A DNA stretch of 64,000 nucleotides from Pseudomonas sp. G.S.17 (GTDB lineage: Bacteria; Pseudomonadota; Gammaproteobacteria; Pseudomonadales; Pseudomonadaceae): assembly GCF_038096165.1 (NCBI RefSeq), contig NZ_CP151076.1:3035501-3099500 (forward strand). The letters run 5' to 3'. A program made the translations under genes and the position numbers. The notes under the pieces were generated by a model that was not told the origin of the DNA, did no database searches, and saw only the letters and a program-made list of their open reading frames with translations. Of this stretch, positions 1 to 64,000 are shown one piece after another (position 1 is the first letter of the stretch; every line of letters starts with the position of its first letter).

Positions 1-14
1 GGAGGACGCACCTG

Positions 15-896
15 ATGTATGCCGTATTGGGAAAGATCGAATTCGAAGTGGCCAGCGGCATCACCGGCATGGAGCAGAGCAGCACTGCCGATTGGGCTGA
101 GCATTCGCTGATCCAGGGCAAGCCGCTCCTGGAGTGGGTCGGCGACGGCCTCGACGAACTTAAATTCAGCATGCAGCTGCATCCATGGCTGGGCGACCCC
201 GAGGCACGCCTGCGCACCCTGCGCGAGGCAAAGAGCAAACACGAGCCGCTGGCGTTTGTCCTGGGCAGTGGGGAATACGTTGGCGCTTTCGTGATTACGG
301 ACATCAGCAACACGCCTCGTCGGACCTCGGCTGACGGTCGGCTTTATTCGTCGAATGTTCAGGTCACTCTGCGCGAATACGCCGGGCCATTCACGCCCAA
401 GGTCGTTAAGGCTGGCCTGATTGATTCGGCGGTGCAGTCCACGGCTGCAGCGAAGATCGCGACCCCAGCATTGATCTCGAAGCTCGCGCCCGTGTTGTCG
501 TCTGCTCAGACAGTGGTTGGTTATGCGCGCCAGGCCGGGACCATGATCCAACAGGCAAAGACCATCTATGACGCGGTCAAGAACTTCAATCCGATGACGC
601 TGCTGACTCAGGCACCGCAACTCGCTGCGCTGACTGAGCGGGCGCTGGGCCCGATCGCTGGCCTGACTGAGGCTGCGAGCTTTATTCATGAGGGGGAGGA
701 CATCGCCCAGCTGGGTCAAAGCCTGTATGGCAGCGTCAGCGGCGCACGCTCTAGCCTGACCCCGCTGGACCTGGGCAATGTGGCCGACAGGTTCGAGACC
801 TCTGGCAACTACATTGCCCAGGCATACGACCGGCTCGACGGGGCTTCAACGCGCCTGACCGGCCTTGCCGCTCAAGTCATCACCAGGAGAGCCTGA
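15..896 (+). CDS. Phage tail protein, P2 gpU-like
   Basis: The 293-residue product begins with a region resembling phage P2 gpU (about residues 1-125), a tail-completion protein of contractile tails. The rest is an Ala-rich helical extension, so the protein is longer than P2 gpU itself. A GGAGG ribosome site at 1-5 supports the ATG at 15. The stop overlaps the next start (TGATG), which implies coupled translation with the X-like gene. The order U-X-D-V-W-J-I downstream supports the assignment. Earlier tail genes such as sheath, tube and tape measure must lie left of the window. A Mu-type DNA circularisation protein is a less likely alternative. Confidence 0.75.
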   Translation: MYAVLGKIEFEVASGITGMEQSSTADWAEHSLIQGKPLLEWVGDGLDELKFSMQLHPWLGDPEARLRTLREAKSKHEPLAFVLGSGEYVGAFVITDISNTPRRTSADGRLYSSNVQVTLREYAGPFTPKVVKAGLIDSAVQSTAAAKIATPALISKLAPVLSSAQTVVGYARQAGTMIQQAKTIYDAVKNFNPMTLLTQAPQLAALTERALGPIAGLTEAASFIHEGEDIAQLGQSLYGSVSGARSSLTPLDLGNVADRFETSGNYIAQAYDRLDGASTRLTGLAAQVITRRA

Positions 897-1102
897 TGTT
901 TCTGACCCATGTCACAACTGAGGGCGAGCGCTGGGATCAGCTGGCCTGGAAGTACTACGGTGACGCACATCGTTACCCGCCGATCGTTGAGGCCAACCCC
1001 CATGTGCCGATCACGGGAGCATTGCCCGCAGGCTTGATCCTGGCTATTCCGATGCTCGATCCCGTTGTATCGAGCGAGGATCTGCCGCCATGGATGCGCT
1101 AG
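896..1102 (+). CDS. Phage tail protein X (LysM-like)
   Basis: This 68-residue protein matches the small gpX tail family, which has a LysM-like fold. It carries the typical pattern of an early W-D-Q-L-A-W-K-Y-Y-G stretch, then a central N-P motif and a short hydrophobic I-L-A-I-P-M segment. It would act in the baseplate region at the tail tip. It overlaps the preceding stop by one base and the following gene by 13 bases, consistent with a tightly packed tail operon. Confidence 0.85.
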   Translation: MFLTHVTTEGERWDQLAWKYYGDAHRYPPIVEANPHVPITGALPAGLILAIPMLDPVVSSEDLPPWMR

Positions 1103-2205
1103 TACCAGGAGAAGTGCCCGAGGCTCGCTTTGTGCTGACCTACCAGCAGCGAAATATCACCCGCGATATCAGTAAAAACCTGACCTCAATCTCTTACTCG
1201 GACTTTTTGACGGGCCAGGCTGACACCTTAGATATCGAGCTGGAGGACGCGGAGGGGAAGTGGCTCGATGCTTGGTATCCGGGGCATGGCGACGCACTGG
1301 CTTTGTCCCTGGGTTGGTCCGGCAAGCCGCTGCGCACGCTGAGCCGCCTGGAGATTGATGAGGTGGACTTCAGTTCTGCCCCGGCTACGGTCGGCATCAG
1401 GGCGATCGCAACAGGCATCAACACGGCGCTGCGCACCACCGAGCACAAGGCATACGAGAGCACCACGCTTGCCGCCGTAGCCCAGGAGGTTGCGAGTCGC
1501 CTGGGGCTGACTCTGGTAGGTAGTATCGAGCCGATCAAGCTGGATCGCCTGACGCAGCAGGAGTCTGATCTGGAGTTCCTGCGCAACCTGGCAGATGAAT
1601 ATGACTACGCCTTTAAAGTGACCGGTTCGCGCCTGGTGTTTCACGCCATCAGCGAGCTGGCCAAGGGCAAGCCGGTCGCTCAGTTGATGCTCAAAGACTT
1701 GAGTAACGTGCGCTTGCGGGACCAGATCAGGACCGTGCCGGAGAAGGTGTCAGTCAAACACAAGGATCCGGCCAAGAAGAAGCTGATCTCCTACGACATT
1801 AAGAACGGTGAGACTGTGGCGGTCCCCAGCAGCAGTAGTGGCGCGACCACCAGTGCTGACACCAAGAAACATCGCAAGCGTTCGGCCTCTGAGGAGGAAT
1901 CCAAGGCCAAGGCCAAGGCCGATCTGGCTAAAGCCAATCGGGAGCGCACGACGGGCAGCTGGTCATTGATGGGTCAGCCCAATCTGGTCAGTGGCAACGT
2001 CGTCACCCTCGTCGCAGCGGGCAAAATGGGCGGCAACTACCTGATCCTGTCCGCGCAGCACCGGATTACCCGTGGTGGTGGCTATACGGTTGAGCTGAGC
2101 CTCTGCCGTGTATCCGCGACCTCGATATCACTGTCATTCGACGCCTCCAAGCCTGATCTGGCGCTTTCGACCTATGGCTTTCAGCAGGATGGTGCCCTTG
2201 CATAA
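1090..2205 (+). CDS. Phage late control / baseplate hub protein D
   Basis: At 371 residues the product has the usual length of the P2 gpD (late control D) family, which corresponds to the gp27-like baseplate hub that receives the spike. The N-terminus (residues about 10-60) has the typical pattern of 'ITRDISKNLTSISYSDF' followed by an acidic 'LDIELED' strand. The middle contains a lysine/serine-rich linker (around residues 230-280), common in this family. It sits directly after gpX and 26 bases before the spike gene, as in P2-like modules. P2 D also has a regulatory interaction with Ogr; nothing here tests that. Confidence 0.85.
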   Translation: MDALVPGEVPEARFVLTYQQRNITRDISKNLTSISYSDFLTGQADTLDIELEDAEGKWLDAWYPGHGDALALSLGWSGKPLRTLSRLEIDEVDFSSAPATVGIRAIATGINTALRTTEHKAYESTTLAAVAQEVASRLGLTLVGSIEPIKLDRLTQQESDLEFLRNLADEYDYAFKVTGSRLVFHAISELAKGKPVAQLMLKDLSNVRLRDQIRTVPEKVSVKHKDPAKKKLISYDIKNGETVAVPSSSSGATTSADTKKHRKRSASEEESKAKAKADLAKANRERTTGSWSLMGQPNLVSGNVVTLVAAGKMGGNYLILSAQHRITRGGGYTVELSLCRVSATSISLSFDASKPDLALSTYGFQQDGALA

Positions 2206-2231
2206 CCTCAAAGCAGCAGGAAGCCTTAGCC

Positions 2232-2783
2232 ATGGGCGTTGAATTGGAATACGGCGAAGTGAGCGCGGTCGATCACCAGGCCTGCAGGATCCGCGTGCGT
2301 CTGGATGACCGGGATGGCGTGGAGAGCTTCTGGCTGCATGTGCCCCAGCGCAACACCCAGGGCACGCAGCGCCGTCCGTTGATGCCCGAGCTGAATGAGC
2401 AGGTGGCGGTGCTGCTCGATGCGGATGGCGTCGGTGGTGTTTGCCTGGGAGGCATCTACTCGACTGCTGAGCCGCCGCCAGTCATCGACGAAGACACGGA
2501 CTATGTGCGGTTCAGCGACGGCACGACCCTGACCTACGACCGTGCTGCGCATGTGATGGCGTTGGATTGCGTCGGTGCCACGACGCTGAAATGCGCCAAG
2601 AACCTGGACATACGGTGCGGTGAGCCCGTGTCGGTCAAGGCCCCATCCGCCACCCTGGATGTTCCTGAGGTGCATCTGAATGGCAACCTCAGGGTGAGCG
2701 GCAATGTGGAGGTCGGCGGTAACGTCAATGCGGGCGGCACCGTGATGGATGGTGGCGGCAACTCGAATCACCATAGTCATTGA
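2232..2783 (+). CDS. Baseplate spike protein, gpV-like
   Basis: The 183-residue product is a P2 gpV-type membrane-piercing spike. It has an N-terminal OB-like region (about residues 1-95) and a C-terminal repetitive beta region with short Asn/Gly/Val repeats (about residues 135-175). It ends in an HHSH sequence. In the family, a terminal H-x-H from three chains binds an iron ion at the needle tip; that role is known for relatives and inferred here. The start ATG at 2232 lies 26 bases after gene D. Confidence 0.85.
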   Translation: MGVELEYGEVSAVDHQACRIRVRLDDRDGVESFWLHVPQRNTQGTQRRPLMPELNEQVAVLLDADGVGGVCLGGIYSTAEPPPVIDEDTDYVRFSDGTTLTYDRAAHVMALDCVGATTLKCAKNLDIRCGEPVSVKAPSATLDVPEVHLNGNLRVSGNVEVGGNVNAGGTVMDGGGNSNHHSH

Positions 2784-2882
2784 GCACCCTATATATAGAA
2801 GGATGTTCGGCTGACCGGCCTGCACGGGAAGCTTTAAACCAGATTAAAAGCTAGCAGGCGCGCACCTCCTCAATATGGGCGC
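2784..2882 (+). other. Intergenic spacer inside tail operon
   Basis: This 99-base gap between the spike and W-like genes is the largest break in the tail block. It contains an AT-rich ATATATAG stretch at its start and no convincing ORF. It could hold an internal promoter, but no clear -35/-10 pair was identified. Confidence 0.3.
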
Positions 2883-3260
2883 ATGACGACGCCTATCTCC
2901 TATACCAGCATCACCGCAGCCCACTGGCAGCCAGCACTTGGCACTGCCGGTGCGGTCGTGGAAGGCCTGCGTGATATTGACCAGGCTATTCGCATCATCC
3001 TCACGACGCCCAAGGGCAGCGACCCACACCGCCCGACCTTTGGCAGTGACATCCACCTCTATATCGACTGGCCTGTTAATCGGGTTGTGCCGCACCTGGT
3101 GCGCGAAGCTGTGGACGCTATACGCCTTTGGGAAACTCGGGTGACAGTGGTGCGGGTCAATCCAGCCATTGAAGCCGCCCAGGTCACCCTGACGGTTGTA
3201 TGGCGGGTCGCAGACGGTGTGCCTCAGTTGACGGAGGTGCCGTATGCGCGAGCTGCCTAA
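2883..3260 (+). CDS. Baseplate assembly protein W (gp25-like)
   Basis: This 125-residue protein fits the GPW/gp25 family of baseplate wedge proteins with lysozyme-like fold. The recognisable core is 'I-R-I-I-L-T-T-P-K-G-S' followed by 'RPTFGSDIHLYIDWPVN', which matches the family's conserved first half. It would form the inner baseplate ring with the J-like protein. The 3' end overlaps gene J by 17 bases. Confidence 0.9.
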   Translation: MTTPISYTSITAAHWQPALGTAGAVVEGLRDIDQAIRIILTTPKGSDPHRPTFGSDIHLYIDWPVNRVVPHLVREAVDAIRLWETRVTVVRVNPAIEAAQVTLTVVWRVADGVPQLTEVPYARAA

Positions 3261-4365
3261 GCCAATATTCGTCACGATCGATCCTGCCGCCACCGAAGCG
3301 GATCTGATTGCGCGCTATGAAGAGAAGTCGGGCAAAACCCTGTATCCGGCGCAGATCGAACGTCTTTTCATCGACCAAATCGCGTACGCCACCACCGGCC
3401 TGCAGATGTCCATTCAGAATGCTGGTGAGCAGCTATTGGTGCGGCACAGCAACGGCCCGATTCTGGATTACCTGGGTGAGCTGGTCGCCACCCCTCGATT
3501 GTTGGCGATAGCGGCACGTTGCACGGTGCGCTTCACCATTGCGCTGCCTGCAACTCAGCCGATCCTGATCCCTGTCGGTACACGAGTGGCCACCCAGGAC
3601 GCCAAGCTGGCATTCGCCACTGATGAAGACGTGCTGATCCCTGCTGGCCAGGCTCAAGTCACCGTCACTGCGACCTGCAGTACGGTCGGCGCAGCTGGTA
3701 ATGGTTGGGCGATCGGGCAGATCAGCGTCATCGCCAATCCACCGTTCGCCGGTCTGCTGGCCACCAACATCACCGTGAGCTATGACGGCGCGGAGGATGA
3801 GGACGACGATCGCTACCGTGAACGCATCATTCTCGCCCCTGAGGCTTACTCCAATGCTGGCAGCCGTGGGGCGTATCGTTATCACGCCATGGCCGTGCAT
3901 CAATCGATCAAAGATGTGGCGGTGCATGGTCCGGCTGAAGGCCAGCAACCCGGCCATGTCGCGCTGTTCCCGCTGACCACCAGCGGATTGCCGACCGCAG
4001 ACCTGCTACAGCGCGTACTGACCTTGGTGAGTGGCGAGAAGGTGCGGCCCCTCTGTGACACCGTGCATGCGCTGCCCCCGGTGCAGGTCGATTACTCGAT
4101 CAGCGCTCGCATCGTCTTCTTCAACAGCGCCGATCGCGTCACCACGATGGCCCGAGTACAAGCTGCTGCCGATGCGTACGCGCTTGAGTTGAGTGTCGGT
4201 TTAGGTGTCGATATCGTCCCTGAGCAGCTGATCGCACGGCTTCAAGTGGCCGGTGTGTATCGGGCCTTTGTCGAGCAGCCAGCGGTTCCGCGTGAATTGC
4301 TGGGCAACGAATGGGCGGTCTGCTCCTCGATCCAGCTGATCGATGCAGGTACGTCCAATGGCTGA
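3244..4365 (+). CDS. Baseplate protein J-like
   Basis: At 373 residues the product is close to the normal length for the Baseplate_J family (P2 gpJ, Mu gp47, T4 gp6-like), which builds the wedge of contractile tails. The central 'GRDEDDDRYRERI'-type region is present here as 'YDGAEDEDDDRYRERI' (about residues 180-195), a strong family hallmark. It is flanked by W upstream and I downstream, both overlapping, so this is one transcription and translation unit. Confidence 0.92.
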   Translation: MRELPKPIFVTIDPAATEADLIARYEEKSGKTLYPAQIERLFIDQIAYATTGLQMSIQNAGEQLLVRHSNGPILDYLGELVATPRLLAIAARCTVRFTIALPATQPILIPVGTRVATQDAKLAFATDEDVLIPAGQAQVTVTATCSTVGAAGNGWAIGQISVIANPPFAGLLATNITVSYDGAEDEDDDRYRERIILAPEAYSNAGSRGAYRYHAMAVHQSIKDVAVHGPAEGQQPGHVALFPLTTSGLPTADLLQRVLTLVSGEKVRPLCDTVHALPPVQVDYSISARIVFFNSADRVTTMARVQAAADAYALELSVGLGVDIVPEQLIARLQVAGVYRAFVEQPAVPRELLGNEWAVCSSIQLIDAGTSNG

Positions 4366-5488
4366 TCAACAGCTGCCTCCGGCGCTGGCCGGTGATGAGC
4401 GCTTCGTCTGGCTGAATGAGCTGCTCAACGAGAACATGCAGCGCCTCGATCTCGACCCGATGCTCGTCTACCTAGTCGACCTGGTGCCGTCTTCGCTGCT
4501 GCCGATCCTTGCCGAACAGTTTTCCATGTTGGAAGAGGCGACTTGGCCGGTGGCAAGATCCGATGATGACCGGCGAGCGCTGATCAAAACCGCGATCATG
4601 CTGCACCGCTACAAGGGCACGCCCTGGGCAGTCAAGCAGGCGCTGGCCACCATCGGTTATCCGGTCCTGGAGCTGATCGAGCAGAAGACTTACCAGGCCG
4701 AATGGATCGCTGCAGGAGGCAAGACCCTCGATGGCACCTGGCTGCTCGATGGCAGCGTCAGCCTCACGCCGCCCGCGACTGGCATCAACGGTCAAGTCAT
4801 GAAGCGCATCGCCATGAGCCACTGGGCTCAGTATGCGATCCGCCTCAACGCCTCGGAAGGCGACTGGTCTCGCGACCAACAGAAACGCATTCGCCAAGTC
4901 GCAGAAGCCTATGCGCCCACTCGCGACGAGCTGGTCGGCATCATCATTGCGCTGCAGGCAAAGTTCGATTCACGAATCACCATCAAGTCGATGGCTGCGC
5001 GCCTGCGCTTGAAGTACTCCAGGTGCCAGCGTTTCCAGCCTGCAGCGCGCCGCACGCTGGATGGCTGCTGGAAACTCAGCGGCGGGTATGCCGACGTGTT
5101 GCTTGACGGTGGCTGGTCTCTTGACGGGCGGCCTCTCAATGGGCGCACACCGACCGGCGCGACCCTGGACAACAGCCACATCACCACTCATCAAAAGATC
5201 ACCCTGCGTGCCGCCATGGCCATGGGTGGCCCGCGCGCTTCTGAACCGGTCCTCTTAGGCGATCGCTTTCTTGCGCTGGATGGCCGCTGGGCTCTGGACA
5301 CCCAAACACTTCAGGGCTGGCCGATGGATGAAGGCCGAAGCCTTGCCGATGCCCAGCTCGACCGCGTTGGCCTGCATCGCCTCGACGGCACCTGGCTGCT
5401 GGGCGGCGAACTGGGCGGACCAAGCATCAGATTCCGCGCCACTTTGCGCGTTAAACACAACGGCATTACGACCCAGGAACCGCTATGA
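4358..5488 (+). CDS. Tail protein I with LDGxW repeat tail
   Basis: The N-terminal half (about residues 1-200) resembles P2 gpI, the baseplate protein that links to the fibres. I chose the ATG at 4358 (M-A-D-Q-Q) over the one at 4343 because an AGGT site precedes it at suitable distance; either is in frame. The C-terminal half carries at least five L-D-G-x-W motifs at about residues 124, 234, 249, 307 and 342, spread through glycine-rich loops. This repeat region may contact the fibre; that is inference. The stop overlaps the next start (ATGA). Confidence 0.82.
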   Translation: MADQQLPPALAGDERFVWLNELLNENMQRLDLDPMLVYLVDLVPSSLLPILAEQFSMLEEATWPVARSDDDRRALIKTAIMLHRYKGTPWAVKQALATIGYPVLELIEQKTYQAEWIAAGGKTLDGTWLLDGSVSLTPPATGINGQVMKRIAMSHWAQYAIRLNASEGDWSRDQQKRIRQVAEAYAPTRDELVGIIIALQAKFDSRITIKSMAARLRLKYSRCQRFQPAARRTLDGCWKLSGGYADVLLDGGWSLDGRPLNGRTPTGATLDNSHITTHQKITLRAAMAMGGPRASEPVLLGDRFLALDGRWALDTQTLQGWPMDEGRSLADAQLDRVGLHRLDGTWLLGGELGGPSIRFRATLRVKHNGITTQEPL

Positions 5489-5850
5489 GCAATCCGACTG
5501 CCACACCCACCACGCTGGCCTATCGGCACCAGGTCGCGGTTAGCGCCGCAACTGGTGCAGCAATTTCCAAAGCCGCCTGGATGGCCTTCGGGTCGGGTAG
5601 CAAGGCGTATTCGCCGGACGAGGACGTGGCCCTCGTGGCTGAGTTCGCCCGCGTTCCAGTGACCAACATCGTGGTAGGCGCTGTGCTGACAGTCAGGGGC
5701 AACATGGGCGGAATCCTGGCTGCAGACAACGTCCTGCGCGAGTTCGGTGTGTTTACCGAGTCGGGCGTGCTGATGGGTCGCCGCGTCGTTAAGCCAAAAG
5801 AGTTCGAGTCCACCAGCGAGATCGAACTCGATCTTGATTTTGAATACTGA
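5485..5850 (+). CDS. Phage tail-collar fibre protein (N-terminal type)
   Basis: This 121-residue protein resembles the N-terminal collar domain that opens many P2/Mu-like tail fibres. Here it is a separate short gene. Typical features are the early 'T-x-A-Y-R-H-Q-V-A-V-S' strand and the end pattern 'E-F-G-V-F-x-E-S-G-V-L'. It probably forms the attachment between baseplate and the large fibre encoded 11 bases downstream. Short overlaps and tight spacing place it in the same operon. Confidence 0.75.
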   Translation: MSNPTATPTTLAYRHQVAVSAATGAAISKAAWMAFGSGSKAYSPDEDVALVAEFARVPVTNIVVGAVLTVRGNMGGILAADNVLREFGVFTESGVLMGRRVVKPKEFESTSEIELDLDFEY

Positions 5851-5861
5851 GGAACACCGTC

Positions 5862-8426
5862 ATGCCGTTGACCCCAAGTCCAAATCCGATTTTCTCCGCC
5901 AGCATGCCGGCGCTGACAACCTCCAGTGTCGCCCACCCGGACACGTGGAATCCGATTCACCAGGCGCTGCTGGACAATGACGCAGCTATTAATAAGGCAG
6001 TTGGCGATAACAAGGCCGCAGCCGATCTGGCCATCGACTCGCTGGATGAGCGCCTTGGCGGCGTTGAGTCGTCGAGCGCTGTTTCAGTTCAAAAGGCCGT
6101 TGATCTTGACTGGCTGTACCGCAACAACGTCGTCCGCTTCGAAATGTTCGTTTCAGGCTACACGCTGATCGATCTGGAGCCGGTCACTGTTATCCAGGGC
6201 GTCAACGGCGATGACTCTATCGATCTGGCGTCCACGTCCCAGCTGCGCCCCGGCGAGTTTTACGTCCTCAGTGATCCGGCTGCGGTCGATGCCAATGGTG
6301 ACCCGGCCCCGGCATCCGCGCTGGTGCAGGTGCAAACCGTACTGTCTGCGGCCCGCATTCGTCTCGCTGCCAACCTGTCACGCGATTGGGGCCCATCGGC
6401 AACCCTGCGCCGCTCCAGTATCAAGGTGCTGGGCGCTTCCCGCGCTGCTGCCATGCCGGGCGACATCTACCTGACGCGCTCGATCAACATCGGCACCGAC
6501 ACCGCTGGTGGCGCGGTCGTGATTCGCCGCTCGCTCAACTCGGGCATGGCCCGTCTGTATTACCGCGACGGCTACCAGCCTACGTGGAAAGAAACCGGCT
6601 GGTCGTTGCGCCGTACCGATGGCGATATCCCGACCGGCTATGCCGACTATGAATACATTCTGCCAATGCGCGGTGATGGCTGGCTGCGACTGGACATCTC
6701 GGGCGAGGCTATGAGCATTGCCCACCTGGTGGCCTTAGGCACGCCAACTGGCCTGGGCGGCTTTATCAACCCGGATCTGCGTCCGGCAACGCCGCTGATC
6801 AGCACGCCTGCCGCCGCTGCAACCGGGGTCATGGAGCGTCCAACGCTGGCCTTGTCGGGCTACAGCTCGCCATCGGGCAACACCCAGGCGGCGGTCCAAT
6901 TCCAGCTGTCCACGACAGCCGCCTTCGTTTCGATCCTGCATGACTCTGGCGTCCTCGGCTCCGGGCTGTCGTATGCATTGCCCGCTGCGGTGCTGGTCGC
7001 TGGAGCGACTTACTACTGGCGTGCCCGCGTCCAGGACGTGGCGGGCTTATGGTCGGATTATTCGGCTGTTTCCAGCTTTGCTACGGCTGCCTCGTTTGTG
7101 TATGTAGCCGCGCCAGGCATCACCGGGCCTGCCGCAAACGCCACGGACGTGCCTGAGCAGCCGACGCTCACCAGTTCAGCCTTTGTCGTGTCGGGCGGCA
7201 CGGATACGCATGCAGCTAGCCAATGGCGGATTCGCGCTGCAGCGGGAACCTACACAGCGCCGGTCTGGGACAGCGGCACCGATGCGGTGAACAAGCTCAC
7301 GGCAGTAGTGCCTGCTGGCAAGTTGCTGCCGGGTCAGTTGAGCTATTACCTGCAGGTGCGCCATCAGGGTACCGCCAAGGGCTGGTCGGAGTGGTCGACC
7401 GAAAGCAAGATCACCACTAAGGCGCAGTTCGCCAACGTGATCGGCATTGCGATGCTCGCCACGGGCGGCGGCGGTGGCACTTGGGCTCGCGTTGATGAAA
7501 ACGGCGCAACCAAGGTGACAGACGCTTCGTTTTTCAGCTCGCACGCCACGTACGGCGCAATCCAGGATCAGGTGGTCGACAGCCAGAACATGGTCAGAAT
7601 CCCGGCCTTCTATGTGAAGCGCGGCACCATCGCCTCGGGCGCAAACGTCGGCAAGAAGGCGGTATGGATTTCCGACCAGCCAGCGACAGGCTTCACCTTG
7701 CACCCGGCATTCAAGAATGCAGGTGCGGATCTCGCGCAGTTCTGGATCGGCAAATACCAAGGCACGACTGACGGGGCGAAGCTGGGCTCCAAGCCGGGCC
7801 TGATGCCGCTGGCCAGTATCGATTTCCCGACCATGCAGGCCCGTGCAGCAGCACGCAACACGGCGGGCGTCAGTGGTTTCGCGCTGTGGTCGATCTACCA
7901 GCTGTCCGCCATTCAGACGCTGGCCATGATCGAAATGGGCGGGTCGGATTCACAAGCGCTGATCGGTCAGGGCAACGTCAGTACCAGCGCCGTGCAGGCG
8001 GTAGACAGTGCCATGGTTGCGCAAGCCACCTGGCGCGGCATCGTCGGGCTGTGGGGCAACGTCTACCAGATGGTTGACGGCCTGCAGACTGATGCGTCGA
8101 GCAGGTTCATGGTCTGGGATCGCAACGGCAACAAGTCGTATCTGACCACCACGCGCACCGCGCCCTCTGGCGGCAGTTACCCGGTGACCATGGCGGAGGA
8201 CGCAGGGGCCAACTACGACCTGCGCGACATCTTTGCGCCCGCAACGGTGGATTCCACGGCCAGCAATGGAACATACGGCGACTACTTCTATGCCAACCCG
8301 AACTGCGTGGCGTTCCACGGTGGCTACTTCGGCAGCGGCTCGACCGCCGGGCTGTTCTATCTGGTCGTCAGCAACGCCTCGTCGAGCGCGAGCACGTACG
8401 TCGGCGGCCGCCTCGCAAAGGTGTAA
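5862..8426 (+). CDS. Tail fibre; DGR target with variable C-type-lectin-like tip
   Basis: This 854-residue protein is the large tail fibre. Residues about 1-300 form the attachment and shaft region. Two fibronectin-like repeats follow (about 308-405 and 412-515), each with a 'Y-Y-W-R-A-R-V'-type or 'W-R-I-R' strand. The C-terminal third (about 525-854) resembles the FGE/C-type-lectin fold used by DGR targets, ending in a G-G-R-L-A motif. The last 103 bases before the terminal K-V are a variable repeat; residues 822, 823, 825, 828, 835, 837, 844 and 846 differ from the template-encoded ones. The protein is therefore the diversified receptor-binding protein. Adhesion to a cell-surface ligand is inferred. 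Confidence 0.88.
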   Translation: MPLTPSPNPIFSASMPALTTSSVAHPDTWNPIHQALLDNDAAINKAVGDNKAAADLAIDSLDERLGGVESSSAVSVQKAVDLDWLYRNNVVRFEMFVSGYTLIDLEPVTVIQGVNGDDSIDLASTSQLRPGEFYVLSDPAAVDANGDPAPASALVQVQTVLSAARIRLAANLSRDWGPSATLRRSSIKVLGASRAAAMPGDIYLTRSINIGTDTAGGAVVIRRSLNSGMARLYYRDGYQPTWKETGWSLRRTDGDIPTGYADYEYILPMRGDGWLRLDISGEAMSIAHLVALGTPTGLGGFINPDLRPATPLISTPAAAATGVMERPTLALSGYSSPSGNTQAAVQFQLSTTAAFVSILHDSGVLGSGLSYALPAAVLVAGATYYWRARVQDVAGLWSDYSAVSSFATAASFVYVAAPGITGPAANATDVPEQPTLTSSAFVVSGGTDTHAASQWRIRAAAGTYTAPVWDSGTDAVNKLTAVVPAGKLLPGQLSYYLQVRHQGTAKGWSEWSTESKITTKAQFANVIGIAMLATGGGGGTWARVDENGATKVTDASFFSSHATYGAIQDQVVDSQNMVRIPAFYVKRGTIASGANVGKKAVWISDQPATGFTLHPAFKNAGADLAQFWIGKYQGTTDGAKLGSKPGLMPLASIDFPTMQARAAARNTAGVSGFALWSIYQLSAIQTLAMIEMGGSDSQALIGQGNVSTSAVQAVDSAMVAQATWRGIVGLWGNVYQMVDGLQTDASSRFMVWDRNGNKSYLTTTRTAPSGGSYPVTMAEDAGANYDLRDIFAPATVDSTASNGTYGDYFYANPNCVAFHGGYFGSGSTAGLFYLVVSNASSSASTYVGGRLAKV
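8317..8419 (+). repeat. DGR variable repeat (VR)
   Basis: This 103-bp segment at the 3' end of the fibre gene aligns without gaps to the template repeat at 9751-9853. Nine positions differ (8325, 8329, 8335, 8344, 8364, 8365, 8371, 8392, 8397), and each corresponds to an adenine in the template. The last 30 bases or so are identical, GC-rich and adenine-poor, matching the initiation-of-mutagenic-homing (IMH) role known from other DGRs. Similarity stops one base after the shared GCAAA. Confidence 0.95.
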
Positions 8427-8454
8427 TGGGTCCTGTGACCTGAGTCATGTCTTT

Positions 8455-8479
8455 GGGCTAGCCCGCCGAGCGGGCGCCC
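8455..8479 (+). other. Hairpin 36 bp downstream of VR
   Basis: A GC-rich stem (GCCCGC/GCGGGC, three-base loop) at 8461-8475 is extended by an outer GGGC/GCCC stem across a two-base bulge. It lies shortly after the end of the fibre gene. Known DGRs carry a hairpin or cruciform downstream of VR that stimulates retrohoming, so this is a candidate. A short TTT follows, so it might also reduce transcription into the downstream genes. Confidence 0.6.
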
Positions 8480-8499
8480 TTTGCTCTTAGGAGAGCGCT

Positions 8500-9069
8500 T
8501 TGAAAATTGAAAATGGAACATTAAGCGTCAACGGCCAAACCATTGCTCTGGCCGATATCAGCGTTGACGGGCTGGTCCGCGTCTGGCTGGTACCGTCCGA
8601 GTACCGAGCGAACGGCCTGTTTGTCGCCGTGATCTTGCCGGGCCAGCCGGACGAAGTCCCGGCCTGCTCATTTGACGCCGCCGAGTATCTGGGCGAGATC
8701 ACATACGAAGCTGCTGCCCCGCACAAGCTGGCCGCCGCCAAGACCGCCAAGCTGGAGCAGATCAACGCAGCGTGCGATCTGGCCTTAGCATCACTGACCA
8801 GCACCTATCCACCCGGTGAATTGCAGAGCTGGCCGCAGCAGGTGCAGGAAGCGGCGGCGTTTCTGCTCGATCCACCAGGCCCCACACTGCTGTTGTCGGC
8901 CATTGCCGAGGTGCGCGGCTTGACGGTCGCGGATCTGGCGGGGCGTGTACAGGCCAAGGCCGAGGGCTACGCCGCCTATTCGGGGGCAATCATCGGCAAG
9001 CGCCAGGCTGCCGAGGATCTCCTCGACAATGCTGAGTCGCTTGAAGAAGTGGCGGCCATTGTATGGTGA
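8500..9069 (+). CDS. Tail fibre assembly chaperone-like protein
   Basis: The start is TTG at 8500, preceded by AGGAG at 8489-8493, which decides the start. The 189-residue product has an N-terminal beta-rich part and a helical C-terminal half with the 'K-L-E-Q-I-N-A-A-C-D' and 'SWPQQVQEAAAFL' segments that are typical of Pseudomonas phage proteins encoded after tail fibres. These are thought to help fold or attach the fibre. Its place between the fibre and the DGR accessory genes fits that role. The stop overlaps the next start. Confidence 0.65.
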   Translation: MKIENGTLSVNGQTIALADISVDGLVRVWLVPSEYRANGLFVAVILPGQPDEVPACSFDAAEYLGEITYEAAAPHKLAAAKTAKLEQINAACDLALASLTSTYPPGELQSWPQQVQEAAAFLLDPPGPTLLLSAIAEVRGLTVADLAGRVQAKAEGYAAYSGAIIGKRQAAEDLLDNAESLEEVAAIVW

Positions 9070-9374
9070 AGCGTATTGCGCTGGGCCTGGTCCTGCTGTT
9101 GCTCTGCGCGTTCGTCACCTTGGTCGCGCTTTGTTGGATGTTCTTTGCTGTGCTCGGTAACAGCACGCGGGCCTGGCGCTTGGCCGTTTCATTTGACCAG
9201 TTGGCCAATACCGCATTTGGCGGCAGCGAAGATGAGACGATCAGCTCTCGCGCAGGCAAGGCTGCTCGACAGGGAAAGCGATGGGGCTGCGTGCTGTGCG
9301 GGCTGCTCAATCGCTTCGAACCCGACCACTGCGAGAAGAATATCGAAGCAGATGAAGGGAAGATGTCAGCGTGA
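9063..9374 (+). CDS. Small phage membrane protein
   Basis: The 103-residue product has one N-terminal hydrophobic segment (about residues 5-30). A cytosolic or periplasmic tail follows, with the pattern D-E-T-I-S-S-R-A-G and a W-G-C-V-L-C-G-L-L motif. Similar small proteins occur near fibre genes of Pseudomonas phages, but I know no established function. A holin role is possible but unsupported, since only one membrane segment is visible. It overlaps both neighbours, so it is co-translated with the chaperone and Avd genes. Confidence 0.55.
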   Translation: MVKRIALGLVLLLLCAFVTLVALCWMFFAVLGNSTRAWRLAVSFDQLANTAFGGSEDETISSRAGKAARQGKRWGCVLCGLLNRFEPDHCEKNIEADEGKMSA

Positions 9375-9727
9375 GTGATGCCCAATTGACCCTGCTGACC
9401 AAGCTTGAAGAGCTGGACGCATACACGCATACCGTATTGCACCAGTTCCCAAAGCTTGAGCGCCACCTGCTTTGCGCCGAGCTAAGGGCTGTAACCAATC
9501 ATTTATTGCGTCTTACGGTGGTGGCTTGGAAGCGCCGCCAGAAGACGGCGGCACTGTTTGATCTAGATGTTGAGATTGAGATATTCCGCCACCTGGTGCG
9601 CAAAGCTCACCGGCTCACCTACATCAACACGCACCGACTGGACGTATGGATGCGTCACGTCAACGAGGTGGGCCGGATTGTTGGTGCGTGGATCAAGCAC
9701 GAAGGATTAGCACCAGTTAAGAAGTAA
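9371..9727 (+). CDS. avd: DGR accessory variability determinant (Avd-like)
   Basis: This 118-residue, almost wholly helical, basic protein has the size and appearance of Avd, the four-helix-bundle partner that binds the DGR reverse transcriptase and template RNA. Regularly spaced hydrophobic residues and clusters such as A-W-K-R-R-Q-K and R-K-A-H-R-L give a positive surface. The start is GTG at 9371, four bases before the end of the preceding gene. It lies 23 bases upstream of the template repeat, the same avd-TR-RT order as in Bordetella phage BPP-1. Similarity to the 23S rRNA intervening-sequence protein family is expected. Confidence 0.88.
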   Translation: MSDAQLTLLTKLEELDAYTHTVLHQFPKLERHLLCAELRAVTNHLLRLTVVAWKRRQKTAALFDLDVEIEIFRHLVRKAHRLTYINTHRLDVWMRHVNEVGRIVGAWIKHEGLAPVKK

Positions 9728-9750
9728 AGAGCATTGGGGGGAGGCTTATT

Positions 9751-9853
9751 ACGGTGGCAACTACGGCAACGGCTCGAACGCCGGGCTGTTCTATCTGAAC
9801 GTCAACAACGCCTCGTCGAGCGCGAACACGAACGTCGGCGGCCGCCTCGCAAA
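9751..9853 (+). repeat. DGR template repeat (TR)
   Basis: This non-coding 103-bp segment is the invariant template. It is rich in AAC triplets in the reading frame that matches VR: eight AAC codons and one TAC codon at the diversifiable positions. By my count it has 24 adenines; nine differ in VR and none of the other 79 bases do. AAC is the usual TR codon because randomising both adenines gives NNC codons, which encode 15 amino acids and no stops. The 119 bases that follow (9854-9972) are the likely spacer part of the DGR RNA needed for priming. Confidence 0.95.
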
Positions 9854-9972
9854 CGATTATCGCCAGAAGGCATCAGGCCCAAGGGCCTGTGTCCAGCGCG
9901 CTTCCTTTGGAGCCCCTCTCCAGACCATGTAGTCAAAGATTTACAGGGCATCGCGGCTACTAGCTTCGGCGA
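9854..9972 (+). ncRNA. Presumed DGR RNA spacer between TR and RT
   Basis: In characterised DGRs the RNA template extends past TR into a structured spacer that primes cDNA synthesis and is bound by RT and Avd. This segment sits in the equivalent place. It contains a self-complementary GGCCCAAGGGCC sequence at about 9887-9898, which could form a hairpin or dimerise. No coding frame here looks real. The role is inferred from position. Confidence 0.5.
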
Positions 9973-11061
9973 ATGTGGCGATGCCCGCCCTCATTTTTCG
10001 CCCTCATATGGGCTAAGGCTTATGTTGTGCCGATCACCACTAATGGCCTCTGGGGCCAGATAATTGATTTTGATAACCTGTACCAAGCCTATCTAGAGGC
10101 GCGTCGTGGCAAGCGGGATCGATCCTCTGTCATGCGCTTTGCCGCCAATGTCGAAGAAAATCTCGTCAACCTGCAGAACCATCTGATCTGGAAAAGCTGG
10201 GCACCCGGCAAGCCTCGCGAATTCGTGGTTAAAGAGCCCAAGCTGCGCCTGATCCAGGCTCCACCGTTTGCCGACCGCGTCATCCATCACGCCCTGGTGC
10301 GAGTGGTCAACCCTCTCTTCGAGCGCAAGTTCATCAGTGACTCCTACGCCTGCCGCGTCGGCATGGGCACCCAGGCGGCTGTGGCACGAGTTCAGCACTT
10401 CATTAGGGTTGCGAAGCGCAACCACGGCGACAGCGCGTATGTACTCAAGGCCGACATCAGTAAATTCTTCGCGAGCATAAGGCATCACGCCTTGCTGCGG
10501 GAAATTGAGCGCACCATCTCCGATAAGAACGTGCTGTGGCTTTGGCGGCAGATCATCAGCGGCTACGGTAATGAGACCGGCATCGGCTTGCCGGTTGGCG
10601 CGCTCACCAGCCAATTAGGAGCCAACATCCTGCTCAGCCGACTGGATCATGCTGCCAAGGATCAGATGGGTATCAAGCACTACGTGCGGTACATGGATGA
10701 CTTCATCGCAGTGCTGCCCAATAAGGAGTGCGCCGCAGCGGCTCTGAGCGAGCTGGCAACGGAAGTGGCGGCGCTCAGCTTGGAGTTGAACCCTAAGACG
10801 GCAATTCATCCTTGGCAGCGCGGCTTGGACTTCTGCGGTTATCGCATATGGCCAACCCACATCTTGCCCCGCAAGCGGAACATCAAGCGGGCGCGGTCAT
10901 CGTTCCGGGCATTGATGGCGAGATATAAGGCAGGGCTGATCAGCCAGCAGCACGTCAGGCAGCGAGTCTGTAGCTTCCTGGCGTACACGAAGCACTGCAA
11001 CGCTAGTCGCACCGTAGAAGGAGTACTTGGTGATTTGAGGTTGGTGAGAGGACGCGGATAA
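9973..11061 (+). CDS. DGR reverse transcriptase
   Basis: The product is a retroelement-type reverse transcriptase of up to 362 residues. Numbered from ATG 9973, the first catalytic aspartate lies in L-K-A-D-I-S-K-F-F (D161). The V-G-A-L-T-S-Q motif (208-214) fits the GxxxSQ signature of DGR RTs, where other RTs usually have QG. The catalytic Y-M-D-D is at 240-243. There is no endonuclease or maturase domain, as expected for a DGR. No strong ribosome site precedes 9973; GTG 10027 is an alternative start. The gene is the last one of the prophage. It would copy the TR RNA with errors at adenines and feed cDNA to the VR in the fibre gene. Confidence 0.93.
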   Translation: MWRCPPSFFALIWAKAYVVPITTNGLWGQIIDFDNLYQAYLEARRGKRDRSSVMRFAANVEENLVNLQNHLIWKSWAPGKPREFVVKEPKLRLIQAPPFADRVIHHALVRVVNPLFERKFISDSYACRVGMGTQAAVARVQHFIRVAKRNHGDSAYVLKADISKFFASIRHHALLREIERTISDKNVLWLWRQIISGYGNETGIGLPVGALTSQLGANILLSRLDHAAKDQMGIKHYVRYMDDFIAVLPNKECAAAALSELATEVAALSLELNPKTAIHPWQRGLDFCGYRIWPTHILPRKRNIKRARSSFRALMARYKAGLISQQHVRQRVCSFLAYTKHCNASRTVEGVLGDLRLVRGRG

Positions 11062-11190
11062 CTCTATAGGCATTTGGTGAATCGGGAGTCACACCTGGCC
11101 ACCGTTTTCGTTATTCTGTTGCAGTGGATGCAACAAATCCAAAAACGATTTATCTCAGCAAAGCCTCTTCATTTTTCGCGCCGCGCATCA
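11062..11190. other. Probable right end of Mu-like prophage
   Basis: Read inward from 11190 on the minus strand, the sequence begins TGATGCGCGGCGCGAAAAAT, close in style to Mu ends (TG..., GCGGCGC, CGAAAAA). Further inside are GATAAATCG (about 11145-11153) and AACGAAAAC (about 11105-11115), which resemble MuA-binding motifs. The host MFS reading frame to the right loses its remaining half exactly here, and its stop codon TGA is the first three bases of the proposed end. The left end lies outside the window. Confidence 0.6.
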
Positions 11191-11742
11191 CCACGCGATC
11201 AATAGCAGGGTCATCCCGGACATCAATCCAAACGCCATTCGCCAGCCCATGAATCCACCCAGCCAGGTACCCAAAGGCACCCCCAGCGACAATGCGATGG
11301 GCGTTCCCACCATCGCTACCGCGAGCGCGCGGCCCTGTAATTGGGGCACAACCATGCGTCGCGCATAACCTGCAATCAGGCTCCAGGCCAGACCCGCGGA
11401 AACGCCGGCGAAGAACCTCGCGATCAAGGTCAGCCAGTAGTTGGAGGACAGCGCAGTGACAGAATTGAAAATCAAAAACCCGACAATCGTAAGCAGCAAG
11501 ACTGTTCTGCGGCCCCAGCTCTGCGTGGCGATGGTCAGCGGAATTGCTGCCAGCAGCGACCCGAGTGCGTAAACAGTCACCATCTGCCCTGCAAACGATG
11601 CCGAGACCTCCAGCCCGCTGCCGATCTCGGGCAGTAATCCCGCAGGTAACGTCTCGGTCACGATGCATATGAACCCCGTCATCGCCAGTGCCAGTAATGC
11701 CCCAAGCGGGAGTCTTTCGGAATGTCTCTCATCGTTAGTCAT
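11188..11742 (-). pseudogene. MFS transporter, truncated by prophage end
   Basis: The 184-residue remnant (from ATG 11742) covers about the first six membrane segments of a DHA1-type drug efflux transporter. It includes the R-F-x-A-G-V-S-A-G-L-A and G-x-P-x-G motifs. A complete member is about 390-400 residues. The frame ends in I-A-W and then TGA, which belongs to the presumed phage end. The missing C-terminal half should sit on the far side of the prophage. It is divergent from a TetR regulator that probably controlled it. Confidence 0.82.
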
Positions 11743-11758
11743 GCATCCACCCACTAAT

Positions 11759-11772
11759 ATACTGATCGGTAT
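11759..11772. promoter_or_regulatory. Palindromic operator candidate for TetR regulator
   Basis: ATACTGATCGGTAT is a near-perfect inverted repeat (ATAC-yGATCr-GTAT) in the intergenic region between the divergent MFS remnant and TetR gene, starting 17 bases from the MFS start codon. Its placement and symmetry fit a TetR-family operator for both genes. Confidence 0.55.
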
Positions 11773-11864
11773 AAATATAGGGGCGAGTTACCGGGTAGTC
11801 AACGACTTATGTATCGATTAGTATTTAAGTAGCGCTATTCAAGTAAGTCTGGAGGAGATCCGAC

Positions 11865-12491
11865 ATGGCACAGATGGGACGTCCGCGCACGTTTGACCGT
11901 GACGTAGCAATCACTCAGGCACTGCATTTATTTTGGGAGCATGGATACGATGCAACCTCCCTCAGCCAGCTTAAGGCCAACATTGGTGGCGGCATCACCG
12001 CACCTAGCTTTTATGCGGCTTTTGGCTCGAAGCAGGCCCTGTTCAATGAGGTAATAGGACGTTACCTCACCACTCACGGCCGGGTCACCGACAGCCTGTT
12101 TGATACGACCCTCACGCCCCGAGAGGCGATTGAACTCACCCTTCGCCGGTCAGCGAAAATGCAATGTGAGCCCGATCATCCCAAGGGGTGTCTGGTGTCG
12201 TTAGGCCTGATGAGCGCTTGCTCAGAAGAGAGCAAGGCCATCTCTGAGCCTCTCGCAAAGGCGAGGAACTTGAACCGTGCGGGCTTGGTTGCTTGTATCG
12301 ACCGCGCCATTGCCGCAGGCGAATTGCCTACGTCGGTGATACCGCAGACCCTCGCCGCCGCATTCGACAGTTTTCTCCTGGGTTTATCGACACTGGCGCG
12401 CGATGGCGTTCCACACGCCACGCTGGATGCCGCAGTGACTCAAATGATGGGGCTATGGGATAGCCTGTGTATTGTTGCCGACGATCAATGA
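11865..12491 (+). CDS. TetR/AcrR family regulator
   Basis: The 208-residue protein has an N-terminal HTH (about residues 12-57) with the pattern A-L-H-L-F-W-E-H-G-Y-D-A-T-S, then S-F-Y-A-A-F-G-S-K, typical of the family. The C-terminal ligand-binding part carries a K-G-C-L-V-S-L motif. A GGAGGA site precedes the ATG at 11865. Divergent orientation to an efflux transporter suggests it repressed that pump and its own gene. With the pump broken by the prophage, it may now have no partner. Confidence 0.88.
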   Translation: MAQMGRPRTFDRDVAITQALHLFWEHGYDATSLSQLKANIGGGITAPSFYAAFGSKQALFNEVIGRYLTTHGRVTDSLFDTTLTPREAIELTLRRSAKMQCEPDHPKGCLVSLGLMSACSEESKAISEPLAKARNLNRAGLVACIDRAIAAGELPTSVIPQTLAAAFDSFLLGLSTLARDGVPHATLDAAVTQMMGLWDSLCIVADDQ

Positions 12492-12656
12492 TCCGGAAGT
12501 TCAACCTGTAAGGTTTTTCACGATGCAATTGGGATTCACCACAGACAAGGACCTGTGAGGAGTCAGACTGGACCAGTAAAAGCTCGGAAATAGGTCAATT
12601 CGCCGTCGGCGAGCCCTGTCGCCGTTCCAAGGGAAAAGAGTGGAGGGAATTTTTTC

Positions 12657-12687
12657 TTGACCTTGCCATGAGGGCAAGGATGAAAGT
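12657..12687 (+). promoter_or_regulatory. CueR-type (MerR family) promoter
   Basis: A -35-like TTGACC (12657-12662) overlaps a perfect dyad, CCTTGCC-5 bases-GGCAAGG (12661-12679). A 19-base spacer separates it from a weak -10 at about 12682-12687. Over-long spacers with a central dyad are the hallmark of MerR-family promoters, and this dyad resembles the CueR copper operator. The downstream gene encodes a CxxC metal-binding protein, which agrees. Confidence 0.7.
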
Positions 12688-12721
12688 CGTGTGATCAAAT
12701 ACGACTCAAGAGGAACGGAAG

Positions 12722-12973
12722 ATGACCACCTTTGAAGTACAAGACATGACCTGCGGACACTGCGTGAGGGTCATTACCGACGTTGTGCTGGCCTTGGACC
12801 CAGCGGCCAGCGTACAAATAGATCTGCCATCACACCTTGTGCAGATTGAGTCGGCAAGCGTCGAAGCAACTGAACTGGCCGACGCGATTGTGCAGGCTGG
12901 CTACTCGCCTGTCGCCCCCACTACCAGCCCAGCGATGATCAAGACGAAAGGGGGGTGCTGCTGCGGCAGCTGA
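12722..12973 (+). CDS. Heavy-metal-associated (copper chaperone-like) protein
   Basis: This 83-residue protein is a single HMA domain with the metal-binding motif M-T-C-G-H-C (residues 9-14), the usual length for CopZ/Atx1-like chaperones plus a short tail. It ends in a cysteine cluster, G-G-C-C-C-G-S, which is an unusual extra possible metal site. It probably hands Cu(I) to exporters in the cytosol. The upstream CueR-type promoter suggests copper induction. No copper ATPase is next to it in this window. Confidence 0.88.
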   Translation: MTTFEVQDMTCGHCVRVITDVVLALDPAASVQIDLPSHLVQIESASVEATELADAIVQAGYSPVAPTTSPAMIKTKGGCCCGS

Positions 12974-13121
12974 GGCACGCATGGACTGACCTTCAAGCTA
13001 GCCCTCACGCTCCATTACCGCGTTTGAGGCGCCGAGTAGTTCAGTCCAACCCATTGAATGGGGAGTAGTCCTAGCCCTCGACGCCCTCTTCTTTCTACTG
13101 CACTTCATCGGTCAGCACTTC

Positions 13122-13666
13122 GGGGGGCGCGAAACCTTCCTCGCGGTATCGGCCCTGGGTGTCATTGCGTTCATCGGCAGTCTGATTTTCGTTCCGAAAA
13201 ACATTCAGCACAGCAAACCCGCCTCGGTGCTGCAACAATTGCAGGTATTGAAGCAGCCTCGTCTGTTGCTGGTTTATGCAATGACCGCAATTGGTTACGG
13301 CGGCTCTTTCATCGCCTTCACCTACCTCGCCCCGATCCTTCAGGAAGTGTCAGGCTTCAGCACTTCGACAGTCAGCCTGGTGCTGCTGGTTTACGGCACC
13401 TCTGTCGCGATCGGCAATATCTGGGGCGGCAAGCTCGCTGACAGTAAAGGCCCGGTAGGCGCTCTGAAGGTCATCTTCCTGGCGCTGGCCGCCGTGCTGA
13501 TCCTGCTGACGTTCACCGCCGGGACTCCATGGCTGGCAATCGTCACCGTTCTGCTTTGGGGTGCGGGCGGGTGGTGTTGGTCGCCTACGCCCTGACCGTA
13601 CTCAGCGGTCGCCTGGATAAAGACCAACCGTTATCCACTGCGCCTGTCAGCGCAATGGGCCACTGA
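13122..13666 (+). pseudogene. MFS transporter, N-terminally truncated and internally deleted
   Basis: From about 13122 one frame reads an MFS sequence starting at E-T-F-L-A-V-S-A-L-G-V and continues through several membrane segments to L-L-W-G-A. The match then jumps to another frame reading V-V-L-V-A-Y-A-L-T-V-L-S-G-R and ends at TGA 13664-13666. So the N-terminal half is absent and a C-terminal piece has been deleted with a frameshift. It is on the opposite strand from the MFS remnant at 11188 and is a different transporter. Confidence 0.75.
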
Positions 13667-13698
13667 TTTAGCGTCTGAATCAGCCATGCAGCTACTCC

Positions 13699-14823
13699 TC
13701 AAAACTCGATGACCTGACGGACCGCGCTGCCTTCATGCAAGCGGTCGAAACCTTCGTTGATGTCATCCAGTTTGAGTCTGCCGCTCAACAGTCGGTCTAC
13801 CGGCAAGCGCCCATCTCGATAGAGTTCGATGAACCGCGGGATATCACGGATGGGCACGCAGGTACCGATATAACTGCCCTTGAGCGTACGCTCCTCGGCG
13901 ACCAACTGAACAACATTGACCGACAGCGCCGAGCCGGGTGGCGGCAGGCCGGCAGTCACGGTCATCCCGCCGCGCCTGGTCATCTTCATGGCGTTATCCA
14001 ATGCCCGGATCGAGCCGGCCATTTCAAACACATAGTCGGCACCACCACCGGTGAGTTGCAGCACCTGATCAACGGCGTCCGCATCGCCGCCGTTGACAAC
14101 CGCGGTTGCACCGACCTCTTTGGCCAGTGCGAGCTTCTCTGGCGAAAGATCTACGGCAATGATTTTGCTCGCGCCTGCCGCCCTTGCACCCAACACCGAC
14201 GCCAAGCCAACGCCGCCCAAACCGATCACCACAGCGGTCGAGCCGACCCGTAGCTGTGCGGTATTGACCACAGCGCCGACTCCCGTCAACACCGCGCAAC
14301 CAAAAAGCGCTGCTTCAACAAAAGGCAGATCCCTGTCGATCTTGACCAATGAGTTACGCGACACCACGGCGTACTCGGCAAACGCCGAAACACCCAGATG
14401 GTGATGGACCTGGCCGGCAGGACTGCTCAAACGCACTGAGCCGTTTATCAGGGTGCCGGCGGCGTTGGCTTTCGCACCCGGCTCGCACAGTGCCGGACGG
14501 CCTTCCGCGCATGGCAGGCAATGCCCGCAGCTGGGCATGAACACCATGACAACGTGATCGCCCGGTTCGAGATCATTGACGCCCTCCCCCAACTCTTCGA
14601 CCACACCTGCTGCCTCGTGACCGAGCGCCATGGGCATTGGCCGAGGGCGGTCACCGTTGATCACCGACAAGTCCGAATGGCAGAGGCCTGCGGCGCGGAT
14701 ACGCACCAATACCTCGCCGGGCCCCGGCGGTGCCAGTTCGATGGTCTCGATCACAATCGGCTTGCTCTGGGCATAAGGCGGCGCAACATTCATGTGTCTT
14801 AGAACAGCGGCTCTGACTCGCAT
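13699..14823 (-). CDS. Zinc-dependent alcohol dehydrogenase
   Basis: The 374-residue product is a medium-chain, NAD(P)-dependent alcohol dehydrogenase. Catalytic zinc ligands are visible as G-L-C-H-S-D (C48) and G-H-E (H69, E70). The structural zinc loop has four cysteines at 99, 102, 105 and 113. The Rossmann motif G-L-G-G-V-G is near residue 200. Length is normal for the family. The substrate is unknown; the closest-looking groups act on aryl or formaldehyde-type alcohols. It stands alone, downstream end facing the MFS remnant. Confidence 0.92.
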   Translation of the reverse strand: MRVRAAVLRHMNVAPPYAQSKPIVIETIELAPPGPGEVLVRIRAAGLCHSDLSVINGDRPRPMPMALGHEAAGVVEELGEGVNDLEPGDHVVMVFMPSCGHCLPCAEGRPALCEPGAKANAAGTLINGSVRLSSPAGQVHHHLGVSAFAEYAVVSRNSLVKIDRDLPFVEAALFGCAVLTGVGAVVNTAQLRVGSTAVVIGLGGVGLASVLGARAAGASKIIAVDLSPEKLALAKEVGATAVVNGGDADAVDQVLQLTGGGADYVFEMAGSIRALDNAMKMTRRGGMTVTAGLPPPGSALSVNVVQLVAEERTLKGSYIGTCVPIRDIPRFIELYRDGRLPVDRLLSGRLKLDDINEGFDRLHEGSAVRQVIEF

Positions 14824-14974
14824 CTTTTTGTCTCCGACGCAGCTGGACTCAACATTGAGTGCCTATCACTATGCCGCAGCCTGTCCGTGTCAGAAACACC
14901 TGTCTTACTCTGCGACAGCCATGTGATACGACTCAGAAGTTAAAGACAGTCCCTCGATAGCTGACGCCAGTCAC

Positions 14975-15931
14975 TCACGCAATTACCCGCGCATAGACTG
15001 ACCTGTCCACATTGCCACCGGACAGAATCACGCCGACCTTGCGCCCCAGCATTGTTTCGCGCTCCTGAATGAGCGCTGCCAGGGGCGCCGCGCCGGCACC
15101 TTCGGCGAGATTATGGGTATCGGAATAGTAGATACGCATGGCAGCGCAGATCTGCGCGTCGCTGACTGATACGATCCGCGCCGCGCCTGCCGCGTAGACA
15201 GCAAAGGCGTCAGGGACCGGCTTGCGCACGGCCAGACCGTCAGCGAAGGTATCTGCCGAAGCAGTCTCGCATATGGCTCCCGTCTCAAACGACAACTTGG
15301 CGCCAGCAGCCTCAGTGGACACCACGCCCACCACCTGGGTCTTGAGACCCAGCGCGTCGCGGGCGGCGATCACCCCGCAAATCCCCGATCCGCAGCCAAT
15401 GGGCACATAGACGGCGTCCAGGTCTGGCGCAGCCTTGAACAACTCCAGCGCATAAGTGGAGACACCTTTGACCAGCTCGGTATGGAACGGCGGCACCAGA
15501 AACAGACCATGCTCCTGCGACAGGCGCGCGGCCTCTTCACGAGCCTCATCAAAGTCGCGGCCGTACTCCATCACTTCCCCGCCAAAACCGCGCATGGCGT
15601 TGTTCTTTTCCGAGGAATTGCCTTGCGGCACGACAATCAACGCCCGCAACCCCTGCGCGCCTGCCGCCAGCGCCAGGCTCTGCCCATGATTGCCACGGGT
15701 AGCGCTGACGATACCTTTCGCCTCTGGATGCTCGCGCTTGAGCCAGTGCATAAAGGTAATACCGCCGCGCACCTTGAAAGCGCCAGTGGGTGTGTGATTT
15801 TCGTGCTTGACCCACACCTCGCATCCCAACCGCTCAGCCAGCAGCGGCCAGGCGTATTGGGCAGTAGCCGGCATGACCTGATAGACCAGACAAGCTGCCT
15901 GTTCGATATCATCAAGAGTCAGTCTGTGCAT
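14975..15931 (-). CDS. PLP-dependent threonine/serine dehydratase-like enzyme
   Basis: I place the start at 15931 (M-H-R-L-T-L), giving 318 residues, the usual size of catabolic dehydratases without an ACT domain; the longer frame back to 16045 overlaps the divergent regulator. The PLP lysine is K53 in P-T-G-A-F-K-V-R-G-G. The S-A-T-R-G-N-H-G-Q-S loop and a glycine-rich C-G-S-G-I-C-G phosphate loop follow, then S-G-G-N near the end. It would deaminate threonine, serine or a related hydroxy-amino acid. The divergent AraC gene is the likely regulator. Confidence 0.9.
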   Translation of the reverse strand: MHRLTLDDIEQAACLVYQVMPATAQYAWPLLAERLGCEVWVKHENHTPTGAFKVRGGITFMHWLKREHPEAKGIVSATRGNHGQSLALAAGAQGLRALIVVPQGNSSEKNNAMRGFGGEVMEYGRDFDEAREEAARLSQEHGLFLVPPFHTELVKGVSTYALELFKAAPDLDAVYVPIGCGSGICGVIAARDALGLKTQVVGVVSTEAAGAKLSFETGAICETASADTFADGLAVRKPVPDAFAVYAAGAARIVSVSDAQICAAMRIYYSDTHNLAEGAGAAPLAALIQERETMLGRKVGVILSGGNVDRSVYARVIA

Positions 15932-16027
15932 GATTTGCGCTCCGAAGGTTTGGCCCAGTCTAGGGACGCGCGCAGCCGTTTGGCTTTCATAAAACTGACC
16001 TGACTTCAATGCCCCCTCTTCGCTACT

Positions 16028-16837
16028 ATGGCGCTCATGAGCCATCGCAATCGCCTACAGTCATCGCGCCTGCCCGAACCGGTCCGCCGGGTCGAAACAG
16101 GGCCGTGGACGATTGAATTGCTCCCCGGCAGCGCCTACGCAACCCGATATGTACCGACTCAAGCGGCAATTGGCTTCGCCTTCGACAGCCAGCGAGGCCT
16201 GCATGCCATCGGCAGCGATCGCGTGCTGCCCTTCACTGCCGTACCCAACGGTTTGGCGTTCGTCCCGGCTGGCTGTGACGTTCTATCCGAGTCCCCTCAG
16301 GGTGGAGAATACCTGCGGGTAATCCGCACCGACGGTATCGCGCTGGCGGGCGATCGAGCCTTCAACAATCGCATCGATCCCCAAGCGAGCAGGCTCGCAT
16401 CGCGCATGCGCAACGCACTGTTGCAGGTCTCGGTGGCGGACGACTGGGAGAGCTGGGCATTTGCATTGGCAGAACGGGTGCACAGCCACGATGCATTGTC
16501 GATGCCACACACCGGCTCGATAACGGGTGCACGGATGCGCTTGCTCGATGAATTTATCGACGCGATGCTTGGCGGGCCGCTGGGTGTAAAAGCAATGGCG
16601 CAGTTGCTCGGATTGTCCGAGGGCTATTTCATCCGCGCATTCAAGACCGCCACCGGCAAAAGCCCCCACGCTTATCTGATCGACCGACGTCTCGCCAAAG
16701 CCCGTGCTCTGATGCGCGACTCGAGTGCCAGCCTGTCGGACATCGCCCTCACCTGCGGCTTCAACTCCCAAGCGCACATGACGACCGTTTTCAGGCAGCG
16801 TCTGGGTATCAGTCCCGGACAGTTACGCCGAGGTTAG
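16028..16837 (+). CDS. AraC family regulator
   Basis: The 269-residue protein has a cupin-like N-terminal sensor region and two HTH motifs at its C-terminus (about residues 175-265), including A-x-L-L-G-L-S-E-G-Y-F-I-R-A-F and I-A-L-T-C-G-F-N-S-Q-A-H. It starts 96 bases from the divergent dehydratase start, so it probably senses the dehydratase substrate or product. ATG 16037 is an equally possible start. Confidence 0.88.
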   Translation: MALMSHRNRLQSSRLPEPVRRVETGPWTIELLPGSAYATRYVPTQAAIGFAFDSQRGLHAIGSDRVLPFTAVPNGLAFVPAGCDVLSESPQGGEYLRVIRTDGIALAGDRAFNNRIDPQASRLASRMRNALLQVSVADDWESWAFALAERVHSHDALSMPHTGSITGARMRLLDEFIDAMLGGPLGVKAMAQLLGLSEGYFIRAFKTATGKSPHAYLIDRRLAKARALMRDSSASLSDIALTCGFNSQAHMTTVFRQRLGISPGQLRRG

Positions 16838-17087
16838 TTGCGGTTTAATGAAGGCGCTGTCGGCCTGAAGAGGTCTGTATTTTTGCCACCCAGCAAATAG
16901 AGGCGGCGCTAGGGCTCCCAGGCCCTCGTGATGATCCGCAGCTTCCAGGTTGCGCTGGCGCAGCAAAATACAGTTGCGCGGGTCGGATCGCTTTACGCAA
17001 CCTTTACCGAATCCAGACCTCCGTTTACACGAAACGGGTGTTTCATACATCCATGGCGAACCCACACATGCCGCCTGAGGAGACACC
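16838..17087. other. Intergenic region, no feature recognised
   Basis: This 250-base gap separates the AraC gene from the small secreted protein. No convincing ORF or RNA was found. A ribosome site (GAGGAG at about 17076-17081) belongs to the downstream gene. Confidence 0.3.
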
Positions 17088-17462
17088 ATGTTTTCGAAGA
17101 TAACCAACGTCTTGATCCTGTCCGGTTGCCTGGTTGCCGCTGGTGCGGTATCCGCCAGCGACCGCAATGTGATCGTGCCAGTCATTGCCGGGGCTGCGGT
17201 GGGCGCCATACTGGCCACTGTGATCAGCGGTTCAAGTCACGATAATTACCGCCCGCACTATCAGGGCTACCAAGCACAGCCCCGTTATCAGCCACAGTAT
17301 CAACCGCAGTACCAGCCTGTGGCTTACGTACCGGTGGCCACCCGCGTCGAATATCGCCGCTTCGATCCGCGCCCGCCTCGCGGCTATTACAACGGTGGTG
17401 ATGATCATGGTCGCGATCGTGACCGCGGCTTCGACCATAACCGGGGCGATGGCCGCTGGTAA
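17088..17462 (+). CDS. Small exported glycine-zipper-like protein
   Basis: The 124-residue protein has a signal peptide (about residues 1-23, ending A-V-S-A-S) and a Gly/Ala-rich hydrophobic segment (about 28-47). A low-complexity tail rich in Tyr, Pro, Gln, Arg and Asp follows, with repeated P-Q-Y-Q units. Glycine-zipper outer-envelope proteins in Pseudomonas look like this, but the function is not known. A strong terminator follows directly, so the gene is monocistronic. GAGGAG lies seven bases before the start. Confidence 0.7.
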   Translation: MFSKITNVLILSGCLVAAGAVSASDRNVIVPVIAGAAVGAILATVISGSSHDNYRPHYQGYQAQPRYQPQYQPQYQPVAYVPVATRVEYRRFDPRPPRGYYNGGDDHGRDRDRGFDHNRGDGRW

Positions 17463-17482
17463 TCGTTAGCCCCGGGCACAAG

Positions 17483-17511
17483 GCCGCTCTTGCCATTGAG
17501 AGCGGCTTTTT
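17483..17511 (+). terminator. Rho-independent terminator
   Basis: An eight-base stem (GCCGCTCT/AGAGCGGC) with an eight-base loop is followed by five T residues. It ends the small exported-protein transcript. Confidence 0.92.
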
Positions 17512-17534
17512 CATGTGAATAAATCTGGGCCTTC

Positions 17535-18476
17535 TCATCTGAGGTTCAAATGCATCCAGTGCTCCACATCCATTACTTCAATGCCATGTTGAGCATTGAA
17601 CGTGCAGCCTGGATCCCAGGCGACACCCTTCCCTTGCGCAAATACTGCCCGGTATTTTCTTATTGCGTCGTCAGGCTCAAGTGCCAGGTCCGCGTTCAAT
17701 TTCGCCACAGGCCATTCGACCCGCTGCACCTTGCGATTGAGCACCTTATCGATTTTGTCCGCCAACTCGCCATACGTCAGCGTGTCACCCGCAGTGTAAA
17801 TCACCTGATTAGCCAGTCGTGGCTTCGCGAACAGAATTTCTGCCGTGAGCAAGCCAATGTCTTCAGGCGTCGTCACGGTGACGGCGGTGTCCCAACTGCC
17901 GAGGGCGTGTACCGTGTTTTCGGCGAGATTGACCACGCCGAACACTGGCTCGAACAGGAAACTGGTGAACATCCCGGTGGAAATGATCAGCCACTCGGTT
18001 GCATCTTGCCCGCGCAAGATATCCCGTACGTCCAGTTGTTCATCGAACAGGTCTTGGGCGCTGCCCCTGCCAATGACGTCATAATCCACACCAAACTGCC
18101 AAGGCACATAACGCTGAACACCCGCTTCGATTGCCGCACGCGCAAGTTTGATTTGTGTTCCTTTGCCAGCCGCAAACCCTATGCAGCTGACCACGGTGTC
18201 GAAGCCGCCGAACAACGCGCTGAGTTCGGCAATCGAGCCTGACACCAGATCCCCTGGCAGCAATTCGATACCCAGCAAGCGCAGTTCATCAATTTCCTCC
18301 TGCTTGCCTGGCACGCTGGACGTCATCGTCGAGGGACGCAGCAGGACTGTGACCCGCGTATCGCCCGACGACGCAGCCAACCTGGCCAGCTGACGAAGCA
18401 CGGCCATACCCAATTCACCCGCGCCGAGGACGAGGATCCCGCGCTCTGTAATGCGTGTGGCAGCTTGCATCATCAT
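17535..18476 (-). CDS. NmrA-like NAD(P)-binding reductase
   Basis: The 313-residue product has an N-terminal Rossmann motif, V-L-G-A-G-E-L-G (about residues 16-23). A body resembling the NmrA/isoflavone reductase-like atypical SDR group follows, including V-S-C-I-G-F-A-A-G-K-G and Y-V-P-W-Q-F-G-V-D-Y. These proteins either reduce aromatic compounds or sense redox cofactors. The divergent HxlR regulator 80 bases away is the probable controller. Several start codons are possible (three consecutive Met). Confidence 0.85.
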   Translation of the reverse strand: MMMQAATRITERGILVLGAGELGMAVLRQLARLAASSGDTRVTVLLRPSTMTSSVPGKQEEIDELRLLGIELLPGDLVSGSIAELSALFGGFDTVVSCIGFAAGKGTQIKLARAAIEAGVQRYVPWQFGVDYDVIGRGSAQDLFDEQLDVRDILRGQDATEWLIISTGMFTSFLFEPVFGVVNLAENTVHALGSWDTAVTVTTPEDIGLLTAEILFAKPRLANQVIYTAGDTLTYGELADKIDKVLNRKVQRVEWPVAKLNADLALEPDDAIRKYRAVFAQGKGVAWDPGCTFNAQHGIEVMDVEHWMHLNLR

Positions 18477-18555
18477 CTCCCGTTATTTGTTTGCACCACC
18501 GATGGCACTGCGTGATGCTGGCACACTTGAAGACGGCTCATAAGAAGGCACACCA

Positions 18556-18990
18556 GTGATACCGGGAGGGCAATTGGACAACGCAGAAGTATTAAGACAG
18601 TCACAAGCCGCCTGTGACGCCTTGAGCGCAGACGATGACGGGCTGAAACGCGAAGTGCTGACACACGCAGGTAACCGCTGGTCACTGGGTGTTGTTCATA
18701 CGCTGGGGGTGGCGGGCAGATTGCGCCACGCAGAGATCGGACGGCGCATGCACGGCGTGACACAAAGGATGCTGACCCGCACGCTACGCCAACTCGAACG
18801 CGACGGTCTGGTGCTGCGTCACGATCACCACGAAGTGCCGCCGCGCGTTGAATATGAGTTATCCGCGCTAGGCATGGGTTTGCTGGTGCACATGATCCCC
18901 CTGTGGACCTGGGTGGTGGAAAACGCGGAAGGTTTTCGCAGCGCCCGCACTGCCTATGACAGCCTGATCAACCCCGTCACAGCGCCCTGA
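18556..18990 (+). CDS. HxlR family regulator
   Basis: A winged-helix protein of up to 144 residues. The core (about residues 40-115) shows G-N-R-W-S-L-G-V, R-F/L-x-x-A-E-I-G-R-R and the M-L-T-R-T-L-R-Q-L-E-R-D-G-L-V recognition segment typical of HxlR. The GTG at 18556 is the longest start; TTG 18574, just after GGGAGGG, is an alternative. HxlR proteins often sense electrophiles or aldehydes and control a neighbouring oxidoreductase, here the NmrA-like gene. Confidence 0.85.
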   Translation: MIPGGQLDNAEVLRQSQAACDALSADDDGLKREVLTHAGNRWSLGVVHTLGVAGRLRHAEIGRRMHGVTQRMLTRTLRQLERDGLVLRHDHHEVPPRVEYELSALGMGLLVHMIPLWTWVVENAEGFRSARTAYDSLINPVTAP

Positions 18991-19945
18991 CGAAGCGCTT
19001 GCGATATTCGCTGGGGGTCACGCCGACGTGTCGGGTGAACGTGCGCCGCAAGGTATCGGCGTTGGCGAATCCGCACTGCGCCGCCACTTGCTTGGGTACA
19101 TCCACCCCGCTCTCCAGTTGCTTTCTGGCCGCGGCGACCCGTGCCTGTTCGACCCAGGCCGCTGGCGTGATGCCCACCTCAGCGTGAAACAAACGAGCGA
19201 AGTGCCGTGGACTGAGGTTCACCCGTTCGGCCAGACGGGAAATGCTGTGATCGTCAGCAGGATTGGCCGCGATCCAGCGTTGCAGCTCTTGCAGCATGGC
19301 GCGCCCGGTGGGCAACGATTCGCCGCGCCGACTGAATTGCAACTGCCCGCCCGGACGTTTGAAATACATGACCAGCTGGCTGGCGACCTGCTTGGCGATG
19401 TCACGACCCAAATCGTCTTCGACCAGCGCCAGCGCCATATCCAGCCCCGCTGTAACACCGGCTGCGGTATGCACCTTGCCGTCGTGGACATGCAGGGCAT
19501 CTTCTTCCACGCAGATATCGGGATAGCGCTCGGCCAACAGCGCCGAGCGCATCCAGTGAGTCGTGACGTGCTTGCCCTCAAGCAGTCCGGCCGCCGCCAG
19601 CACAAAGGCGCCGGTGCATACCGAGCCGTAGCGGCGAGCCCTCAGCGCCGAGTCCTGAAGCCAGCGAATAATGCTCGGTTTCAGAATCAGATACGGAGCG
19701 TTCGGCGCACCAGCCACCAGCAGCGTATCGACCTCAGTCAGCCCATCCCCCACCACATGATCAGGCAATAAACGCGCGCCGGATGAACTGCGGACCGGCC
19801 CCGCCTCCAGCGCCCAGATTTGCAGTTGGTAGTACTCACGACCGCTCTGCGCATTGGCTTCGGCAAACACATCCAATGGCCCCGAGACGTCCAGCAACTG
19901 AACGCCGGGCACCGCAAGGATGGCGATGGTGCGTGTTTTCGACAT
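18977..19945 (-). CDS. GlxA family regulator (DJ-1/PfpI plus AraC HTH)
   Basis: From ATG 19945 the protein has 322 residues. The N-terminal DJ-1/PfpI-like domain (about 1-185) opens with T-I-A-I-L-A-V-P-G-V-Q-L-L-D and has a G-S-V-C-T-G-A-F nucleophile-elbow-like segment. The C-terminal AraC HTH pair (about 215-315) includes S-P-R-H-F-A-R-L-F and C-G-F-A-N-A-D-T. The 3' end overlaps the HxlR gene by 14 bases (convergent). It is divergent from the HD hydrolase, which it may control. Confidence 0.9.
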   Translation of the reverse strand: MSKTRTIAILAVPGVQLLDVSGPLDVFAEANAQSGREYYQLQIWALEAGPVRSSSGARLLPDHVVGDGLTEVDTLLVAGAPNAPYLILKPSIIRWLQDSALRARRYGSVCTGAFVLAAAGLLEGKHVTTHWMRSALLAERYPDICVEEDALHVHDGKVHTAAGVTAGLDMALALVEDDLGRDIAKQVASQLVMYFKRPGGQLQFSRRGESLPTGRAMLQELQRWIAANPADDHSISRLAERVNLSPRHFARLFHAEVGITPAAWVEQARVAAARKQLESGVDVPKQVAAQCGFANADTLRRTFTRHVGVTPSEYRKRFVRAL

Positions 19946-20061
19946 GCAGGGCTCCGTGTCTGTCAGCTGCGCGATATGGCAGGATTTGAATGTTAGCGCC
20001 ATTTGAAGCCATTACGCCAGCGTTCGATACTGGGCTCACAAACCACCGCAGGAGAAATCCC

Positions 20062-20703
20062 ATGACATTGAATATTGGCGACATCAAGATTCCCGACAGC
20101 GCCATGGCGCGGCAGATTACCGAACTGGTACGCGATACCGAGCCGGAGCTGCTCTTCAATCACTCCAGCCGCGTTTATTACTTTGCCGCCCTGGCGGGTC
20201 AGAAGCGCGGCTTGAGCTTCGACTCCGAATTGCTCTACGCTGGCTGCATGTTCCACGACATGGGTCTGACCCATAAGTGCAGCAGCGCTTGCGAACGCTT
20301 TGAAGTGGACGGCGCCAACGCGGCGCGGGATTTTCTCAAGGGCTATCAGGTGAGCCAGCAGGATATCGACACGGTCTGGACCGCCATCGCGCTGCACACC
20401 ACGCCCGGTATTCCCGAGCACATGCATCCGGTGGTCGCATTGGTTACAGCAGGTGTGGAAATGGATGTGCTCGGCTTGACATATCCGCTGAACAGCCACG
20501 CAGAGCGCGAAGCTGTGGTAAAGGCGTATCCACGCAGCGCGCAGTTCAAGGAAGACATCATTCAGGCGTTCTATGACGGGATCAAAGACAAGCCGGATAC
20601 CACCTTTGGCAACGTCAAGGCCAATGTCCTCGCGGACAAGGATCCGTCGTTCGTGGCGGGTAATTTTTGCGAGGTGATTCGCCGGTCCGCCTGGTCGGCT
20701 TGA
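20062..20703 (+). CDS. HD domain hydrolase, cyanamide hydratase-like
   Basis: The start at 20062 follows GGAG at 20051-20054. The 213-residue product contains N-H-S-S-R-V-Y-Y-F-A and the metal-binding M-F-H-D-M-G-L (HD pair), then A-I-A-L-H-T-T-P, in the order seen in cyanamide hydratase-like HD proteins. Such enzymes bind a divalent metal and hydrolyse or hydrate small substrates. The substrate is not known. Regulation by the divergent GlxA-type gene is likely. Confidence 0.85.
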   Translation: MTLNIGDIKIPDSAMARQITELVRDTEPELLFNHSSRVYYFAALAGQKRGLSFDSELLYAGCMFHDMGLTHKCSSACERFEVDGANAARDFLKGYQVSQQDIDTVWTAIALHTTPGIPEHMHPVVALVTAGVEMDVLGLTYPLNSHAEREAVVKAYPRSAQFKEDIIQAFYDGIKDKPDTTFGNVKANVLADKDPSFVAGNFCEVIRRSAWSA

Positions 20704-20719
20704 ATGCTGAAACAGCTCG

Positions 20720-21165
20720 TTTGCGTCGCCCTGGCCCGGGCCAATGCCCGCTACCAAACGGATGCCGAGATCACTCCTTTCGGCGTTGAAATCAGCCAGC
20801 TTGCCGTTGGTATCAGGGCGCAGTTCGTAGCTTGGATGCAGGGCACGAAAACCTTCGGCACGCGCCAGAAGCCATTTGTCAGCAAATGCAGGCGGCACCG
20901 TGACGGTAATCGTTGCGCCCCCTTCGGTTTTCAAACGCGCGACGGCTGAAGAAAAGAAGTCAAAACCGGCCTGAAGATCCGGCAGCGCTGCCAGCGCCTG
21001 ATCGGTTAACTCCAGTCGCGCAGGACCACCGCGCGACCGATGAAAAAGCACTACACCCTGTGCGTCCTCCAACCCTCGGACCAGTTGGCCGATGGCTGCC
21101 GGACTGACATTCAGCTCTTCAGCCGCACGCACGTAACTCAAGGGCGAAATGCCCGGTATCCAGGA
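20720..21165 (-). pseudogene. LysR family regulator, truncated remnant
   Basis: Read on the minus strand, about 21165 to 20720 encodes the HTH second half (R-A-A-E-E-L-N-V-S-P-A-A-I-G), the linker helix and the start of the effector domain of a LysR protein. It ends at about L-G-I-R-L-V-A-G-I-G. The first 15-20 residues and most of the effector domain are missing. The frame stays open far beyond on both sides only by chance; sequence outside this segment does not look like LysR. Confidence 0.72.
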
Positions 21166-21184
21166 AATGCACTTCAGCCGAAGG

Positions 21185-21319
21185 CAGATCGCAGCGGTAA
21201 GCGGCACCATCGGCAACCCGAAAGACGTGGTGGATGCGGTGCTGTACCTGACCGACTCGTCCTTTACCAGCGGCAGTGTCGTGGTAGTCGATGGCGGCTC
21301 GACGGCCGGCACCTGGTAA
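21185..21319 (+). pseudogene. SDR oxidoreductase, C-terminal remnant
   Basis: One frame reads G-N-P-K-D-V-V-D-A-V-L-Y-L-T-D, then S-G-S-V-V-V-V-D-G-G-S and a TAA at 21317. This is the characteristic last 40 or so residues of a short-chain dehydrogenase. The rest of the gene is absent. It lies head-on against the LysR remnant, so a deletion once joined two unrelated gene ends. Confidence 0.7.
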
Positions 21320-21441
21320 TCCCGACCCTTCTGCTCAGAAGATAAGACTCTACACCCGTGACGCCTGCGCAGCCGCAGGGCTGGCATTGCTGACCGTGAA
21401 CAGCTACCTTTCCGGCTTCCCCACTGTGCGCCCGAGTTCCC

Positions 21442-22515
21442 ATGGCCCCAGCCGACAGCCGCCGACATTTTGGTCTGAGCCTTAAAGGCATCAATCAGCC
21501 TTATGGTCGGACCGACGTCCCTTCCGGGCCGCAGGCAGACGGCTGCCGAAAAATTGCCGTGGTGGTCCTGGAGCATTTTTCGATGATGGCTTTCACCGGC
21601 TCACTGGATGCGCTGGTGACGGCCAATTATCTGAGCCAGACACCGCGCTACGAAATCACTACTTACAGCCTGAAGGGCGGTCAGGTGCGCAGTGACCTGG
21701 GCATCGCGATTGCCACTGACCTGCCCGTCGACGCGCTGACCGTGGCCGGCCTCGACATGCTGATCGTCTGTGGTGGCTTGCGCACCGCGTTGACGCCTGC
21801 TGCGGCACTCATCAAAAAACTGCGGCAGGCCAGTCGCCAATCAGTGCTGCTCGGGAGCCTGTGGAACGGCTGTTTCCAACTGGCGCACGCCGGGCTGCTG
21901 GACCAGCGCGAATGCACCGTGCACCCGGAAAGCCAGGCCAGCCTTCACGAACTATGCCCCGGCGTTCGCTTGCGACCGCAGCCCTTTGTCATTACTGGAG
22001 ATCTGGTCAGTTGTGCCGGCGCCAATAGCGCGTTGGGGATGATGCTGGCAATCATTCGGCGCCAGCAAGGCGCCGAATTGGTCAAGGGTATCGAGGCGAT
22101 TCTCAGCTGTGATCGTGGCGCCTATGCCGAGGATATGCCCTTGGCACGCGGTGGCCGGGATCCGGCCTTTCCGCCTCAGCTGTCGAGCCTGATCGAGCTG
22201 ATGGAAAACAATCTGGAAGACCCGTTGGAGCTGGATGAACTGGCGCGGTATGTGGACCTGTCCCGTCGGCAGATCGAGCGCCTGTTCCAGACGTTCCTGC
22301 ACAGCTCGCCGCGCCGCCATTATCTGGAATTGCGCCTGACGCGGGCACGCCGCCTGTTATTGCAGGGCAATGCGTCGGTCGTGGAAGTTGCCATGGCCTG
22401 TGGTTTTATCAGCTCCCATCACTTCAGCCGGTGCTTCCGGGACTATTTCGGCTACACCGCCAGCCAGGCGCGTAGCCGGCAGCGCATCGCCAGCGATGCA
22501 TCCCCCTCGCAGTAA
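21442..22515 (+). CDS. GlxA family regulator (ArgR/CdhR-like)
   Basis: The 357-residue protein has a DJ-1/PfpI-like N-terminal domain (about residues 35-210), with G-S-L-W-N-G-C-F-Q-L at the elbow position, and a C-terminal AraC HTH pair (about 245-345) including L-S-R-R-Q-I-E-R-L-F and A-C-G-F-I-S-S-H-H-F. Pseudomonas regulators of arginine and carnitine catabolism share this plan. The first 30 residues are unlike the family, so the start may be further downstream. No catabolic operon is next to it, so its target is unknown. Confidence 0.85.
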   Translation: MAPADSRRHFGLSLKGINQPYGRTDVPSGPQADGCRKIAVVVLEHFSMMAFTGSLDALVTANYLSQTPRYEITTYSLKGGQVRSDLGIAIATDLPVDALTVAGLDMLIVCGGLRTALTPAAALIKKLRQASRQSVLLGSLWNGCFQLAHAGLLDQRECTVHPESQASLHELCPGVRLRPQPFVITGDLVSCAGANSALGMMLAIIRRQQGAELVKGIEAILSCDRGAYAEDMPLARGGRDPAFPPQLSSLIELMENNLEDPLELDELARYVDLSRRQIERLFQTFLHSSPRRHYLELRLTRARRLLLQGNASVVEVAMACGFISSHHFSRCFRDYFGYTASQARSRQRIASDASPSQ

Positions 22516-22547
22516 ACGCCAGTCACGGCCCTCAACGGCCAGACTAA

Positions 22548-23249
22548 CTAGAAAAGCCGTCCCTGGGACAGATCATCCTGGCGCGCGCTCACCACGGGCC
22601 GGGATTGCAAAAAATGTAGAAACGCTGCTTGTGATGAAGTGACCGACTCCAGACAGTTTCTTTTCTGCAATGAGACGAACAGCGCAAGGGAATAGGCCTG
22701 GCAGTTGATGGACTTTAGCGGGCTGAATTCAATGTCGGTGAACGCAGAATAGTCAGCCAGTTGCTCCGTAAGGTCCTTTCGATGCGTCAGCGCATTGATA
22801 TACAACCAGTCATAGAAGGCCGTCTGCGGCTCAAGCGGCCAGTCCGTACCCATGAAGTTGAAGCCTGTGAGTCTTCCGGAGGTACGCAAGCGCTCATCAC
22901 GCTTGGCGTCACGAGAGGTAAACCCGTAAATCTCGGTAAAAGGGCCGCCCTGTTCGAACACTTTGCTGCCCTGGAAAGCGCATTCAACGCTTACCGGATG
23001 TTCCAGCATCGATAGTGTAAAGGACAGATTAAACGCGCTTAGCGCCACTCCGAGTGGTTCCGCAGATTTGGTCGACACTTCCAGCACGCTATCGATGCCC
23101 GTTAACTTACGTGCCGCCTGATGCAGGGAAGTGATGGATTTTTGTTTCTGAGTCACGGAGAGACCAGCGAACCATTCGAAGTCTACGGCGTGCGTGATCA
23201 CAGGCGCTTGCCCATCGGGGTTCGGCATGAAAACCGGTCTGCTAGCCAT
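22548..23249 (-). CDS. NADAR-type antitoxin for DarT
   Basis: The product (233 residues from ATG 23249) has the pattern I know from DarT1-associated NADAR antitoxins: an early W-F-A-G-L-S-V-T-Q-K-Q-K-S-I, then A-F-Q-G-S-K-V-F-E-Q-G-G-P, E/A-K-R-D-E-R-L, W-P-L-E-P-x-T-A-F-Y-D-W-L-Y-I-N-A-L and S-I-N-C-Q-A. NADAR proteins remove ADP-ribose from guanine bases and counter guanosine-specific DarT toxins. The start codon overlaps the toxin stop (TGATG), so toxin and antitoxin are translationally coupled with the toxin first. The start at 23261 is possible but less likely. Confidence 0.85.
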   Translation of the reverse strand: MASRPVFMPNPDGQAPVITHAVDFEWFAGLSVTQKQKSITSLHQAARKLTGIDSVLEVSTKSAEPLGVALSAFNLSFTLSMLEHPVSVECAFQGSKVFEQGGPFTEIYGFTSRDAKRDERLRTSGRLTGFNFMGTDWPLEPQTAFYDWLYINALTHRKDLTEQLADYSAFTDIEFSPLKSINCQAYSLALFVSLQKRNCLESVTSSQAAFLHFLQSRPVVSARQDDLSQGRLF

Positions 23250-24862
23250 CAGTAAGTCCATCCGCGTTTACGTGCATAAGAGCGCGCACTGAGAAAACCA
23301 CGACCTTCGGAGTTAATCAGAATACGCCGATCGCCAATGCAATCCCGGTAGTTGTGCAGGCTGCCCGCATCACTGAACACCACCCCTTTGATCAGCTCAG
23401 GCGGCACTGTATCAAACGCTAAAACCTCGGCTTGAACATCCGTAGGATCAAAAGGCAACAACTTGCTTTCTTCGCGAGCCGGCAAGCCCTGCACAGGATT
23501 GAACAGATTGGCGAAGGCCGATGCAGTCTTGAGGTCGTCCAGGGATTGTTGGCGGATACGATGATCAGCGGCATTGTGATTGCAGAACGCGACGTTCAGG
23601 GTCCAGAGCACACAACGATCAATGACCAGTACGACCCAGCCTTGTTCAGGAGCCTGCCAGCGGTAATGGGCGAACATTTTTTCGTTTGGATAGCCGACAG
23701 ACAGGCAAACGGCATCAGGGCGCCCTTCCAGACGCAGGCGATCATTGGACCTGAAATCGACATCAGCTTCAGCGAGCGTGGTGATTGAACACAACCCATG
23801 CTGCATGATCGAGGGCAAGTTTTCGACACGGGTGAAATGAACCAGGTAGGGAAGTTCCAGAGCTTTCACCCGGACTTCTATCTCAGCTGCGGATGTGAGT
23901 ATCGAGCGCGGAGTTATCGCCTCGTCGATGGCAGACTCAGGCTGTAACGAATCGGTGGCCGGCGCGGGAATCGTACGTAACAAGGCACCGAACGACAGAC
24001 GTGCAGAGGATTGTTTTTTTTCGGCAGCTATCTGGCACAGGCTGTCCCAGGTCTGGGCCCCGCCCACTTTATTGAGTTCATCATGCAGCGCGTTGCGCAG
24101 TGGTTCATCACTCCAGACCTGGCGAACCATGTCGCGTAGAAAACCATCTCGCTCGCTTTTCAGCAGGCGTACTTTGGCTGCAACGGCAAGAATGTTAGTC
24201 ACGCTGGCAGCGCCATGACTGGGTGCAACAGTAAAATCTGGAAACTGCCACCCAGGCGAAGGTTTCACCACAACCGCATCAGTTGGCGGTTTGAGGACCT
24301 TGGTAAACCGGGCATAAGCTTCCTGATAGTAAGCCCTGCCTTCCTCGCCACGCTCCTCGCGAAAAGCCTGCACCTTGAGCGCAAGTTGTGCCCGCTGCAA
24401 AGCATGTTCAACACCGAGTTTTTCATTGAGCAGCGTACTTTGCAGCGCTTCAGTCGCGCTGTTAACCGCCATGCTCAAGGATATCGAGTCAGTAAAGGCC
24501 GTAAGGGCATTGTTCACAGAGTCGAGCGAGCGCTGAACAGTATTGACCGGAGGCGGGATTTGGGTCGATCTTGAAACCGTGCGCCGTGCACTCGACACCG
24601 GTTGCGATGGGGTTGGAACCGCAGTTTCGACGCTCTTGGGTTTGATCGGGCCGGTTGTCTCAGTGCTGCGACCTCCCGGTTTGAAAAACGCGTAGCACGC
24701 CCATATCGTGATCAACTGCAGCAGAATAAGACCCGAAAAAAACACGGTCACCAGTGTGAATAATGTCCACGCCGCGCATGCAACAACCAGTGATTTTTTG
24801 CCTATGAGACTCGCGATATAAAGGGTAAAGATAATAAATAACTGAAAATAAAGAATCGTCAT
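23249..24862 (-). CDS. darT: DarT-like DNA ADP-ribosyltransferase toxin with membrane anchor
   Basis: The C-terminal 200 residues (about 338-537) are a DarT (DUF4433) ADP-ribosyltransferase. It opens with L-P-Y-L-V-H-F-T-R-V-E-N-L-P, has the G-L-C-S element, and carries the presumed catalytic glutamate in V-Q-A-E-V-L-A-F-D. The first 65 residues are two or three hydrophobic segments, followed by a Pro/Ser-rich linker and a long helical region (about 110-330). Typical DarT proteins are about 200-230 residues and soluble, so the membrane-anchored, 537-residue form is unusual. It would modify DNA bases using NAD+. The downstream NADAR gene is its expected antidote. Confidence 0.82.
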   Translation of the reverse strand: MTILYFQLFIIFTLYIASLIGKKSLVVACAAWTLFTLVTVFFSGLILLQLITIWACYAFFKPGGRSTETTGPIKPKSVETAVPTPSQPVSSARRTVSRSTQIPPPVNTVQRSLDSVNNALTAFTDSISLSMAVNSATEALQSTLLNEKLGVEHALQRAQLALKVQAFREERGEEGRAYYQEAYARFTKVLKPPTDAVVVKPSPGWQFPDFTVAPSHGAASVTNILAVAAKVRLLKSERDGFLRDMVRQVWSDEPLRNALHDELNKVGGAQTWDSLCQIAAEKKQSSARLSFGALLRTIPAPATDSLQPESAIDEAITPRSILTSAAEIEVRVKALELPYLVHFTRVENLPSIMQHGLCSITTLAEADVDFRSNDRLRLEGRPDAVCLSVGYPNEKMFAHYRWQAPEQGWVVLVIDRCVLWTLNVAFCNHNAADHRIRQQSLDDLKTASAFANLFNPVQGLPAREESKLLPFDPTDVQAEVLAFDTVPPELIKGVVFSDAGSLHNYRDCIGDRRILINSEGRGFLSARSYARKRGWTY

Positions 24863-25111
24863 CCATGCCTTCCTGAGGGCAGCGCCGTTTAATTACACAG
24901 AGGGTAAAGCCAACTGCCAGACGCTGTATGCGGTGACCGATCGCGACCATCCAACCTTTGCGCTTACTGCGCCAGGTACCGGACCTATGAGTCTGCAGGT
25001 GGGGTTTAGTTGCCCCAGTCATTAAAATTGCCCCACAGCCAACGTTGATCGAAGACGGACTGGGTGCATCTGCCTCTTCTCCATGTGGAATCTGACTGTT
25101 GGCGCAAATAT
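24863..25111. other. Intergenic region upstream of darT, no gene recognised
   Basis: About 250 bases follow the DarT start codon on its upstream side. The part next to the gene should hold its promoter, but no clear elements were identified. No convincing ORF was seen. Confidence 0.3.
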
Positions 25112-25197
25112 CAGCTGATAAGATCGTTCAGGCCCAGCCCGTGGACGTGATGAAGCCCTCGCGAGCACACAGGATCGGCTGCGATGATGACCTGTAG
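25112..25197 (-). pseudogene. Fragment of nucleotidyltransferase-family gene
   Basis: The minus strand reads L-Q-V-I-I-A-A-D-P-V-C-S-R-G-L-H-H-V-H-G before a stop. This matches the N-terminal L-Q-A-L-I-A-D-D-P-M...L-H-H-V-H-D of the intact gene at 26942-27562. It is therefore a short, decayed copy of the same family, about 2 kb away. Confidence 0.6.
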
Positions 25198-25242
25198 CAC
25201 AGTGATGGATCGTGGTCACCCCCGTCAGAACCCTCATGTCAA

Positions 25243-25352
25243 TATGTGAAATATTATGTGAACATGGACGCTGTAAATACCACAATAAAAATCACTTATA
25301 GCCTTATAAATAAGGTGTTTTAGCCCTGACAATATGTGAAATAATATGTGAA
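25243..25352. promoter_or_regulatory. Two copies of paired TATGTGAA direct repeats
   Basis: TATGTGAA-ATAT-TATGTGAA lies at 25243-25262 and TATGTGAA-ATAA-TATGTGAA at 25333-25352, 90 bases apart. The half sites repeat every 12 bases. A near-palindromic CCTTATAAATAAGG lies between them at about 25303-25316. The second copy ends 43 bases before the Fic start codon. The Fic protein has a C-terminal winged-helix-like region, so autoregulation through these repeats is plausible. Confidence 0.6.
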
Positions 25353-25395
25353 GAAAGTTCTGCTCGACTATCCATAGACAGTAAGGTGCTCAGGG

Positions 25396-26589
25396 ATGTC
25401 ATTGATCACATCGAAGACTTGGCTCGACCCAATCCTACCCGAAGACCTTCCACCCTCCATCGTCTCGTTGGCCGATGCGCTCCCGAGGAAAACCCAATTC
25501 CTCGCTGGTCGCCTGGCCCCGGAAACAGGCGTCCGATTGGCTCGTCTGCTGAGGGTGACGAACACTTATTATTCAAATCTTATCGAAGGGCAGTACACAG
25601 AACCTGCAGATATGCAGAAGGCTCAATCTGCGCCGCGCCGCGAGCGCAAGCTGCTGAATGATCTGGCCGTCAAGCACATGGAAGTGCAGTCAGTTCTTGA
25701 ACGCGCACTGCGGCGCAATGTGCCGGAAAACTGGGCCCAGATGTACGATCCGCAACTGTTGTCCCTGGTCCACTACCGGCTTTTCGCCGGCACCAGCGAG
25801 AACAGCAGGACGCTACAAAACGGGCTAGTCATGGAGGCCGGCTTGTTGCGGTCAGAGACCGGTCAGAACGTTTCGGTTGGCGGTCATGATGCGCCGGACG
25901 CGGCGGCAGTTGAGAGCATGCTGCTACATCTGCAAACCGGATTTGGCCGTATCAAGGACCCGCGACGGCAACTTATCGGCGCTCTTGCCTATCACCATCG
26001 TCTTGCCTGGGTACATCCATTTGTCGACGGAAACGGTCGAGTGGCACGAATGATCACTCATCTGCAACTGGTCTACCTGGGACTGGAGCCACGCCTTTGG
26101 TCACTGGCCAGAGGATTGGCGCGGCGGCATGAGGAATACTACCGCATGCTTGCATTGGCTGATCGCCAGCGCGAAGGCGATCTGGACGGGCGAGGACAGA
26201 TGTCGCGCAAGCACTATTTCGCGTTCATAGAGTTCATGCTGGACGTTTGTCACGATCAGGTCGATTACATGACGTCAGCATTGAACCCTTCGTCAATGCG
26301 AGAACGAATCGTGCGGTCGTTCAAGACCAATGAAAAGCTGCAGAGCATGAAAATCAGGCCGGAAAGCGCCCCGGCCATTCATGCACTCATCATGGCAGGA
26401 TCAATGCCACGCAACGATTTGAAGACATTCACCGGTTTGACGCCCCGCCCGGCCATCGACGAACTTACACGCTTGATCAAGGCCGGGCTGGTGATAAGCC
26501 CTACGCCCAAATCCCGGACAGTAACGCCAGGCCTGCCGGCATGGTTTGCGCAGGATATCTTCCCGGACCTCCATCGGCGTTTTCAGTAG
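25396..26589 (+). CDS. Fic domain AMPylase-like protein
   Basis: The 397-residue product has the complete Fic catalytic motif H-P-F-V-D-G-N-G-R-V-A-R (residues 207-218). It also has an N-terminal inhibitory helix motif S-N-L-I-E-G (60-65), matching (S/T)xxxE(G/N), so it is a class II, self-inhibited enzyme. The C-terminal part (about 300-390) looks like a winged helix. It would transfer AMP, or another phosphate-linked group, to a protein target. Paired repeats upstream may be its own operator. The neighbourhood of toxin genes suggests a stress or conflict role. Confidence 0.9.
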   Translation: MSLITSKTWLDPILPEDLPPSIVSLADALPRKTQFLAGRLAPETGVRLARLLRVTNTYYSNLIEGQYTEPADMQKAQSAPRRERKLLNDLAVKHMEVQSVLERALRRNVPENWAQMYDPQLLSLVHYRLFAGTSENSRTLQNGLVMEAGLLRSETGQNVSVGGHDAPDAAAVESMLLHLQTGFGRIKDPRRQLIGALAYHHRLAWVHPFVDGNGRVARMITHLQLVYLGLEPRLWSLARGLARRHEEYYRMLALADRQREGDLDGRGQMSRKHYFAFIEFMLDVCHDQVDYMTSALNPSSMRERIVRSFKTNEKLQSMKIRPESAPAIHALIMAGSMPRNDLKTFTGLTPRPAIDELTRLIKAGLVISPTPKSRTVTPGLPAWFAQDIFPDLHRRFQ

Positions 26590-26897
26590 GGTTTTTCGCG
26601 TCTTGTAGCGCGGTAGCCCCCCCTCGAGGGCTTTCGATCGCGGAGGCCGAGTGACGCTGCGTAGAGCAGCCACATCCCCCTGGTCAGCGCCTCAAACTGC
26701 AATCGCGTGAGCGCAACGGCTGAGGTGAAGCACTGCGTTCTGACAAGCAAAATCAGACTCAAAGCGTGTTCCAACGCTACGGCGCAGGCGACGTATGCGA
26801 CCTCGAATCTAATGCCGGGGAAAGATGGAGTTCCCTCAAGAAGGCTGAGAATTTCAAGGTGTAGCTTGTCAGACCCGTCTAATAATCCATCTATCAC
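26583..26897 (-). pseudogene. DUF6988-like protein, C-terminally truncated
   Basis: The 104-residue frame begins like a family of small Pseudomonas proteins that I associate with DUF6988, with L-L-D-G-S-D-K-L-H near the start and T-R-L-Q-F-E-A-L-T-R-G-M-W-L-L-Y-A-A-S in the middle. After residue 83 the sequence becomes unrelated basic residues and ends seven bases inside the Fic 3' end. A full member should continue well beyond this. The function is unknown. Confidence 0.5.
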
Positions 26898-26941
26898 TAC
26901 CGCTTCCTTTTGTGTTGAGTCTGTTTTGAAAAAAGCTCAGT

Positions 26942-27562
26942 TTATACATTGTCGCCATAGCTGATCTGGAGATCAGGCCAAGTCGTCAGCCAATCCTTCG
27001 AACGGAGACGGTCTAAATAAACCTGCCTTTTATCCAGGAGGAATCTGTCGGTTGGTCGAACGATCAAATTGAAAAGATCGTCCAGGCCAAATGGAGCCGC
27101 GACCTCGATATCGCCACCCTCCCCAATCCTGACGGCCGCAGCAGTTGCTGTCTCCGGCCATGCCTTCATCGCCTCAACTGCTGAGCTGTAGGGATGATCG
27201 CCATTGCGCAGGTGCATTCGGGCCTGGTTCTTTACGGACCAGCTCACCGAGCTATCTGCGTTACGCAAGGCGGCTTCGATATGGACATCGATGTCCGGAC
27301 TGGTCCGGTCCCTGTCGAACCAGATCACATCCACGTCGGATGGCAGAGGCGAATCGCTTCGCATGTGCTGCCGATCCCAAACACCGCTTCGAACGAAGCC
27401 TGCAGCAACCCAGCAATCTGGCAGGCGCAGGTCGTGGACGTGATGAAGGACTCGTAGGCGCATTGGATCGTCGGCGATTAGCGCCTGTAGCTCGGAAAGC
27501 AAATCCATACGCTGCGCTCGATGATTGAAGCATGCGCCTTGGTAACGGGCCATGCTCTCCAT
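26942..27562 (-). CDS. Nucleotidyltransferase family protein
   Basis: The 206-residue protein matches a nucleotidyltransferase-fold family with S-D-V-D-V-I-W-F-D as the metal-binding D-x-D motif (about residues 75-83) and a conserved L-P-D-C-W-V-A-A-G-F-V-R start region. The C-terminal A-P-F-G-L-D-D-L-F-N-L-I-V-R-P-T is also typical. The substrate is unknown. The start may be ATG 27562 or the internal ATG at about 27508. A decayed copy of its N-terminus lies at 25112-25197. Confidence 0.8.
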   Translation of the reverse strand: MESMARYQGACFNHRAQRMDLLSELQALIADDPMRLRVLHHVHDLRLPDCWVAAGFVRSGVWDRQHMRSDSPLPSDVDVIWFDRDRTSPDIDVHIEAALRNADSSVSWSVKNQARMHLRNGDHPYSSAVEAMKAWPETATAAAVRIGEGGDIEVAAPFGLDDLFNLIVRPTDRFLLDKRQVYLDRLRSKDWLTTWPDLQISYGDNV

Positions 27563-27586
27563 TTATTCAGGAATCCAGGTGAATAT

Positions 27587-27973
27587 TCAGAGCTTTTGAA
27601 TTGGACCTGGATACTGCGCAACCAAGGCATCAACCGTTAACAGCGTGATGCCTTCAACAGTGGCTTGGGCCACAAGAATTCGAGCAAACGGATCCTTATG
27701 GATCGCTGGCAAGCTATCGATGGCCACCGCGTGTTCGCTGCCAATCGGTAACTCGCTGTATCCGTTGTCCAGCAAACCACGGCGCAACACACGGGCATCC
27801 ACCTTGAAATCAGACCGGCCGAGGCCTTTTTTGATAGCAATTTCCCAAAGACTCGCAGCGCTGAAAAACAGCTCATTTTCAGGTGCGTTCATCAGTGCGG
27901 TGGCCGCCTCAGACAGTCGTTCGGGATTCCCGGCCGCCCAGAGCAACAGATGCGTATCGAGCAGCAGCTTCAT
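27587..27973 (-). CDS. PIN domain toxin, VapC-like
   Basis: The 128-residue protein is a PIN-domain ribonuclease: L-L-L-D-T-H at the N-terminus (first Asp), a central S-A-A-S-L-W-E-I-A-I-K element (Glu) and H-K-D-P-F-A-R near residue 92 (Asp). Such toxins cleave RNA using Mg2+. The start overlaps the antitoxin stop by four bases (ATGA), giving the classic antitoxin-first operon. Confidence 0.92.
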   Translation of the reverse strand: MKLLLDTHLLLWAAGNPERLSEAATALMNAPENELFFSAASLWEIAIKKGLGRSDFKVDARVLRRGLLDNGYSELPIGSEHAVAIDSLPAIHKDPFARILVAQATVEGITLLTVDALVAQYPGPIQKL

Positions 27974-28215
27974 GCTTCACCGCCGAACATGTTTTCGATT
28001 TCCTCGGCGCCCATTTGATCGAAGTCGTCGGGAACCGTAATTTGCCCTGCCATGAATCCCAAGCGGCGCACCTGGCTCGGCTCCGGGGATGCCAGAGACA
28101 TGACTTTGACCAGCGGCGTTCCTGCTTTCGCGATGATGAAGGGTTCACCCTTCACTGCTTGGTCGATCAGGCGGGAAAGGTGGGTTTTTGCTTCGTGGAT
28201 GTTGATGGTGAGCAT
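27970..28215 (-). CDS. Phd/YefM family antitoxin
   Basis: From ATG 28215 the protein has 81 residues. It begins I-N-I-H-E-A-K-T-H-L-S-R-L-I, followed by P-F-I-I-A-K-A-G-T-P-L-V, the Phd/YefM DNA-binding fold. The C-terminal tail should wrap the PIN toxin. A perfect palindrome lies just upstream and is a likely operator. Confidence 0.92.
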   Translation of the reverse strand: MLTINIHEAKTHLSRLIDQAVKGEPFIIAKAGTPLVKVMSLASPEPSQVRRLGFMAGQITVPDDFDQMGAEEIENMFGGEA

Positions 28216-28232
28216 GGCGTAGCCCTCGCGTG

Positions 28233-28246
28233 AACTAAGTTTAGTT
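28233..28246. promoter_or_regulatory. Palindrome upstream of Phd/VapC operon
   Basis: AACTAAGTTTAGTT is an inverted repeat of AACTAA around a central GT, 18 bases before the antitoxin start. A further TTAGTT half-site-like TAGTT follows. Phd-type antitoxins bind such sites to repress their operon. Confidence 0.55.
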
Positions 28247-28319
28247 AGTTTGGTTCGAGTTGCGCGAGATGGCAACCTTTATGGCAAATTAATCTGGACC
28301 ATGGTGCGTTTCAATCCGC

Positions 28320-29296
28320 TCAATTTCCGACCGTCCAAAGCTCCCCCACCTTCGTCGTATAACTCTGACTCATCATCTCCCGCCGCATCGCCCAATCCGG
28401 ATCGGCGGGAACGCTCGCAGCACGTAGCGTCCCCCTCCCCCAACGCCCATTGATCTCATCCAGCACCCCCATCACTTTTTCCGCCTCAACCGGCTGCGCC
28501 TCGGCGAACATGTCGTCCGTAAATTCACCCGGCTGGCGCAGGTCCAGCAGGAGCACTTCGGCTTTGCTGTATTTGAATCCTGGCCGGAACAGCCGATTGA
28601 CTGCCTCGGTCGCGGCCTTGGTCATCAGCCGCACGTCGTTGGTGGGATATGGCAGCTCGACCAGCGCGCCATTGGCGTACTTCGCCTCCTCCGGATTGAA
28701 CATGCCGGTGCGGATGCTGACGCGGATTTTCTTGCACAGCGAATTCTGGGCGCGGAGCTTTTCGGCGGCGCGCTGGGTGTAGGTGGCCACCGCTTCCTTG
28801 ATCGGCTCGATGGTGGTCAGACGCTTACCGAACATGCGGCTACAGCAAATTTCCTGCTTGGGTGGATCGGCTTCGCCGAGTTCCAGGCAAGGTGTGCCAG
28901 CCAGCTCCCGGGCGGTCTTTTCGATGACCACGCTGAATTTCTGCCGCAGCATCGCCGGATCAGCCTTGGCCAGGTCCATGGCCGTACGGATGTTCATCAC
29001 CTCCAGGTGCGCTTTCATCTTGCGCCCGACACCCCAGACTTCGGACACCAAGGTATTGCGCAGCACCCAGTCGCGCTTGAACGGTTCGCAGATATCCACC
29101 ACGCCGCCGGTCGCACCTTGCAGCCGTTTCGCCGTGTGGTTGGCCAGCTTTGCCAAGGTCTTGGTGTGCGCGATGCCGACACCGACCGGAATGCCGGTGC
29201 TGCGCTGCACACTGGAGCGGATGCGGCGGCCGAGTGCGGTCAGGTCGCCAGGAATGCCGGTCAGATCTGCAAAGGCTTCGTCCACATAAAGGAAAG
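28320..29296 (-). pseudogene. rulB: RulB/UmuC-type DNA polymerase V subunit, N-terminus missing
   Basis: The sequence from D-E-A-F-A-D-L-T-G-I-P-G at about 29290 to the stop at 28320 is the C-terminal three quarters of a Y-family polymerase close to RulB: G-V-G-I-A-H-T-K-T-L-A-K-L-A-N-H, V-W-G-V-G-R-K-M and the DUF4113-like end are present. The first 100 or so residues, including the initial catalytic aspartate, are absent, so it cannot be active alone. The frame happens to stay open to 29447 but that part is unrelated. RulB genes are known insertion hotspots for mobile elements in plant-associated Pseudomonas; this break may be such an event. No rulA precedes it. Confidence 0.8.
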
Positions 29297-29732
29297 ATGT
29301 CAACCCATGGACATTGGCTGGAGCGTAATGACCGTAGGGGTTGAGCGCTGGCGTCAGATGTCCATAGTCCACACGCGTTTTGGATATAGATATCCCACAT
29401 AATGTCCATGATGCGAAATTGCAGTCTACTTGACCACCAGCGTGCATTCGACCTGACCAGTCATTTGCATTGGACTTGACCGCTGATTGCAGAGGATTTG
29501 AACAGCCTAACGTTCAACCTGAGAGGCTCACAACGACCCAAAGCGGTCCTTGACAAGGGGCAAGAGTCGGCCAAGTGCGGACGGTCGCCAAGTGCCATTT
29601 TCGACTCAACGCGGGCGTTCGACATAAGTTGAGGCGGGCTGAAACCGGGTACTCGAAAACCATTTTCGAGGCAGAACACTGCATCCCCTGCGGGGAATAC
29701 AGCGCCGCTCAAGCGTTGCATACCTATCTGAA
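29297..29732. other. Non-coding stretch at rulB breakpoint
   Basis: About 435 bases between the truncated rulB and the next SDR gene hold no convincing ORF. TTGAC-like and TGCATT-like words recur near 29400-29500 without a clear pattern. No integrase or inverted repeat marks the junction. Confidence 0.3.
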
Positions 29733-30482
29733 TTAGCTGTTCTGACCACCATCAACATTGAGCGTGGCGCCTGTGATATATGCCGCATCAGGGCCAACCA
29801 AAAACGCCACCACCCCAGCAATTTCTTCGGGTTGACCATAGCGACCTAAAGCAGTCATCTGTTTGACCATCGACGCGACGTCGCTGGTTTCCGGATTCAT
29901 TTCAGTATTGATTGGCCCCGGTTGAACTGTGTTCACGGTGATCTGCCGAGAGCCAAGGTCGCGGGCCCAAGCTCGACTGTAGGCGGCTACCGCAGCTTTG
30001 CTGGCTGCGTAATCGCCAATTCCCGGAAACGGTGCGCGGCTGGCGAACATGGTGCCGACCGAAACAATACGCCCGCCATCTGACATAAGCGGTACAGCGG
30101 CACGTACAGCTGCGACTACTCCACCGAGGTTGATGGCTTGCTGGCGGTCAAGCTCGGCAACGTCTGCCTGTGGGTCACCAATAACGCCGGTGACAAATAC
30201 GCCGGCACTGTTGACCAGGATGTCCAGCTGTCCGAAATGGGTGTGCGCTTGCCTGACCAGTGCCGCGACAGCGGCGCCATCGGCCTGGTCGGTAGCAACA
30301 GCGAGCACCTTCACGCCAAGGGCTCTAATATCGCTTGCCACTACCTGTGCGCGTTCCGGCGATTTGGAGTAGCTGAAGACGCTGTCGGCACCCTCTGCTG
30401 CCAGACGCTTGGCGATGGCAGCGCCGATACCGCGCGATGCCCCTGTTACCAGTGCAACTTTACCGCTGAGAAATTTGATCAT
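29733..30482 (-). CDS. SDR family oxidoreductase
   Basis: From ATG 30482 the protein has 249 residues, normal for a classical short-chain dehydrogenase. The cofactor motif is T-G-A-S-R-G-I-G, the N-S-A-G strand follows, and the active-site Y-A-A-S-K is in place. The C-terminus ends G-A-T-L-N-V-D-G-G. Arg after the glycine motif suggests NADPH. The substrate is unknown. The LysR gene 150 bases away is divergent and probably controls it. Confidence 0.92.
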   Translation of the reverse strand: MIKFLSGKVALVTGASRGIGAAIAKRLAAEGADSVFSYSKSPERAQVVASDIRALGVKVLAVATDQADGAAVAALVRQAHTHFGQLDILVNSAGVFVTGVIGDPQADVAELDRQQAINLGGVVAAVRAAVPLMSDGGRIVSVGTMFASRAPFPGIGDYAASKAAVAAYSRAWARDLGSRQITVNTVQPGPINTEMNPETSDVASMVKQMTALGRYGQPEEIAGVVAFLVGPDAAYITGATLNVDGGQNS

Positions 30483-30632
30483 CGGATTCCTGAATGAAGG
30501 TAGTGGATCATTAGGTCTGCGCGTTCGCAGACAGAGCAATCACGATATGCCTCACTCCGAAGATGATAAACGGTGTAGAAAGGTATCTCGTATCCCATAA
30601 CTCGTGATAATCAATCGTTCATTGAGGGGCCC

Positions 30633-31544
30633 ATGGACTATTTCCTCGCAGTGCAAGCGTTCAACCGCATCGTCGAGACGGGCAGCTTCGTCAAGGCGGC
30701 TGCACAACTGGATGTGCATCCCAACGTCGTGACCAAGTTGGTGCAGACGTTAGAAGCGCATCTGCGGGTCAAGCTGCTCAACCGCAGCACTCGCCGGGTC
30801 ACGCTGACGAGTGAAGGTAGCGTTTACTACGAGCGAATGAGTCGGCTGCTGGATCAATGGATCGAGGTCGAATCAGAGATGGTGGTGTCGCACTCCAACC
30901 CGCATGGCTTAATTCGTGTAGACATGGGCACGACCATCGCAACGCACTTGGTTATCCCAGCCTTGCCTGACTTCAGTCGTCTCTACCCCAATATCCAGAT
31001 CGAGATAGGTGCCAGCGACCGAACCGCAGACCTAGCGAGCGAAAGCATTGACTGTGTAATACGTGGCGGTGACCTGAAAGACTCATCATTGATCGCCCGT
31101 CGCCTCGGCAGCGTTGATTTCGTCACTTGCGCTACCCCGTCATACCTCGCCGCCCACGAAGTGTTGAGCCATCCAGCGCAGTTGGAGAACGGCCATACGG
31201 TCGTGCGCTATTTCTTTCCAGCTTCGGGCAAGCACAATCAAATCGAGTTTGTGCGCGAGGAAGAACACGTATGGTTGCATGGCAACTATATTGTGGCCGT
31301 CAACGACAGCAATGGCTACCTAGCGGCGGGTCTCGCCGGATTGGGCGTCATCCACACCCTGCGTTTTATGGTGCAACGACATATTGACGCAGGAGAGCTG
31401 GTTCCGGTGCTGGAGGACTGGTCGACGCGAGCCAATACGCTTTCCGTGGTGTACATGCCTAACAGGCATCTCAGCGTGCGAGTGCGCGCCTTCGTCGACT
31501 GGCTGGTAGAACTCTTTGCAGCGCACCCAAACGTGCTTTCCTAA
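30633..31544 (+). CDS. LysR family regulator
   Basis: The 303-residue protein has the N-terminal HTH (F-N-R-I-V-E-T-G-S-F-V-K-A-A-A-Q-L) and the long linker helix, then an effector domain of normal length. It is divergent from an SDR gene and followed by an MFS exporter on the opposite strand. That arrangement is common for regulators of electrophile or quinone response genes in Pseudomonas. Confidence 0.92.
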   Translation: MDYFLAVQAFNRIVETGSFVKAAAQLDVHPNVVTKLVQTLEAHLRVKLLNRSTRRVTLTSEGSVYYERMSRLLDQWIEVESEMVVSHSNPHGLIRVDMGTTIATHLVIPALPDFSRLYPNIQIEIGASDRTADLASESIDCVIRGGDLKDSSLIARRLGSVDFVTCATPSYLAAHEVLSHPAQLENGHTVVRYFFPASGKHNQIEFVREEEHVWLHGNYIVAVNDSNGYLAAGLAGLGVIHTLRFMVQRHIDAGELVPVLEDWSTRANTLSVVYMPNRHLSVRVRAFVDWLVELFAAHPNVLS

Positions 31545-31581
31545 GATCGTATACGAACCTAAATTCCTGCAAGTCCGGGTA

Positions 31582-32781
31582 TCAGATTCGCTTGCGAGGG
31601 AAACGAGCCCCTATCCATATCGCGCCCGCCAAAGCGGCAGTGGCCCCAAACCATAGCGGGCTCGTAACGCCGTAGTGATCGATTGCCATACCGCCCATTA
31701 AAGCACCCGCTCCCATGGTCAACTGCCCGATAGCAACGAACAATGCGGCTGCTGTTTCCAGGCGATCAGGTGCCGCGCTGAAAATCCAGCTTTGAACGGC
31801 GATGGGCAACATCCCGAATCCCAGGCCCCAAACGACCACCGCTGCTACTGCCACCCATGAATGATCGCCCATGCACACCAGCAGCAGCATAGAACTGCCC
31901 AGCATGAGCGCTGTTAACAATACCGCGTTTCGCACATCACGCTCGACGAACCAGCCGCACAGCAAGTTGCCAAATACCCCCGCCACGCCATAACCCAGCA
32001 AGAGAAGGCTTAGCTGCGCGGACTCGATTCCACTCACTTGATTTAGATAAGGGGTGACGTAGGTGTAAGCCGCGAACTGCCCGGTGAAAATGAAAACGAC
32101 AGCGACCAACCCCACTTGTACTTTGGGTATGCGCAGTACCATCGGCACATGTGACACCCCCGAGTAGCGCTCTGGCGGGATTTTTGGCAGCAGCCACATC
32201 AAAGCGATGACCACCAATAAGCCCAACGCCGCAGAGACAGCAAAAGCTGCTCGCCAACCGAACGCCCCACCGAGCAGCGTCCCTGCCGGAACACCTAGAA
32301 CGGTGCCCAGGGTCACCCCGGAAAATACGATGGAGGTTGCCCTTCCCACCGCATCGGGTCGCAGCCTGGGCCCGAGCGCGACGCCGATGGTCCAAAATCC
32401 TCCCACCGCGATGCCGAGCAGAACACGTCCAAGCAACAGCAAAGAGAGATCGGAGGCAGTCGCCACCAGCACATTGGAAACAACGAGCAGACCGAGCAGC
32501 ACCCAGAGTACATGTCTTCGATCAAATGTTCGGGCGAGGCTGATCGTCAGGAACGCAGAACAGGCAGCAACGATGCCAGGGATGGTAATCACCAGGCCCG
32601 TGCGTCCCTCACTGATCGCCAAATCGCTGGCAATCTGCGGCAACAGCCCCACTGGCAAGAACTCCGCCGTCACCAGCGCGAACGCGCCGACGCCAATAGC
32701 CGCGACCGCACTCCAGGGAGCCGGAGCCGCGAGCATGGCTTCGCCAGCGTAAGAGTCCACTTCAACTGATTGCTGTGTCAT
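31582..32781 (-). CDS. MFS transporter, DHA1 (AraJ/SotB-like)
   Basis: From ATG 32781 the product has 399 residues with 12 predicted membrane segments. The first segment carries A-L-V-T-A-E-F-L-P-V-G-L-L-P, a signature of sugar-efflux or drug-efflux DHA1 proteins. Motifs R-F-D-R-R-H and G-R-V-L-L-G-I-A are present. It is intact, unlike the two MFS remnants at 11188 and 13122. Its start faces an SDR gene on the same strand, so the two may be co-transcribed. Confidence 0.9.
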   Translation of the reverse strand: MTQQSVEVDSYAGEAMLAAPAPWSAVAAIGVGAFALVTAEFLPVGLLPQIASDLAISEGRTGLVITIPGIVAACSAFLTISLARTFDRRHVLWVLLGLLVVSNVLVATASDLSLLLLGRVLLGIAVGGFWTIGVALGPRLRPDAVGRATSIVFSGVTLGTVLGVPAGTLLGGAFGWRAAFAVSAALGLLVVIALMWLLPKIPPERYSGVSHVPMVLRIPKVQVGLVAVVFIFTGQFAAYTYVTPYLNQVSGIESAQLSLLLLGYGVAGVFGNLLCGWFVERDVRNAVLLTALMLGSSMLLLVCMGDHSWVAVAAVVVWGLGFGMLPIAVQSWIFSAAPDRLETAAALFVAIGQLTMGAGALMGGMAIDHYGVTSPLWFGATAALAGAIWIGARFPRKRI

Positions 32782-32844
32782 AAACTGAATACCAAGATGA
32801 TGCAGACGCACGTCACCGTGCGCCCATCGTTTCAAACAACGCTG

Positions 32845-33594
32845 TCAGTAACCGACACCGCGAACACCGCCTGAAGCCCTGATCGATTCGCCGGTGACCC
32901 AATGCGAATCCTCGGACGCCAGGAACACGGCCAATGGCGCAATATCTTCGGGCTCACCGAAGCGACCCAGCGGTGTACCGGCAATAAGCTTCTGACCAAA
33001 CTCACCGGCGAAGTTACCGTCGGTAGCAGGCGTGTTGGTGTGGCCGGGCAGGATGGAATTGACGCGGATGCCACGCGATCCCAGCTCTCTGGCCAAGGCA
33101 AAGGTTAGGGTGTCGACGGCGCCTTTGGTGGCGGAGTACACACTCGATGCCAAGTACGGATCAGTACTGAGGATGGAGCTGATATTGATGATGCTGCCTT
33201 TAGGGCCGAGCATTTTGACGGCCTCGCGCACAGCCAGCAGATAGCCCAACACATTCAGGTTGAACTGCTTGTGGAAGGCCTCCTCTGTCAGGTCGTCAAT
33301 CATTTCAAATACCGCGACACCCGCATTGTTGACCAGCACATCCAGTGCACCGTATTTCGTCTTCACAGTCTCAAACAGGCGCACAACATCGGCAGCCACG
33401 CTCATATCTGCCTGAATGGCGAAGGCTGTACCGCCGTGCGCGCTGATCTGGGTGACAACCGCATCTGCATCACTTTGGCTGGAGGCATAGTTGACGACGA
33501 CAGTTGCGCCCTGTGCTGCCAACGCCTTGGCAATCCCGGCGCCAATGCCTTTGGATGCACCGGTGACTACTGCTACTTTTCCTTCGAGTTTCAT
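32845..33594 (-). CDS. SDR family oxidoreductase
   Basis: This 249-residue classical SDR has T-G-A-S-K-G-I-G, N-N-A-G and the catalytic Y-S-A-T-K. The C-terminus ends in the variant G-E-S-I-R-A-S-G-G. It resembles 3-oxoacyl-ACP reductase-like enzymes of unspecified substrate. It is divergent from an AraC gene about 190 bases away, which likely controls it, and may be in one operon with the downstream MFS gene. Confidence 0.92.
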   Translation of the reverse strand: MKLEGKVAVVTGASKGIGAGIAKALAAQGATVVVNYASSQSDADAVVTQISAHGGTAFAIQADMSVAADVVRLFETVKTKYGALDVLVNNAGVAVFEMIDDLTEEAFHKQFNLNVLGYLLAVREAVKMLGPKGSIINISSILSTDPYLASSVYSATKGAVDTLTFALARELGSRGIRVNSILPGHTNTPATDGNFAGEFGQKLIAGTPLGRFGEPEDIAPLAVFLASEDSHWVTGESIRASGGVRGVGY

Positions 33595-33780
33595 GGCCTG
33601 ACCTTTTTGAAGTTAAGTGATGTCTGAATCCAGAGCCGTTGCCTCCAAGTTGTAAACGCCGGAGAGCAACGAACTTCATGCCCCCAGTATTCCGGTATCG
33701 CAGGGGCCTCCGTTTGCCGGTTAGTCGCTCATCTTTGCCTCTTCTTCTCAGATGACTTGCGCTGCATCTCAAACTGGCCC

Positions 33781-34698
33781 ATGTTCAGCGGCATGGAAAA
33801 AGCAATGGCAGAACTGCGCAGCCTTGTGATGCGTGCTCAAAACAAGTGGACCGATACCGGATTGCCCCGCGTGGAGATGGTCCGCGCAGAGGCCTGTGCG
33901 GATCAGGTCTATCAACCGATGTTGCACTTGGTGCTTCAGGGCCAAAAAACCCTGTCGATAGGGGATGAGGTTTCCCAGTTCGCTGCCGGGAGCTATTTTC
34001 TGGTCCCAGTCGACGTACCCGCGACGGGTCAGATTCACAGCGCGGCACTGAATCAGCCCTATCTGGCGATCAGCCTTACGCTGAATCCTGATGTAATCGC
34101 AGGACTGCTGGTGGACGAGGTGAAAGCGCAAGGGGCGCCCGGCATTACCTGCTTCGATGCCGTGCCAGCGCCTGCTGAGATGATTGATGCATGGTTGCGC
34201 ATGATGCGGCTGATGGACCGCCCTCACGAAGCAGCGGTGCTGGCCCCCATGATTGAGCGTGAGATTTTATTCCGTGCATTGCAGGGGCCGCTGGGCGGCA
34301 TCCTGCGTGACGTCGCACGCCCAGACAGTCGAATGGCGCAGATCAGCCGCGCGACCCAGTGGATCCGCGAGCACTACACAGAGCCCTTCCGCGTTGAGCC
34401 CTTGGCGGTCATGAGCGACATGAGCGTTGCGGCGTTCTACCGGCATTTCAAATCCGTCACTGCCATGACGCCCATCCAGTACCAGAAACGTCTGCGCTTG
34501 CTCAGAGCGCGCTGGCTGTTACTGTTCGATACGCTGGATGCGACATCTATCGCCTATAACATCGGCTATGAAAGCGCTTCGCAATTCAGTCGGGAATACG
34601 CGCGGCTGTTCGGGTTGCCACCTGTGCAGGACGCTGCGAGATTCAGGTCACCGCCCGTTGCACAGAGGAGCAACGAGAAGCTTAAAGCCGCTTCCTGA
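33781..34698 (+). CDS. AraC family regulator (YqhC-like)
   Basis: I choose ATG 33781 (M-F-S-G-M-E-K-A-M); the protein has 305 residues. The N-terminal AraC_N region carries P-M-L-H-L-V-L-Q-G-Q-K and the C-terminal HTH pair includes M-S-V-A-A-F-Y-R-H-F-K and I-G-Y-E-S-A-S-Q-F. YqhC-type proteins sense aldehydes and activate reductases. It is a paralogue of the protein at 37001-37888, with the same plan and nearby SDR partner. Confidence 0.9.
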   Translation: MFSGMEKAMAELRSLVMRAQNKWTDTGLPRVEMVRAEACADQVYQPMLHLVLQGQKTLSIGDEVSQFAAGSYFLVPVDVPATGQIHSAALNQPYLAISLTLNPDVIAGLLVDEVKAQGAPGITCFDAVPAPAEMIDAWLRMMRLMDRPHEAAVLAPMIEREILFRALQGPLGGILRDVARPDSRMAQISRATQWIREHYTEPFRVEPLAVMSDMSVAAFYRHFKSVTAMTPIQYQKRLRLLRARWLLLFDTLDATSIAYNIGYESASQFSREYARLFGLPPVQDAARFRSPPVAQRSNEKLKAAS

Positions 34699-34724
34699 GC
34701 ACCGATTTGGCACAGCTACCGGCT

Positions 34725-35702
34725 TCAAATATCGATAATTGTCGTTCCGGCAATGCTCTCCGCGAATCCGCCACCGAAGGTCCGCGCAGGCGTTTCAAAG
34801 CCCGCTTTCCTCTCGCCGCCCAACACGCGGCGTGCTGCCTCGATGGCCGCCAGTGGTGTGTAGGAATAACCATTGACCGTCTCGATCATAGAGCGCGCAA
34901 CGCTGCCGTCCAACGCTGTAACCTCTGCCACTGCGCGAGCCCGATGCGCATCTCGCTCATCAGCACTTGGGCCATCAGGCAATAGCGACAAATCGCCCTC
35001 AGGGAATGCATCGTCAGCAATATGTACAAACATCTCGATATTCGGGATACCTGTCGAATGCCAGCCCGTCACCAGGTCACCGAAAGACAGTGGCAGGCAT
35101 GTCACCGGCCCGTCGCCAAAATCAAACTGACGTGGCTGCGCATCGGGCGTTACAACGAGTTCACCGTTGACCCTTGCGAGCAACCCTGCGCCAATGATTT
35201 CGTTGACACTCATCGCCGAGCCACGCGACATGGAGCCAGGGACCTGAAGTGCGATGCTCAGCGCATGGGGGTTCTCGACCCGCTGAACGACATGCGCGGC
35301 CAGGCAGTCGGTAGGGACCACATCCCAGCCAACGCCTGGCAGCAGCATCACACCGGCCTCAACGGCCTGAGCGCCCAGCCGTTCTGCAAGCCGATAAACA
35401 TTAATTTCGGCGGTGATGTCCAGGTAATCGACGCCTGCCTTAATGCACGCACGCATCAGAGACTCGGCTGTCTGGGCGAAAGGCCCGGCGAAGTTCAACA
35501 GCACATCGATACCATCAAGCGCCTCTGCGGCCTGAGTATCAGCAGCGAACACTCGGTAAGGAACATCCAGTAGCGCAGCCAGCTGCGCCAATCGATCAAA
35601 ACCGCGCCCTGCGACTTCGAAGTTGAGCCCCAGAGCTTTCGCTCGTTCTGCGGCCGTGCGACCGGTGTAACCCGTCGCACCGTAAATCATCAGTTTTTTC
35701 AT
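34725..35702 (-). CDS. Saccharopine dehydrogenase-like / enoyl reductase-like protein
   Basis: The 325-residue product starts with a Rossmann motif, I-Y-G-A-T-G-Y-T-G-R, and continues with V-A-G-R-G and L-L-N-F-A-G-P-F, as in trans-acting enoyl reductase and saccharopine dehydrogenase-like proteins. It probably reduces a small carbonyl or unsaturated compound using NAD(P)H. Its start overlaps the stop of the upstream VOC gene by four bases, so it is in one operon with the VOC and SDR genes at 35699-36862. Confidence 0.85.
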   Translation of the reverse strand: MKKLMIYGATGYTGRTAAERAKALGLNFEVAGRGFDRLAQLAALLDVPYRVFAADTQAAEALDGIDVLLNFAGPFAQTAESLMRACIKAGVDYLDITAEINVYRLAERLGAQAVEAGVMLLPGVGWDVVPTDCLAAHVVQRVENPHALSIALQVPGSMSRGSAMSVNEIIGAGLLARVNGELVVTPDAQPRQFDFGDGPVTCLPLSFGDLVTGWHSTGIPNIEMFVHIADDAFPEGDLSLLPDGPSADERDAHRARAVAEVTALDGSVARSMIETVNGYSYTPLAAIEAARRVLGGERKAGFETPARTFGGGFAESIAGTTIIDI

Positions 35703-36106
35703 TTCGCGTGCTGCCAGTTTTTGTATACAAATTCCAGGCTGTAGCCATCCGGGTCCAGCACATTGGCGGCGTAGTAGTTTGGGTCGTAATGCAGCCGAGC
35801 GCCGGGTGCGCCGTTGTCAACAGCACCCTGATTTATCGCGGCAGCATAGGCGGCCTCGACCTCGGCCTTGCTAGTTGCCACAAAACCGACGTGAACCGCT
35901 CGACCCTCTACCACACCTTCGCGCAACCAGAAGAATACCCGGCCATTAGCACCGAAGCCTTTGAGGTCAGGATGGCCGGGAGGACCGTTCTTGCCGTCGT
36001 AGTCCAGGCGCGCAGTGATACCAAGCGGTGTCAGGGCCGCGTCGTAGAACCGGATGGAGCGCTCGATATCGCTTACCGACAAAAAAATGTGATCCAGCAT
36101 GTGCAA
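35699..36106 (-). CDS. VOC (glyoxalase/bleomycin resistance) family protein
   Basis: The 135-residue protein has the VOC pattern: L-D-H-I-F-L-S-V-S-D-I at the N-terminus (metal His) and A-A-N-V-L-D-P-D-G-Y-S-L-E-F-V at the C-terminus (metal Glu). ATG 36100 is an equally good start. It overlaps the next gene and follows an SDR by about a dozen bases, suggesting a carbonyl-detoxifying operon. Confidence 0.9.
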   Translation of the reverse strand: MHMLDHIFLSVSDIERSIRFYDAALTPLGITARLDYDGKNGPPGHPDLKGFGANGRVFFWLREGVVEGRAVHVGFVATSKAEVEAAYAAAINQGAVDNGAPGARLHYDPNYYAANVLDPDGYSLEFVYKNWQHAK

Positions 36107-36118
36107 ACCCTCAGTGGT

Positions 36119-36862
36119 TCAAATGTTGTAGCCGCCAGCGACTTCGATGGTCTGGGCATTGATCCAGGCGCCTTCTTCGGACAGCAGCATGGCAATAACC
36201 CGCGCCACATCGTCGGGCTCGCCGACCCTGCCGAGCGCTGTCTGTGCCGCCAGCATTGCCTCGAACTCGTCATTCAGGCCGCCGCCCAGTTCGGTACGAA
36301 TCGCGCCCGGAGATACTGCGTTGGCACGGATGCGCCGCTCGCCAAACTCCTTGGCCATGTAACGGGTGAGCACTTCAAGGCCGCCCTTGAACGCCGCGTA
36401 AGGCGCTACACCCGCTGTGGCCACGCGAGTTGTTGCGCTGGTCAGGTTGACGATGCTGGCGTTTTCTTCGAGCAACGGCAGCAAGGCTTGGGTCAGGAAG
36501 AACGGACCTTTCAAGTGAACATTGAACAGCCCGTCGAACTGCGCTTCGCTGACCGACTCCAGCGGATTAAACAGGCCGTAACCGGCATTGTTGACCAGGC
36601 CACTGAGACTGTTGATGCTCCAGACTTCTTTCAACGTGATCAAAACGGTTTCTCGGAAAGCCTCGAAACTGCGGACCTCGGCAACGTCGAGTTTGACCGC
36701 TACAGCCTTGCCGCCTGCCTGCTCAATACTCGCGACAACGTCATCCGCTGCCTCCGGATTCTTGTTGTACGTCAGGATGACGCCCATGCCGCGCTGGGCG
36801 ATATGAAGGGCTGCACTGGCGCCGATACCACGGCTGCCTCCGGTGATGACGATAACGCCCAT
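36119..36862 (-). CDS. SDR family oxidoreductase
   Basis: From ATG 36862 the protein has 247 residues, with T-G-G-S-R-G-I-G, N-N-A-G and the active-site Y-A-A-F-K, in which the usual residue before the lysine is Phe. The end reads I-N-A-Q-T-I-E-V-A-G-G. It leads an operon with the VOC and reductase genes and is divergent from the AraC gene 138 bases away. Confidence 0.9.
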   Translation of the reverse strand: MGVIVITGGSRGIGASAALHIAQRGMGVILTYNKNPEAADDVVASIEQAGGKAVAVKLDVAEVRSFEAFRETVLITLKEVWSINSLSGLVNNAGYGLFNPLESVSEAQFDGLFNVHLKGPFFLTQALLPLLEENASIVNLTSATTRVATAGVAPYAAFKGGLEVLTRYMAKEFGERRIRANAVSPGAIRTELGGGLNDEFEAMLAAQTALGRVGEPDDVARVIAMLLSEEGAWINAQTIEVAGGYNI

Positions 36863-37000
36863 GTCGTATTCCGCTGTTGATGAAATGAGGCACCACAGTA
36901 ACGACGCACAGCTTCGTCGACGCAACCGTTCCTACTCGAAACTTGCCCGTTTCTGCTTTTTGCTTGCACAGCGCCTTGCTCTACGGTCAACATCCGCGTT

Positions 37001-37888
37001 ATGAAAAATCAACTGAATGAACTGCGCACTCTGGCTGCCAAGGCCGAAAACCGCCGTACTGAGACGGGTATCCCGCGTGTCGCCATGGTTCAGGGCAAGA
37101 TTCCCGAACACATGCTGGCCGCCGTCTACGACCCGATGATCAATCTGATCCTGCGAGGCAGCAAGACGATGACCGTAGGCGACCAGACGCTTCGGCATGA
37201 CCCGGCGACGTATTTCGTGATGTCCATCGACTTGCCTGCGGTGGGGGCGGTGCACGCAGCTGAATCAGGCGAGCCTTATCTGGCTGTCAGCCTGACACTC
37301 GATCCGATGGTGCTCGCTACGTTGCTGGCGGACTTGCCCAAACCGACAGGGCGCTATGACAACGACCCCGGTTTTTCGGTGGCGGCCGTCACGCCAGAAC
37401 TGATGGACGCCTGGGTGCGTATGCTTCGGCTCATGGGCAACCCGGATGCCATTGCAGCACTCGCACCGGCTTATGAGCGCGAAATCCTCTTTCGAGTGTT
37501 ACAGGGCACGCATGGTTGGATGTTGCGGGAGATTGCCTCGCCCGATACCGCTATGGCCCGCGTGAACCTTGCCATTCAGTGGATTCGTCGGGACTTTGCT
37601 GAACCCATCAGAGTGGAGAGCCTCGCGCAGAAAGCGGCTATGAGTGTGTCGGCGTTTCATCGGCATTTCAAAGCCGTGACTACGCTTAGCCCATTGCAAT
37701 ACCAAAAGCGGGTCCGCCTGCTCCAGGCCAGAACGCTCATGGTGGCGAGTGCTAAAAGCGTTACGGCCGCCGCCTTCGAGGTGGGGTATGAAAGCGCTAC
37801 GCAGTTCACAAGGGACTATGCGCGTGTATTCGGTCTCCCTCCTGGACGAGATGCGGCGAGAATCCTAAGCGAATCTCGAGTCGGCTAG
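37001..37888 (+). CDS. AraC family regulator (YqhC-like), paralogue
   Basis: The 295-residue protein has the same architecture as the regulator at 33781: AraC_N sensor region with P-M-I-N-L-I-L-R-G-S-K and C-terminal HTHs with M-S-V-S-A-F-H-R-H-F-K and V-G-Y-E-S-A-T-Q-F. It lies divergent to the SDR-VOC-reductase operon and should regulate it, probably in response to reactive carbonyls. Confidence 0.9.
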   Translation: MKNQLNELRTLAAKAENRRTETGIPRVAMVQGKIPEHMLAAVYDPMINLILRGSKTMTVGDQTLRHDPATYFVMSIDLPAVGAVHAAESGEPYLAVSLTLDPMVLATLLADLPKPTGRYDNDPGFSVAAVTPELMDAWVRMLRLMGNPDAIAALAPAYEREILFRVLQGTHGWMLREIASPDTAMARVNLAIQWIRRDFAEPIRVESLAQKAAMSVSAFHRHFKAVTTLSPLQYQKRVRLLQARTLMVASAKSVTAAAFEVGYESATQFTRDYARVFGLPPGRDAARILSESRVG

Positions 37889-37973
37889 AGGACGTTGGCA
37901 AAACCACGCGCAGGACATGTGCAGGATCTTTGTGAACGTCCGCAATGGGTCGACAGTCGCCTCTCAAGACCGG

Positions 37974-38070
37974 CGACTCTCGGCCAATACCGGGCAGTCG
38001 ATCCATACCCGCGGATCTATAGGTAGGACATTTGAGGCAGGCAATTGCCGCTCCAGATCGGCAATGCTCA
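37974..38070 (-). pseudogene. Duplicate 3' tail of the coiled-coil partner gene
   Basis: The minus strand reads S-I-A-D-L-E-R-Q-L-P-A-S-N, then a divergent end and a stop at 37974. It matches R-I-A-E-L-E-R-Q-L-P-A-S-N at the end of the gene just upstream (38099-38545). So an alternative or replaced C-terminal end lies directly after the intact one, as left by recombination between two related elements. Confidence 0.6.
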
Positions 38071-38098
38071 GGCGACTAGCTGCATGCGCGCTGTTATC

Positions 38099-38545
38099 TC
38101 AAAGCTTTCTCGGCCCGCGCGGATCCAACGAAATTATATTTGACGCAGGCAACTGCCGCTCAAGCTCAGCGATACGGTCATACATCTCAATGATTTTCGC
38201 ATCCGCTTCGCTCAATAAGCTTGCGAGTTGGTCGCGCTGCCGGGCAACTTGCTCCATCCGATCACGTAGGGCGCGGCTTTTCTGGCGGGCGAGAAGATTG
38301 ACCTTGCTCAACGAAGGAGGTCGCTCCTCCGCATGTTGTTCCACGTAGGTTTGTATCTCTGCAATGAGACTCGGGAAACGAGATTTCTTAAGCGCCGACG
38401 GATCGCTCCCGGCCTCTTTGGCCACGTTGTTCTGAGTGACCGGTGTCCCCTTTGGTAGAAGCTGTGGCCTATTGAGCTTCAGGCGCTCAAAAGCATCACG
38501 ATACTGATCAGCCGCGCTGCGGCGAGCAGGGAGTTCAACGTCCAT
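38099..38545 (-). CDS. Coiled-coil partner of tyrosine recombinase
   Basis: The 148-residue protein has an HTH-like region (P-V-T-Q-N-N-V-A-K-E-A-G, about residues 35-65) and a long coiled coil (about 85-135) ending in E-L-E-R-Q-L-P. It resembles the small TnpC-type proteins that accompany tyrosine recombinases in Tn554-like and related genomic-island modules. It overlaps the recombinase by 11 bases, so both are co-translated. It may help bind or align the element ends. Confidence 0.6.
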   Translation of the reverse strand: MDVELPARRSAADQYRDAFERLKLNRPQLLPKGTPVTQNNVAKEAGSDPSALKKSRFPSLIAEIQTYVEQHAEERPPSLSKVNLLARQKSRALRDRMEQVARQRDQLASLLSEADAKIIEMYDRIAELERQLPASNIISLDPRGPRKL

Positions 38546-40556
38546 TTGCGCTCCCTAGGACACGACGGAAGCTCTCTACGCTTCGCTGTTGAGCCATCAA
38601 CGATTCCATTAGCGGACTCCCATCCTGAGCAGCAGCAAGCCGCTCTTTGAGCACATGCTCAAGATCATCTACCGCGCCCAATCGTTCTGAGTCATACAGC
38701 ACATCAGGGCAAGGTTTTGCATCCACTGAATCACCACCTCCACAATGGGCAATGTTGTCAATTCCGCCGTACGGACAAGGCTCACGACTCGAACAAACGC
38801 CAAGAATTATCGGGCGACAAGCGACCGCGCCTTTCTTTGCCAAACCAATCACCTTCTTCGCATCCTCTGGCGAAATCAGCCGAACGATCTCAGCCTTTCG
38901 TTTGTCGCCATGGGGACTGACAAAACGCTCACTCGTAAGCTGCTGTAACTCTCTTCCAAGCGTCTCGTACATCGTGCGAACGTACAGAGTGTGAGCCTTC
39001 TCCTCTAGACGCAGCCGCGAGTAATTTTGTCCGTAGTAAAGGCTCATTGCTCGAGTGACGTGTTTGAGCTGGTACTGAAGCGAAGCATCACTGACGAGCC
39101 CGGAAGCTTGCATGTTTACTGCCCCAGTTCTACGCAACTGATGCCACGCCAACGGCCATACAGCGCCCACTTGATAATGCTTCGGCAATGAAGGGGTAGC
39201 TAGCCGGGCCAATTTCAAATCCTCAGGCGTGATACGCAAACGTTCTAAGTCAAAGAGCTTTCCGTACTGCCCCAAAAGGTCGGTATATGACCGAATGCTC
39301 GGCCTCAGTGAGTGATTACCTTTATTGCGCAACGAACTCCAGGGCTCGTAAGAAAAATCGGTCAAGTAACGCCCAGTGAGAACTCTCGCAGCTTCGCGAG
39401 GTGCGTATAGTGAGCGAAACAGAGAAATAACCTCCATCGCCTTCACGGCGACTGCCACAGATGGGGATGTGACCCAAACCGCGTCGCTATCAGAGAGCGT
39501 TTTTGTCGTCTGCCCACGTAACAAAAAAATGTCGCCGAAGCTCTTGTCGTGCTCGGTGTCAAGGCACCCGGTTCGAAGATTCCATGCTTCCTCGACCCGC
39601 ATGAGACTGAAGTTAAGGATATAAGCTAATCCCGCGCCGTTGACCAGTTTCAGATAGCTAGTCAGCGCTCCTACTTGTAAGTCGCCACTGCGACCCACCC
39701 AACGTTCAAGCAGCTCAAATATGCCGAAGCGTTTCGCGGTATCTGCAAACGCGCCGAGAATACGAAGCCCCGTTTTAGCGCCTGATAACTGATTTTTATG
39801 GCCGCTAAAAGGCTGGGCGTTTACGCACGCCGTTCTCTCCGAAACCCTCTGGTTATGTTCGTAAGCCGCGAAGCAGAACCGGTAACAAGCTTCAACCTGT
39901 TCTCGATGGGATAGGAAATCATCAAGGCACTCTCGCAGCCTAGTAACTTGATAGCGCCAAATACGTGGAGGGATGTACGGTGTTTGAGCTGTGTGGTGAG
40001 TTGGAAAAAGCGCGGCCAGACGGGTTAGGGAGCCTGAGTCCAGCAACGTAAACCCTACAGCATCCCTGGACGCGTAAAGCTCATGCATTAACGTCAGAAA
40101 CTCGGTTTTTCTTGAGGTATGAAGAAAGGCAGGGATCCGTTCGCATACGCGTGGAAAGTGGCGTAATTCGCTGGCAAGTATTCCTGCCTCCTCGCAAAGA
40201 ACAAACAGCCGCCGCATCTGATCGAAACGCGTTTTAAGGGATCTGTAGCCACGAGCGCCGTACGGCCCGTATAGCCACCAGCCAGTGATGATTCGAAGTA
40301 AATTTGCGTTCTTTGAGCTAATTGGTGTCGCTGATTTTTTAACTGGCCCATCACCAAAATTCAGCGTCAGTGCCTTCTTGGCCCATGGATCAAGCCTCCA
40401 AATTGGATCGCCCCAACGGCTTATTACTTTGCCCTGTGCATCAATTACGACCGGCCAATCAGGTGGTGGAGGCCAGCTCTCTGGACGGTAATTCGATGCC
40501 CCAGGAACGGCGAGAGGCGACTCGATAGAAAGCCCTAACGTCGTGAGCATATTCAT
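38535..40556 (-). CDS. Large tyrosine recombinase (island integrase)
   Basis: From ATG 40556, preceded by a G-rich ribosome site, the product has 673 residues. Catalytic-type residues are visible in the order R (N-F-S-L-M-R-V-E-E), H-x-x-R (W-H-Q-L-R-R-T-G), H (Q-L-K-H-V) and Y (M-S-L-Y-Y-G). The C-terminus has a Cys/His cluster (C-S-S-R-E-P-C-P-Y-G-G, then H-C and K-P-C) that could bind zinc. Such large integrases usually belong to multi-recombinase modules with a small coiled-coil protein. Any further partner upstream has been replaced by the IS3 element. Confidence 0.78.
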   Translation of the reverse strand: MNMLTTLGLSIESPLAVPGASNYRPESWPPPPDWPVVIDAQGKVISRWGDPIWRLDPWAKKALTLNFGDGPVKKSATPISSKNANLLRIITGWWLYGPYGARGYRSLKTRFDQMRRLFVLCEEAGILASELRHFPRVCERIPAFLHTSRKTEFLTLMHELYASRDAVGFTLLDSGSLTRLAALFPTHHTAQTPYIPPRIWRYQVTRLRECLDDFLSHREQVEACYRFCFAAYEHNQRVSERTACVNAQPFSGHKNQLSGAKTGLRILGAFADTAKRFGIFELLERWVGRSGDLQVGALTSYLKLVNGAGLAYILNFSLMRVEEAWNLRTGCLDTEHDKSFGDIFLLRGQTTKTLSDSDAVWVTSPSVAVAVKAMEVISLFRSLYAPREAARVLTGRYLTDFSYEPWSSLRNKGNHSLRPSIRSYTDLLGQYGKLFDLERLRITPEDLKLARLATPSLPKHYQVGAVWPLAWHQLRRTGAVNMQASGLVSDASLQYQLKHVTRAMSLYYGQNYSRLRLEEKAHTLYVRTMYETLGRELQQLTSERFVSPHGDKRKAEIVRLISPEDAKKVIGLAKKGAVACRPIILGVCSSREPCPYGGIDNIAHCGGGDSVDAKPCPDVLYDSERLGAVDDLEHVLKERLAAAQDGSPLMESLMAQQRSVESFRRVLGSANGR

Positions 40557-40604
40557 AGCCCCCCCCCCCTGAAACTTCCGCAAGCCGAATAAATCCTGTA
40601 GTGG

Positions 40605-41818
<1,214 letters not shown>

Positions 41819-41892
41819 CTATAGAGGTGTCCGGGGAAATTAGACCACCACATCCAGCCTTCGCCTTTTTTCATCCAGCTGGGTGTGACCGC

Positions 41893-42051
41893 CTAGACTT
41901 CCCGAACAACCAGGCTCTCATCTTGGGCCAAAAGCAGTTCAACGAGCCAGGCCTCATCGCTGCTCACGTGGTACCAGTGGGTAGCAAGCGCCCTGGAGAC
42001 GCCATGCCAATGCATTAGCCCGTCGCAGAACATGCCAGGAATGCCGGCCAT
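41893..42051 (-). CDS. Short hypothetical ORF
   Basis: A 52-residue frame beginning M-A-G-I-P-G-M-F-C-D-G-L-M-H-W lies 13 bases after the small gene at 42064 on the same strand. No family was recognised. It may be real or a remnant next to the IS3 end. Confidence 0.3.
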   Translation of the reverse strand: MAGIPGMFCDGLMHWHGVSRALATHWYHVSSDEAWLVELLLAQDESLVVREV

Positions 42052-42063
42052 GTCATCAACCTT

Positions 42064-42294
42064 TCAGCTCTCTAGGCTGCTATCCGGTGAAGACTGGGCA
42101 GCAGCTTTATCGGCCAGCTCAATGATCAAATAAAAAGGCGTGTTCCAGGAGGAAACCTCAAGAACTGTCTCTCGTCCACCCCAATGGCTCACAGCAGCTT
42201 CTAGCCTTGCTTTGTCGAAAATGGCACCTTTCTCCTGCCAATGCTGCAACAGCTCGGCGGCAGCCCTGGCTGTTTCCTTTTTGTTTGAACGCAA
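42064..42294 (-). CDS. Small hypothetical protein
   Basis: The 76-residue product is helical and charged at its N-terminus (S-N-K-K-E-T-A-R-A-A-A-E-L-L) with a hydrophobic F-Y-L-I-I-E-L-A segment near the end. No family recognised. It lies downstream of the Gabija-like operon, separated by a perfect 11-base inverted repeat. Confidence 0.4.
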   Translation of the reverse strand: MRSNKKETARAAAELLQHWQEKGAIFDKARLEAAVSHWGGRETVLEVSSWNTPFYLIIELADKAAAQSSPDSSLES

Positions 42295-42305
42295 GCAATC
42301 ACTGG

Positions 42306-42334
42306 ACTGGATGCTGTCTGAGTCAGCATCCAGT
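42306..42334. repeat. Perfect 11-bp inverted repeat (hairpin)
   Basis: ACTGGATGCTG and its reverse complement flank a seven-base loop. It lies 80 bases past the helicase gene's stop. It could end that transcript or be a recombination or protein-binding site; no T-run follows on the minus strand. Confidence 0.6.
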
Positions 42335-42413
42335 CTTTGTCGCTCGATATGCTCAGGGGAATCTGTACAACGAGTGCCGCAGTATTCCCGGGCCCCACAT
42401 TCAGTAGCGTGGC

Positions 42414-44402
42414 TTAGTGAGTCACTCGCGCGCCGAGCTCATTGATCACCCATCCCTGCGCTTCGAGCGCTGCCCTTCGCTCAGCTCTCGCATCCCCCTC
42501 ACCCATTGCACTGGTTCGAATAGCCAGGCACAGCAAGTGCGTAGGCCTGGTCATCCCGACGTACATGAGCATCCTGTTCTTCCGGTAAGTCACCTGATGT
42601 TGCTTCTTCACCAGCGGCTTACCCTCCAGCCAGGGCAACATCATCTCCAAGACATGCTGACCACTGAACGTTTCCACAATCAGTGTCGCCGAATGAGTCT
42701 TGCCTTTGACGGCGTGCATGGATGACAGTTGGACGTCGACGGGGTCATGATCACCTTCGTCGGATCGGTATGCGTTGATGGTTTCACGGGGGATCTCGGA
42801 CTCGTCCTTATCACGCGGCTCTGTCCACGCCAGGTACGCCTCAACCTCGGGTTCGTTTGAAATCGTCTCGTCAGGATGCAGCTCTGCGATCAGGCGCTTC
42901 AGCAGTACGGCATGCCTCTGAACCCAACGCTCCTCTCGTAGCGGGTGGGCATAGAACAAATAGAGGTAGATGCCTCGCTGGTAGGCTCCCAGAAGCGTCG
43001 TGTTCAACGCCAAGCTGCGCTCTATGAAGCGGTGAAGTCTCATCCTGATCTGGATAGGTCTCCTCAAGCCTGCACGTTCAGCCAGGTGAAGCAAACACTT
43101 GGCGATCATTTCAACGCTTTCGTGTGCATGACCGCTAACGGCCAGATGCGCTCTCGCCCTGCGAATACCTTCAACGAATGTTTTGGGCGTATACCTCGAG
43201 CTGTTGGCATCTGAGCGATAGGCGCTCCAATAGTGCTCCAGAGCCTTCGGGAATTGCTCCGCCTTGTAGTTCTTCAGCCGGTGAACGGCGCCGATCGCAT
43301 GCACCCCATCCTTGCGATCCGAAACAGACAGGCACCGGGAAACCAGCTGCGCAAACGCACCGAGAACACCGCTCGTATCGTCATCAGGGAAGACAAAGAT
43401 CGTGTTTGGACAAACATCGCCGGCCCTGCCCCTACCGATCAATCCGCCGGCAATGGGAGCGACTGCGAAGCTGTTCGCCAAGGAAGCAATAGCCTGGTTG
43501 AATCGAAAGCTGTTGGAGATATCGATTGTCTCTCCATGAGGAAAAGCGCCATCGGATTCACCGTCACCATCGAAGATCTGCTGATTGGGATCCCCAACCC
43601 TGACCACGACTGTATTCACGGCATCGCGTGGAAACACGTGGTTCAAGAGCTGATTCTGCACGACATCCGTGTCCTGCATCTCGTCGATGAGCACACAGGG
43701 GAACCGAGCTTGCAGCGACTGAGCGACATTCGGCTCCTGCTCAATCATGGCCTGGCCGAGCGTGAAAACCTCGTCATAGCAAAAGTAACCTTCCGAAGCG
43801 GCAGCGCCCATGGCTCTACCTAGTTTTCCGTATGAGGGAGCCCCAGGTGAGCAAATGTAATGTACGCCCCCAAGCGGATTCGAAAAATCAGTCGTTTGAA
43901 TACGAAGATCAGCAAGCCTTTTTTCCTTTCTGCCTAGGAAAGTCTCCATATTTCTCCGCCCGTGTCCCAGCGCCCTACCCCTGGCACGCCCGGTCGCCTC
44001 GTCATCGATCATTACCAGCGGGTGGCCATTCGATCGCAGCCAAGGGGGCGCCAGAAACCGCATGACAAAACCATGGATGGTGTCGATGAAGTGGGGGTAT
44101 CGCAGCAGCCGCTGGCCAACCTCCGTGGCGCCCAGCCGACGCTCGATTTCTTCGCGCGCCGCATTGGTGTGCGAAAGCACACAAATCCCCTGAGTACGGC
44201 TACGCCAGTGACGACCAAGGATGGCGAGCTTGGCAACCACTAGGGTGGTCTTGCCGCTCCCTGGGCATGCCGCCACATCGAGCGTATCGAGACGTTTGAG
44301 AAACGCCCTCCGAGGCTCATCCAGATCGCGCAGCGACATAAGCCCGCTCACCCATTCGATGTCTGCATCCGTGACTGGCGGAACAAGATCCTGAAGCCGC
44401 AT
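42414..44402 (-). CDS. gajB: UvrD-like helicase, Gabija GajB-like
   Basis: The 662-residue protein is a superfamily 1 helicase. Walker A is A-C-P-G-S-G-K-T (45-52), followed by L-S-H-T-N-A-A, the D-E-M-Q-D Walker B, V-G-D-P-N-Q-Q-I-F and, near the C-terminus, H-A-V-K-G-K-T-H and Y-V-G-M-T-R-P. The start overlaps the stop of the OLD nuclease gene by one base, the gajA-gajB arrangement. In Gabija, GajB senses DNA ends and activates GajA during phage infection. It is longer than the GajB proteins first described. Confidence 0.82.
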   Translation of the reverse strand: MRLQDLVPPVTDADIEWVSGLMSLRDLDEPRRAFLKRLDTLDVAACPGSGKTTLVVAKLAILGRHWRSRTQGICVLSHTNAAREEIERRLGATEVGQRLLRYPHFIDTIHGFVMRFLAPPWLRSNGHPLVMIDDEATGRARGRALGHGRRNMETFLGRKEKRLADLRIQTTDFSNPLGGVHYICSPGAPSYGKLGRAMGAAASEGYFCYDEVFTLGQAMIEQEPNVAQSLQARFPCVLIDEMQDTDVVQNQLLNHVFPRDAVNTVVVRVGDPNQQIFDGDGESDGAFPHGETIDISNSFRFNQAIASLANSFAVAPIAGGLIGRGRAGDVCPNTIFVFPDDDTSGVLGAFAQLVSRCLSVSDRKDGVHAIGAVHRLKNYKAEQFPKALEHYWSAYRSDANSSRYTPKTFVEGIRRARAHLAVSGHAHESVEMIAKCLLHLAERAGLRRPIQIRMRLHRFIERSLALNTTLLGAYQRGIYLYLFYAHPLREERWVQRHAVLLKRLIAELHPDETISNEPEVEAYLAWTEPRDKDESEIPRETINAYRSDEGDHDPVDVQLSSMHAVKGKTHSATLIVETFSGQHVLEMMLPWLEGKPLVKKQHQVTYRKNRMLMYVGMTRPTHLLCLAIRTSAMGEGDARAERRAALEAQGWVINELGARVTH

Positions 44403-46495
44403 TACGCAGGTTCCTCCACACCGGCTGCTTGTGCATCGGCCGTGGTTGCAGGAGCCGCAGGTGACTCTGGTGATTGAGCCAAGAGAGGGCCGCCTGTGGC
44501 GTAGTCGATCGCTTCAACGACATAGGTCGGTAGCGCTGTACGCAAGCTCGCCTGATCGAGCTCACCCTCATAAACTGCCAGCTGCAACAGGTCGACCAGG
44601 TGCTGTGCGGTGATCGACTTGGAACCGGAATCCACAAGACGGTAGATCTCCGTAGCGCGCTCCTCCTCGGTGGGGTACCGAGTCTTGAGGGTCTCCAGCG
44701 CCCTGCTTGCCCTCTCGAGCACTTTCTCCCGAGTCAGCTTGCGCTCGTTGATCTTCGCGTCATGCAAAGCCAGCACGGCGGCTCGATGTACCCAATCCAT
44801 GAGTCCCCCGACAGCCAGGTCGTACTCAAGCGTCCAATGATTGGCCACGAAGGTTTTCACGTTCTGGCCATCGCCACGTGTCCGTTTTTGCCGATGAGCC
44901 GCTAGCTTGGGTTCTCGCTCCATATCAGTCGCGCCGAAGTCGCTCAGAATGCGCCACCGCCGAGACGCCGGCTTACCATCGGGTTTGCGCTTGTTCGGGT
45001 TCAGCCCCATGATGGCTGGCGCGCAATCAGGCATCACATCCATGTCGGTGATGCAGGCGGTGGGGATTTGTATGGCGCCTTCAGACTCGTCGGCGCGCTG
45101 CATGATGTGCGCATATCGACGCAAACCAACCCCGCCGACGTTGACGATTGATACACCATGCTCGGTCAGGTCACGTCCAAGCAGCCGGGCCAACGCCGGC
45201 AGAAGAATCGCCTCAGCATCCCCTTCAACGATGAGCAGCCCCTTGGCAAAGAACAGGCTGGCTTTGGTGACATCCAGGAAACGACTCAAAAACCGATAGT
45301 CATCAACCGACAGCTTGGTTCGCCCCTGCGCCATGGAGAACGCGCGCCGACCTTGAATGAGCACGAGGTTTTCCAAGGCGATCTTGGAGCTCAGGTTGGG
45401 GCTGTGCGTTGTCAGAATCACCTGGACGGGCCGTGTCTGCACTTGTTCTTGAACGTATTCCTCAGCATGGGCTTGAGGCTGGGAAGCTCGCTCCAGGAAC
45501 TCCATCAGTCTGAGTTGGCGCTGCGGATGGAGGTGCGCCTCTGGCTCTTCAATCAGCAGCAGTGGCAGACCGTCTGGCTCCTTGCCCAGCAGGAGGAGCT
45601 CGCAGGCCATGAACAGCAGATTATTGGAGCCCAGGCCGTAACTGCCCTTTGCAAGCCCCGAGCCCTTGTCCAACAGTCCCAACTCGAGCCGCTCGAGAAT
45701 CTGTTTGAGCTTCGTAGTCTCACTGCCGCTGTCGCCGAAGCCGAGATGGCTATGAAGTGGCTGTCCCGCCAGTGAAAGAGGTTCCAGGTAGCGCTCGTTG
45801 ATCGTCGCTTGGGCCACCCTGATTGCTCCGTGGCCTCTGACGAGCTCACACATGTAATCGCTCATGCCGGCAATGCTCAGGTCGGAAGCTTCGGCTGTTG
45901 ACGCCGGCGGAGCCGTACCGACGTAGGACTCACCCGTTTCGATTCCCGGAAAACTTGACAGGACTTGGGACAAGCGCGAGTTACGACCTGGCGACATCTC
46001 ACGTTCAGCATCGCGCAACGGCTTCAAGTAGGCGGTCGCCAGTAACTGGCGCGCTCCAACGTCCAAGGCAGGCCCCTCTCCGCGCGCACCACAGCGGAGT
46101 TGGATGTCGACCCAGCGACGTGACGCTGTCGGCAACGTGAGTCGACGTGCTGACCAGTGCACATGAAGCAGACCCTCGCCACCTGAAAAGGTTACGTACT
46201 CAGCAAAGGCTCCGAGTTCCAGCGTGGATAACCCGGACAGCGTACAGACTAGAGTGATGTCGGTCGCAGGTTCGCCATTCCCTGTGACATGGAAGTCCTC
46301 CAGTTCAAGCCGAAGGAAGTCCGAGTCACGGGTCTGCAGGACGTGCCGGATGGCGTCGATTACTGCGGTCTTGCCAGCATCATTCTCCCCTATAAGCGCA
46401 GTGACTCCCTCATTAAAGTGGATGACAAAGCCTGGAGTCAGATCGCCAAACTGGCGGAAATTACGGATAGACAGCGCTGAAAGGTACATCCCCAC
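44402..46495 (-). CDS. gajA: OLD-family ATPase/TOPRIM nuclease, Gabija GajA-like
   Basis: The 697-residue protein joins an ABC-type ATPase to a TOPRIM nuclease. Walker A is G-E-N-D-A-G-K-T (36-43). The Y-G-L-G-S-N-N signature and L-L-I-E-E-P-E-A-H-L-H Walker B follow. The TOPRIM part has L-L-I-V-E-G-D-A-E and later T-D-M-D-V (D-x-D). As a class 2 OLD protein it is paired with a UvrD helicase, which defines Gabija-like antiphage systems. The C-terminal extension is Ala/Pro-rich. Other OLD-helicase systems cannot be excluded without a search. Confidence 0.82.
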   Translation of the reverse strand: MGMYLSALSIRNFRQFGDLTPGFVIHFNEGVTALIGENDAGKTAVIDAIRHVLQTRDSDFLRLELEDFHVTGNGEPATDITLVCTLSGLSTLELGAFAEYVTFSGGEGLLHVHWSARRLTLPTASRRWVDIQLRCGARGEGPALDVGARQLLATAYLKPLRDAEREMSPGRNSRLSQVLSSFPGIETGESYVGTAPPASTAEASDLSIAGMSDYMCELVRGHGAIRVAQATINERYLEPLSLAGQPLHSHLGFGDSGSETTKLKQILERLELGLLDKGSGLAKGSYGLGSNNLLFMACELLLLGKEPDGLPLLLIEEPEAHLHPQRQLRLMEFLERASQPQAHAEEYVQEQVQTRPVQVILTTHSPNLSSKIALENLVLIQGRRAFSMAQGRTKLSVDDYRFLSRFLDVTKASLFFAKGLLIVEGDAEAILLPALARLLGRDLTEHGVSIVNVGGVGLRRYAHIMQRADESEGAIQIPTACITDMDVMPDCAPAIMGLNPNKRKPDGKPASRRWRILSDFGATDMEREPKLAAHRQKRTRGDGQNVKTFVANHWTLEYDLAVGGLMDWVHRAAVLALHDAKINERKLTREKVLERASRALETLKTRYPTEEERATEIYRLVDSGSKSITAQHLVDLLQLAVYEGELDQASLRTALPTYVVEAIDYATGGPLLAQSPESPAAPATTADAQAAGVEEPA

Positions 46496-46665
46496 TTCTC
46501 CCTAAGCCTGGCTTCAATCGACCTCTGGGCTTCCAAGCCGAACGCAATGTGACTGGATATATGCCACAGACTGGGGCAAGGCGCTATCTCGAGCAGATGC
46601 TATCTGTAACGGAGAGAAATGGATAATAAGAATTGCAGAGCGGTGGAAGTTGGTCAGGACGGTCA

Positions 46666-46746
46666 GTGATCGAAACGAAGGGCGGCAACCACAAGACCTT
46701 CAAGGAATGGAAAGGCCAGTATGGTTTCAAGGAAGTCGAGAACTGA
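46666..46746 (+). pseudogene. mvaT-like C-terminal fragment
   Basis: The frame reads V-I-E-T-K-G-G-N-H-K-T-F-K-E-W-K and ends at TGA 46744. This is the conserved DNA-binding C-terminus of MvaT/MvaU silencers. The N-terminal dimerisation part is missing. It matches the intact protein at 57391-57762 but is not identical, and a terminator follows at once. Confidence 0.75.
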
Positions 46747-46769
46747 GTAGGACTTTTTGAGTGCAAACG

Positions 46770-46793
46770 AAGGGCTTCGACATGGCCCTTTTT
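46770..46793 (+). terminator. Rho-independent terminator after mvaT fragment
   Basis: A six-base stem (AAGGGC/GCCCTT) with a nine-base loop runs into a T-rich stretch. It appears to be the original mvaT terminator, retained with the gene fragment. Confidence 0.75.
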
Positions 46794-47133
46794 CATTTCA
46801 CGATAATACAAGCCCCGACGACCGCCGGGTTAAGCCTCAGCCTCGCGTAGTGGGTTTATCAACAGCTTCCGTCGGGTTCAATAAATCCCAGTGTTTTCCG
46901 AAACCTGACCTGACCTGACTTCTGACCGCCTGAGTCTTATCCGGCCCTTGCAATCGGCTCTTGCCGAGGACTCATCATGGCTGCAGTCAGCCGTAGATAC
47001 GGCGCGACCGCAGGTGCATGCCATCGGGCCGCTCGACACCTTCTCTATTACGTAACCATAGGTATATCTGAGAATTTTTCGCTAGGCACATGTAATCTAG
47101 TCAGCTGAAAAATGGACAGAAAATGACTACGCC
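46794..47133. other. Intergenic region, no gene recognised
   Basis: About 340 bases between the mvaT terminator and the next gene hold no convincing ORF. A CCTGACCTGACCTGACTT run near 46904-46921 is a short tandem repeat of TGACC. The promoter of the gene at 47134 should lie here. Confidence 0.3.
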
Positions 47134-48747
47134 ATGACGACTCCTACTCAAATTGATACCACCAATTTGCTCACCATTCTGGGCGTTGTCGCTGCCGTAT
47201 GGGCGTTAATTTCTCCAACGAACCGGCTTCGACTTCGCTTCTGCACAACCTGTGGAGATTGGATTATTGGAGCCTCGATCTTTCTCCTGATCCATTATTT
47301 GGTGTTCGCCCCTGCACTGAAGGAACTTGGACTGTACTACAGCCTGGGGCCTTGGAAATGGGGCCTCGACAGCTCAAGCGCGGTTTATCTGTTGCTGCTT
47401 TCGGTGGCTCTATACTTCTTCTGGCGAACCCGGTTTCCTAAGCTCGTCCGAAGTAGAGTCCACGTTTTTCGTGAGTTGATCGAGAATTTGCATCTCACCA
47501 AGCGCTACGATGAACTGATACTGTTGGTCGAGCCCCAACTGCCGAAACTCATCGCCCTGACACGACAGCAATCTTGGCTAGTCCGCTGGATTGCTCACCT
47601 CGACACGCCCAAGATCGACATGGCAGCACTACTGAATGGGGAATCCCCTCAACCTCAATCTGGCGAGCGTAAGTACTGGCGCGACATGCTGCACAAAGTG
47701 AAGTCTTGGCGCGTGGCTCGGGACGAGGCTAGTACGCAAGCCCGGGAAATCCTGTTGAATCTTGTCACCTCACCTGAGCTAACCCATCACTTGGCGCAGG
47801 CCCACCCGCATTTCTGCCTCAAGCTCCTTGAAGCGGACGAGGCAATACGCTCCGACTTCATTGCGCGTTACATAGATGCCCTCCTCCACGCGCCTGGAAG
47901 CCGACTCTACGTCGAACTAAAAAACAATCAAAACCTGAACGGCGGAAGCCGCCTGTACCTGCCGGAGAGCAATCGTCTTCTTCGGTTTTTCTTCACTGAT
48001 GCAGCCACGGCGGTGAAGATCGGCTTGGATTCAGCCATTGGTGACTCTGTACGCCGCCGGTTGGATGAAGATAGACAACTGGCCGAAAAACTCAACGAGC
48101 CGCTGGGCTCTTACCAGGAAACTGGTCGATTTCGCTGTCCGATCAATTCGGGCATCACGCTTTTTGAGATCATGGTGCATGAAGGCATCCATCAGGGTTT
48201 GCAAGACCATATGTGGCTGCACTACTTTGATTGGTTCGCCAAAAAGATCCTCAAGCAAATGGCTGGGCCACTCGACGAAGAAACCTTACTGGAATGGCCA
48301 ACGCCTTTTCACTACCTCCTGTCTCGCGTGGTCAGCATCGCCACGGATTGGGCTGAGCAGTGTGCGTGCATGGATGGTTCAGAAATCCCGCAGGCAACCC
48401 TTTCAGCCGATGATTTTGATCGCTATTACATCTCCAAAGAGGCCACGAAGGTGCTTGGCTCGATGCTGCAGGGCATCATCACTAGTGAAAAGCTGTCGGC
48501 GTCGTTCAAGAGGCAGTTGCTGGCAATCGCTATTCGCAGCCATGTAACACTCCAAGGCGATCCCAAGATGGCGGCCGTTGCATCGTCATTCCTCACCGCT
48601 GTAATCGACGGGGCCGGTTTGCCCACAACGGTTACCTATCGGCAGGAGCTTCGGAATGTCCTTGAAGGACTGGATCATCGGTTACGGGGTGACGCCTTCG
48701 TTTTCGAGAAAGCATTGAAGGCCTCACTACCTTGCAGCCCCGACTGA
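47134..48747 (+). CDS. Membrane-anchored protein of unknown function
   Basis: The 537-residue product has three likely membrane segments in its first 95 residues (about 13-28, 44-62 and 80-95), then a large helical cytosolic part without a motif I can name. Tryptophan- and arginine-rich stretches (about 140-200) and the G-I-H-Q-G-L-Q-D-H-M-W-L-H-Y region (about 350) stand out. It is monocistronic on the plus strand among minus-strand genes. The location next to a Gabija-like pair makes a defence function possible but unproven. Confidence 0.6.
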   Translation: MTTPTQIDTTNLLTILGVVAAVWALISPTNRLRLRFCTTCGDWIIGASIFLLIHYLVFAPALKELGLYYSLGPWKWGLDSSSAVYLLLLSVALYFFWRTRFPKLVRSRVHVFRELIENLHLTKRYDELILLVEPQLPKLIALTRQQSWLVRWIAHLDTPKIDMAALLNGESPQPQSGERKYWRDMLHKVKSWRVARDEASTQAREILLNLVTSPELTHHLAQAHPHFCLKLLEADEAIRSDFIARYIDALLHAPGSRLYVELKNNQNLNGGSRLYLPESNRLLRFFFTDAATAVKIGLDSAIGDSVRRRLDEDRQLAEKLNEPLGSYQETGRFRCPINSGITLFEIMVHEGIHQGLQDHMWLHYFDWFAKKILKQMAGPLDEETLLEWPTPFHYLLSRVVSIATDWAEQCACMDGSEIPQATLSADDFDRYYISKEATKVLGSMLQGIITSEKLSASFKRQLLAIAIRSHVTLQGDPKMAAVASSFLTAVIDGAGLPTTVTYRQELRNVLEGLDHRLRGDAFVFEKALKASLPCSPD

Positions 48748-48794
48748 CATCGGCGCTCCCTGCTTCAGCGCGGAAGACATCTTGACTGAAAACA

Positions 48795-49886
48795 TCATTC
48801 GGCATGGTAGACACGGGCAGTCGCGACGACTTGATTGAGGCCGTAACCTGTTCGCTCATCACCCTCATCGATGAGTCGCATCACGGCTTCACGCAGGTCA
48901 CCCGACACTGGCGCACCGGAGTCTGTATCACGAAAGAAACGCATCACTGTGCCGGCAACAATATCAGCCAATTGCAACCCAACTACCTCGTGCGACTGCG
49001 CAAATTCAATGCTGGCCTCTTCCTCGAACCGATAGTCAGAATGCGGCGTGTAAGGCAGATCTATGGTGGGGCTCAGATTTTCCGCTAGCAGCTTGCCTTG
49101 GAGCAGAATGTTCTCCACTTCCAATTGCTGGTCGTGCACCAATCGAATACCCAACAGTCGGCGGCTGAAGTAGTTATTCATCCGAGCATAGATGTTCGAA
49201 AATGATGTCAGATTTGGCAGCATCCAGACCTGCTTCGCATGCTTGTTGATATCTGGAGGCGGAAGAAATCTTGACCAGGCTCCCGCGCCTTCATTACTTC
49301 GCTTGCGGTACTCGGCTTCTGCCTCCTGCACCATGTGGGCAATGCCTTGCGCAATTTGCATGACCGATCCGGTAAGGCCAGGATTTGCCACCATGTCCTG
49401 TAGCGTAGCGAATGATTCGCGGAGGGCTGCGTCACCCGGAGTCAGGCACGAGGCGACGAACGCGTCCAGCACCCGCTCGGAAGCGTGAAAATACAGGAAG
49501 TCCGCCACTGTGTTCCTGATGAAGTGAAACTCCAGTGATTCGGGGTAACCAAGACACGGTGGTAAGAGTTGGAACGAGGTGATGCAGGTACAGATAAAAA
49601 ATCGCTTATCGACCACCTCGACAAAAAGCGGGGCCTGTCGGTCTAGCAAGGCGTGGATGACTTCAGCCGAGAACCTAGGCTTGGCGGTCAATGACTTGGA
49701 TTTGAGTTCACCGTCAGGTATGCGATGGCGGCTTCTCAGTTCATTGATACGGCACTCCCAGTCATCTCCGTCCTCAAGGCCAACGCCGGCCAATGCAAAG
49801 TAGGGCTGGCCTTGGAAGTCGTAAGCATTGCCGCTTTTTACCATGTCCCCGCTGTGGCCGCTTTCATCAATGTAGATAGTGGTCAT
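48795..49886 (-). CDS. DUF3800 domain protein
   Basis: The 363-residue product starts with I-Y-I-D-E-S-G-H-S-G, has the H-D-Q-Q-L-E-V motif in the second half and ends with V-G-L-Q-L-A-D-I-V-A-G, the three hallmarks of DUF3800. The acidic residues suggest an RNase H-like nuclease fold. The family is common in genomic islands and defence loci. It is convergent with the membrane protein gene upstream. Confidence 0.85.
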   Translation of the reverse strand: MTTIYIDESGHSGDMVKSGNAYDFQGQPYFALAGVGLEDGDDWECRINELRSRHRIPDGELKSKSLTAKPRFSAEVIHALLDRQAPLFVEVVDKRFFICTCITSFQLLPPCLGYPESLEFHFIRNTVADFLYFHASERVLDAFVASCLTPGDAALRESFATLQDMVANPGLTGSVMQIAQGIAHMVQEAEAEYRKRSNEGAGAWSRFLPPPDINKHAKQVWMLPNLTSFSNIYARMNNYFSRRLLGIRLVHDQQLEVENILLQGKLLAENLSPTIDLPYTPHSDYRFEEEASIEFAQSHEVVGLQLADIVAGTVMRFFRDTDSGAPVSGDLREAVMRLIDEGDERTGYGLNQVVATARVYHAE

Positions 49887-50351
49887 ATCTCATCGCTGCC
49901 TATGAAGTGATTCATATTTGGTTGTATACGCATTTTTTTCGCGCGATTAAACCCAGTGTGGTTTGTGCCATGCCTTTGATTGGAATCTGCATCCGCACAG
50001 GAGCAGACCACATGGGTACTGGTAAAGATTTCTGTAGTGTGGAATCGAGTCATCCTGACCGACACGCCTTCGCCGTCGACACCGATCCGCCCTGTTTCGC
50101 ACGGACGGCATACCAGGTCGTTTGATTAATGTCAGCTGTAAATTCAGGTTACGCTGGGGCATCCCCCGTCAGACCGGATTATTGCAGCTGAGCTCTGTCG
50201 CGCCTGGCGATCATGACCCCATTATCGATGCGGTCACTTCTGCATCCGCACCTCGGAGTATGGCTTCTCTCGACTGCGTTATCGCTCCCTCGGTCGACCA
50301 CGCAGGTCTTTCATGCCACGATTGGGCACCGAACAGCAGGCAGAAAAAGAA
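49887..50351. other. Long intergenic region, nothing recognised
   Basis: About 465 bases between divergently oriented genes. Short open frames exist on both strands but none has a ribosome site or recognisable product. It should hold promoters for both flanking genes. Confidence 0.3.
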
Positions 50352-50834
50352 ATGGCTTTTAGCGATGATAACGGTGGCTTTGCATTTGCTTGCTCGGACG
50401 CAAAAATGTCAATTGGTTCATCTACCTGGGCTACTCGTTTGAGTCAGCTTGGCAGTGCCACAGGCGAGATCCTGATCTTGACCCGAGGCCTGGCAGATAT
50501 TGGTTACATCGCAAATATTCTGGATAAACGTCCTCAGAATATCTGGATAGTGGCGCATTCTGAGTGCCTCGACGCGGCCAAAGCTCTGAAAGCTGCCAGG
50601 CCTTGGCTCCGGATCGCGTTACACCCCGACATAGGGGCTAGAGTTGTTTTAGTCGCCCCTGAAACTGTCTGGGTCTCCAGCAGCGATTTTGGAAAGGCGG
50701 GAAAGCTTGAATCAGCGGTAGGCTTTCATTCAACGACTCTGTATTCGCAAACGCGTTCGCAGCTGTTTGACAAAGCTTGGCGCGAAGCCCATGAGCTACC
50801 AAGCCTTCCGGATTTTGGGAAAGGTTGGTCGTAA
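50352..50834 (+). CDS. Phospholipase D-like domain protein (tentative)
   Basis: From ATG 50352 the protein has 160 residues. Alternating strands and the segment I-A-L-H-P-D-I-G-A-R-V-V-L-V, followed by V-W-V-S-S-S-D-F-G-K, resemble one lobe of a PLD-like nuclease in which the HxK is altered to H-x-x...; key catalytic residues are incomplete. It may be an inactive lobe or a sensor. Longer starts back to 50313 are possible but look poor. Confidence 0.45.
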   Translation: MAFSDDNGGFAFACSDAKMSIGSSTWATRLSQLGSATGEILILTRGLADIGYIANILDKRPQNIWIVAHSECLDAAKALKAARPWLRIALHPDIGARVVLVAPETVWVSSSDFGKAGKLESAVGFHSTTLYSQTRSQLFDKAWREAHELPSLPDFGKGWS

Positions 50835-50929
50835 AGCATGGGATATGTGCTGCGCTGGCGTGAGACGTACGTTAAGGAGCCGGCTCCTTTCTCATCGCAG
50901 CCATGAGCACTGAGCGGGAAGTCCCGCCC

Positions 50930-52351
50930 TCACCATTCACGCATGTTGATCAGGCGGTCCGTGAGTTCAGGTACCAAAAATGCGAATAGACGATTGTATT
51001 GCCGGTCGGGCCGATAAGCTTCATCCCGAGTTTGCAGTGCAGCGCGGATGATCTTGCGTCGCTTTGCCCAAGTCCCCTTCTTGTCTTGTTCGGCCAATAG
51101 CTCATTCTGCTCAAAGATTTCCAGCGTCCACCCGAACTGAAGCAAAAAGGGTTTGTAGGAATCGAAGGCCTGGTTGCTGACGTTGAGGAGACGCTCGAAT
51201 CGATATCCGATCGGGCGACGGTAACGCGCGCTCAGCACAATGGAGACTGCCCCTTGGAATGGATCTGTCCAATGGAAGTTCGGAAGTTTGATATCCGGGT
51301 AAGCAATTTCCATACGCTCGCGTAGGTCGACCCAGCGTTCCCGGGACTGTGGCGTGTCCTCTCTGCCAAACTCCGTCCAGAACGCATGGAAGTCGCGGCG
51401 CAGCACATCTGTGTTTATCGTGCTTTCCAATACCTCTCTCTGTGCTTGGTAATCGTTATAGAACACAAGCTGCTTTTCCGAATTTAACGTCAGTTCGTCC
51501 AGAAACACTTCAGCCCTCCTCCAGTCGTTGACTATGGTACGACCGGTCAGTTGGGGTACTGCGTACCAGCAATCAAATGCCATGCGTCCAGAAGCTTTGG
51601 ATCGCGCCAGCGACTGATCGTTGACAATAAAGACGTTCAGATTGTTCAGGAAGAAAATGTCCTCCTCGGCAGTCTTGGTTGCGCCAGGATCAAAGCTCTG
51701 GAATACCCAGATCATCGCCCCGCCATTAGCTCGGTAAAACTCCCGACGTCCGACGATCTAGGTCAGAAAGGTGGTCGAGAGCTGAACTTCAAACGCAATC
51801 CGCTCATTGCCTCTAGCGACTTGGACATCGGGCTTGCGCCAGGTGGCACGGTCGGCAACTGCTTGACTTTTCCATACTTTCTCAACCTGAGGCTCACCGC
51901 ACGATAGATCTGCAATCAAGCTGTCGCGAATGATCCCTTTAAGCCGGATGTGCGCTTGGCTCTCCTTCTGCGCGCTGTACTTGATCGCGGTGATCTGAGC
52001 TGGGCTGAGCTCTCCCTTGGTGGAGATGTCGCACGGAATGAGCCCTTCTATTGTCGGGTGGTGGCGGAAGTGGAAGAAACGATGCTGTGTACGCACCAGC
52101 AAAAGAGCGGCCCCCCACAGCTGGCAAACCAGCCAAGGCTTATCTCGATCCAGTAAAAACCGAGAAGCCAGCTCCGCCCTATCCTGTATGACCAGGGACA
52201 ATTCTCGGGTCAGGAAGCTGTTAATTTCTATGGATGCAGCACTGTCCAGATCCATGATATCTTTCAGCTTCATCTGCTCTGTAGGCTGAGCGTATTCCAA
52301 GGTGCGCACGGATTCCTCCATAAGCACTACACACGTTGAAGTGCTGTCCAT
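50930..52351 (-). pseudogene. DUF6035/CoiA-like nuclease gene split by an amber codon
   Basis: The reading frame is continuous for 474 codons except for one in-frame TAG (51758-51760). The first part ends R-K-P-D-V-Q...I-A-F-E-V-Q-L-S-T-T-F-L-T, then the stop, and continues I-V-G-R-R-E-F-Y-R-A-N-G-G-A-M-I-W-V-F. The P-D-V and E-V-Q pair followed by R-R-x-x-Y and I-W-V is the CoiA-like PD-(D/E)XK pattern, and the stop falls inside it. A single CAG-to-TAG change would explain it. Without readthrough the product is a 197-residue fragment, though the second part could restart at ATG 51715. Confidence 0.75.
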
Positions 52352-52422
52352 GACCTGCGCCGATTTCTATATTCCTGGCTTCATGTTAGGGGCTTCCTGA
52401 TTTTTGAATACGGCCCTTTGGT

Positions 52423-53307
52423 CTAGCAAGCTTCTGTCTGGGTAGACTTGCCGGGTTTGGGCTGGAAACAATACTGCCCGTTCGGCCATTGTACTTGGCT
52501 GACGTAGTGAGAGATGACAAGACGCTGCATCACATATTCAGGCGCATCACCTTCGATCTTATGTGTACTCAGCTCGTTGTTGTAAGTGCGTAGCGTCCGA
52601 GCAAAAGTCTCAAACATCGCTCTAGGTTTCCTGGATCTGGGATTGGCATACAGAATCGAAAAGGCATTGGTAAATGTCCAGTGCCCTCTCAGCATGTCCT
52701 TCTCAGGTACCGACCTGTGACGATGGTAGAGGTTGGTCAGGACGACCAAGTCGACACTGCTGTAGCGCGCGGGGTCTGCAAATGAGTCGCCAGTGAACAG
52801 CCCCCTCTCGCCGGTCAAATACCCCTCCCATAGCTGCATGTCTCCAGGATCATCGCAGCCGACGACGAGCACGTTGTACTGGCGATCATCCGCGACATCT
52901 GGGAATTCCCCATGAGCATCGTACAAATAGTCTTTTAGCTTGTTGTCCATGTGGAGGCCCGGCACAAGGGTGCTGCCAACACTTGCAAAGCTCTTTTGGA
53001 GCTTAGCGACTGTATCTCTGTAATCTGACTGCCACCCTATGGCCCGAATAATGAATTCGCTGCCCGAATCCACCTTATGCATGGCAGTGTAATCAGCACA
53101 TTTGACCTCTACATTGAATTTGTAACCCCCGCTGCAAAAAGAACAGTCGACATCTCGTGGTGGCATCACCTTGTCTTCGTAGACAAAGCTGCTGGTGAAG
53201 TAACGCGCATAGTGAGCGCATACCGTGAGTTCCACAGCTGCTTGAAGGTACTGATCTTCTGCCGGCTCAGGATCCTCTATGCGCAGCTTCTTATGCACCA
53301 AAGCCAC
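52423..53307 (-). CDS. Hypothetical protein, nuclease-like E-x-K motif
   Basis: The start is GTG at 53307. The 294-residue product has a C-S-F-C-S-G-G (possible zinc pair) just before F-N-V-E-V-K-C-A-D-Y (about residues 60-75). The E-V-K strand is suggestive of a PD-(D/E)XK nuclease core. The rest is unrecognised. A 42-codon ORF ends just upstream. It sits between the CoiA-like gene and the AT-rich block. Confidence 0.5.
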   Translation of the reverse strand: MALVHKKLRIEDPEPAEDQYLQAAVELTVCAHYARYFTSSFVYEDKVMPPRDVDCSFCSGGYKFNVEVKCADYTAMHKVDSGSEFIIRAIGWQSDYRDTVAKLQKSFASVGSTLVPGLHMDNKLKDYLYDAHGEFPDVADDRQYNVLVVGCDDPGDMQLWEGYLTGERGLFTGDSFADPARYSSVDLVVLTNLYHRHRSVPEKDMLRGHWTFTNAFSILYANPRSRKPRAMFETFARTLRTYNNELSTHKIEGDAPEYVMQRLVISHYVSQVQWPNGQYCFQPKPGKSTQTEAC

Positions 53308-53310
53308 TAG

Positions 53311-53439
53311 CTAGCGCTGGGTAAGGTGCGGTGCTATGGTCTGCAACGTGAGCTCCAGGCCTCGACGATAGTCCCCAGCGGGAATAAATGGATTGCAAGC
53401 CGTGACGTCCATCCTTTTTCGGTCGGTTGGTGGTTCCAT
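53311..53439 (-). CDS. Very short ORF upstream of the E-x-K gene
   Basis: A 42-residue frame (M-E-P-P-T-D-R-K-R) ends at TAG 53311, four bases before the GTG of the next gene. The spacing would allow coupling. It might be a leader peptide or a small partner; no family was recognised. Confidence 0.3.
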   Translation of the reverse strand: MEPPTDRKRMDVTACNPFIPAGDYRRGLELTLQTIAPHLTQR

Positions 53440-53565
53440 TACTCGTTCTCCCTGATCGTCGACTCTCAGAATTGAGGTGCGCGTGGTGGGGCTGTTCTTG
53501 AACTCTGCTCACAACGGGCAGCGTGGCATCAGTGGGTTACTCTCAGAGCCCAGCCTAGTGGGCTT

Positions 53566-53823
53566 TTACAGACCAGCGCATTCAAGATTCGCCTGCTGCT
53601 TGACGATGTTGGGATAGATAATCGCAAGCCAAGCGATGGGAGTGCTTGGATCGAAATTGGCCGTCAAGGTACGCAGCTGGATGAGATGCGGAAAGTTCTC
53701 AGCGGCCGACGTCAGCGCTCCAAGGGCCGAAGACATTTCACCCTCCCTCCTGTGCCGTTCGGCCAACGCGTCGGTATGGGCATTGAGGGTTTGACAGCAA
53801 GAATGCCTCATGAACATTTGCAT
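53566..53823 (-). CDS. Hypothetical small protein
   Basis: The 85-residue frame is open with no recognised family. An internal Met at residue 30 begins a helical stretch (S-S-A-L-G-A-L-T-S-A-A-E-N). It is weakly supported and could be a chance ORF. Confidence 0.3.
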   Translation of the reverse strand: MQMFMRHSCCQTLNAHTDALAERHRREGEMSSALGALTSAAENFPHLIQLRTLTANFDPSTPIAWLAIIYPNIVKQQANLECAGL

Positions 53824-53847
53824 TTCTTGCTATCAAATCACTGCCAA

Positions 53848-54207
53848 TTAATACATTAGCATTTCTACCGTCAGCCTAAACCCAGGGTAATCTTTAGCTA
53901 AAGGCGGCAAAGGTGAATCTCTATTATACTCACAGAGTAAGTTAAAAACGTTTGCGATAATTCCTACGACGCCATAATTTTGATATTCTTTACTCGAATT
54001 TTTGTGATGAAAAAGTATAAGATCTTTAACTACCCATCGAAAATACCTGTGGTTTCTGCAGGCTAGAAGTACAAGGTGGACGTCGCTATTATCTTGCGCA
54101 GTCAAAGATAAAGCAGATACAAATGCCGGATCAGATATATGGTCGTCTTGGCTCAGTGAATCTCCAATATAAGAAATCAGGTTGAAATCTTTTTTTGCCT
54201 CTAGCAT
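53848..54207 (-). CDS. Hypothetical protein, AT-rich
   Basis: The 119-residue product is acidic at its N-terminus and has aromatic-rich middle (H-R-Y-F-R-W-V-V-K-D-L-I-L-F). No family recognised. Codon use is visibly AT-rich, like the two genes that follow upstream, in contrast with the rest of the window. The block probably came from a foreign donor. Confidence 0.45.
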   Translation of the reverse strand: MLEAKKDFNLISYIGDSLSQDDHISDPAFVSALSLTAQDNSDVHLVLLACRNHRYFRWVVKDLILFHHKNSSKEYQNYGVVGIIANVFNLLCEYNRDSPLPPLAKDYPGFRLTVEMLMY

Positions 54208-54277
54208 TACTTAACTTCCTAAGATTTGAGCTTAAATATTGAAAACAGCATTCCCTTGCGAGCCTCTTGATTCCTGG

Positions 54278-55720
54278 CTAGGATTCAACATCATCGATGG
54301 ATATTGGCAGCAAGGCATGTTGAATACTTTTGGTCTGCGGATCGTAGTAGGCCTGATAGAAGTCAAAACCTTCACGGCCTTCACGTATACAGTGGGCCTT
54401 TATGATTCTCATCGCTTTAAGCTTGTGCTCTAAAGGCGTCCTGATCCCGAAGATAATCCCTGAGAGGCTTGAAAACTTATATTTCAATGTCCGGCTTTTC
54501 TTGTCTGAAAGATCCATTCCAGAATTCAGCACTAAACGATATTCTTTCTCGGACTTCCATTGAGGCAGCTTTGAAGTCAAAGCCAGATAAAATTCATACC
54601 AGTGCTGCTTTCTAAAGTCACTGGAGTCAGTCTTATACCATTCGCTTTTAGTGCTCAAATAATTATTGCCGTCATTATACCAAAAGCCACCCAGCGCTTC
54701 GTTTGGAACATTGCCTAGCGATCTAAAGAAATCAATCTCTGAGTGTTCTCGGTCGTAGCGTACCTCTTTGAACCGCATGCTCTGAAAACTGAAATCTATA
54801 TCTCTGCCTCTGCCTCCAAGGCCAACTGGCTTGTTTATCTCCATCGACAATTCGGAGTCTTGAGCAGATACGAGATACTTTAAGCATATTCCCTTGTGGT
54901 TGTCTCCGTAGCTACCCCATATTGCCGAGTTGTCACACTCTTTCATGAAACAGGATATATACCACTTGGGATGCATCAGAACTTCGATTTGATCTACGTA
55001 CCTAGGCGCAAAACCCTCAGTAATTTCCTTGAGTATAGCGACGTGAGATTCCAAAGCATTGGCAGTTTTTATTTCAAGAGCTGAAAAGTTAAGCGCTATT
55101 TGTCTGTAAGTGTGAAAATTTCTGCCGACGCCGCCGTGCTTCTCGATTTGAGCGATTAGGGGTAGATGATAATCACAGTCAACCAGAGGATCAAACGGGC
55201 CCTCTGCATGCTTAATATTCGTCAGTTGGTGTCTTTCATTCACTGTAAGGACAATAGATAGAAATCTAGAGTGTAATCCAATCAAGTAGTACGACAGTTG
55301 AGGCTTGTAATGCTTATTCTCATCTTTCGCAAACGCAATTGCATATGCTTGAAAGATTTCATCCGCTCTCAGCAGCTCATCCATTTCTTGGTATGTAGCA
55401 AGCTCAACACCTTCAAGTTGCAAAGGGTAAATTCCAACTGGAAGCTCCTTTGGCAAAGGATGCCCATAACGCACGTCATTAAGTTGCCAACTACGAAATG
55501 CCAATACCAACAAGTAATGTCGAAATAGATTTATCCAGACGATTCTGTCGCCTGACCAATAGACCTCACGGTATCCCTCCAGTGGGTCATTCAACTGTTC
55601 AGGAGGGGCAAAGTAAATCTCGAGCATTTCCAGCTCGCCAGGTACAGCGGGCTCACTGTTAGTGCTGTCCTTTCCAAGTAGACGGTCTGCCGTCCTGAAT
55701 CTGTAGAGATGTCGCTCCAT
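54278..55720 (-). CDS. DUF2971 domain protein
   Basis: The 480-residue product has the DUF2971 order: L-Y-R-F-R near the start, I-Y-F-A-P-P-E-Q-L-N-D-P-L-E-G (about residues 35-50), then W-Y-I-S-C-F-M-K-E-C-D-N-S-A-I-W-G (about 255-275) and E-K-E-Y-R-L-V near the end. It is longer than many members. The biochemical function is not established; the family is frequent in accessory regions. The gene is AT-rich. Confidence 0.8.
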   Translation of the reverse strand: MERHLYRFRTADRLLGKDSTNSEPAVPGELEMLEIYFAPPEQLNDPLEGYREVYWSGDRIVWINLFRHYLLVLAFRSWQLNDVRYGHPLPKELPVGIYPLQLEGVELATYQEMDELLRADEIFQAYAIAFAKDENKHYKPQLSYYLIGLHSRFLSIVLTVNERHQLTNIKHAEGPFDPLVDCDYHLPLIAQIEKHGGVGRNFHTYRQIALNFSALEIKTANALESHVAILKEITEGFAPRYVDQIEVLMHPKWYISCFMKECDNSAIWGSYGDNHKGICLKYLVSAQDSELSMEINKPVGLGGRGRDIDFSFQSMRFKEVRYDREHSEIDFFRSLGNVPNEALGGFWYNDGNNYLSTKSEWYKTDSSDFRKQHWYEFYLALTSKLPQWKSEKEYRLVLNSGMDLSDKKSRTLKYKFSSLSGIIFGIRTPLEHKLKAMRIIKAHCIREGREGFDFYQAYYDPQTKSIQHALLPISIDDVES

Positions 55721-55841
55721 GATTACCTCATTTGTACATCAGTTGAAAAAAGCTCTGCGAAGCCCATTTGCACTCAAGCCAATGTCATACTGCCAGCACT
55801 GCCGGGTTGGCCAGCTTGGGGTGGATCTATAAGATCCTCAG

Positions 55842-57284
55842 CTAGCCAATGGATTCCTCCGCAAGGTCATCCGATGCCTGGTGATGCACTGGAATATAGT
55901 AATATTTGTTGGTCGTTGCGTACTGATTCTCCAAAATACTCCTCGGACTCTGAAGATCAAATCTCATACGATTCATTAGTCCATCTCCTAGGTATCCTTG
56001 AATTCCCTGGTCGCTCATAGCCATTGCCATGGCTTTCCCGTCAACACGCATCGCTCCTATATCAGCGTTTTGGGGAGGTCGCGCCAAGGTAATCATGTTC
56101 GGATACAGTCTTCGTGATAATTCAAAAAAGCCCCTTGTGTTGAGGCATCCCATCACAATGATCTTCCCATTTATTATCTCCTCAATAAATTCAGTCGGCA
56201 TATTGAGGGATGGTAAAGGCCTAGCGAGCGCATCAAAAAAACTATCTGTCAGGTTGTATATTGGGTTGCTGCACTTCAACATGCTCATCCATGAGCTAAA
56301 CCCAACATATGCGAACTCCGGCTCTTTGTACATGCCAATGTAAAGGCATGAATCAATGACGCTTATTGCATATGTGCCATTCTCTTCCAGCCTCTTCCGG
56401 CAATCCAAGAGTTCCTTATTGTAGTATTTTATCTCGCACTTGGTTTCCGTAATCTTTACTTTTCTGCCAGTTAATTGATCGTACCCCTCATTCGTCTTCA
56501 GTGTTGATGACAGGTTCTTCGCTCGATCAGCCTGATTTTTAGTTCGCTTGTACTGCTGCTTTTCAGATCTAGTAAAATCCTTGGTGAGGATTGTTTCTGC
56601 CAATTTACAGCCAAGTCCTTCTGAGTGCTCCATGACATCAAGCAATACCTTGCTTTTGCTGCCGCTTTTAACCTCGACGAACGATGTTCCTTGAATACTT
56701 TTAAGTGCGATGTCTCCATGATGAACGAATGTAGTAAGATCCGCCATGATGGCTATGGTCATAGGGCATTCGTTATATTGGTCTATGACCTCTTGGATAT
56801 CTTCAATATTTTTTATAGAGAGATTATCTCCATGTTTTTTCATGGGCAATCGCCTAATTGTTGACTGCTCATCAAAAAGCATATGCCAAACAATAGAGTC
56901 GACAAACCTGCGAAGCATGTTGTTTTCAAGGCTTAGCTTTTTTATTTTCTCAATTGTATTGGATTTCTCGACTGAGTCCTTTCTTATATGGAAGTCACTT
57001 TTCTGCGCTTCGAGCAATGATATCTCGGAGAGGTTTTTACAGACTTCTATTGCTATGAGTTTTTGTGCTAGCTTCCAGCCATCATGCACGGCGGAGATGA
57101 ATTCTTGATAGTTCTCACGGTTTTCGCGTGACGGAATCATTTTGTAGATCCCATTTCCGCGAATTAAGTGCAACAGCCTAACCATCAGCGTTTTGGTGTC
57201 ACTCTCTATTAGCATCCCTAGCCGGAGGAAACGGTCAAATCCAGGCGGGGCCTTTATCTTCTCACTATCTTCTGTTTCCTTCAT
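55842..57284 (-). CDS. Hypothetical protein, candidate PD-(D/E)XK nuclease
   Basis: The 480-residue product has an I-M-A-D-L-T-T-F-V-H-H-G-D-I segment followed about 15 residues later by S-F-V-E-V-K-S-G-S-K (about residues 185-215), the D...E-x-K arrangement of a restriction-like core. The N-terminal 180 residues are helical and charged; the C-terminal part is unrecognised. The gene is strongly AT-rich. Its own start is the ATG at 57284. It probably belongs with the DUF2971 gene, 121 bases downstream on the same strand. Confidence 0.55.
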   Translation of the reverse strand: MKETEDSEKIKAPPGFDRFLRLGMLIESDTKTLMVRLLHLIRGNGIYKMIPSRENRENYQEFISAVHDGWKLAQKLIAIEVCKNLSEISLLEAQKSDFHIRKDSVEKSNTIEKIKKLSLENNMLRRFVDSIVWHMLFDEQSTIRRLPMKKHGDNLSIKNIEDIQEVIDQYNECPMTIAIMADLTTFVHHGDIALKSIQGTSFVEVKSGSKSKVLLDVMEHSEGLGCKLAETILTKDFTRSEKQQYKRTKNQADRAKNLSSTLKTNEGYDQLTGRKVKITETKCEIKYYNKELLDCRKRLEENGTYAISVIDSCLYIGMYKEPEFAYVGFSSWMSMLKCSNPIYNLTDSFFDALARPLPSLNMPTEFIEEIINGKIIVMGCLNTRGFFELSRRLYPNMITLARPPQNADIGAMRVDGKAMAMAMSDQGIQGYLGDGLMNRMRFDLQSPRSILENQYATTNKYYYIPVHHQASDDLAEESIG

Positions 57285-57352
57285 GATCTGTCAGTCTCAA
57301 TGAGTAAGGGATTTCAAATCGGCGGACATAGATTCAGGTGCTACATAGCCTA

Positions 57353-57372
57353 AAGGCCCCACTGGGGCCTTC
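57353..57372 (-). terminator. Rho-independent terminator of the MvaT-family gene
   Basis: An eight-base stem (AAGGCCCC/GGGGCCTT) with a three-base loop lies 19 bases past the silencer gene stop and runs into TTT on the minus strand. Confidence 0.75.
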
Positions 57373-57390
57373 ATTTGTACTCAAACAGTC

Positions 57391-57762
57391 TTACTGAGCC
57401 AACCAGGACTCAACTTCATCGCTGCCGTACTCTGTTTTCCACTCTTTCAGAATCTTGTGGTTGCCGCCTTTGGTTTCGACGACTTCACCGCTGTGCGGGT
57501 TCTTGTAGATTTTGACCTGGCGTGGCTTGCGGGAGCCTGCCTTGGATTCGGTGGCAGCAGGAGCGCGGCGAGTGGATGCCTGGGGGTCAAGGATGGCGAT
57601 GACGTTGCGCAGGCTGTAGCTGTATTCAGCGAGCAAGGCGCGCAGCTTGGTTTCGAACTCAACCTCTTTCTTCAGGCCTTCGTCACCTTTCATTGCTTCG
57701 AGGGCTGCCAGTTGCTCAGCCAGATGTTTTTCGAGTTGACGGAATTCAGCAAGACGGGACAT
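57391..57762 (-). CDS. MvaT/MvaU family silencer
   Basis: The 123-residue protein has an N-terminal coiled-coil (about 1-60) and the AT-hook-like C-terminal region G-E-V-V-E-T-K-G-G-N-H-K-I-L-K-E-W-K, as in MvaT and MvaU, the Pseudomonas counterparts of H-NS. It binds AT-rich foreign DNA and lowers its expression. It directly precedes the AT-rich genes at 53848-57284, so it may silence its own neighbourhood. It may be an island copy rather than the core mvaT. Confidence 0.92.
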   Translation of the reverse strand: MSRLAEFRQLEKHLAEQLAALEAMKGDEGLKKEVEFETKLRALLAEYSYSLRNVIAILDPQASTRRAPAATESKAGSRKPRQVKIYKNPHSGEVVETKGGNHKILKEWKTEYGSDEVESWLAQ

Positions 57763-57799
57763 GTAACACCTCAGAAATTAGTGCTGGCGGTTGCAGGAG

Positions 57800-58864
57800 C
57801 TGAGTGCAACACAGTTATTGAATTGAAGACGGGGCTGGATGATGCATACCCATGACCTCGGTAATCACTTCAATCGGGCATTTAAAACCGAATCGCTTAC
57901 GAGGGCGAATATTCATTTGATAAGAAATGGCATCCAACTCTTCCTGAGTGTGTCTCGACAGATCCGTACCCTTGGGCAGGTACTGGCGAATCAGGCCGTT
58001 GATGTTCTCATTACTGCCGCGCTGCCAAGGGCTATGCGGGTCACAAAAGTAAATTGCCACACCGGTTTTTTGCGTGATCTCAGCGTGTTTAGCCATTTCC
58101 CGGCCTTGGTCATAGGTCATGCTTTTACGCACCGCCAACGGCATGCTGTTCAGCGCCGCGCTAAACCCCTCCACCGCCGAAGTGGCGGTGGCATCGCGCA
58201 TTTTTACCAGGATCAAATACCCGCTGGTCCGTTCGACGAGGGTGCCAACGGCCGACCCATTGTCCTTGCCTTTGATCAAATCGCCTTCCCAGTGGCCGGG
58301 CATCTGCCGGTCTTCGATTTCCGGTGGACGCACGTGGATGCTGACCATTTCGGGGAGCTGCCCACGCCGGTCAACACCGCCGGAGCGAGGTCTTCGCGTA
58401 CTTTTCCCTTGGCGAAGGCACTGAATCAACTCCTTGCGCAATTGCCCTACAGGCAGCGCATAGATGGCGTTGTAGATGGTTTCACGGCAAACGTAGGCTT
58501 CTTCAAAGTTCATTTTCATAAGCCGCAGCTTGCCCGCGATTTGCTCAGGAGAAAAGCGCTCTCGGAGCAAGTGGATAACCAACTCGAAGCGATCGTTGCC
58601 CACCACCAGCTTTCTGGAAGGGCGACAGACTTTGCGCCTCTCACGGGTGTGAGTTTGTGCAGCAAGCGCGGCATAGCCCGTGCTGGAACATCGATTACGA
58701 CGAAGCTCCCGGCTAATCGTGGAGGGGCTACGGCCCAGCATCCGGGCGATTTCGCGCTGACTGAGATTCTGGTACTGCCCGACCTGAATCGTGGCGCGTT
58801 CTTCAATACTGAGTTCGGTATAAGACATGGCGGCACCTTACCTGAGGTGAGGTGTTGCACTCAG
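57800..58864 (-). mobile_element. IS30-family insertion sequence
   Basis: Perfect 13-base inverted repeats (CTGAGTGCAACAC at 57800-57812 and its complement at 58852-58864) flank one transposase gene. The element is about 1065 bp. No target duplication is evident at the edges. Confidence 0.9.
57815..58828 (-). CDS. IS30 transposase
   Basis: The 337-residue protein begins with the IS30 HTH (Q-Y-Q-N-L-S-Q-R-E-I-A-R-M-L-G) and has the catalytic W-E-G-D-L, T-Y-D-Q-G-R-E and S-P-W-Q-R-G-S-N-E-N DDE elements in order. Its length is normal and no lesion was seen, so it may be active. Confidence 0.95.
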   Translation of the reverse strand: MSYTELSIEERATIQVGQYQNLSQREIARMLGRSPSTISRELRRNRCSSTGYAALAAQTHTRERRKVCRPSRKLVVGNDRFELVIHLLRERFSPEQIAGKLRLMKMNFEEAYVCRETIYNAIYALPVGQLRKELIQCLRQGKSTRRPRSGGVDRRGQLPEMVSIHVRPPEIEDRQMPGHWEGDLIKGKDNGSAVGTLVERTSGYLILVKMRDATATSAVEGFSAALNSMPLAVRKSMTYDQGREMAKHAEITQKTGVAIYFCDPHSPWQRGSNENINGLIRQYLPKGTDLSRHTQEELDAISYQMNIRPRKRFGFKCPIEVITEVMGMHHPAPSSIQ

Positions 58865-58890
58865 TTTTTGCGGCCGCCGCTTAATAAAAT

Positions 58891-59289
58891 TCAAGAGCCG
58901 AAATCAGGCGGATCTTCATTGATGCTATAAACAGCAGATCCTACACCCAGCAAGCCGCCAAGACAGACGATAATCATTAGGTACTGGGAGTTGTATGCGG
59001 AAAAGATGCCACCGCCAATATAAGCCAGTCCAAGCAATGTAGCCAAGATTACGCTGATGATGAGTTTGCCCTTGGGAGCCATCCAGGCAGCAACCCAGAT
59101 TAAAACAGAGCATCCCATACCGTTCACGAAGGCTTCGCCGAAAGATCCAAACAGGGTCAGCTTATTCGGATCTCCGCTTGCCCAGATCCCATTAACCAGC
59201 CGAATCAGGAAAACCACAACCAGAGCAGCGAGCACTGCAGCAGGGAGAACAAGCAGCCATCTCACTGCCGGTAGCCTCAGGAAATTCAT
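58891..59289 (-). CDS. Membrane protein of unknown function
   Basis: The 132-residue product has four hydrophobic segments (about 10-33, 58-72, 76-95 and 102-120) and a short acidic C-terminus. No family recognised. It lies next to the IS30 end and stands alone. Confidence 0.55.
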   Translation of the reverse strand: MNFLRLPAVRWLLVLPAAVLAALVVVFLIRLVNGIWASGDPNKLTLFGSFGEAFVNGMGCSVLIWVAAWMAPKGKLIISVILATLLGLAYIGGGIFSAYNSQYLMIIVCLGGLLGVGSAVYSINEDPPDFGS

Positions 59290-59502
59290 AGAAACATCCT
59301 TGTGATTGATCGGCCATCATTATGCCATGGCTCACCGTGGCCCGGTATCAGGCGAGCTCCGTGGAGAGCCGGTCTGCGTTGTCTGCTAGGCTAAAGTCAT
59401 TCCTGAGCAACCCACGACGCTTCAGCTCGGCGTGGAGTCGGAGATCGGCTTATCCAGCTCCTGCAGATATCGAGAGTTTGTCATTTTGGAGCCGGTATTC
59501 CC

Positions 59503-59852
59503 CAGCTCAACGGCTGTGCGTTCTGCGTAGATTTGCATGTGAAAGAGGCCAAGATCCACGGCGAGCGCGAGCTGCGTCTTCACCACGTCGCTGTCTGCGT
59601 GAGTCGCAGCTGTTTTCGCCAGTAGAGCGGGCGGCGCTGGAGTGGACTGAAGCCCAGCCCTAACTGCCGCCTCATGGTTTTTCCAACAGCCTATATGCGA
59701 GCGCGCACGAACAGTTTTCCGAGCAAGAGCTGTCGGACTTGTCGTTCCTGATCGTCACCATCGATGGCTGGAATCGCTTAAATGTGGCGTTCCAGGAGGT
59801 TCCGGGCTCATCCGATGAGCTGTTCGGCCTGAACAAGGCCAACCTCAACTGA
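59503..59852 (+). pseudogene. AhpD/carboxymuconolactone decarboxylase-like, decayed
   Basis: The match opens at Q-L-N-G-C-A-F-C-V-D-L-H (the CxxC active site with the redox His), then moves to another frame after a one-base loss near 59591 (R-E-S-Q-L-F-S-P-V-E-R-A-A-L-E-W-T-E). It jumps again to A-R-E-Q-F-S-E-Q-E-L-S-D-L and ends at TGA 59850. The N-terminus is lost. It is convergent with the MocR remnant, a usual partnership. Confidence 0.75.
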
Positions 59853-60560
59853 GTAACTTGCTGATCCACGCACCAAGCTCCTCGCCTGGAGCAGTCGTGG
59901 CGCAGTTAGTAAAACTCAGGAGCAGACCTGACTGACGCTGCAATGATGCAGCCCTGCGCGACAAGGCTTGTAGCGGCATGCCCTTGGCCAGCACCTGTTT
60001 GGCCAGGGGCATGTCGCTTACGTCCTCCGGCAAACGCAGTACCAGGTGCATGCCGCCTGGCGAGCGTTCCACCTGCATCCCCTTCGGCAAACTCCGCTCC
60101 AGTGCCTTGATGGTCAAATTCCCGTCGGTGGTTGTACAGCCGGCGCATGCGTTGGATATGCAGAGTTAAATGTCCCTCAGCAATGAACTATGCCACCATG
60201 GCCTGGGTAATTGACGGTGATCCGACAGCAAACAAGGCCCTGCCTACGCGCTAGAATGCTGCCGCCTGCGCCTGCGGTACCACCAGATAAGCCAGGCGAA
60301 TATCGGGAAATAGCACCTTGCTAAAGGTGCCGGCATACAGCACGCGCCCATGGCGATCCAGTCTGGCCAGCGCTGGAAGTGGACAGCCGACGTAGCGATA
60401 CTCGCCGCCGTAATCGTCCTCGACAATCCATCCACCGGTGCGGACAGCCCAATCCAGTAGCAGCTGTCGGCGTGGCAGCGACAGTGCCATCGACAGCGGG
60501 CTCTGATGCCCCGGTGTAACCATGGCGACCTGAGCAGCCCGAGAACCCGCGATGGCGTGC
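59845..60560 (-). pseudogene. MocR-type (GntR/aminotransferase) regulator, decayed
   Basis: The minus strand shows aminotransferase-domain pieces: V-T-P-G-H-Q-S-P-L-S, W-I-V-E-D-D-Y-G-G-E-Y-R-Y, the PLP region T-F-S-K-V-L-F-P, then (after a stop at about 60251) T-L-H-I-Q-R-M-R-R-L-Y in a frame with an amber codon, and a frameshift to K-A-L-E-R-S-L-P. The N-terminal GntR HTH is missing from about 60560 on. It was probably the regulator of the convergent AhpD-like gene. Confidence 0.75.
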
Positions 60561-60725
60561 TCCATACTCACAGCAACCGAATAGGTTTGGTAGTCTCGTT
60601 GCGCTTTTTCAGCCCGCGTGGCGGTGTCAGTCGGCATGCGTTCTTGCTGGACAGTATTAATGGCACTGGGCTACCGTTCGAATCTTACGGACTTCACGGT
60701 TCACACCGGGCGTAGGGACACGGAC

Positions 60726-62543
60726 ATGATTGACGAACTGCAAGCCAGCAAATCCTGCTACTTCTATCGCCTAAAGGCGCCGATCACAGCTGTCGCGATC
60801 ACAGCCATGTTCCGGGCGATAAGAGGGGCCCAAACCTCCCCCTCGAACAACCTCTTCTCTTTCATACGGCAGGCCCAGGGGGCATCAACCTGGTCTGCTC
60901 TGTCCTTTCAATTCGACAAGAAGCCCGCTTTCCTGCCTGGCGCTAACGATGTGGTAGACCGGGTAACTGGATACCTGCTGATCGTCGAACACCGTGATTA
61001 CGTCGCCATCTTCAAATCTCAAATCGATGTTCCTGCTGAATTCGCCAGATGGCACCTGCAGCGTATCGGCGCCCAGGACGTTGATCGTGGACTCACCAGC
61101 AAAGAATCTGTATTTGCCCGGGTACGACTCCGGCACATGACGCTGTCTCGCTTTGCGTTGCGCAGTAAGACACTTGAGGGCGAGAACCTTCAAAACAACG
61201 TAGGCATGGCCTCCTCGGCTCGGTTTGCTCCACTAGGTTACAGTTTCACGGAAGCGGACGAACACTTCTCAACGACACCACGAACCGGGCGGATCTCGCT
61301 TCGGGCTGATCGGGCTGGCTACCTGGAGCTGGTGGATTATGCCTGCAACATCATCGACCGCCTGCACCCTCGCCCCGGCAGACCATCGTCCTCCTCGTTC
61401 CTCGCCGCTTTCGCGCGACCGCTTGAGCTATCGGATCTGACCGCCAACCCTACTCAGTTCGCCGTTGATACAGCCATCCTCGGACAGGCCATCTTTGACG
61501 AAAAAATCATCCGCTTGGTTAGGCGTGACGGAGTGGGCTATCGAGAGCTGCCTAAGGCTGAGGTCGACTTGATACTCGCAGAGCTGACAGATGTTCTGGG
61601 CGTTGCCAAAAATGCCGCTGGAAAATTGCTCGTGTCCCAGATTGCGGCAGGCATCGAAGTGGGCGAGGTCGCGATCAACAAAACGCGTATCGCGTTGAAA
61701 CGCCTGGCGCTGCCTCTGCTCGCCGATGTCTACGTAGAAAATACCCAGGTAGCGCTCGGGACGGACGAAGATCGCGTGCTGCTTAAGCAATTCATTGACA
61801 AAGAGGACATATTCATCGTCCTGTTCGACCAGCCTCGCTTTGCCTATCTGGACGGCAATCTCTACCAAGACGATACCTTGGTAAACGGTGGCTCTCAGTT
61901 CTTGGGCTATCTCTTCGGCAATGCAGAGCTGGCAACTATCACGGATGAAAAAGGCGCCTTCACCGCTGCCCATCATACGTTCGACCCTGACTCCACGTTT
62001 GGCGCGGTACTGTCCACGATCGCCCCGGAGGACAATGTCATGGTCTGTGATGACCTCGGTGATGAATGGGCCGATTTCATCGGTTTTCGAACGGATGCAG
62101 CCTCTCCGAGAATCACCTTCTACCATGCTAAACACGGCGACTTGACTCTCGGAGCTAGCGCATTCCACGTTTCTGTCGGCCAGGCCATCAAAAACTTGGG
62201 CAATCTTAATTTGCCCGCTCCGGCCATGACCAAGAAATTCGCTCGATGGAACCGGATGTACACGAACAACCGGACGAGGACTCGTATTCACCGCACGTGT
62301 AGGGGCACTCCGGCTGAATCCATAACTGCGGTTGAGTTCTGCAGGAACGCCCCTCACACCTTTAAGCGAGTCGCCATCGTAACCTCATCGCTGAGCAAAG
62401 CGGCTGTTGAGCAGGCCTTCAGGGATATTGCGGCGGGCCATACCGCCAGCCCCTACTTCGTCCAGCTTTATTGGTTGCTGTCGTCCTTTTTTGCTGCCTG
62501 TACCGAGGTCGGTGCTTTCGGATGTGTGATCTGCCAGGAATGA
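60726..62543 (+). CDS. Large protein with candidate C-terminal nuclease core
   Basis: I place the start at ATG 60726 (M-I-D-E-L-Q-A-S-K), giving 605 residues; upstream codons overlap the decayed MocR region. The N-terminal 350 residues are of mixed alpha/beta composition without recognised motif. Around residues 440-485 there is C-D-D-L-G-D-E-W-A-D-F-I followed by I-T-F-Y-H-A-K and S-V-G-Q-A-I-K-N-L, similar to the D/E...H-x-K core seen in some helicase-associated nucleases. It leads a plus-strand set with the next two genes. Confidence 0.5.
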   Translation: MIDELQASKSCYFYRLKAPITAVAITAMFRAIRGAQTSPSNNLFSFIRQAQGASTWSALSFQFDKKPAFLPGANDVVDRVTGYLLIVEHRDYVAIFKSQIDVPAEFARWHLQRIGAQDVDRGLTSKESVFARVRLRHMTLSRFALRSKTLEGENLQNNVGMASSARFAPLGYSFTEADEHFSTTPRTGRISLRADRAGYLELVDYACNIIDRLHPRPGRPSSSSFLAAFARPLELSDLTANPTQFAVDTAILGQAIFDEKIIRLVRRDGVGYRELPKAEVDLILAELTDVLGVAKNAAGKLLVSQIAAGIEVGEVAINKTRIALKRLALPLLADVYVENTQVALGTDEDRVLLKQFIDKEDIFIVLFDQPRFAYLDGNLYQDDTLVNGGSQFLGYLFGNAELATITDEKGAFTAAHHTFDPDSTFGAVLSTIAPEDNVMVCDDLGDEWADFIGFRTDAASPRITFYHAKHGDLTLGASAFHVSVGQAIKNLGNLNLPAPAMTKKFARWNRMYTNNRTRTRIHRTCRGTPAESITAVEFCRNAPHTFKRVAIVTSSLSKAAVEQAFRDIAAGHTASPYFVQLYWLLSSFFAACTEVGAFGCVICQE

Positions 62544-62625
62544 CCGGGCAGGTTTAGAGTCGCTCATTACCGCCCAATTGGCAGCATTAGCCTTAAATTC
62601 TTTGCCTGCGAGAACCGTTTTGCGT

Positions 62626-63567
62626 ATGAACCAAACTCAATACCTCGCCGGACAGGTCAGCGATTTCGCAGATTGGTTAGCAAGCCGACTGAACGGCGCG
62701 CCTATCCATTTTTCAGCCCCTGACACTGCGTCTTATGTTCATCTCCACCATGCATTGAGCGCGTACCAGTGGCCACCCAGAGCTAAAGCTCCACTTCCAA
62801 TATCGGCTCCAGGATTCACATATCGACATCCTGTCGTACCTCCGCTGCTGCGCAACAGCAACCTGGCCACAAACGCTGCTGTTCTAGCAACGCTACAGCG
62901 TGAGCTCCGTAAGGCTTACAGCGGAGGCACGGCCAACCCGCTTGAGCTCGCAGGTGTAGTGGCTGCGATATTTCATTGGGGAGGCGTCTACACAAGCAAA
63001 GGGAACAAACCCTGGTTGCTTCAGAATCACCTTGCGTTACACACCGTGCTCCGCGGCGTTGAGCTCGACCACTCGCGAGGGGATGACACCACAACGATCG
63101 CTGGCCTGCGCTTCAACTCTGGGATGACCAAGGTCTACTCCCTGTTGATCGATGATTTCATCATTTACGACAGTCGTGTCGCAGCTGCTTTGGCCTGGCT
63201 GGTACACCGCTGGTGGGTAGTCGACCTGAGGAAGTCGGTGAACAGCTTGCCACCGTTGCTGAGATTCGGTTGCTTGCCTGGGAACGGAAAAATGGCGCCT
63301 TTTAGGAACCCAGACAAAGCCGTCTTCAACACGCTGAGAAGCAATCCCGCAGAGCATTATATGTGGAACGTGAGGGCCAATTGGCTGTTAGGTGCTGCTT
63401 TTGCCAAGGCCAATCGCCCCGTCAATTTCCCGGATCTCCGATCGGTAGAAGCCGCGCTCTTCCAGATGGGGCTGAAGGTTTCGTCAACCAAATCAGGCCC
63501 GCCTAACTGCTGTCGCAGTCGCGACGCCTCTTCGGTGGCTTTATTGACACTCAGTGCACTAGCGTAA
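62626..63567 (+). CDS. Hypothetical protein with helix-hairpin-helix-like region
   Basis: From ATG 62626 the product has 313 residues. Residues about 165-195 read F-N-S-G-M-T-K-V-Y-S-L-L and then D-D-F-I-I-Y-D-S-R-V-A-A-A-L, which resembles the HhH and catalytic region of a DNA glycosylase, but only faintly. The gene follows the previous one by 82 bases on the same strand and probably shares its transcript. Confidence 0.45.
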   Translation: MNQTQYLAGQVSDFADWLASRLNGAPIHFSAPDTASYVHLHHALSAYQWPPRAKAPLPISAPGFTYRHPVVPPLLRNSNLATNAAVLATLQRELRKAYSGGTANPLELAGVVAAIFHWGGVYTSKGNKPWLLQNHLALHTVLRGVELDHSRGDDTTTIAGLRFNSGMTKVYSLLIDDFIIYDSRVAAALAWLVHRWWVVDLRKSVNSLPPLLRFGCLPGNGKMAPFRNPDKAVFNTLRSNPAEHYMWNVRANWLLGAAFAKANRPVNFPDLRSVEAALFQMGLKVSSTKSGPPNCCRSRDASSVALLTLSALA

Positions 63568-63591
63568 TATTAAAGAATAGAATTTATAGAC

Positions 63592-64000
63592 TTGAAAGAA
63601 TATAAAAAACGCTCGGCGAACGGTAACGCAGGGGAATATCTTGCAGCATACCAACTCACTAAGGTACTGCAATGGCCATATCGCATGTTAGATATAGGCG
63701 TAGATGGTGAAATCGAAATCCTTGATAGCGCTGGCATTTCAACCTCTGATGTAATCAAGGTTCAGGTAAAAACATTCAACTCCATCTCTAAAGCCAGTTC
63801 GAAAAAAATCTATGTGAAAGGTAATCACATTCAGTATTGGAAGAAATTTTGTCTTCCGATAATTGTTGTGTGTGTCGATCTGAGCAAGGAAAAGGTCTAT
63901 TGGAAGCCTGTCACGGCAACAGAATGCTACGAAAACGGCGGAAAATCGCAAGCAATAATCATCGATTTACAAGCTGACGAGTTAACGCCGGCATGCGGAG
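63592..64000 (+). CDS. DUF4365-like protein, partial at window end
   Basis: The frame begins TTG-AAA-GAA at 63592 after an in-frame stop at 63571 and stays open to the end of the window (136 residues). It has G-N-A-G-E-Y-L-A-A-Y-Q, D-I-G-V-D-G-E-I-E-I-L and V-I-K-V-Q-V-K-T-F, the E...D...Q-x-K pattern of DUF4365, a PD-(D/E)XK-like group. The start codon is uncertain. The local sequence is AT-rich. Confidence 0.7.
   Translation, partial: MKEYKKRSANGNAGEYLAAYQLTKVLQWPYRMLDIGVDGEIEILDSAGISTSDVIKVQVKTFNSISKASSKKIYVKGNHIQYWKKFCLPIIVVCVDLSKEKVYWKPVTATECYENGGKSQAIIIDLQADELTPACG

Follow-up and report, generated by a model that had tools for sequence, protein, structure and literature searches.

Among the transposable phages known to carry a diversity-generating retroelement (DGR), as does the one analysed here, is Bacillus phage BalMu-1, which I take to be Mu-like; its record holds a SUMF1-family protein, Avd, and a reverse transcriptase (RT). 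Passages of two reports describe Faecalibacterium phage Mushu as a transposable phage with a DGR target (PMC11792537) and DGR activity on the tail-fibre gene of hankyphage in overnight cultures (PMC12135933). The DGR of Bordetella phage BPP-1 (mtd-avd-TR-brt) is arranged, in its record, in the order of target, bbp7 (Avd), template repeat (TR), and RT. Its changes are directed to A in an AAC-rich template, and of 14 amino acids only 8 are sampled from AAC by its RT at a level of 1% or more (PMC12875486). The variable repeat (VR) of its C-type-lectin (CLec) target is followed, after 4 nt, by a hairpin with an 8-bp stem and a GAAA loop. Both the size and the sequence of this loop are critical (PMC3240598), and the consensus of such phage hairpins is a 7-10 bp GC-rich stem with a 4-nt GRNA loop, 4-34 bp after the VR (Guo 2011; PMC3240598). 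A three-base hairpin loop, GRA, is mentioned in part of a report on nanoarchaeal DUSEL4 DGRs (PMC4372165).

A window of 64,000 nucleotides from the chromosome of Pseudomonas sp. G.S.17 (GCF_038096165.1, NZ_CP151076.1, positions 3,035,501 to 3,099,500) was analysed. As listed in Table 1, it was confirmed that a complete DGR cassette occupies the right end of a transposable (Mu-type) prophage of 38.5 kb. The sequence itself shows the template, Avd, the RT, and a target that carries nine substitutions, each at an A of the template. The initial annotation was right that all parts are present; target gene, Avd, TR, and RT are intact. Very probably, the whole is a complete DGR of a phage, whose error-prone RT, together with Avd, is predicted to use an invariant template to rewrite the end of the predicted tail-fibre gene beside it, and in which a hairpin loop would help target finding. 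The gene order, the A-directed change, the AAC-rich template, the CLec target, and the presence of a hairpin after the VR are shared with BPP-1, whereas two extra genes lie between the target and Avd, and the RT is 37.8% identical to that of BPP-1 over 78% of the query (41.5% to that of BalMu-1). Pseudomonas antarctica DSM 15318T has a locus (L006) with the whole cassette at 93.5% DNA identity over 9.2 kb (RT 98%), but with a different VR and with two changes in the 103-nt TR. The DGR is of a known kind; what is new is the class of its hairpin, a CRA triloop.

Table 1. Positions of the DGR and prophage features in the window
Feature	Position	Strand	Remarks
Transposable prophage, right part	1..11190	+	whole element G000:C1:3008155-3046690, 38.5 kb
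DGR target gene, predicted tail fibre, 854 aa	5862..8426	+	phrog_5302 tail protein, PF25788
VR	8317..8419	+	9/9 differences from TR on template A
VR 3′ end identical to TR, place of putative IMH	8398..8419	+	IMH label by position, after BPP-1
Target hairpin, CRA triloop class	8455..8479	+	GGGC-(TA bulge)-GCCCGC-[CGA]-GCGGGC-GCCC
189-aa protein, function not assigned	8500..9069	+	phrog_2618; between fibre and Avd
103-aa protein, function not assigned	9063..9374	+	phrog_34710; between fibre and Avd
Avd accessory protein	9371..9727	+	PF22296, NF033474, phrog_3206
TR	9751..9853	+	103-nt direct repeat of VR
TR 3′ end and start of TR-RT spacer, conserved predicted RNA structure	9840..9990	+	22-sequence alignment
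DGR RT, 344 aa	10027..11061	+	phrog_1423 1.2e-123, RVT_1
6-bp target duplication CCACGC, right copy	11191..11196	.	left copy G000:C1:3008149-3008154

The prophage has TGT at its left end and a CTGAGATAAATC motif close to both ends. Its gene set includes a transposase and a DNA transposition protein (phrog_310 and phrog_296), terminases, portal, tail sheath, and tape measure; these two families, together with the duplication at the element ends, mark a Mu-type transposable phage. A comparison with 50,697 phage records gave no close DNA match to positions 1-11190 of the window, and Rfam at gathering thresholds gave zero matches within the window. The prophage setting, a second genome copy, and the two genes between fibre and Avd were absent from the initial annotation.

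The VGALTSQ and YMDD motifs noted earlier are both present in the RT. Its best match among solved structures is 8ub7, presumably the BPP-1 RT (3.4e-48; next best 3.3e-21). In a tree of 21 rows, with BPP-1 and BalMu-1 among the DGR RTs, it groups with the 18 RTs labelled DGR, apart from three distant RTs (99/99), the outgroup being small (3) and the labels author-assigned. The most likely RT start is GTG 10027, rather than ATG 9973, because the stretch before it has indels between relatives and the aligned codon is ATG in other clades. The protein previously called Avd-like matched PF22296 (1.7e-23) and NCBIfam NF033474 (2.1e-26, above the cut-off) and, weakly in sequence, the solved Bbp7 (0.041). 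Across the family, dN/dS (obtained for 6 of 7 pairs in each gene) is low for RT (0.04-0.11) and avd (0.04-0.07), which indicates strong purifying selection; the 189-aa protein gave 0.06-0.34.

As had been claimed, all nine TR/VR differences fall on template A. Since the TR has 24 A among 103 bases, the chance of this is about 5e-7 if differences fell anywhere. The TR does contain eight AAC codons and one TAC codon; the differences sit in seven of the AAC codons and in TAC, the AAC at 8373 being unchanged. The earlier estimate of about 10^10 fibre tips is correct as arithmetic (15^8 x 4 = 1.0e10) but is a nominal figure only, because a further codon, TAT at 8358, is also variable in relatives and the BPP-1 RT samples AAC unevenly. 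After the shared 3′ end, the VR runs on as GGTGTAATG and the TR as CGATTATCG. In the predicted RNA structure behind the TR, 97.1% of cells are paired, 14 of 38 pairs are changed on both sides (22 sequences, window included), and none of 500 shuffles was as high on any of five measures, the structure having been predicted from the very alignment used to test it. Between the first and second spacer alignments, L069, L082, and L083 (its stretch was too long) were dropped and L060 was added.

The fibre has a match to an Ig-like domain (best stretch 334-409). Pfam gave no C-type-lectin or FGE-type family for the C-terminal part, and a structure model was therefore used there. The C-terminal 300 aa were modelled as a C-type-lectin domain (pLDDT 91.9). 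With this predicted model, Foldseek returned 5vf4 TaqVP first (9.4e-15) and then PvdO (7.9e-5), with Mtd (1.4e-3) and TvpA (1.7e-3) weaker; the best match is a DGR variable protein. The VR lies at the 3′ end of a target with a modelled CLec fold, and the fibre tip presumably binds a receptor.

A hairpin downstream of the target had been reported, and it is indeed there. However, it does not fit the BPP-1-type consensus: it has a 6-bp inner stem (10 bp with the TA bulge) starting 41 nt past the VR and a CGA loop. DUSEL4 differs in having GRA rather than CRA, in having the hairpin inside the target gene, and in being archaeal. In a scan with the loop sequence left free, which recovered the BPP-1 hairpin, 36 of 108 loci had a CRA loop (CGA or CAA) and 32 a GRNA loop (duplicates kept), while 40 fell into neither class in the automatic scan, which counts against the split. 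Controls were low: 0/107 after the TR, 2/642 at six other offsets, and 0.26% in shuffles. From the 131 sources, 24 were excluded for want of a TR/VR pair passing the 60%-A filter, and L062 was re-added. Six loci were classed by eye (L079 and L089 as CRA; L010, L030, L077, and L113 as GRNA), because of a mismatch or because the scan had picked a register that overlapped, and this too counts against the split; the GRNA stem of L010 is mismatched. In 22 CRA rows, 131 of 132 stem cells are paired and 5 of 6 pairs show a change in both partners. On three measures, none of 500 shuffles came as high, but 34 attained this number of changed pairs and 12 the number of pair types. This covariation is partly built in and descriptive only, as the rows were picked as CRA hairpins with paired stems.

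Does the loop class follow the RT? Each hairpin was tied to its own RT, BPP-1 was added, L053 was omitted (long branch), and no outgroup was chosen. In this tree, 34 CRA and 32 GRNA rows are separated by one change, on a branch with 96% bootstrap and 63% SH-aLRT only. Among the relatives compared, the CRA triloop is confined to one RT branch, with a CRA hairpin in 34/34 rows (two classed by eye). The first RT tree was likewise without a chosen outgroup; the 21-row tree, with its three distant RTs, was made later. An apparent reversion from CRA to GRNA in L010 and L014-L016 in the first tree was rejected, as these loci hold two RTs and the scored hairpin was that of the other cassette. In five related records, a CRA-class DGR adjoins a GRNA-class one: the VR_B hairpin is CRA in 5/5 and the VR_A hairpin GRNA in the same five (two by eye). 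The CRA-class target (VR_B) lies 56-62 kb from the RT on one contig, or on another contig; TR_B had seemed an orphan within its locus before these remote partners were found. In one of these records, L077, only 9 of 20 TR_B/VR_B differences are at A, which counts against.

It might be argued that the hairpin serves to terminate transcription or has simply been inherited as a bystander, rather than marking the target, and that the loop classes merely track descent. The hairpin sits between two genes, loop class and RT are inherited together, and a T run lies behind the stem in 9 of 27 distinct GRNA loci. Terminator function was nevertheless disfavoured when tested, since just 1 of 27 distinct CRA loci has four T in the 12 nt that follow the stem. 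Moreover, the stem sequence varies and yet the hairpin is kept in all rows of the CRA clade, the BPP-1 loop is critical, and the VR_B hairpins are still CRA far from the RT. Thus, this explanation is rather unlikely. Because loop class and RT clade go together, I infer co-evolution of the loop with RT/Avd (or with a host factor on which these rely) and a role of the loop in leading each DGR to the right target; I propose that it may match each RT to its target. A loop class might also be passed down with its locus although nothing recognises it, which counts against such matching. More tentatively, and with somewhat more doubt than conviction, the loop classes may serve as address labels: the present DGR would belong to a clade, from phages of proteobacteria, that switched from GRNA tetraloops to CRA triloops together with the RT, keeping two DGRs orthogonal in one genome, so that the CRA-class RT reaches a fibre gene tens of kilobases off and its GRNA-class neighbour writes the adjacent one.

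VR variants over an invariant TR were found in close relatives. Seven related phages (L058 and L060-L065) have one identical TR and seven different VRs. L062 and L065 differ at 11 VR sites, 10 of them at A, and at 0/400 bases upstream; L061 and L063 differ at 13, all at A, and at 2/400 upstream. Across 13 non-duplicate rows (window included), 128 of 131 TR-to-VR differences are at A, and the other three count against. The identical TR with different VRs, and 11 VR sites against 0/400 upstream, indicate that the DGR family has recently been active; on these comparisons, relatives have evidently rewritten the same stretch recently. Traces of mutagenic retrohoming are seen in relatives only, and the DGR of Pseudomonas sp. 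G.S.17 is predicted to rewrite its VR as well. In this strain there is no direct sign of activity, as the two genome copies have the same VR. The second prophage of the chromosome shares 26 kb with the first, with 2 SNPs, TR and VR included, and 6-bp target duplications flank both. Because the shared 26 kb includes the identical VR, the VR has not been rewritten since the two prophages parted; as gene conversion may have occurred later, no rate of rewriting was drawn from this pair.

The DGR might therefore be real but a silent relic here, its VR written before the prophages settled and its machinery now dead, in keeping with a VR that is the same in both prophages despite differences elsewhere. 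On the other hand, RT and Avd are intact and strongly constrained in the family, the 2 SNPs imply that little time has elapsed, and rewriting in lysogens may be rare. A relic is improbable. There is practically nothing to be said for an ordinary duplication with drift beside an RT from another retroelement: no supporting point was found, and the A-only differences, the adjoining Avd, the RT tree, the A-directed differences of relatives, and their near-identical pairs contradict it.

In a working DGR, the RT with Avd would copy the invariant template RNA into DNA and misread template adenines, the mutated copy would overwrite the end of the predicted tail-fibre gene, and progeny phages would gain altered fibre tips. 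The target would be found via the identical VR 3′ end and the hairpin behind the VR. As the 26-kb module and the VR are the same, it is conceivable that the RT of either prophage acts on both fibres. Having two such prophages in a single chromosome also provides a natural control for the rarity of VR rewriting in a lysogen. In BPP-1 the hairpin loop matters for target recognition; with two loop classes in nature that divide along the RT tree, and with records that contain a DGR of each, this recognition becomes directly testable through cognate and non-cognate pairs. If the loops are labels, several DGRs may operate side by side without cross-talk, which would bear on in-vivo diversification tools.

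The complete diversity-generating retroelement (DGR) claimed in the initial annotation was recovered with every reported part, and the claim that the template repeat (TR) and the variable repeat (VR), 103 nt each, differ at template adenines held at all nine differences (9/9). Family matches are clear for both avd and RT, and two small genes, to which no function was assigned, sit between the fibre target and avd. Alignment with relatives shifts the likely RT start to a GTG at 10027. The window occupies G000:C1:3035501-3099500, and the source is probably a Pseudomonas, judging from its nearest RT, that of P. antarctica (98%), and from the L140 and L007 loci described below. The RT is rare in the genus, being found at E 1e-60 or better in 2 of the 398 genomes searched, including the 6.27-Mb, two-contig genome carrying the window. 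Loci L140 (in G126, another genome of the genus) and L007 (Pseudomonas sp. UMAB-08) have the same TR, VR, and hairpin. In a 21-row RT tree, with 18 rows labelled DGR (the window RT, Bordetella phage BPP-1, and Bacillus phage BalMu-1 included) and a small outgroup of three distant RTs labelled by weak similarity only, the window RT groups with the DGR RTs, apart from those three, with support of 99/99, as the annotation would predict. The RT and avd genes are under strong purifying selection, with dN/dS of 0.04-0.11 in six of seven pairs each, the seventh being saturated, and no stops. Four more RT matches (30-31% identity) lie at G000:C1:113920, 1030184, 1988560, and 5150863 of the same genome; their open frames of 467-469 aa are possibly group II intron proteins.

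The hairpin following the VR is described in PMC3240598, for BPP-1 and other phage DGRs, as a stem of 7-10 bp with a GRNA loop, 4-34 bp past the VR, and the same source gives homing near background when loop size or sequence is altered. In contrast, the window hairpin has a CGA loop, and its inner stem starts 41 nt past the VR. A scan with loop sequence free, and loop length free within 3-7, gave 36 CRA loops (CGA or CAA), 32 GRNA, 20 other, and 20 none among 108 loci, duplicates kept, and recovered the BPP-1 GAAA hairpin as a control. The real control for the CRA class is the other offsets and the shuffles: CRA or GRNA hairpins appeared in 2/642 cases at six other offsets and in 0.26% of shuffles, while none was found downstream of the TR in 107 loci by the same scan. 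Many different stems occur among the 22 distinct CRA hairpins, with 131/132 inner pairs retained, although picking these rows as CRA hairpins partly presupposes a constant loop and a paired stem. Among 27 distinct loci of each class, a T run follows the stem in one CRA locus and nine GRNA loci. The portions of the open literature on DGR hairpins that were searched contained no account of CRA loops, and an earlier one may exist elsewhere; for nanoarchaeal DGRs, PMC4372165 reports a loop of three bases, GRA.

How is the loop class distributed over the RT phylogeny? In the RT tree as corrected, with 95 rows, one change separates 34 CRA rows from 32 GRNA rows, BPP-1 among the latter (bootstrap 96%, SH-aLRT 63), and the CRA clade consists of CRA rows throughout. 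Locus L099, on a basal RT branch, has a CGAG hairpin loop and is perhaps intermediate between the two classes.

A further sign that the loop class matches the RT comes from five records that each hold two adjacent DGRs (L010, L014, L015, L016, and L077). The RT of cassette A is about 42% identical to the window RT, and its adjoining VR has a GRNA hairpin, a class read by eye in L010 and L077, with a mismatch in the L010 stem. The RT of cassette B is 68-70% identical to the window RT. No VR for cassette B was found within its own 12-17-kb locus; its partner lies inverted 56 kb off in the L010 contig and 62 kb off in the L077 contig, and on other contigs in L014-L016. In L014-L016 this remote VR is inside a homologue of the window fibre (51-52% over the C-terminal part), with no RT match beside it in the stretch taken. 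Differences between TR_B and VR_B fall at A in 10/14 (L016), 13/16 (L014), 15/19 (L015), and 15/19 (L010), and in only 9/20 in L077. The remote VR has a CRA hairpin in all five records. Trans-acting DGRs are already described in PMC10907252, and a large DGR survey states that remote targets could not be seen by it (PMC8144416). At L084, beside a DGR of the other type, lies an additional RT match (78% identical, residues 60-344 only), possibly a decayed second cassette.

Tandem cassettes in the two-DGR records
Feature	Position in locus	Content
Cassette A	about 5.1-7.35 kb (L015 about 0.4 kb lower)	Avd-TR-RT, tandem with cassette B
Cassette B	7.35-9.0 kb (L015 about 0.4 kb lower)	Avd-TR-RT, tandem with cassette A

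Across 22 sequences, positions 9840-9990 show high conservation and a predicted fold of six helices. Paired cells amount to 97.1% and both sides change at 14 of 38 pairs, more than in all 500 shuffles, which leave relatedness in place, the fold itself having been predicted on this alignment; when the partner columns are slid by 1-3, pairing falls to 38-47%. I read this stretch as the probable RNA part used by the RT/Avd complex, by analogy with BPP-1.

Among 17 loci compared with the window, 15 contain both repeats; dropping the duplicates L059, L066, and L140 leaves 12, or 13 rows with the window. Of the 131 differences from TR to VR in these rows, 128 fall on A (57 to T, 47 to G, 24 to C). 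VR variants over an invariant TR, which the annotation had proposed to look for, were found: L058 and L060-L065 have one TR and seven VRs. L062 and L065 differ at 11 VR positions, 10 of them at A, and match throughout the 400 bases upstream; L061 and L063 differ at 13, all at A, with two upstream differences in 400. Other pairs among the seven have upstream differences too. Among the relatives, then, the DGR has recently been in use. In AAC codons the first A became T in 37/60 changes and the second became G in 25/53; the 114 such codons comprise 30 Tyr, 25 unchanged Asn, 23 Ser, and 3 Asp. The outcomes resemble those measured for the BPP-1 RT, given in PMC12875486 as mainly Tyr, Ser, and Asp, except that Asp is rare in the relatives (3/114).

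The carrier is a Mu-type prophage with contractile-tail genes, encoding a transposase, DNA transposition protein, terminases, portal, head proteins, sheath, and tape measure. Transposable phages with DGRs are already on record (PMC12135933, PMC11792537). The left end of the carrier is TGT, one motif is common to both ends, and a 6-bp target is duplicated. Another such prophage, flanked by a 6-bp duplication of its own, lies at G000:C1:5632546-5671595. The left 12 kb of the two are 83-98% identical per 1-kb bin, except for stretches without alignment, while the right 26,251 bp have two base differences in a base-by-base comparison. Thus, the two insertions are separate, and their late modules derive very recently from one source. 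With this near-identical 26-kb late module and differing early regions in the two prophages, the first of which takes in window 1-11190, exchange among phages by recombination or gene conversion is likely. The TR and VR do not differ between the two prophages, and the VR has not been rewritten since their late modules parted. Searching the genome with the TR found both TRs and both VRs as strong matches, four in all, and no further VR; the remainder were short (E 0.046 or worse). Read by eye, an MFS-transporter-like frame (11188-11754, minus strand) stops where prophage and host DNA meet, which suggests an insertion within this host gene; an EAL-domain-like gene appears to hold the second prophage.

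DGR targets are expected to end in a CLec-fold tip domain with a changeable surface. The model of the last 300 fibre residues, with 44 relatives aligned, is confident (mean pLDDT 91.9). Its closest structural match is a Thermus DGR variable protein (9.4e-15), followed by FGE-like PvdO (7.9e-5), and then Mtd variants and TvpA just above 0.001. The fibre tip would presumably bind a receptor. As a DGR the element is well supported and ordinary in kind. What is new is that the hairpin class goes with the RT clade, and I infer that this match is functional.
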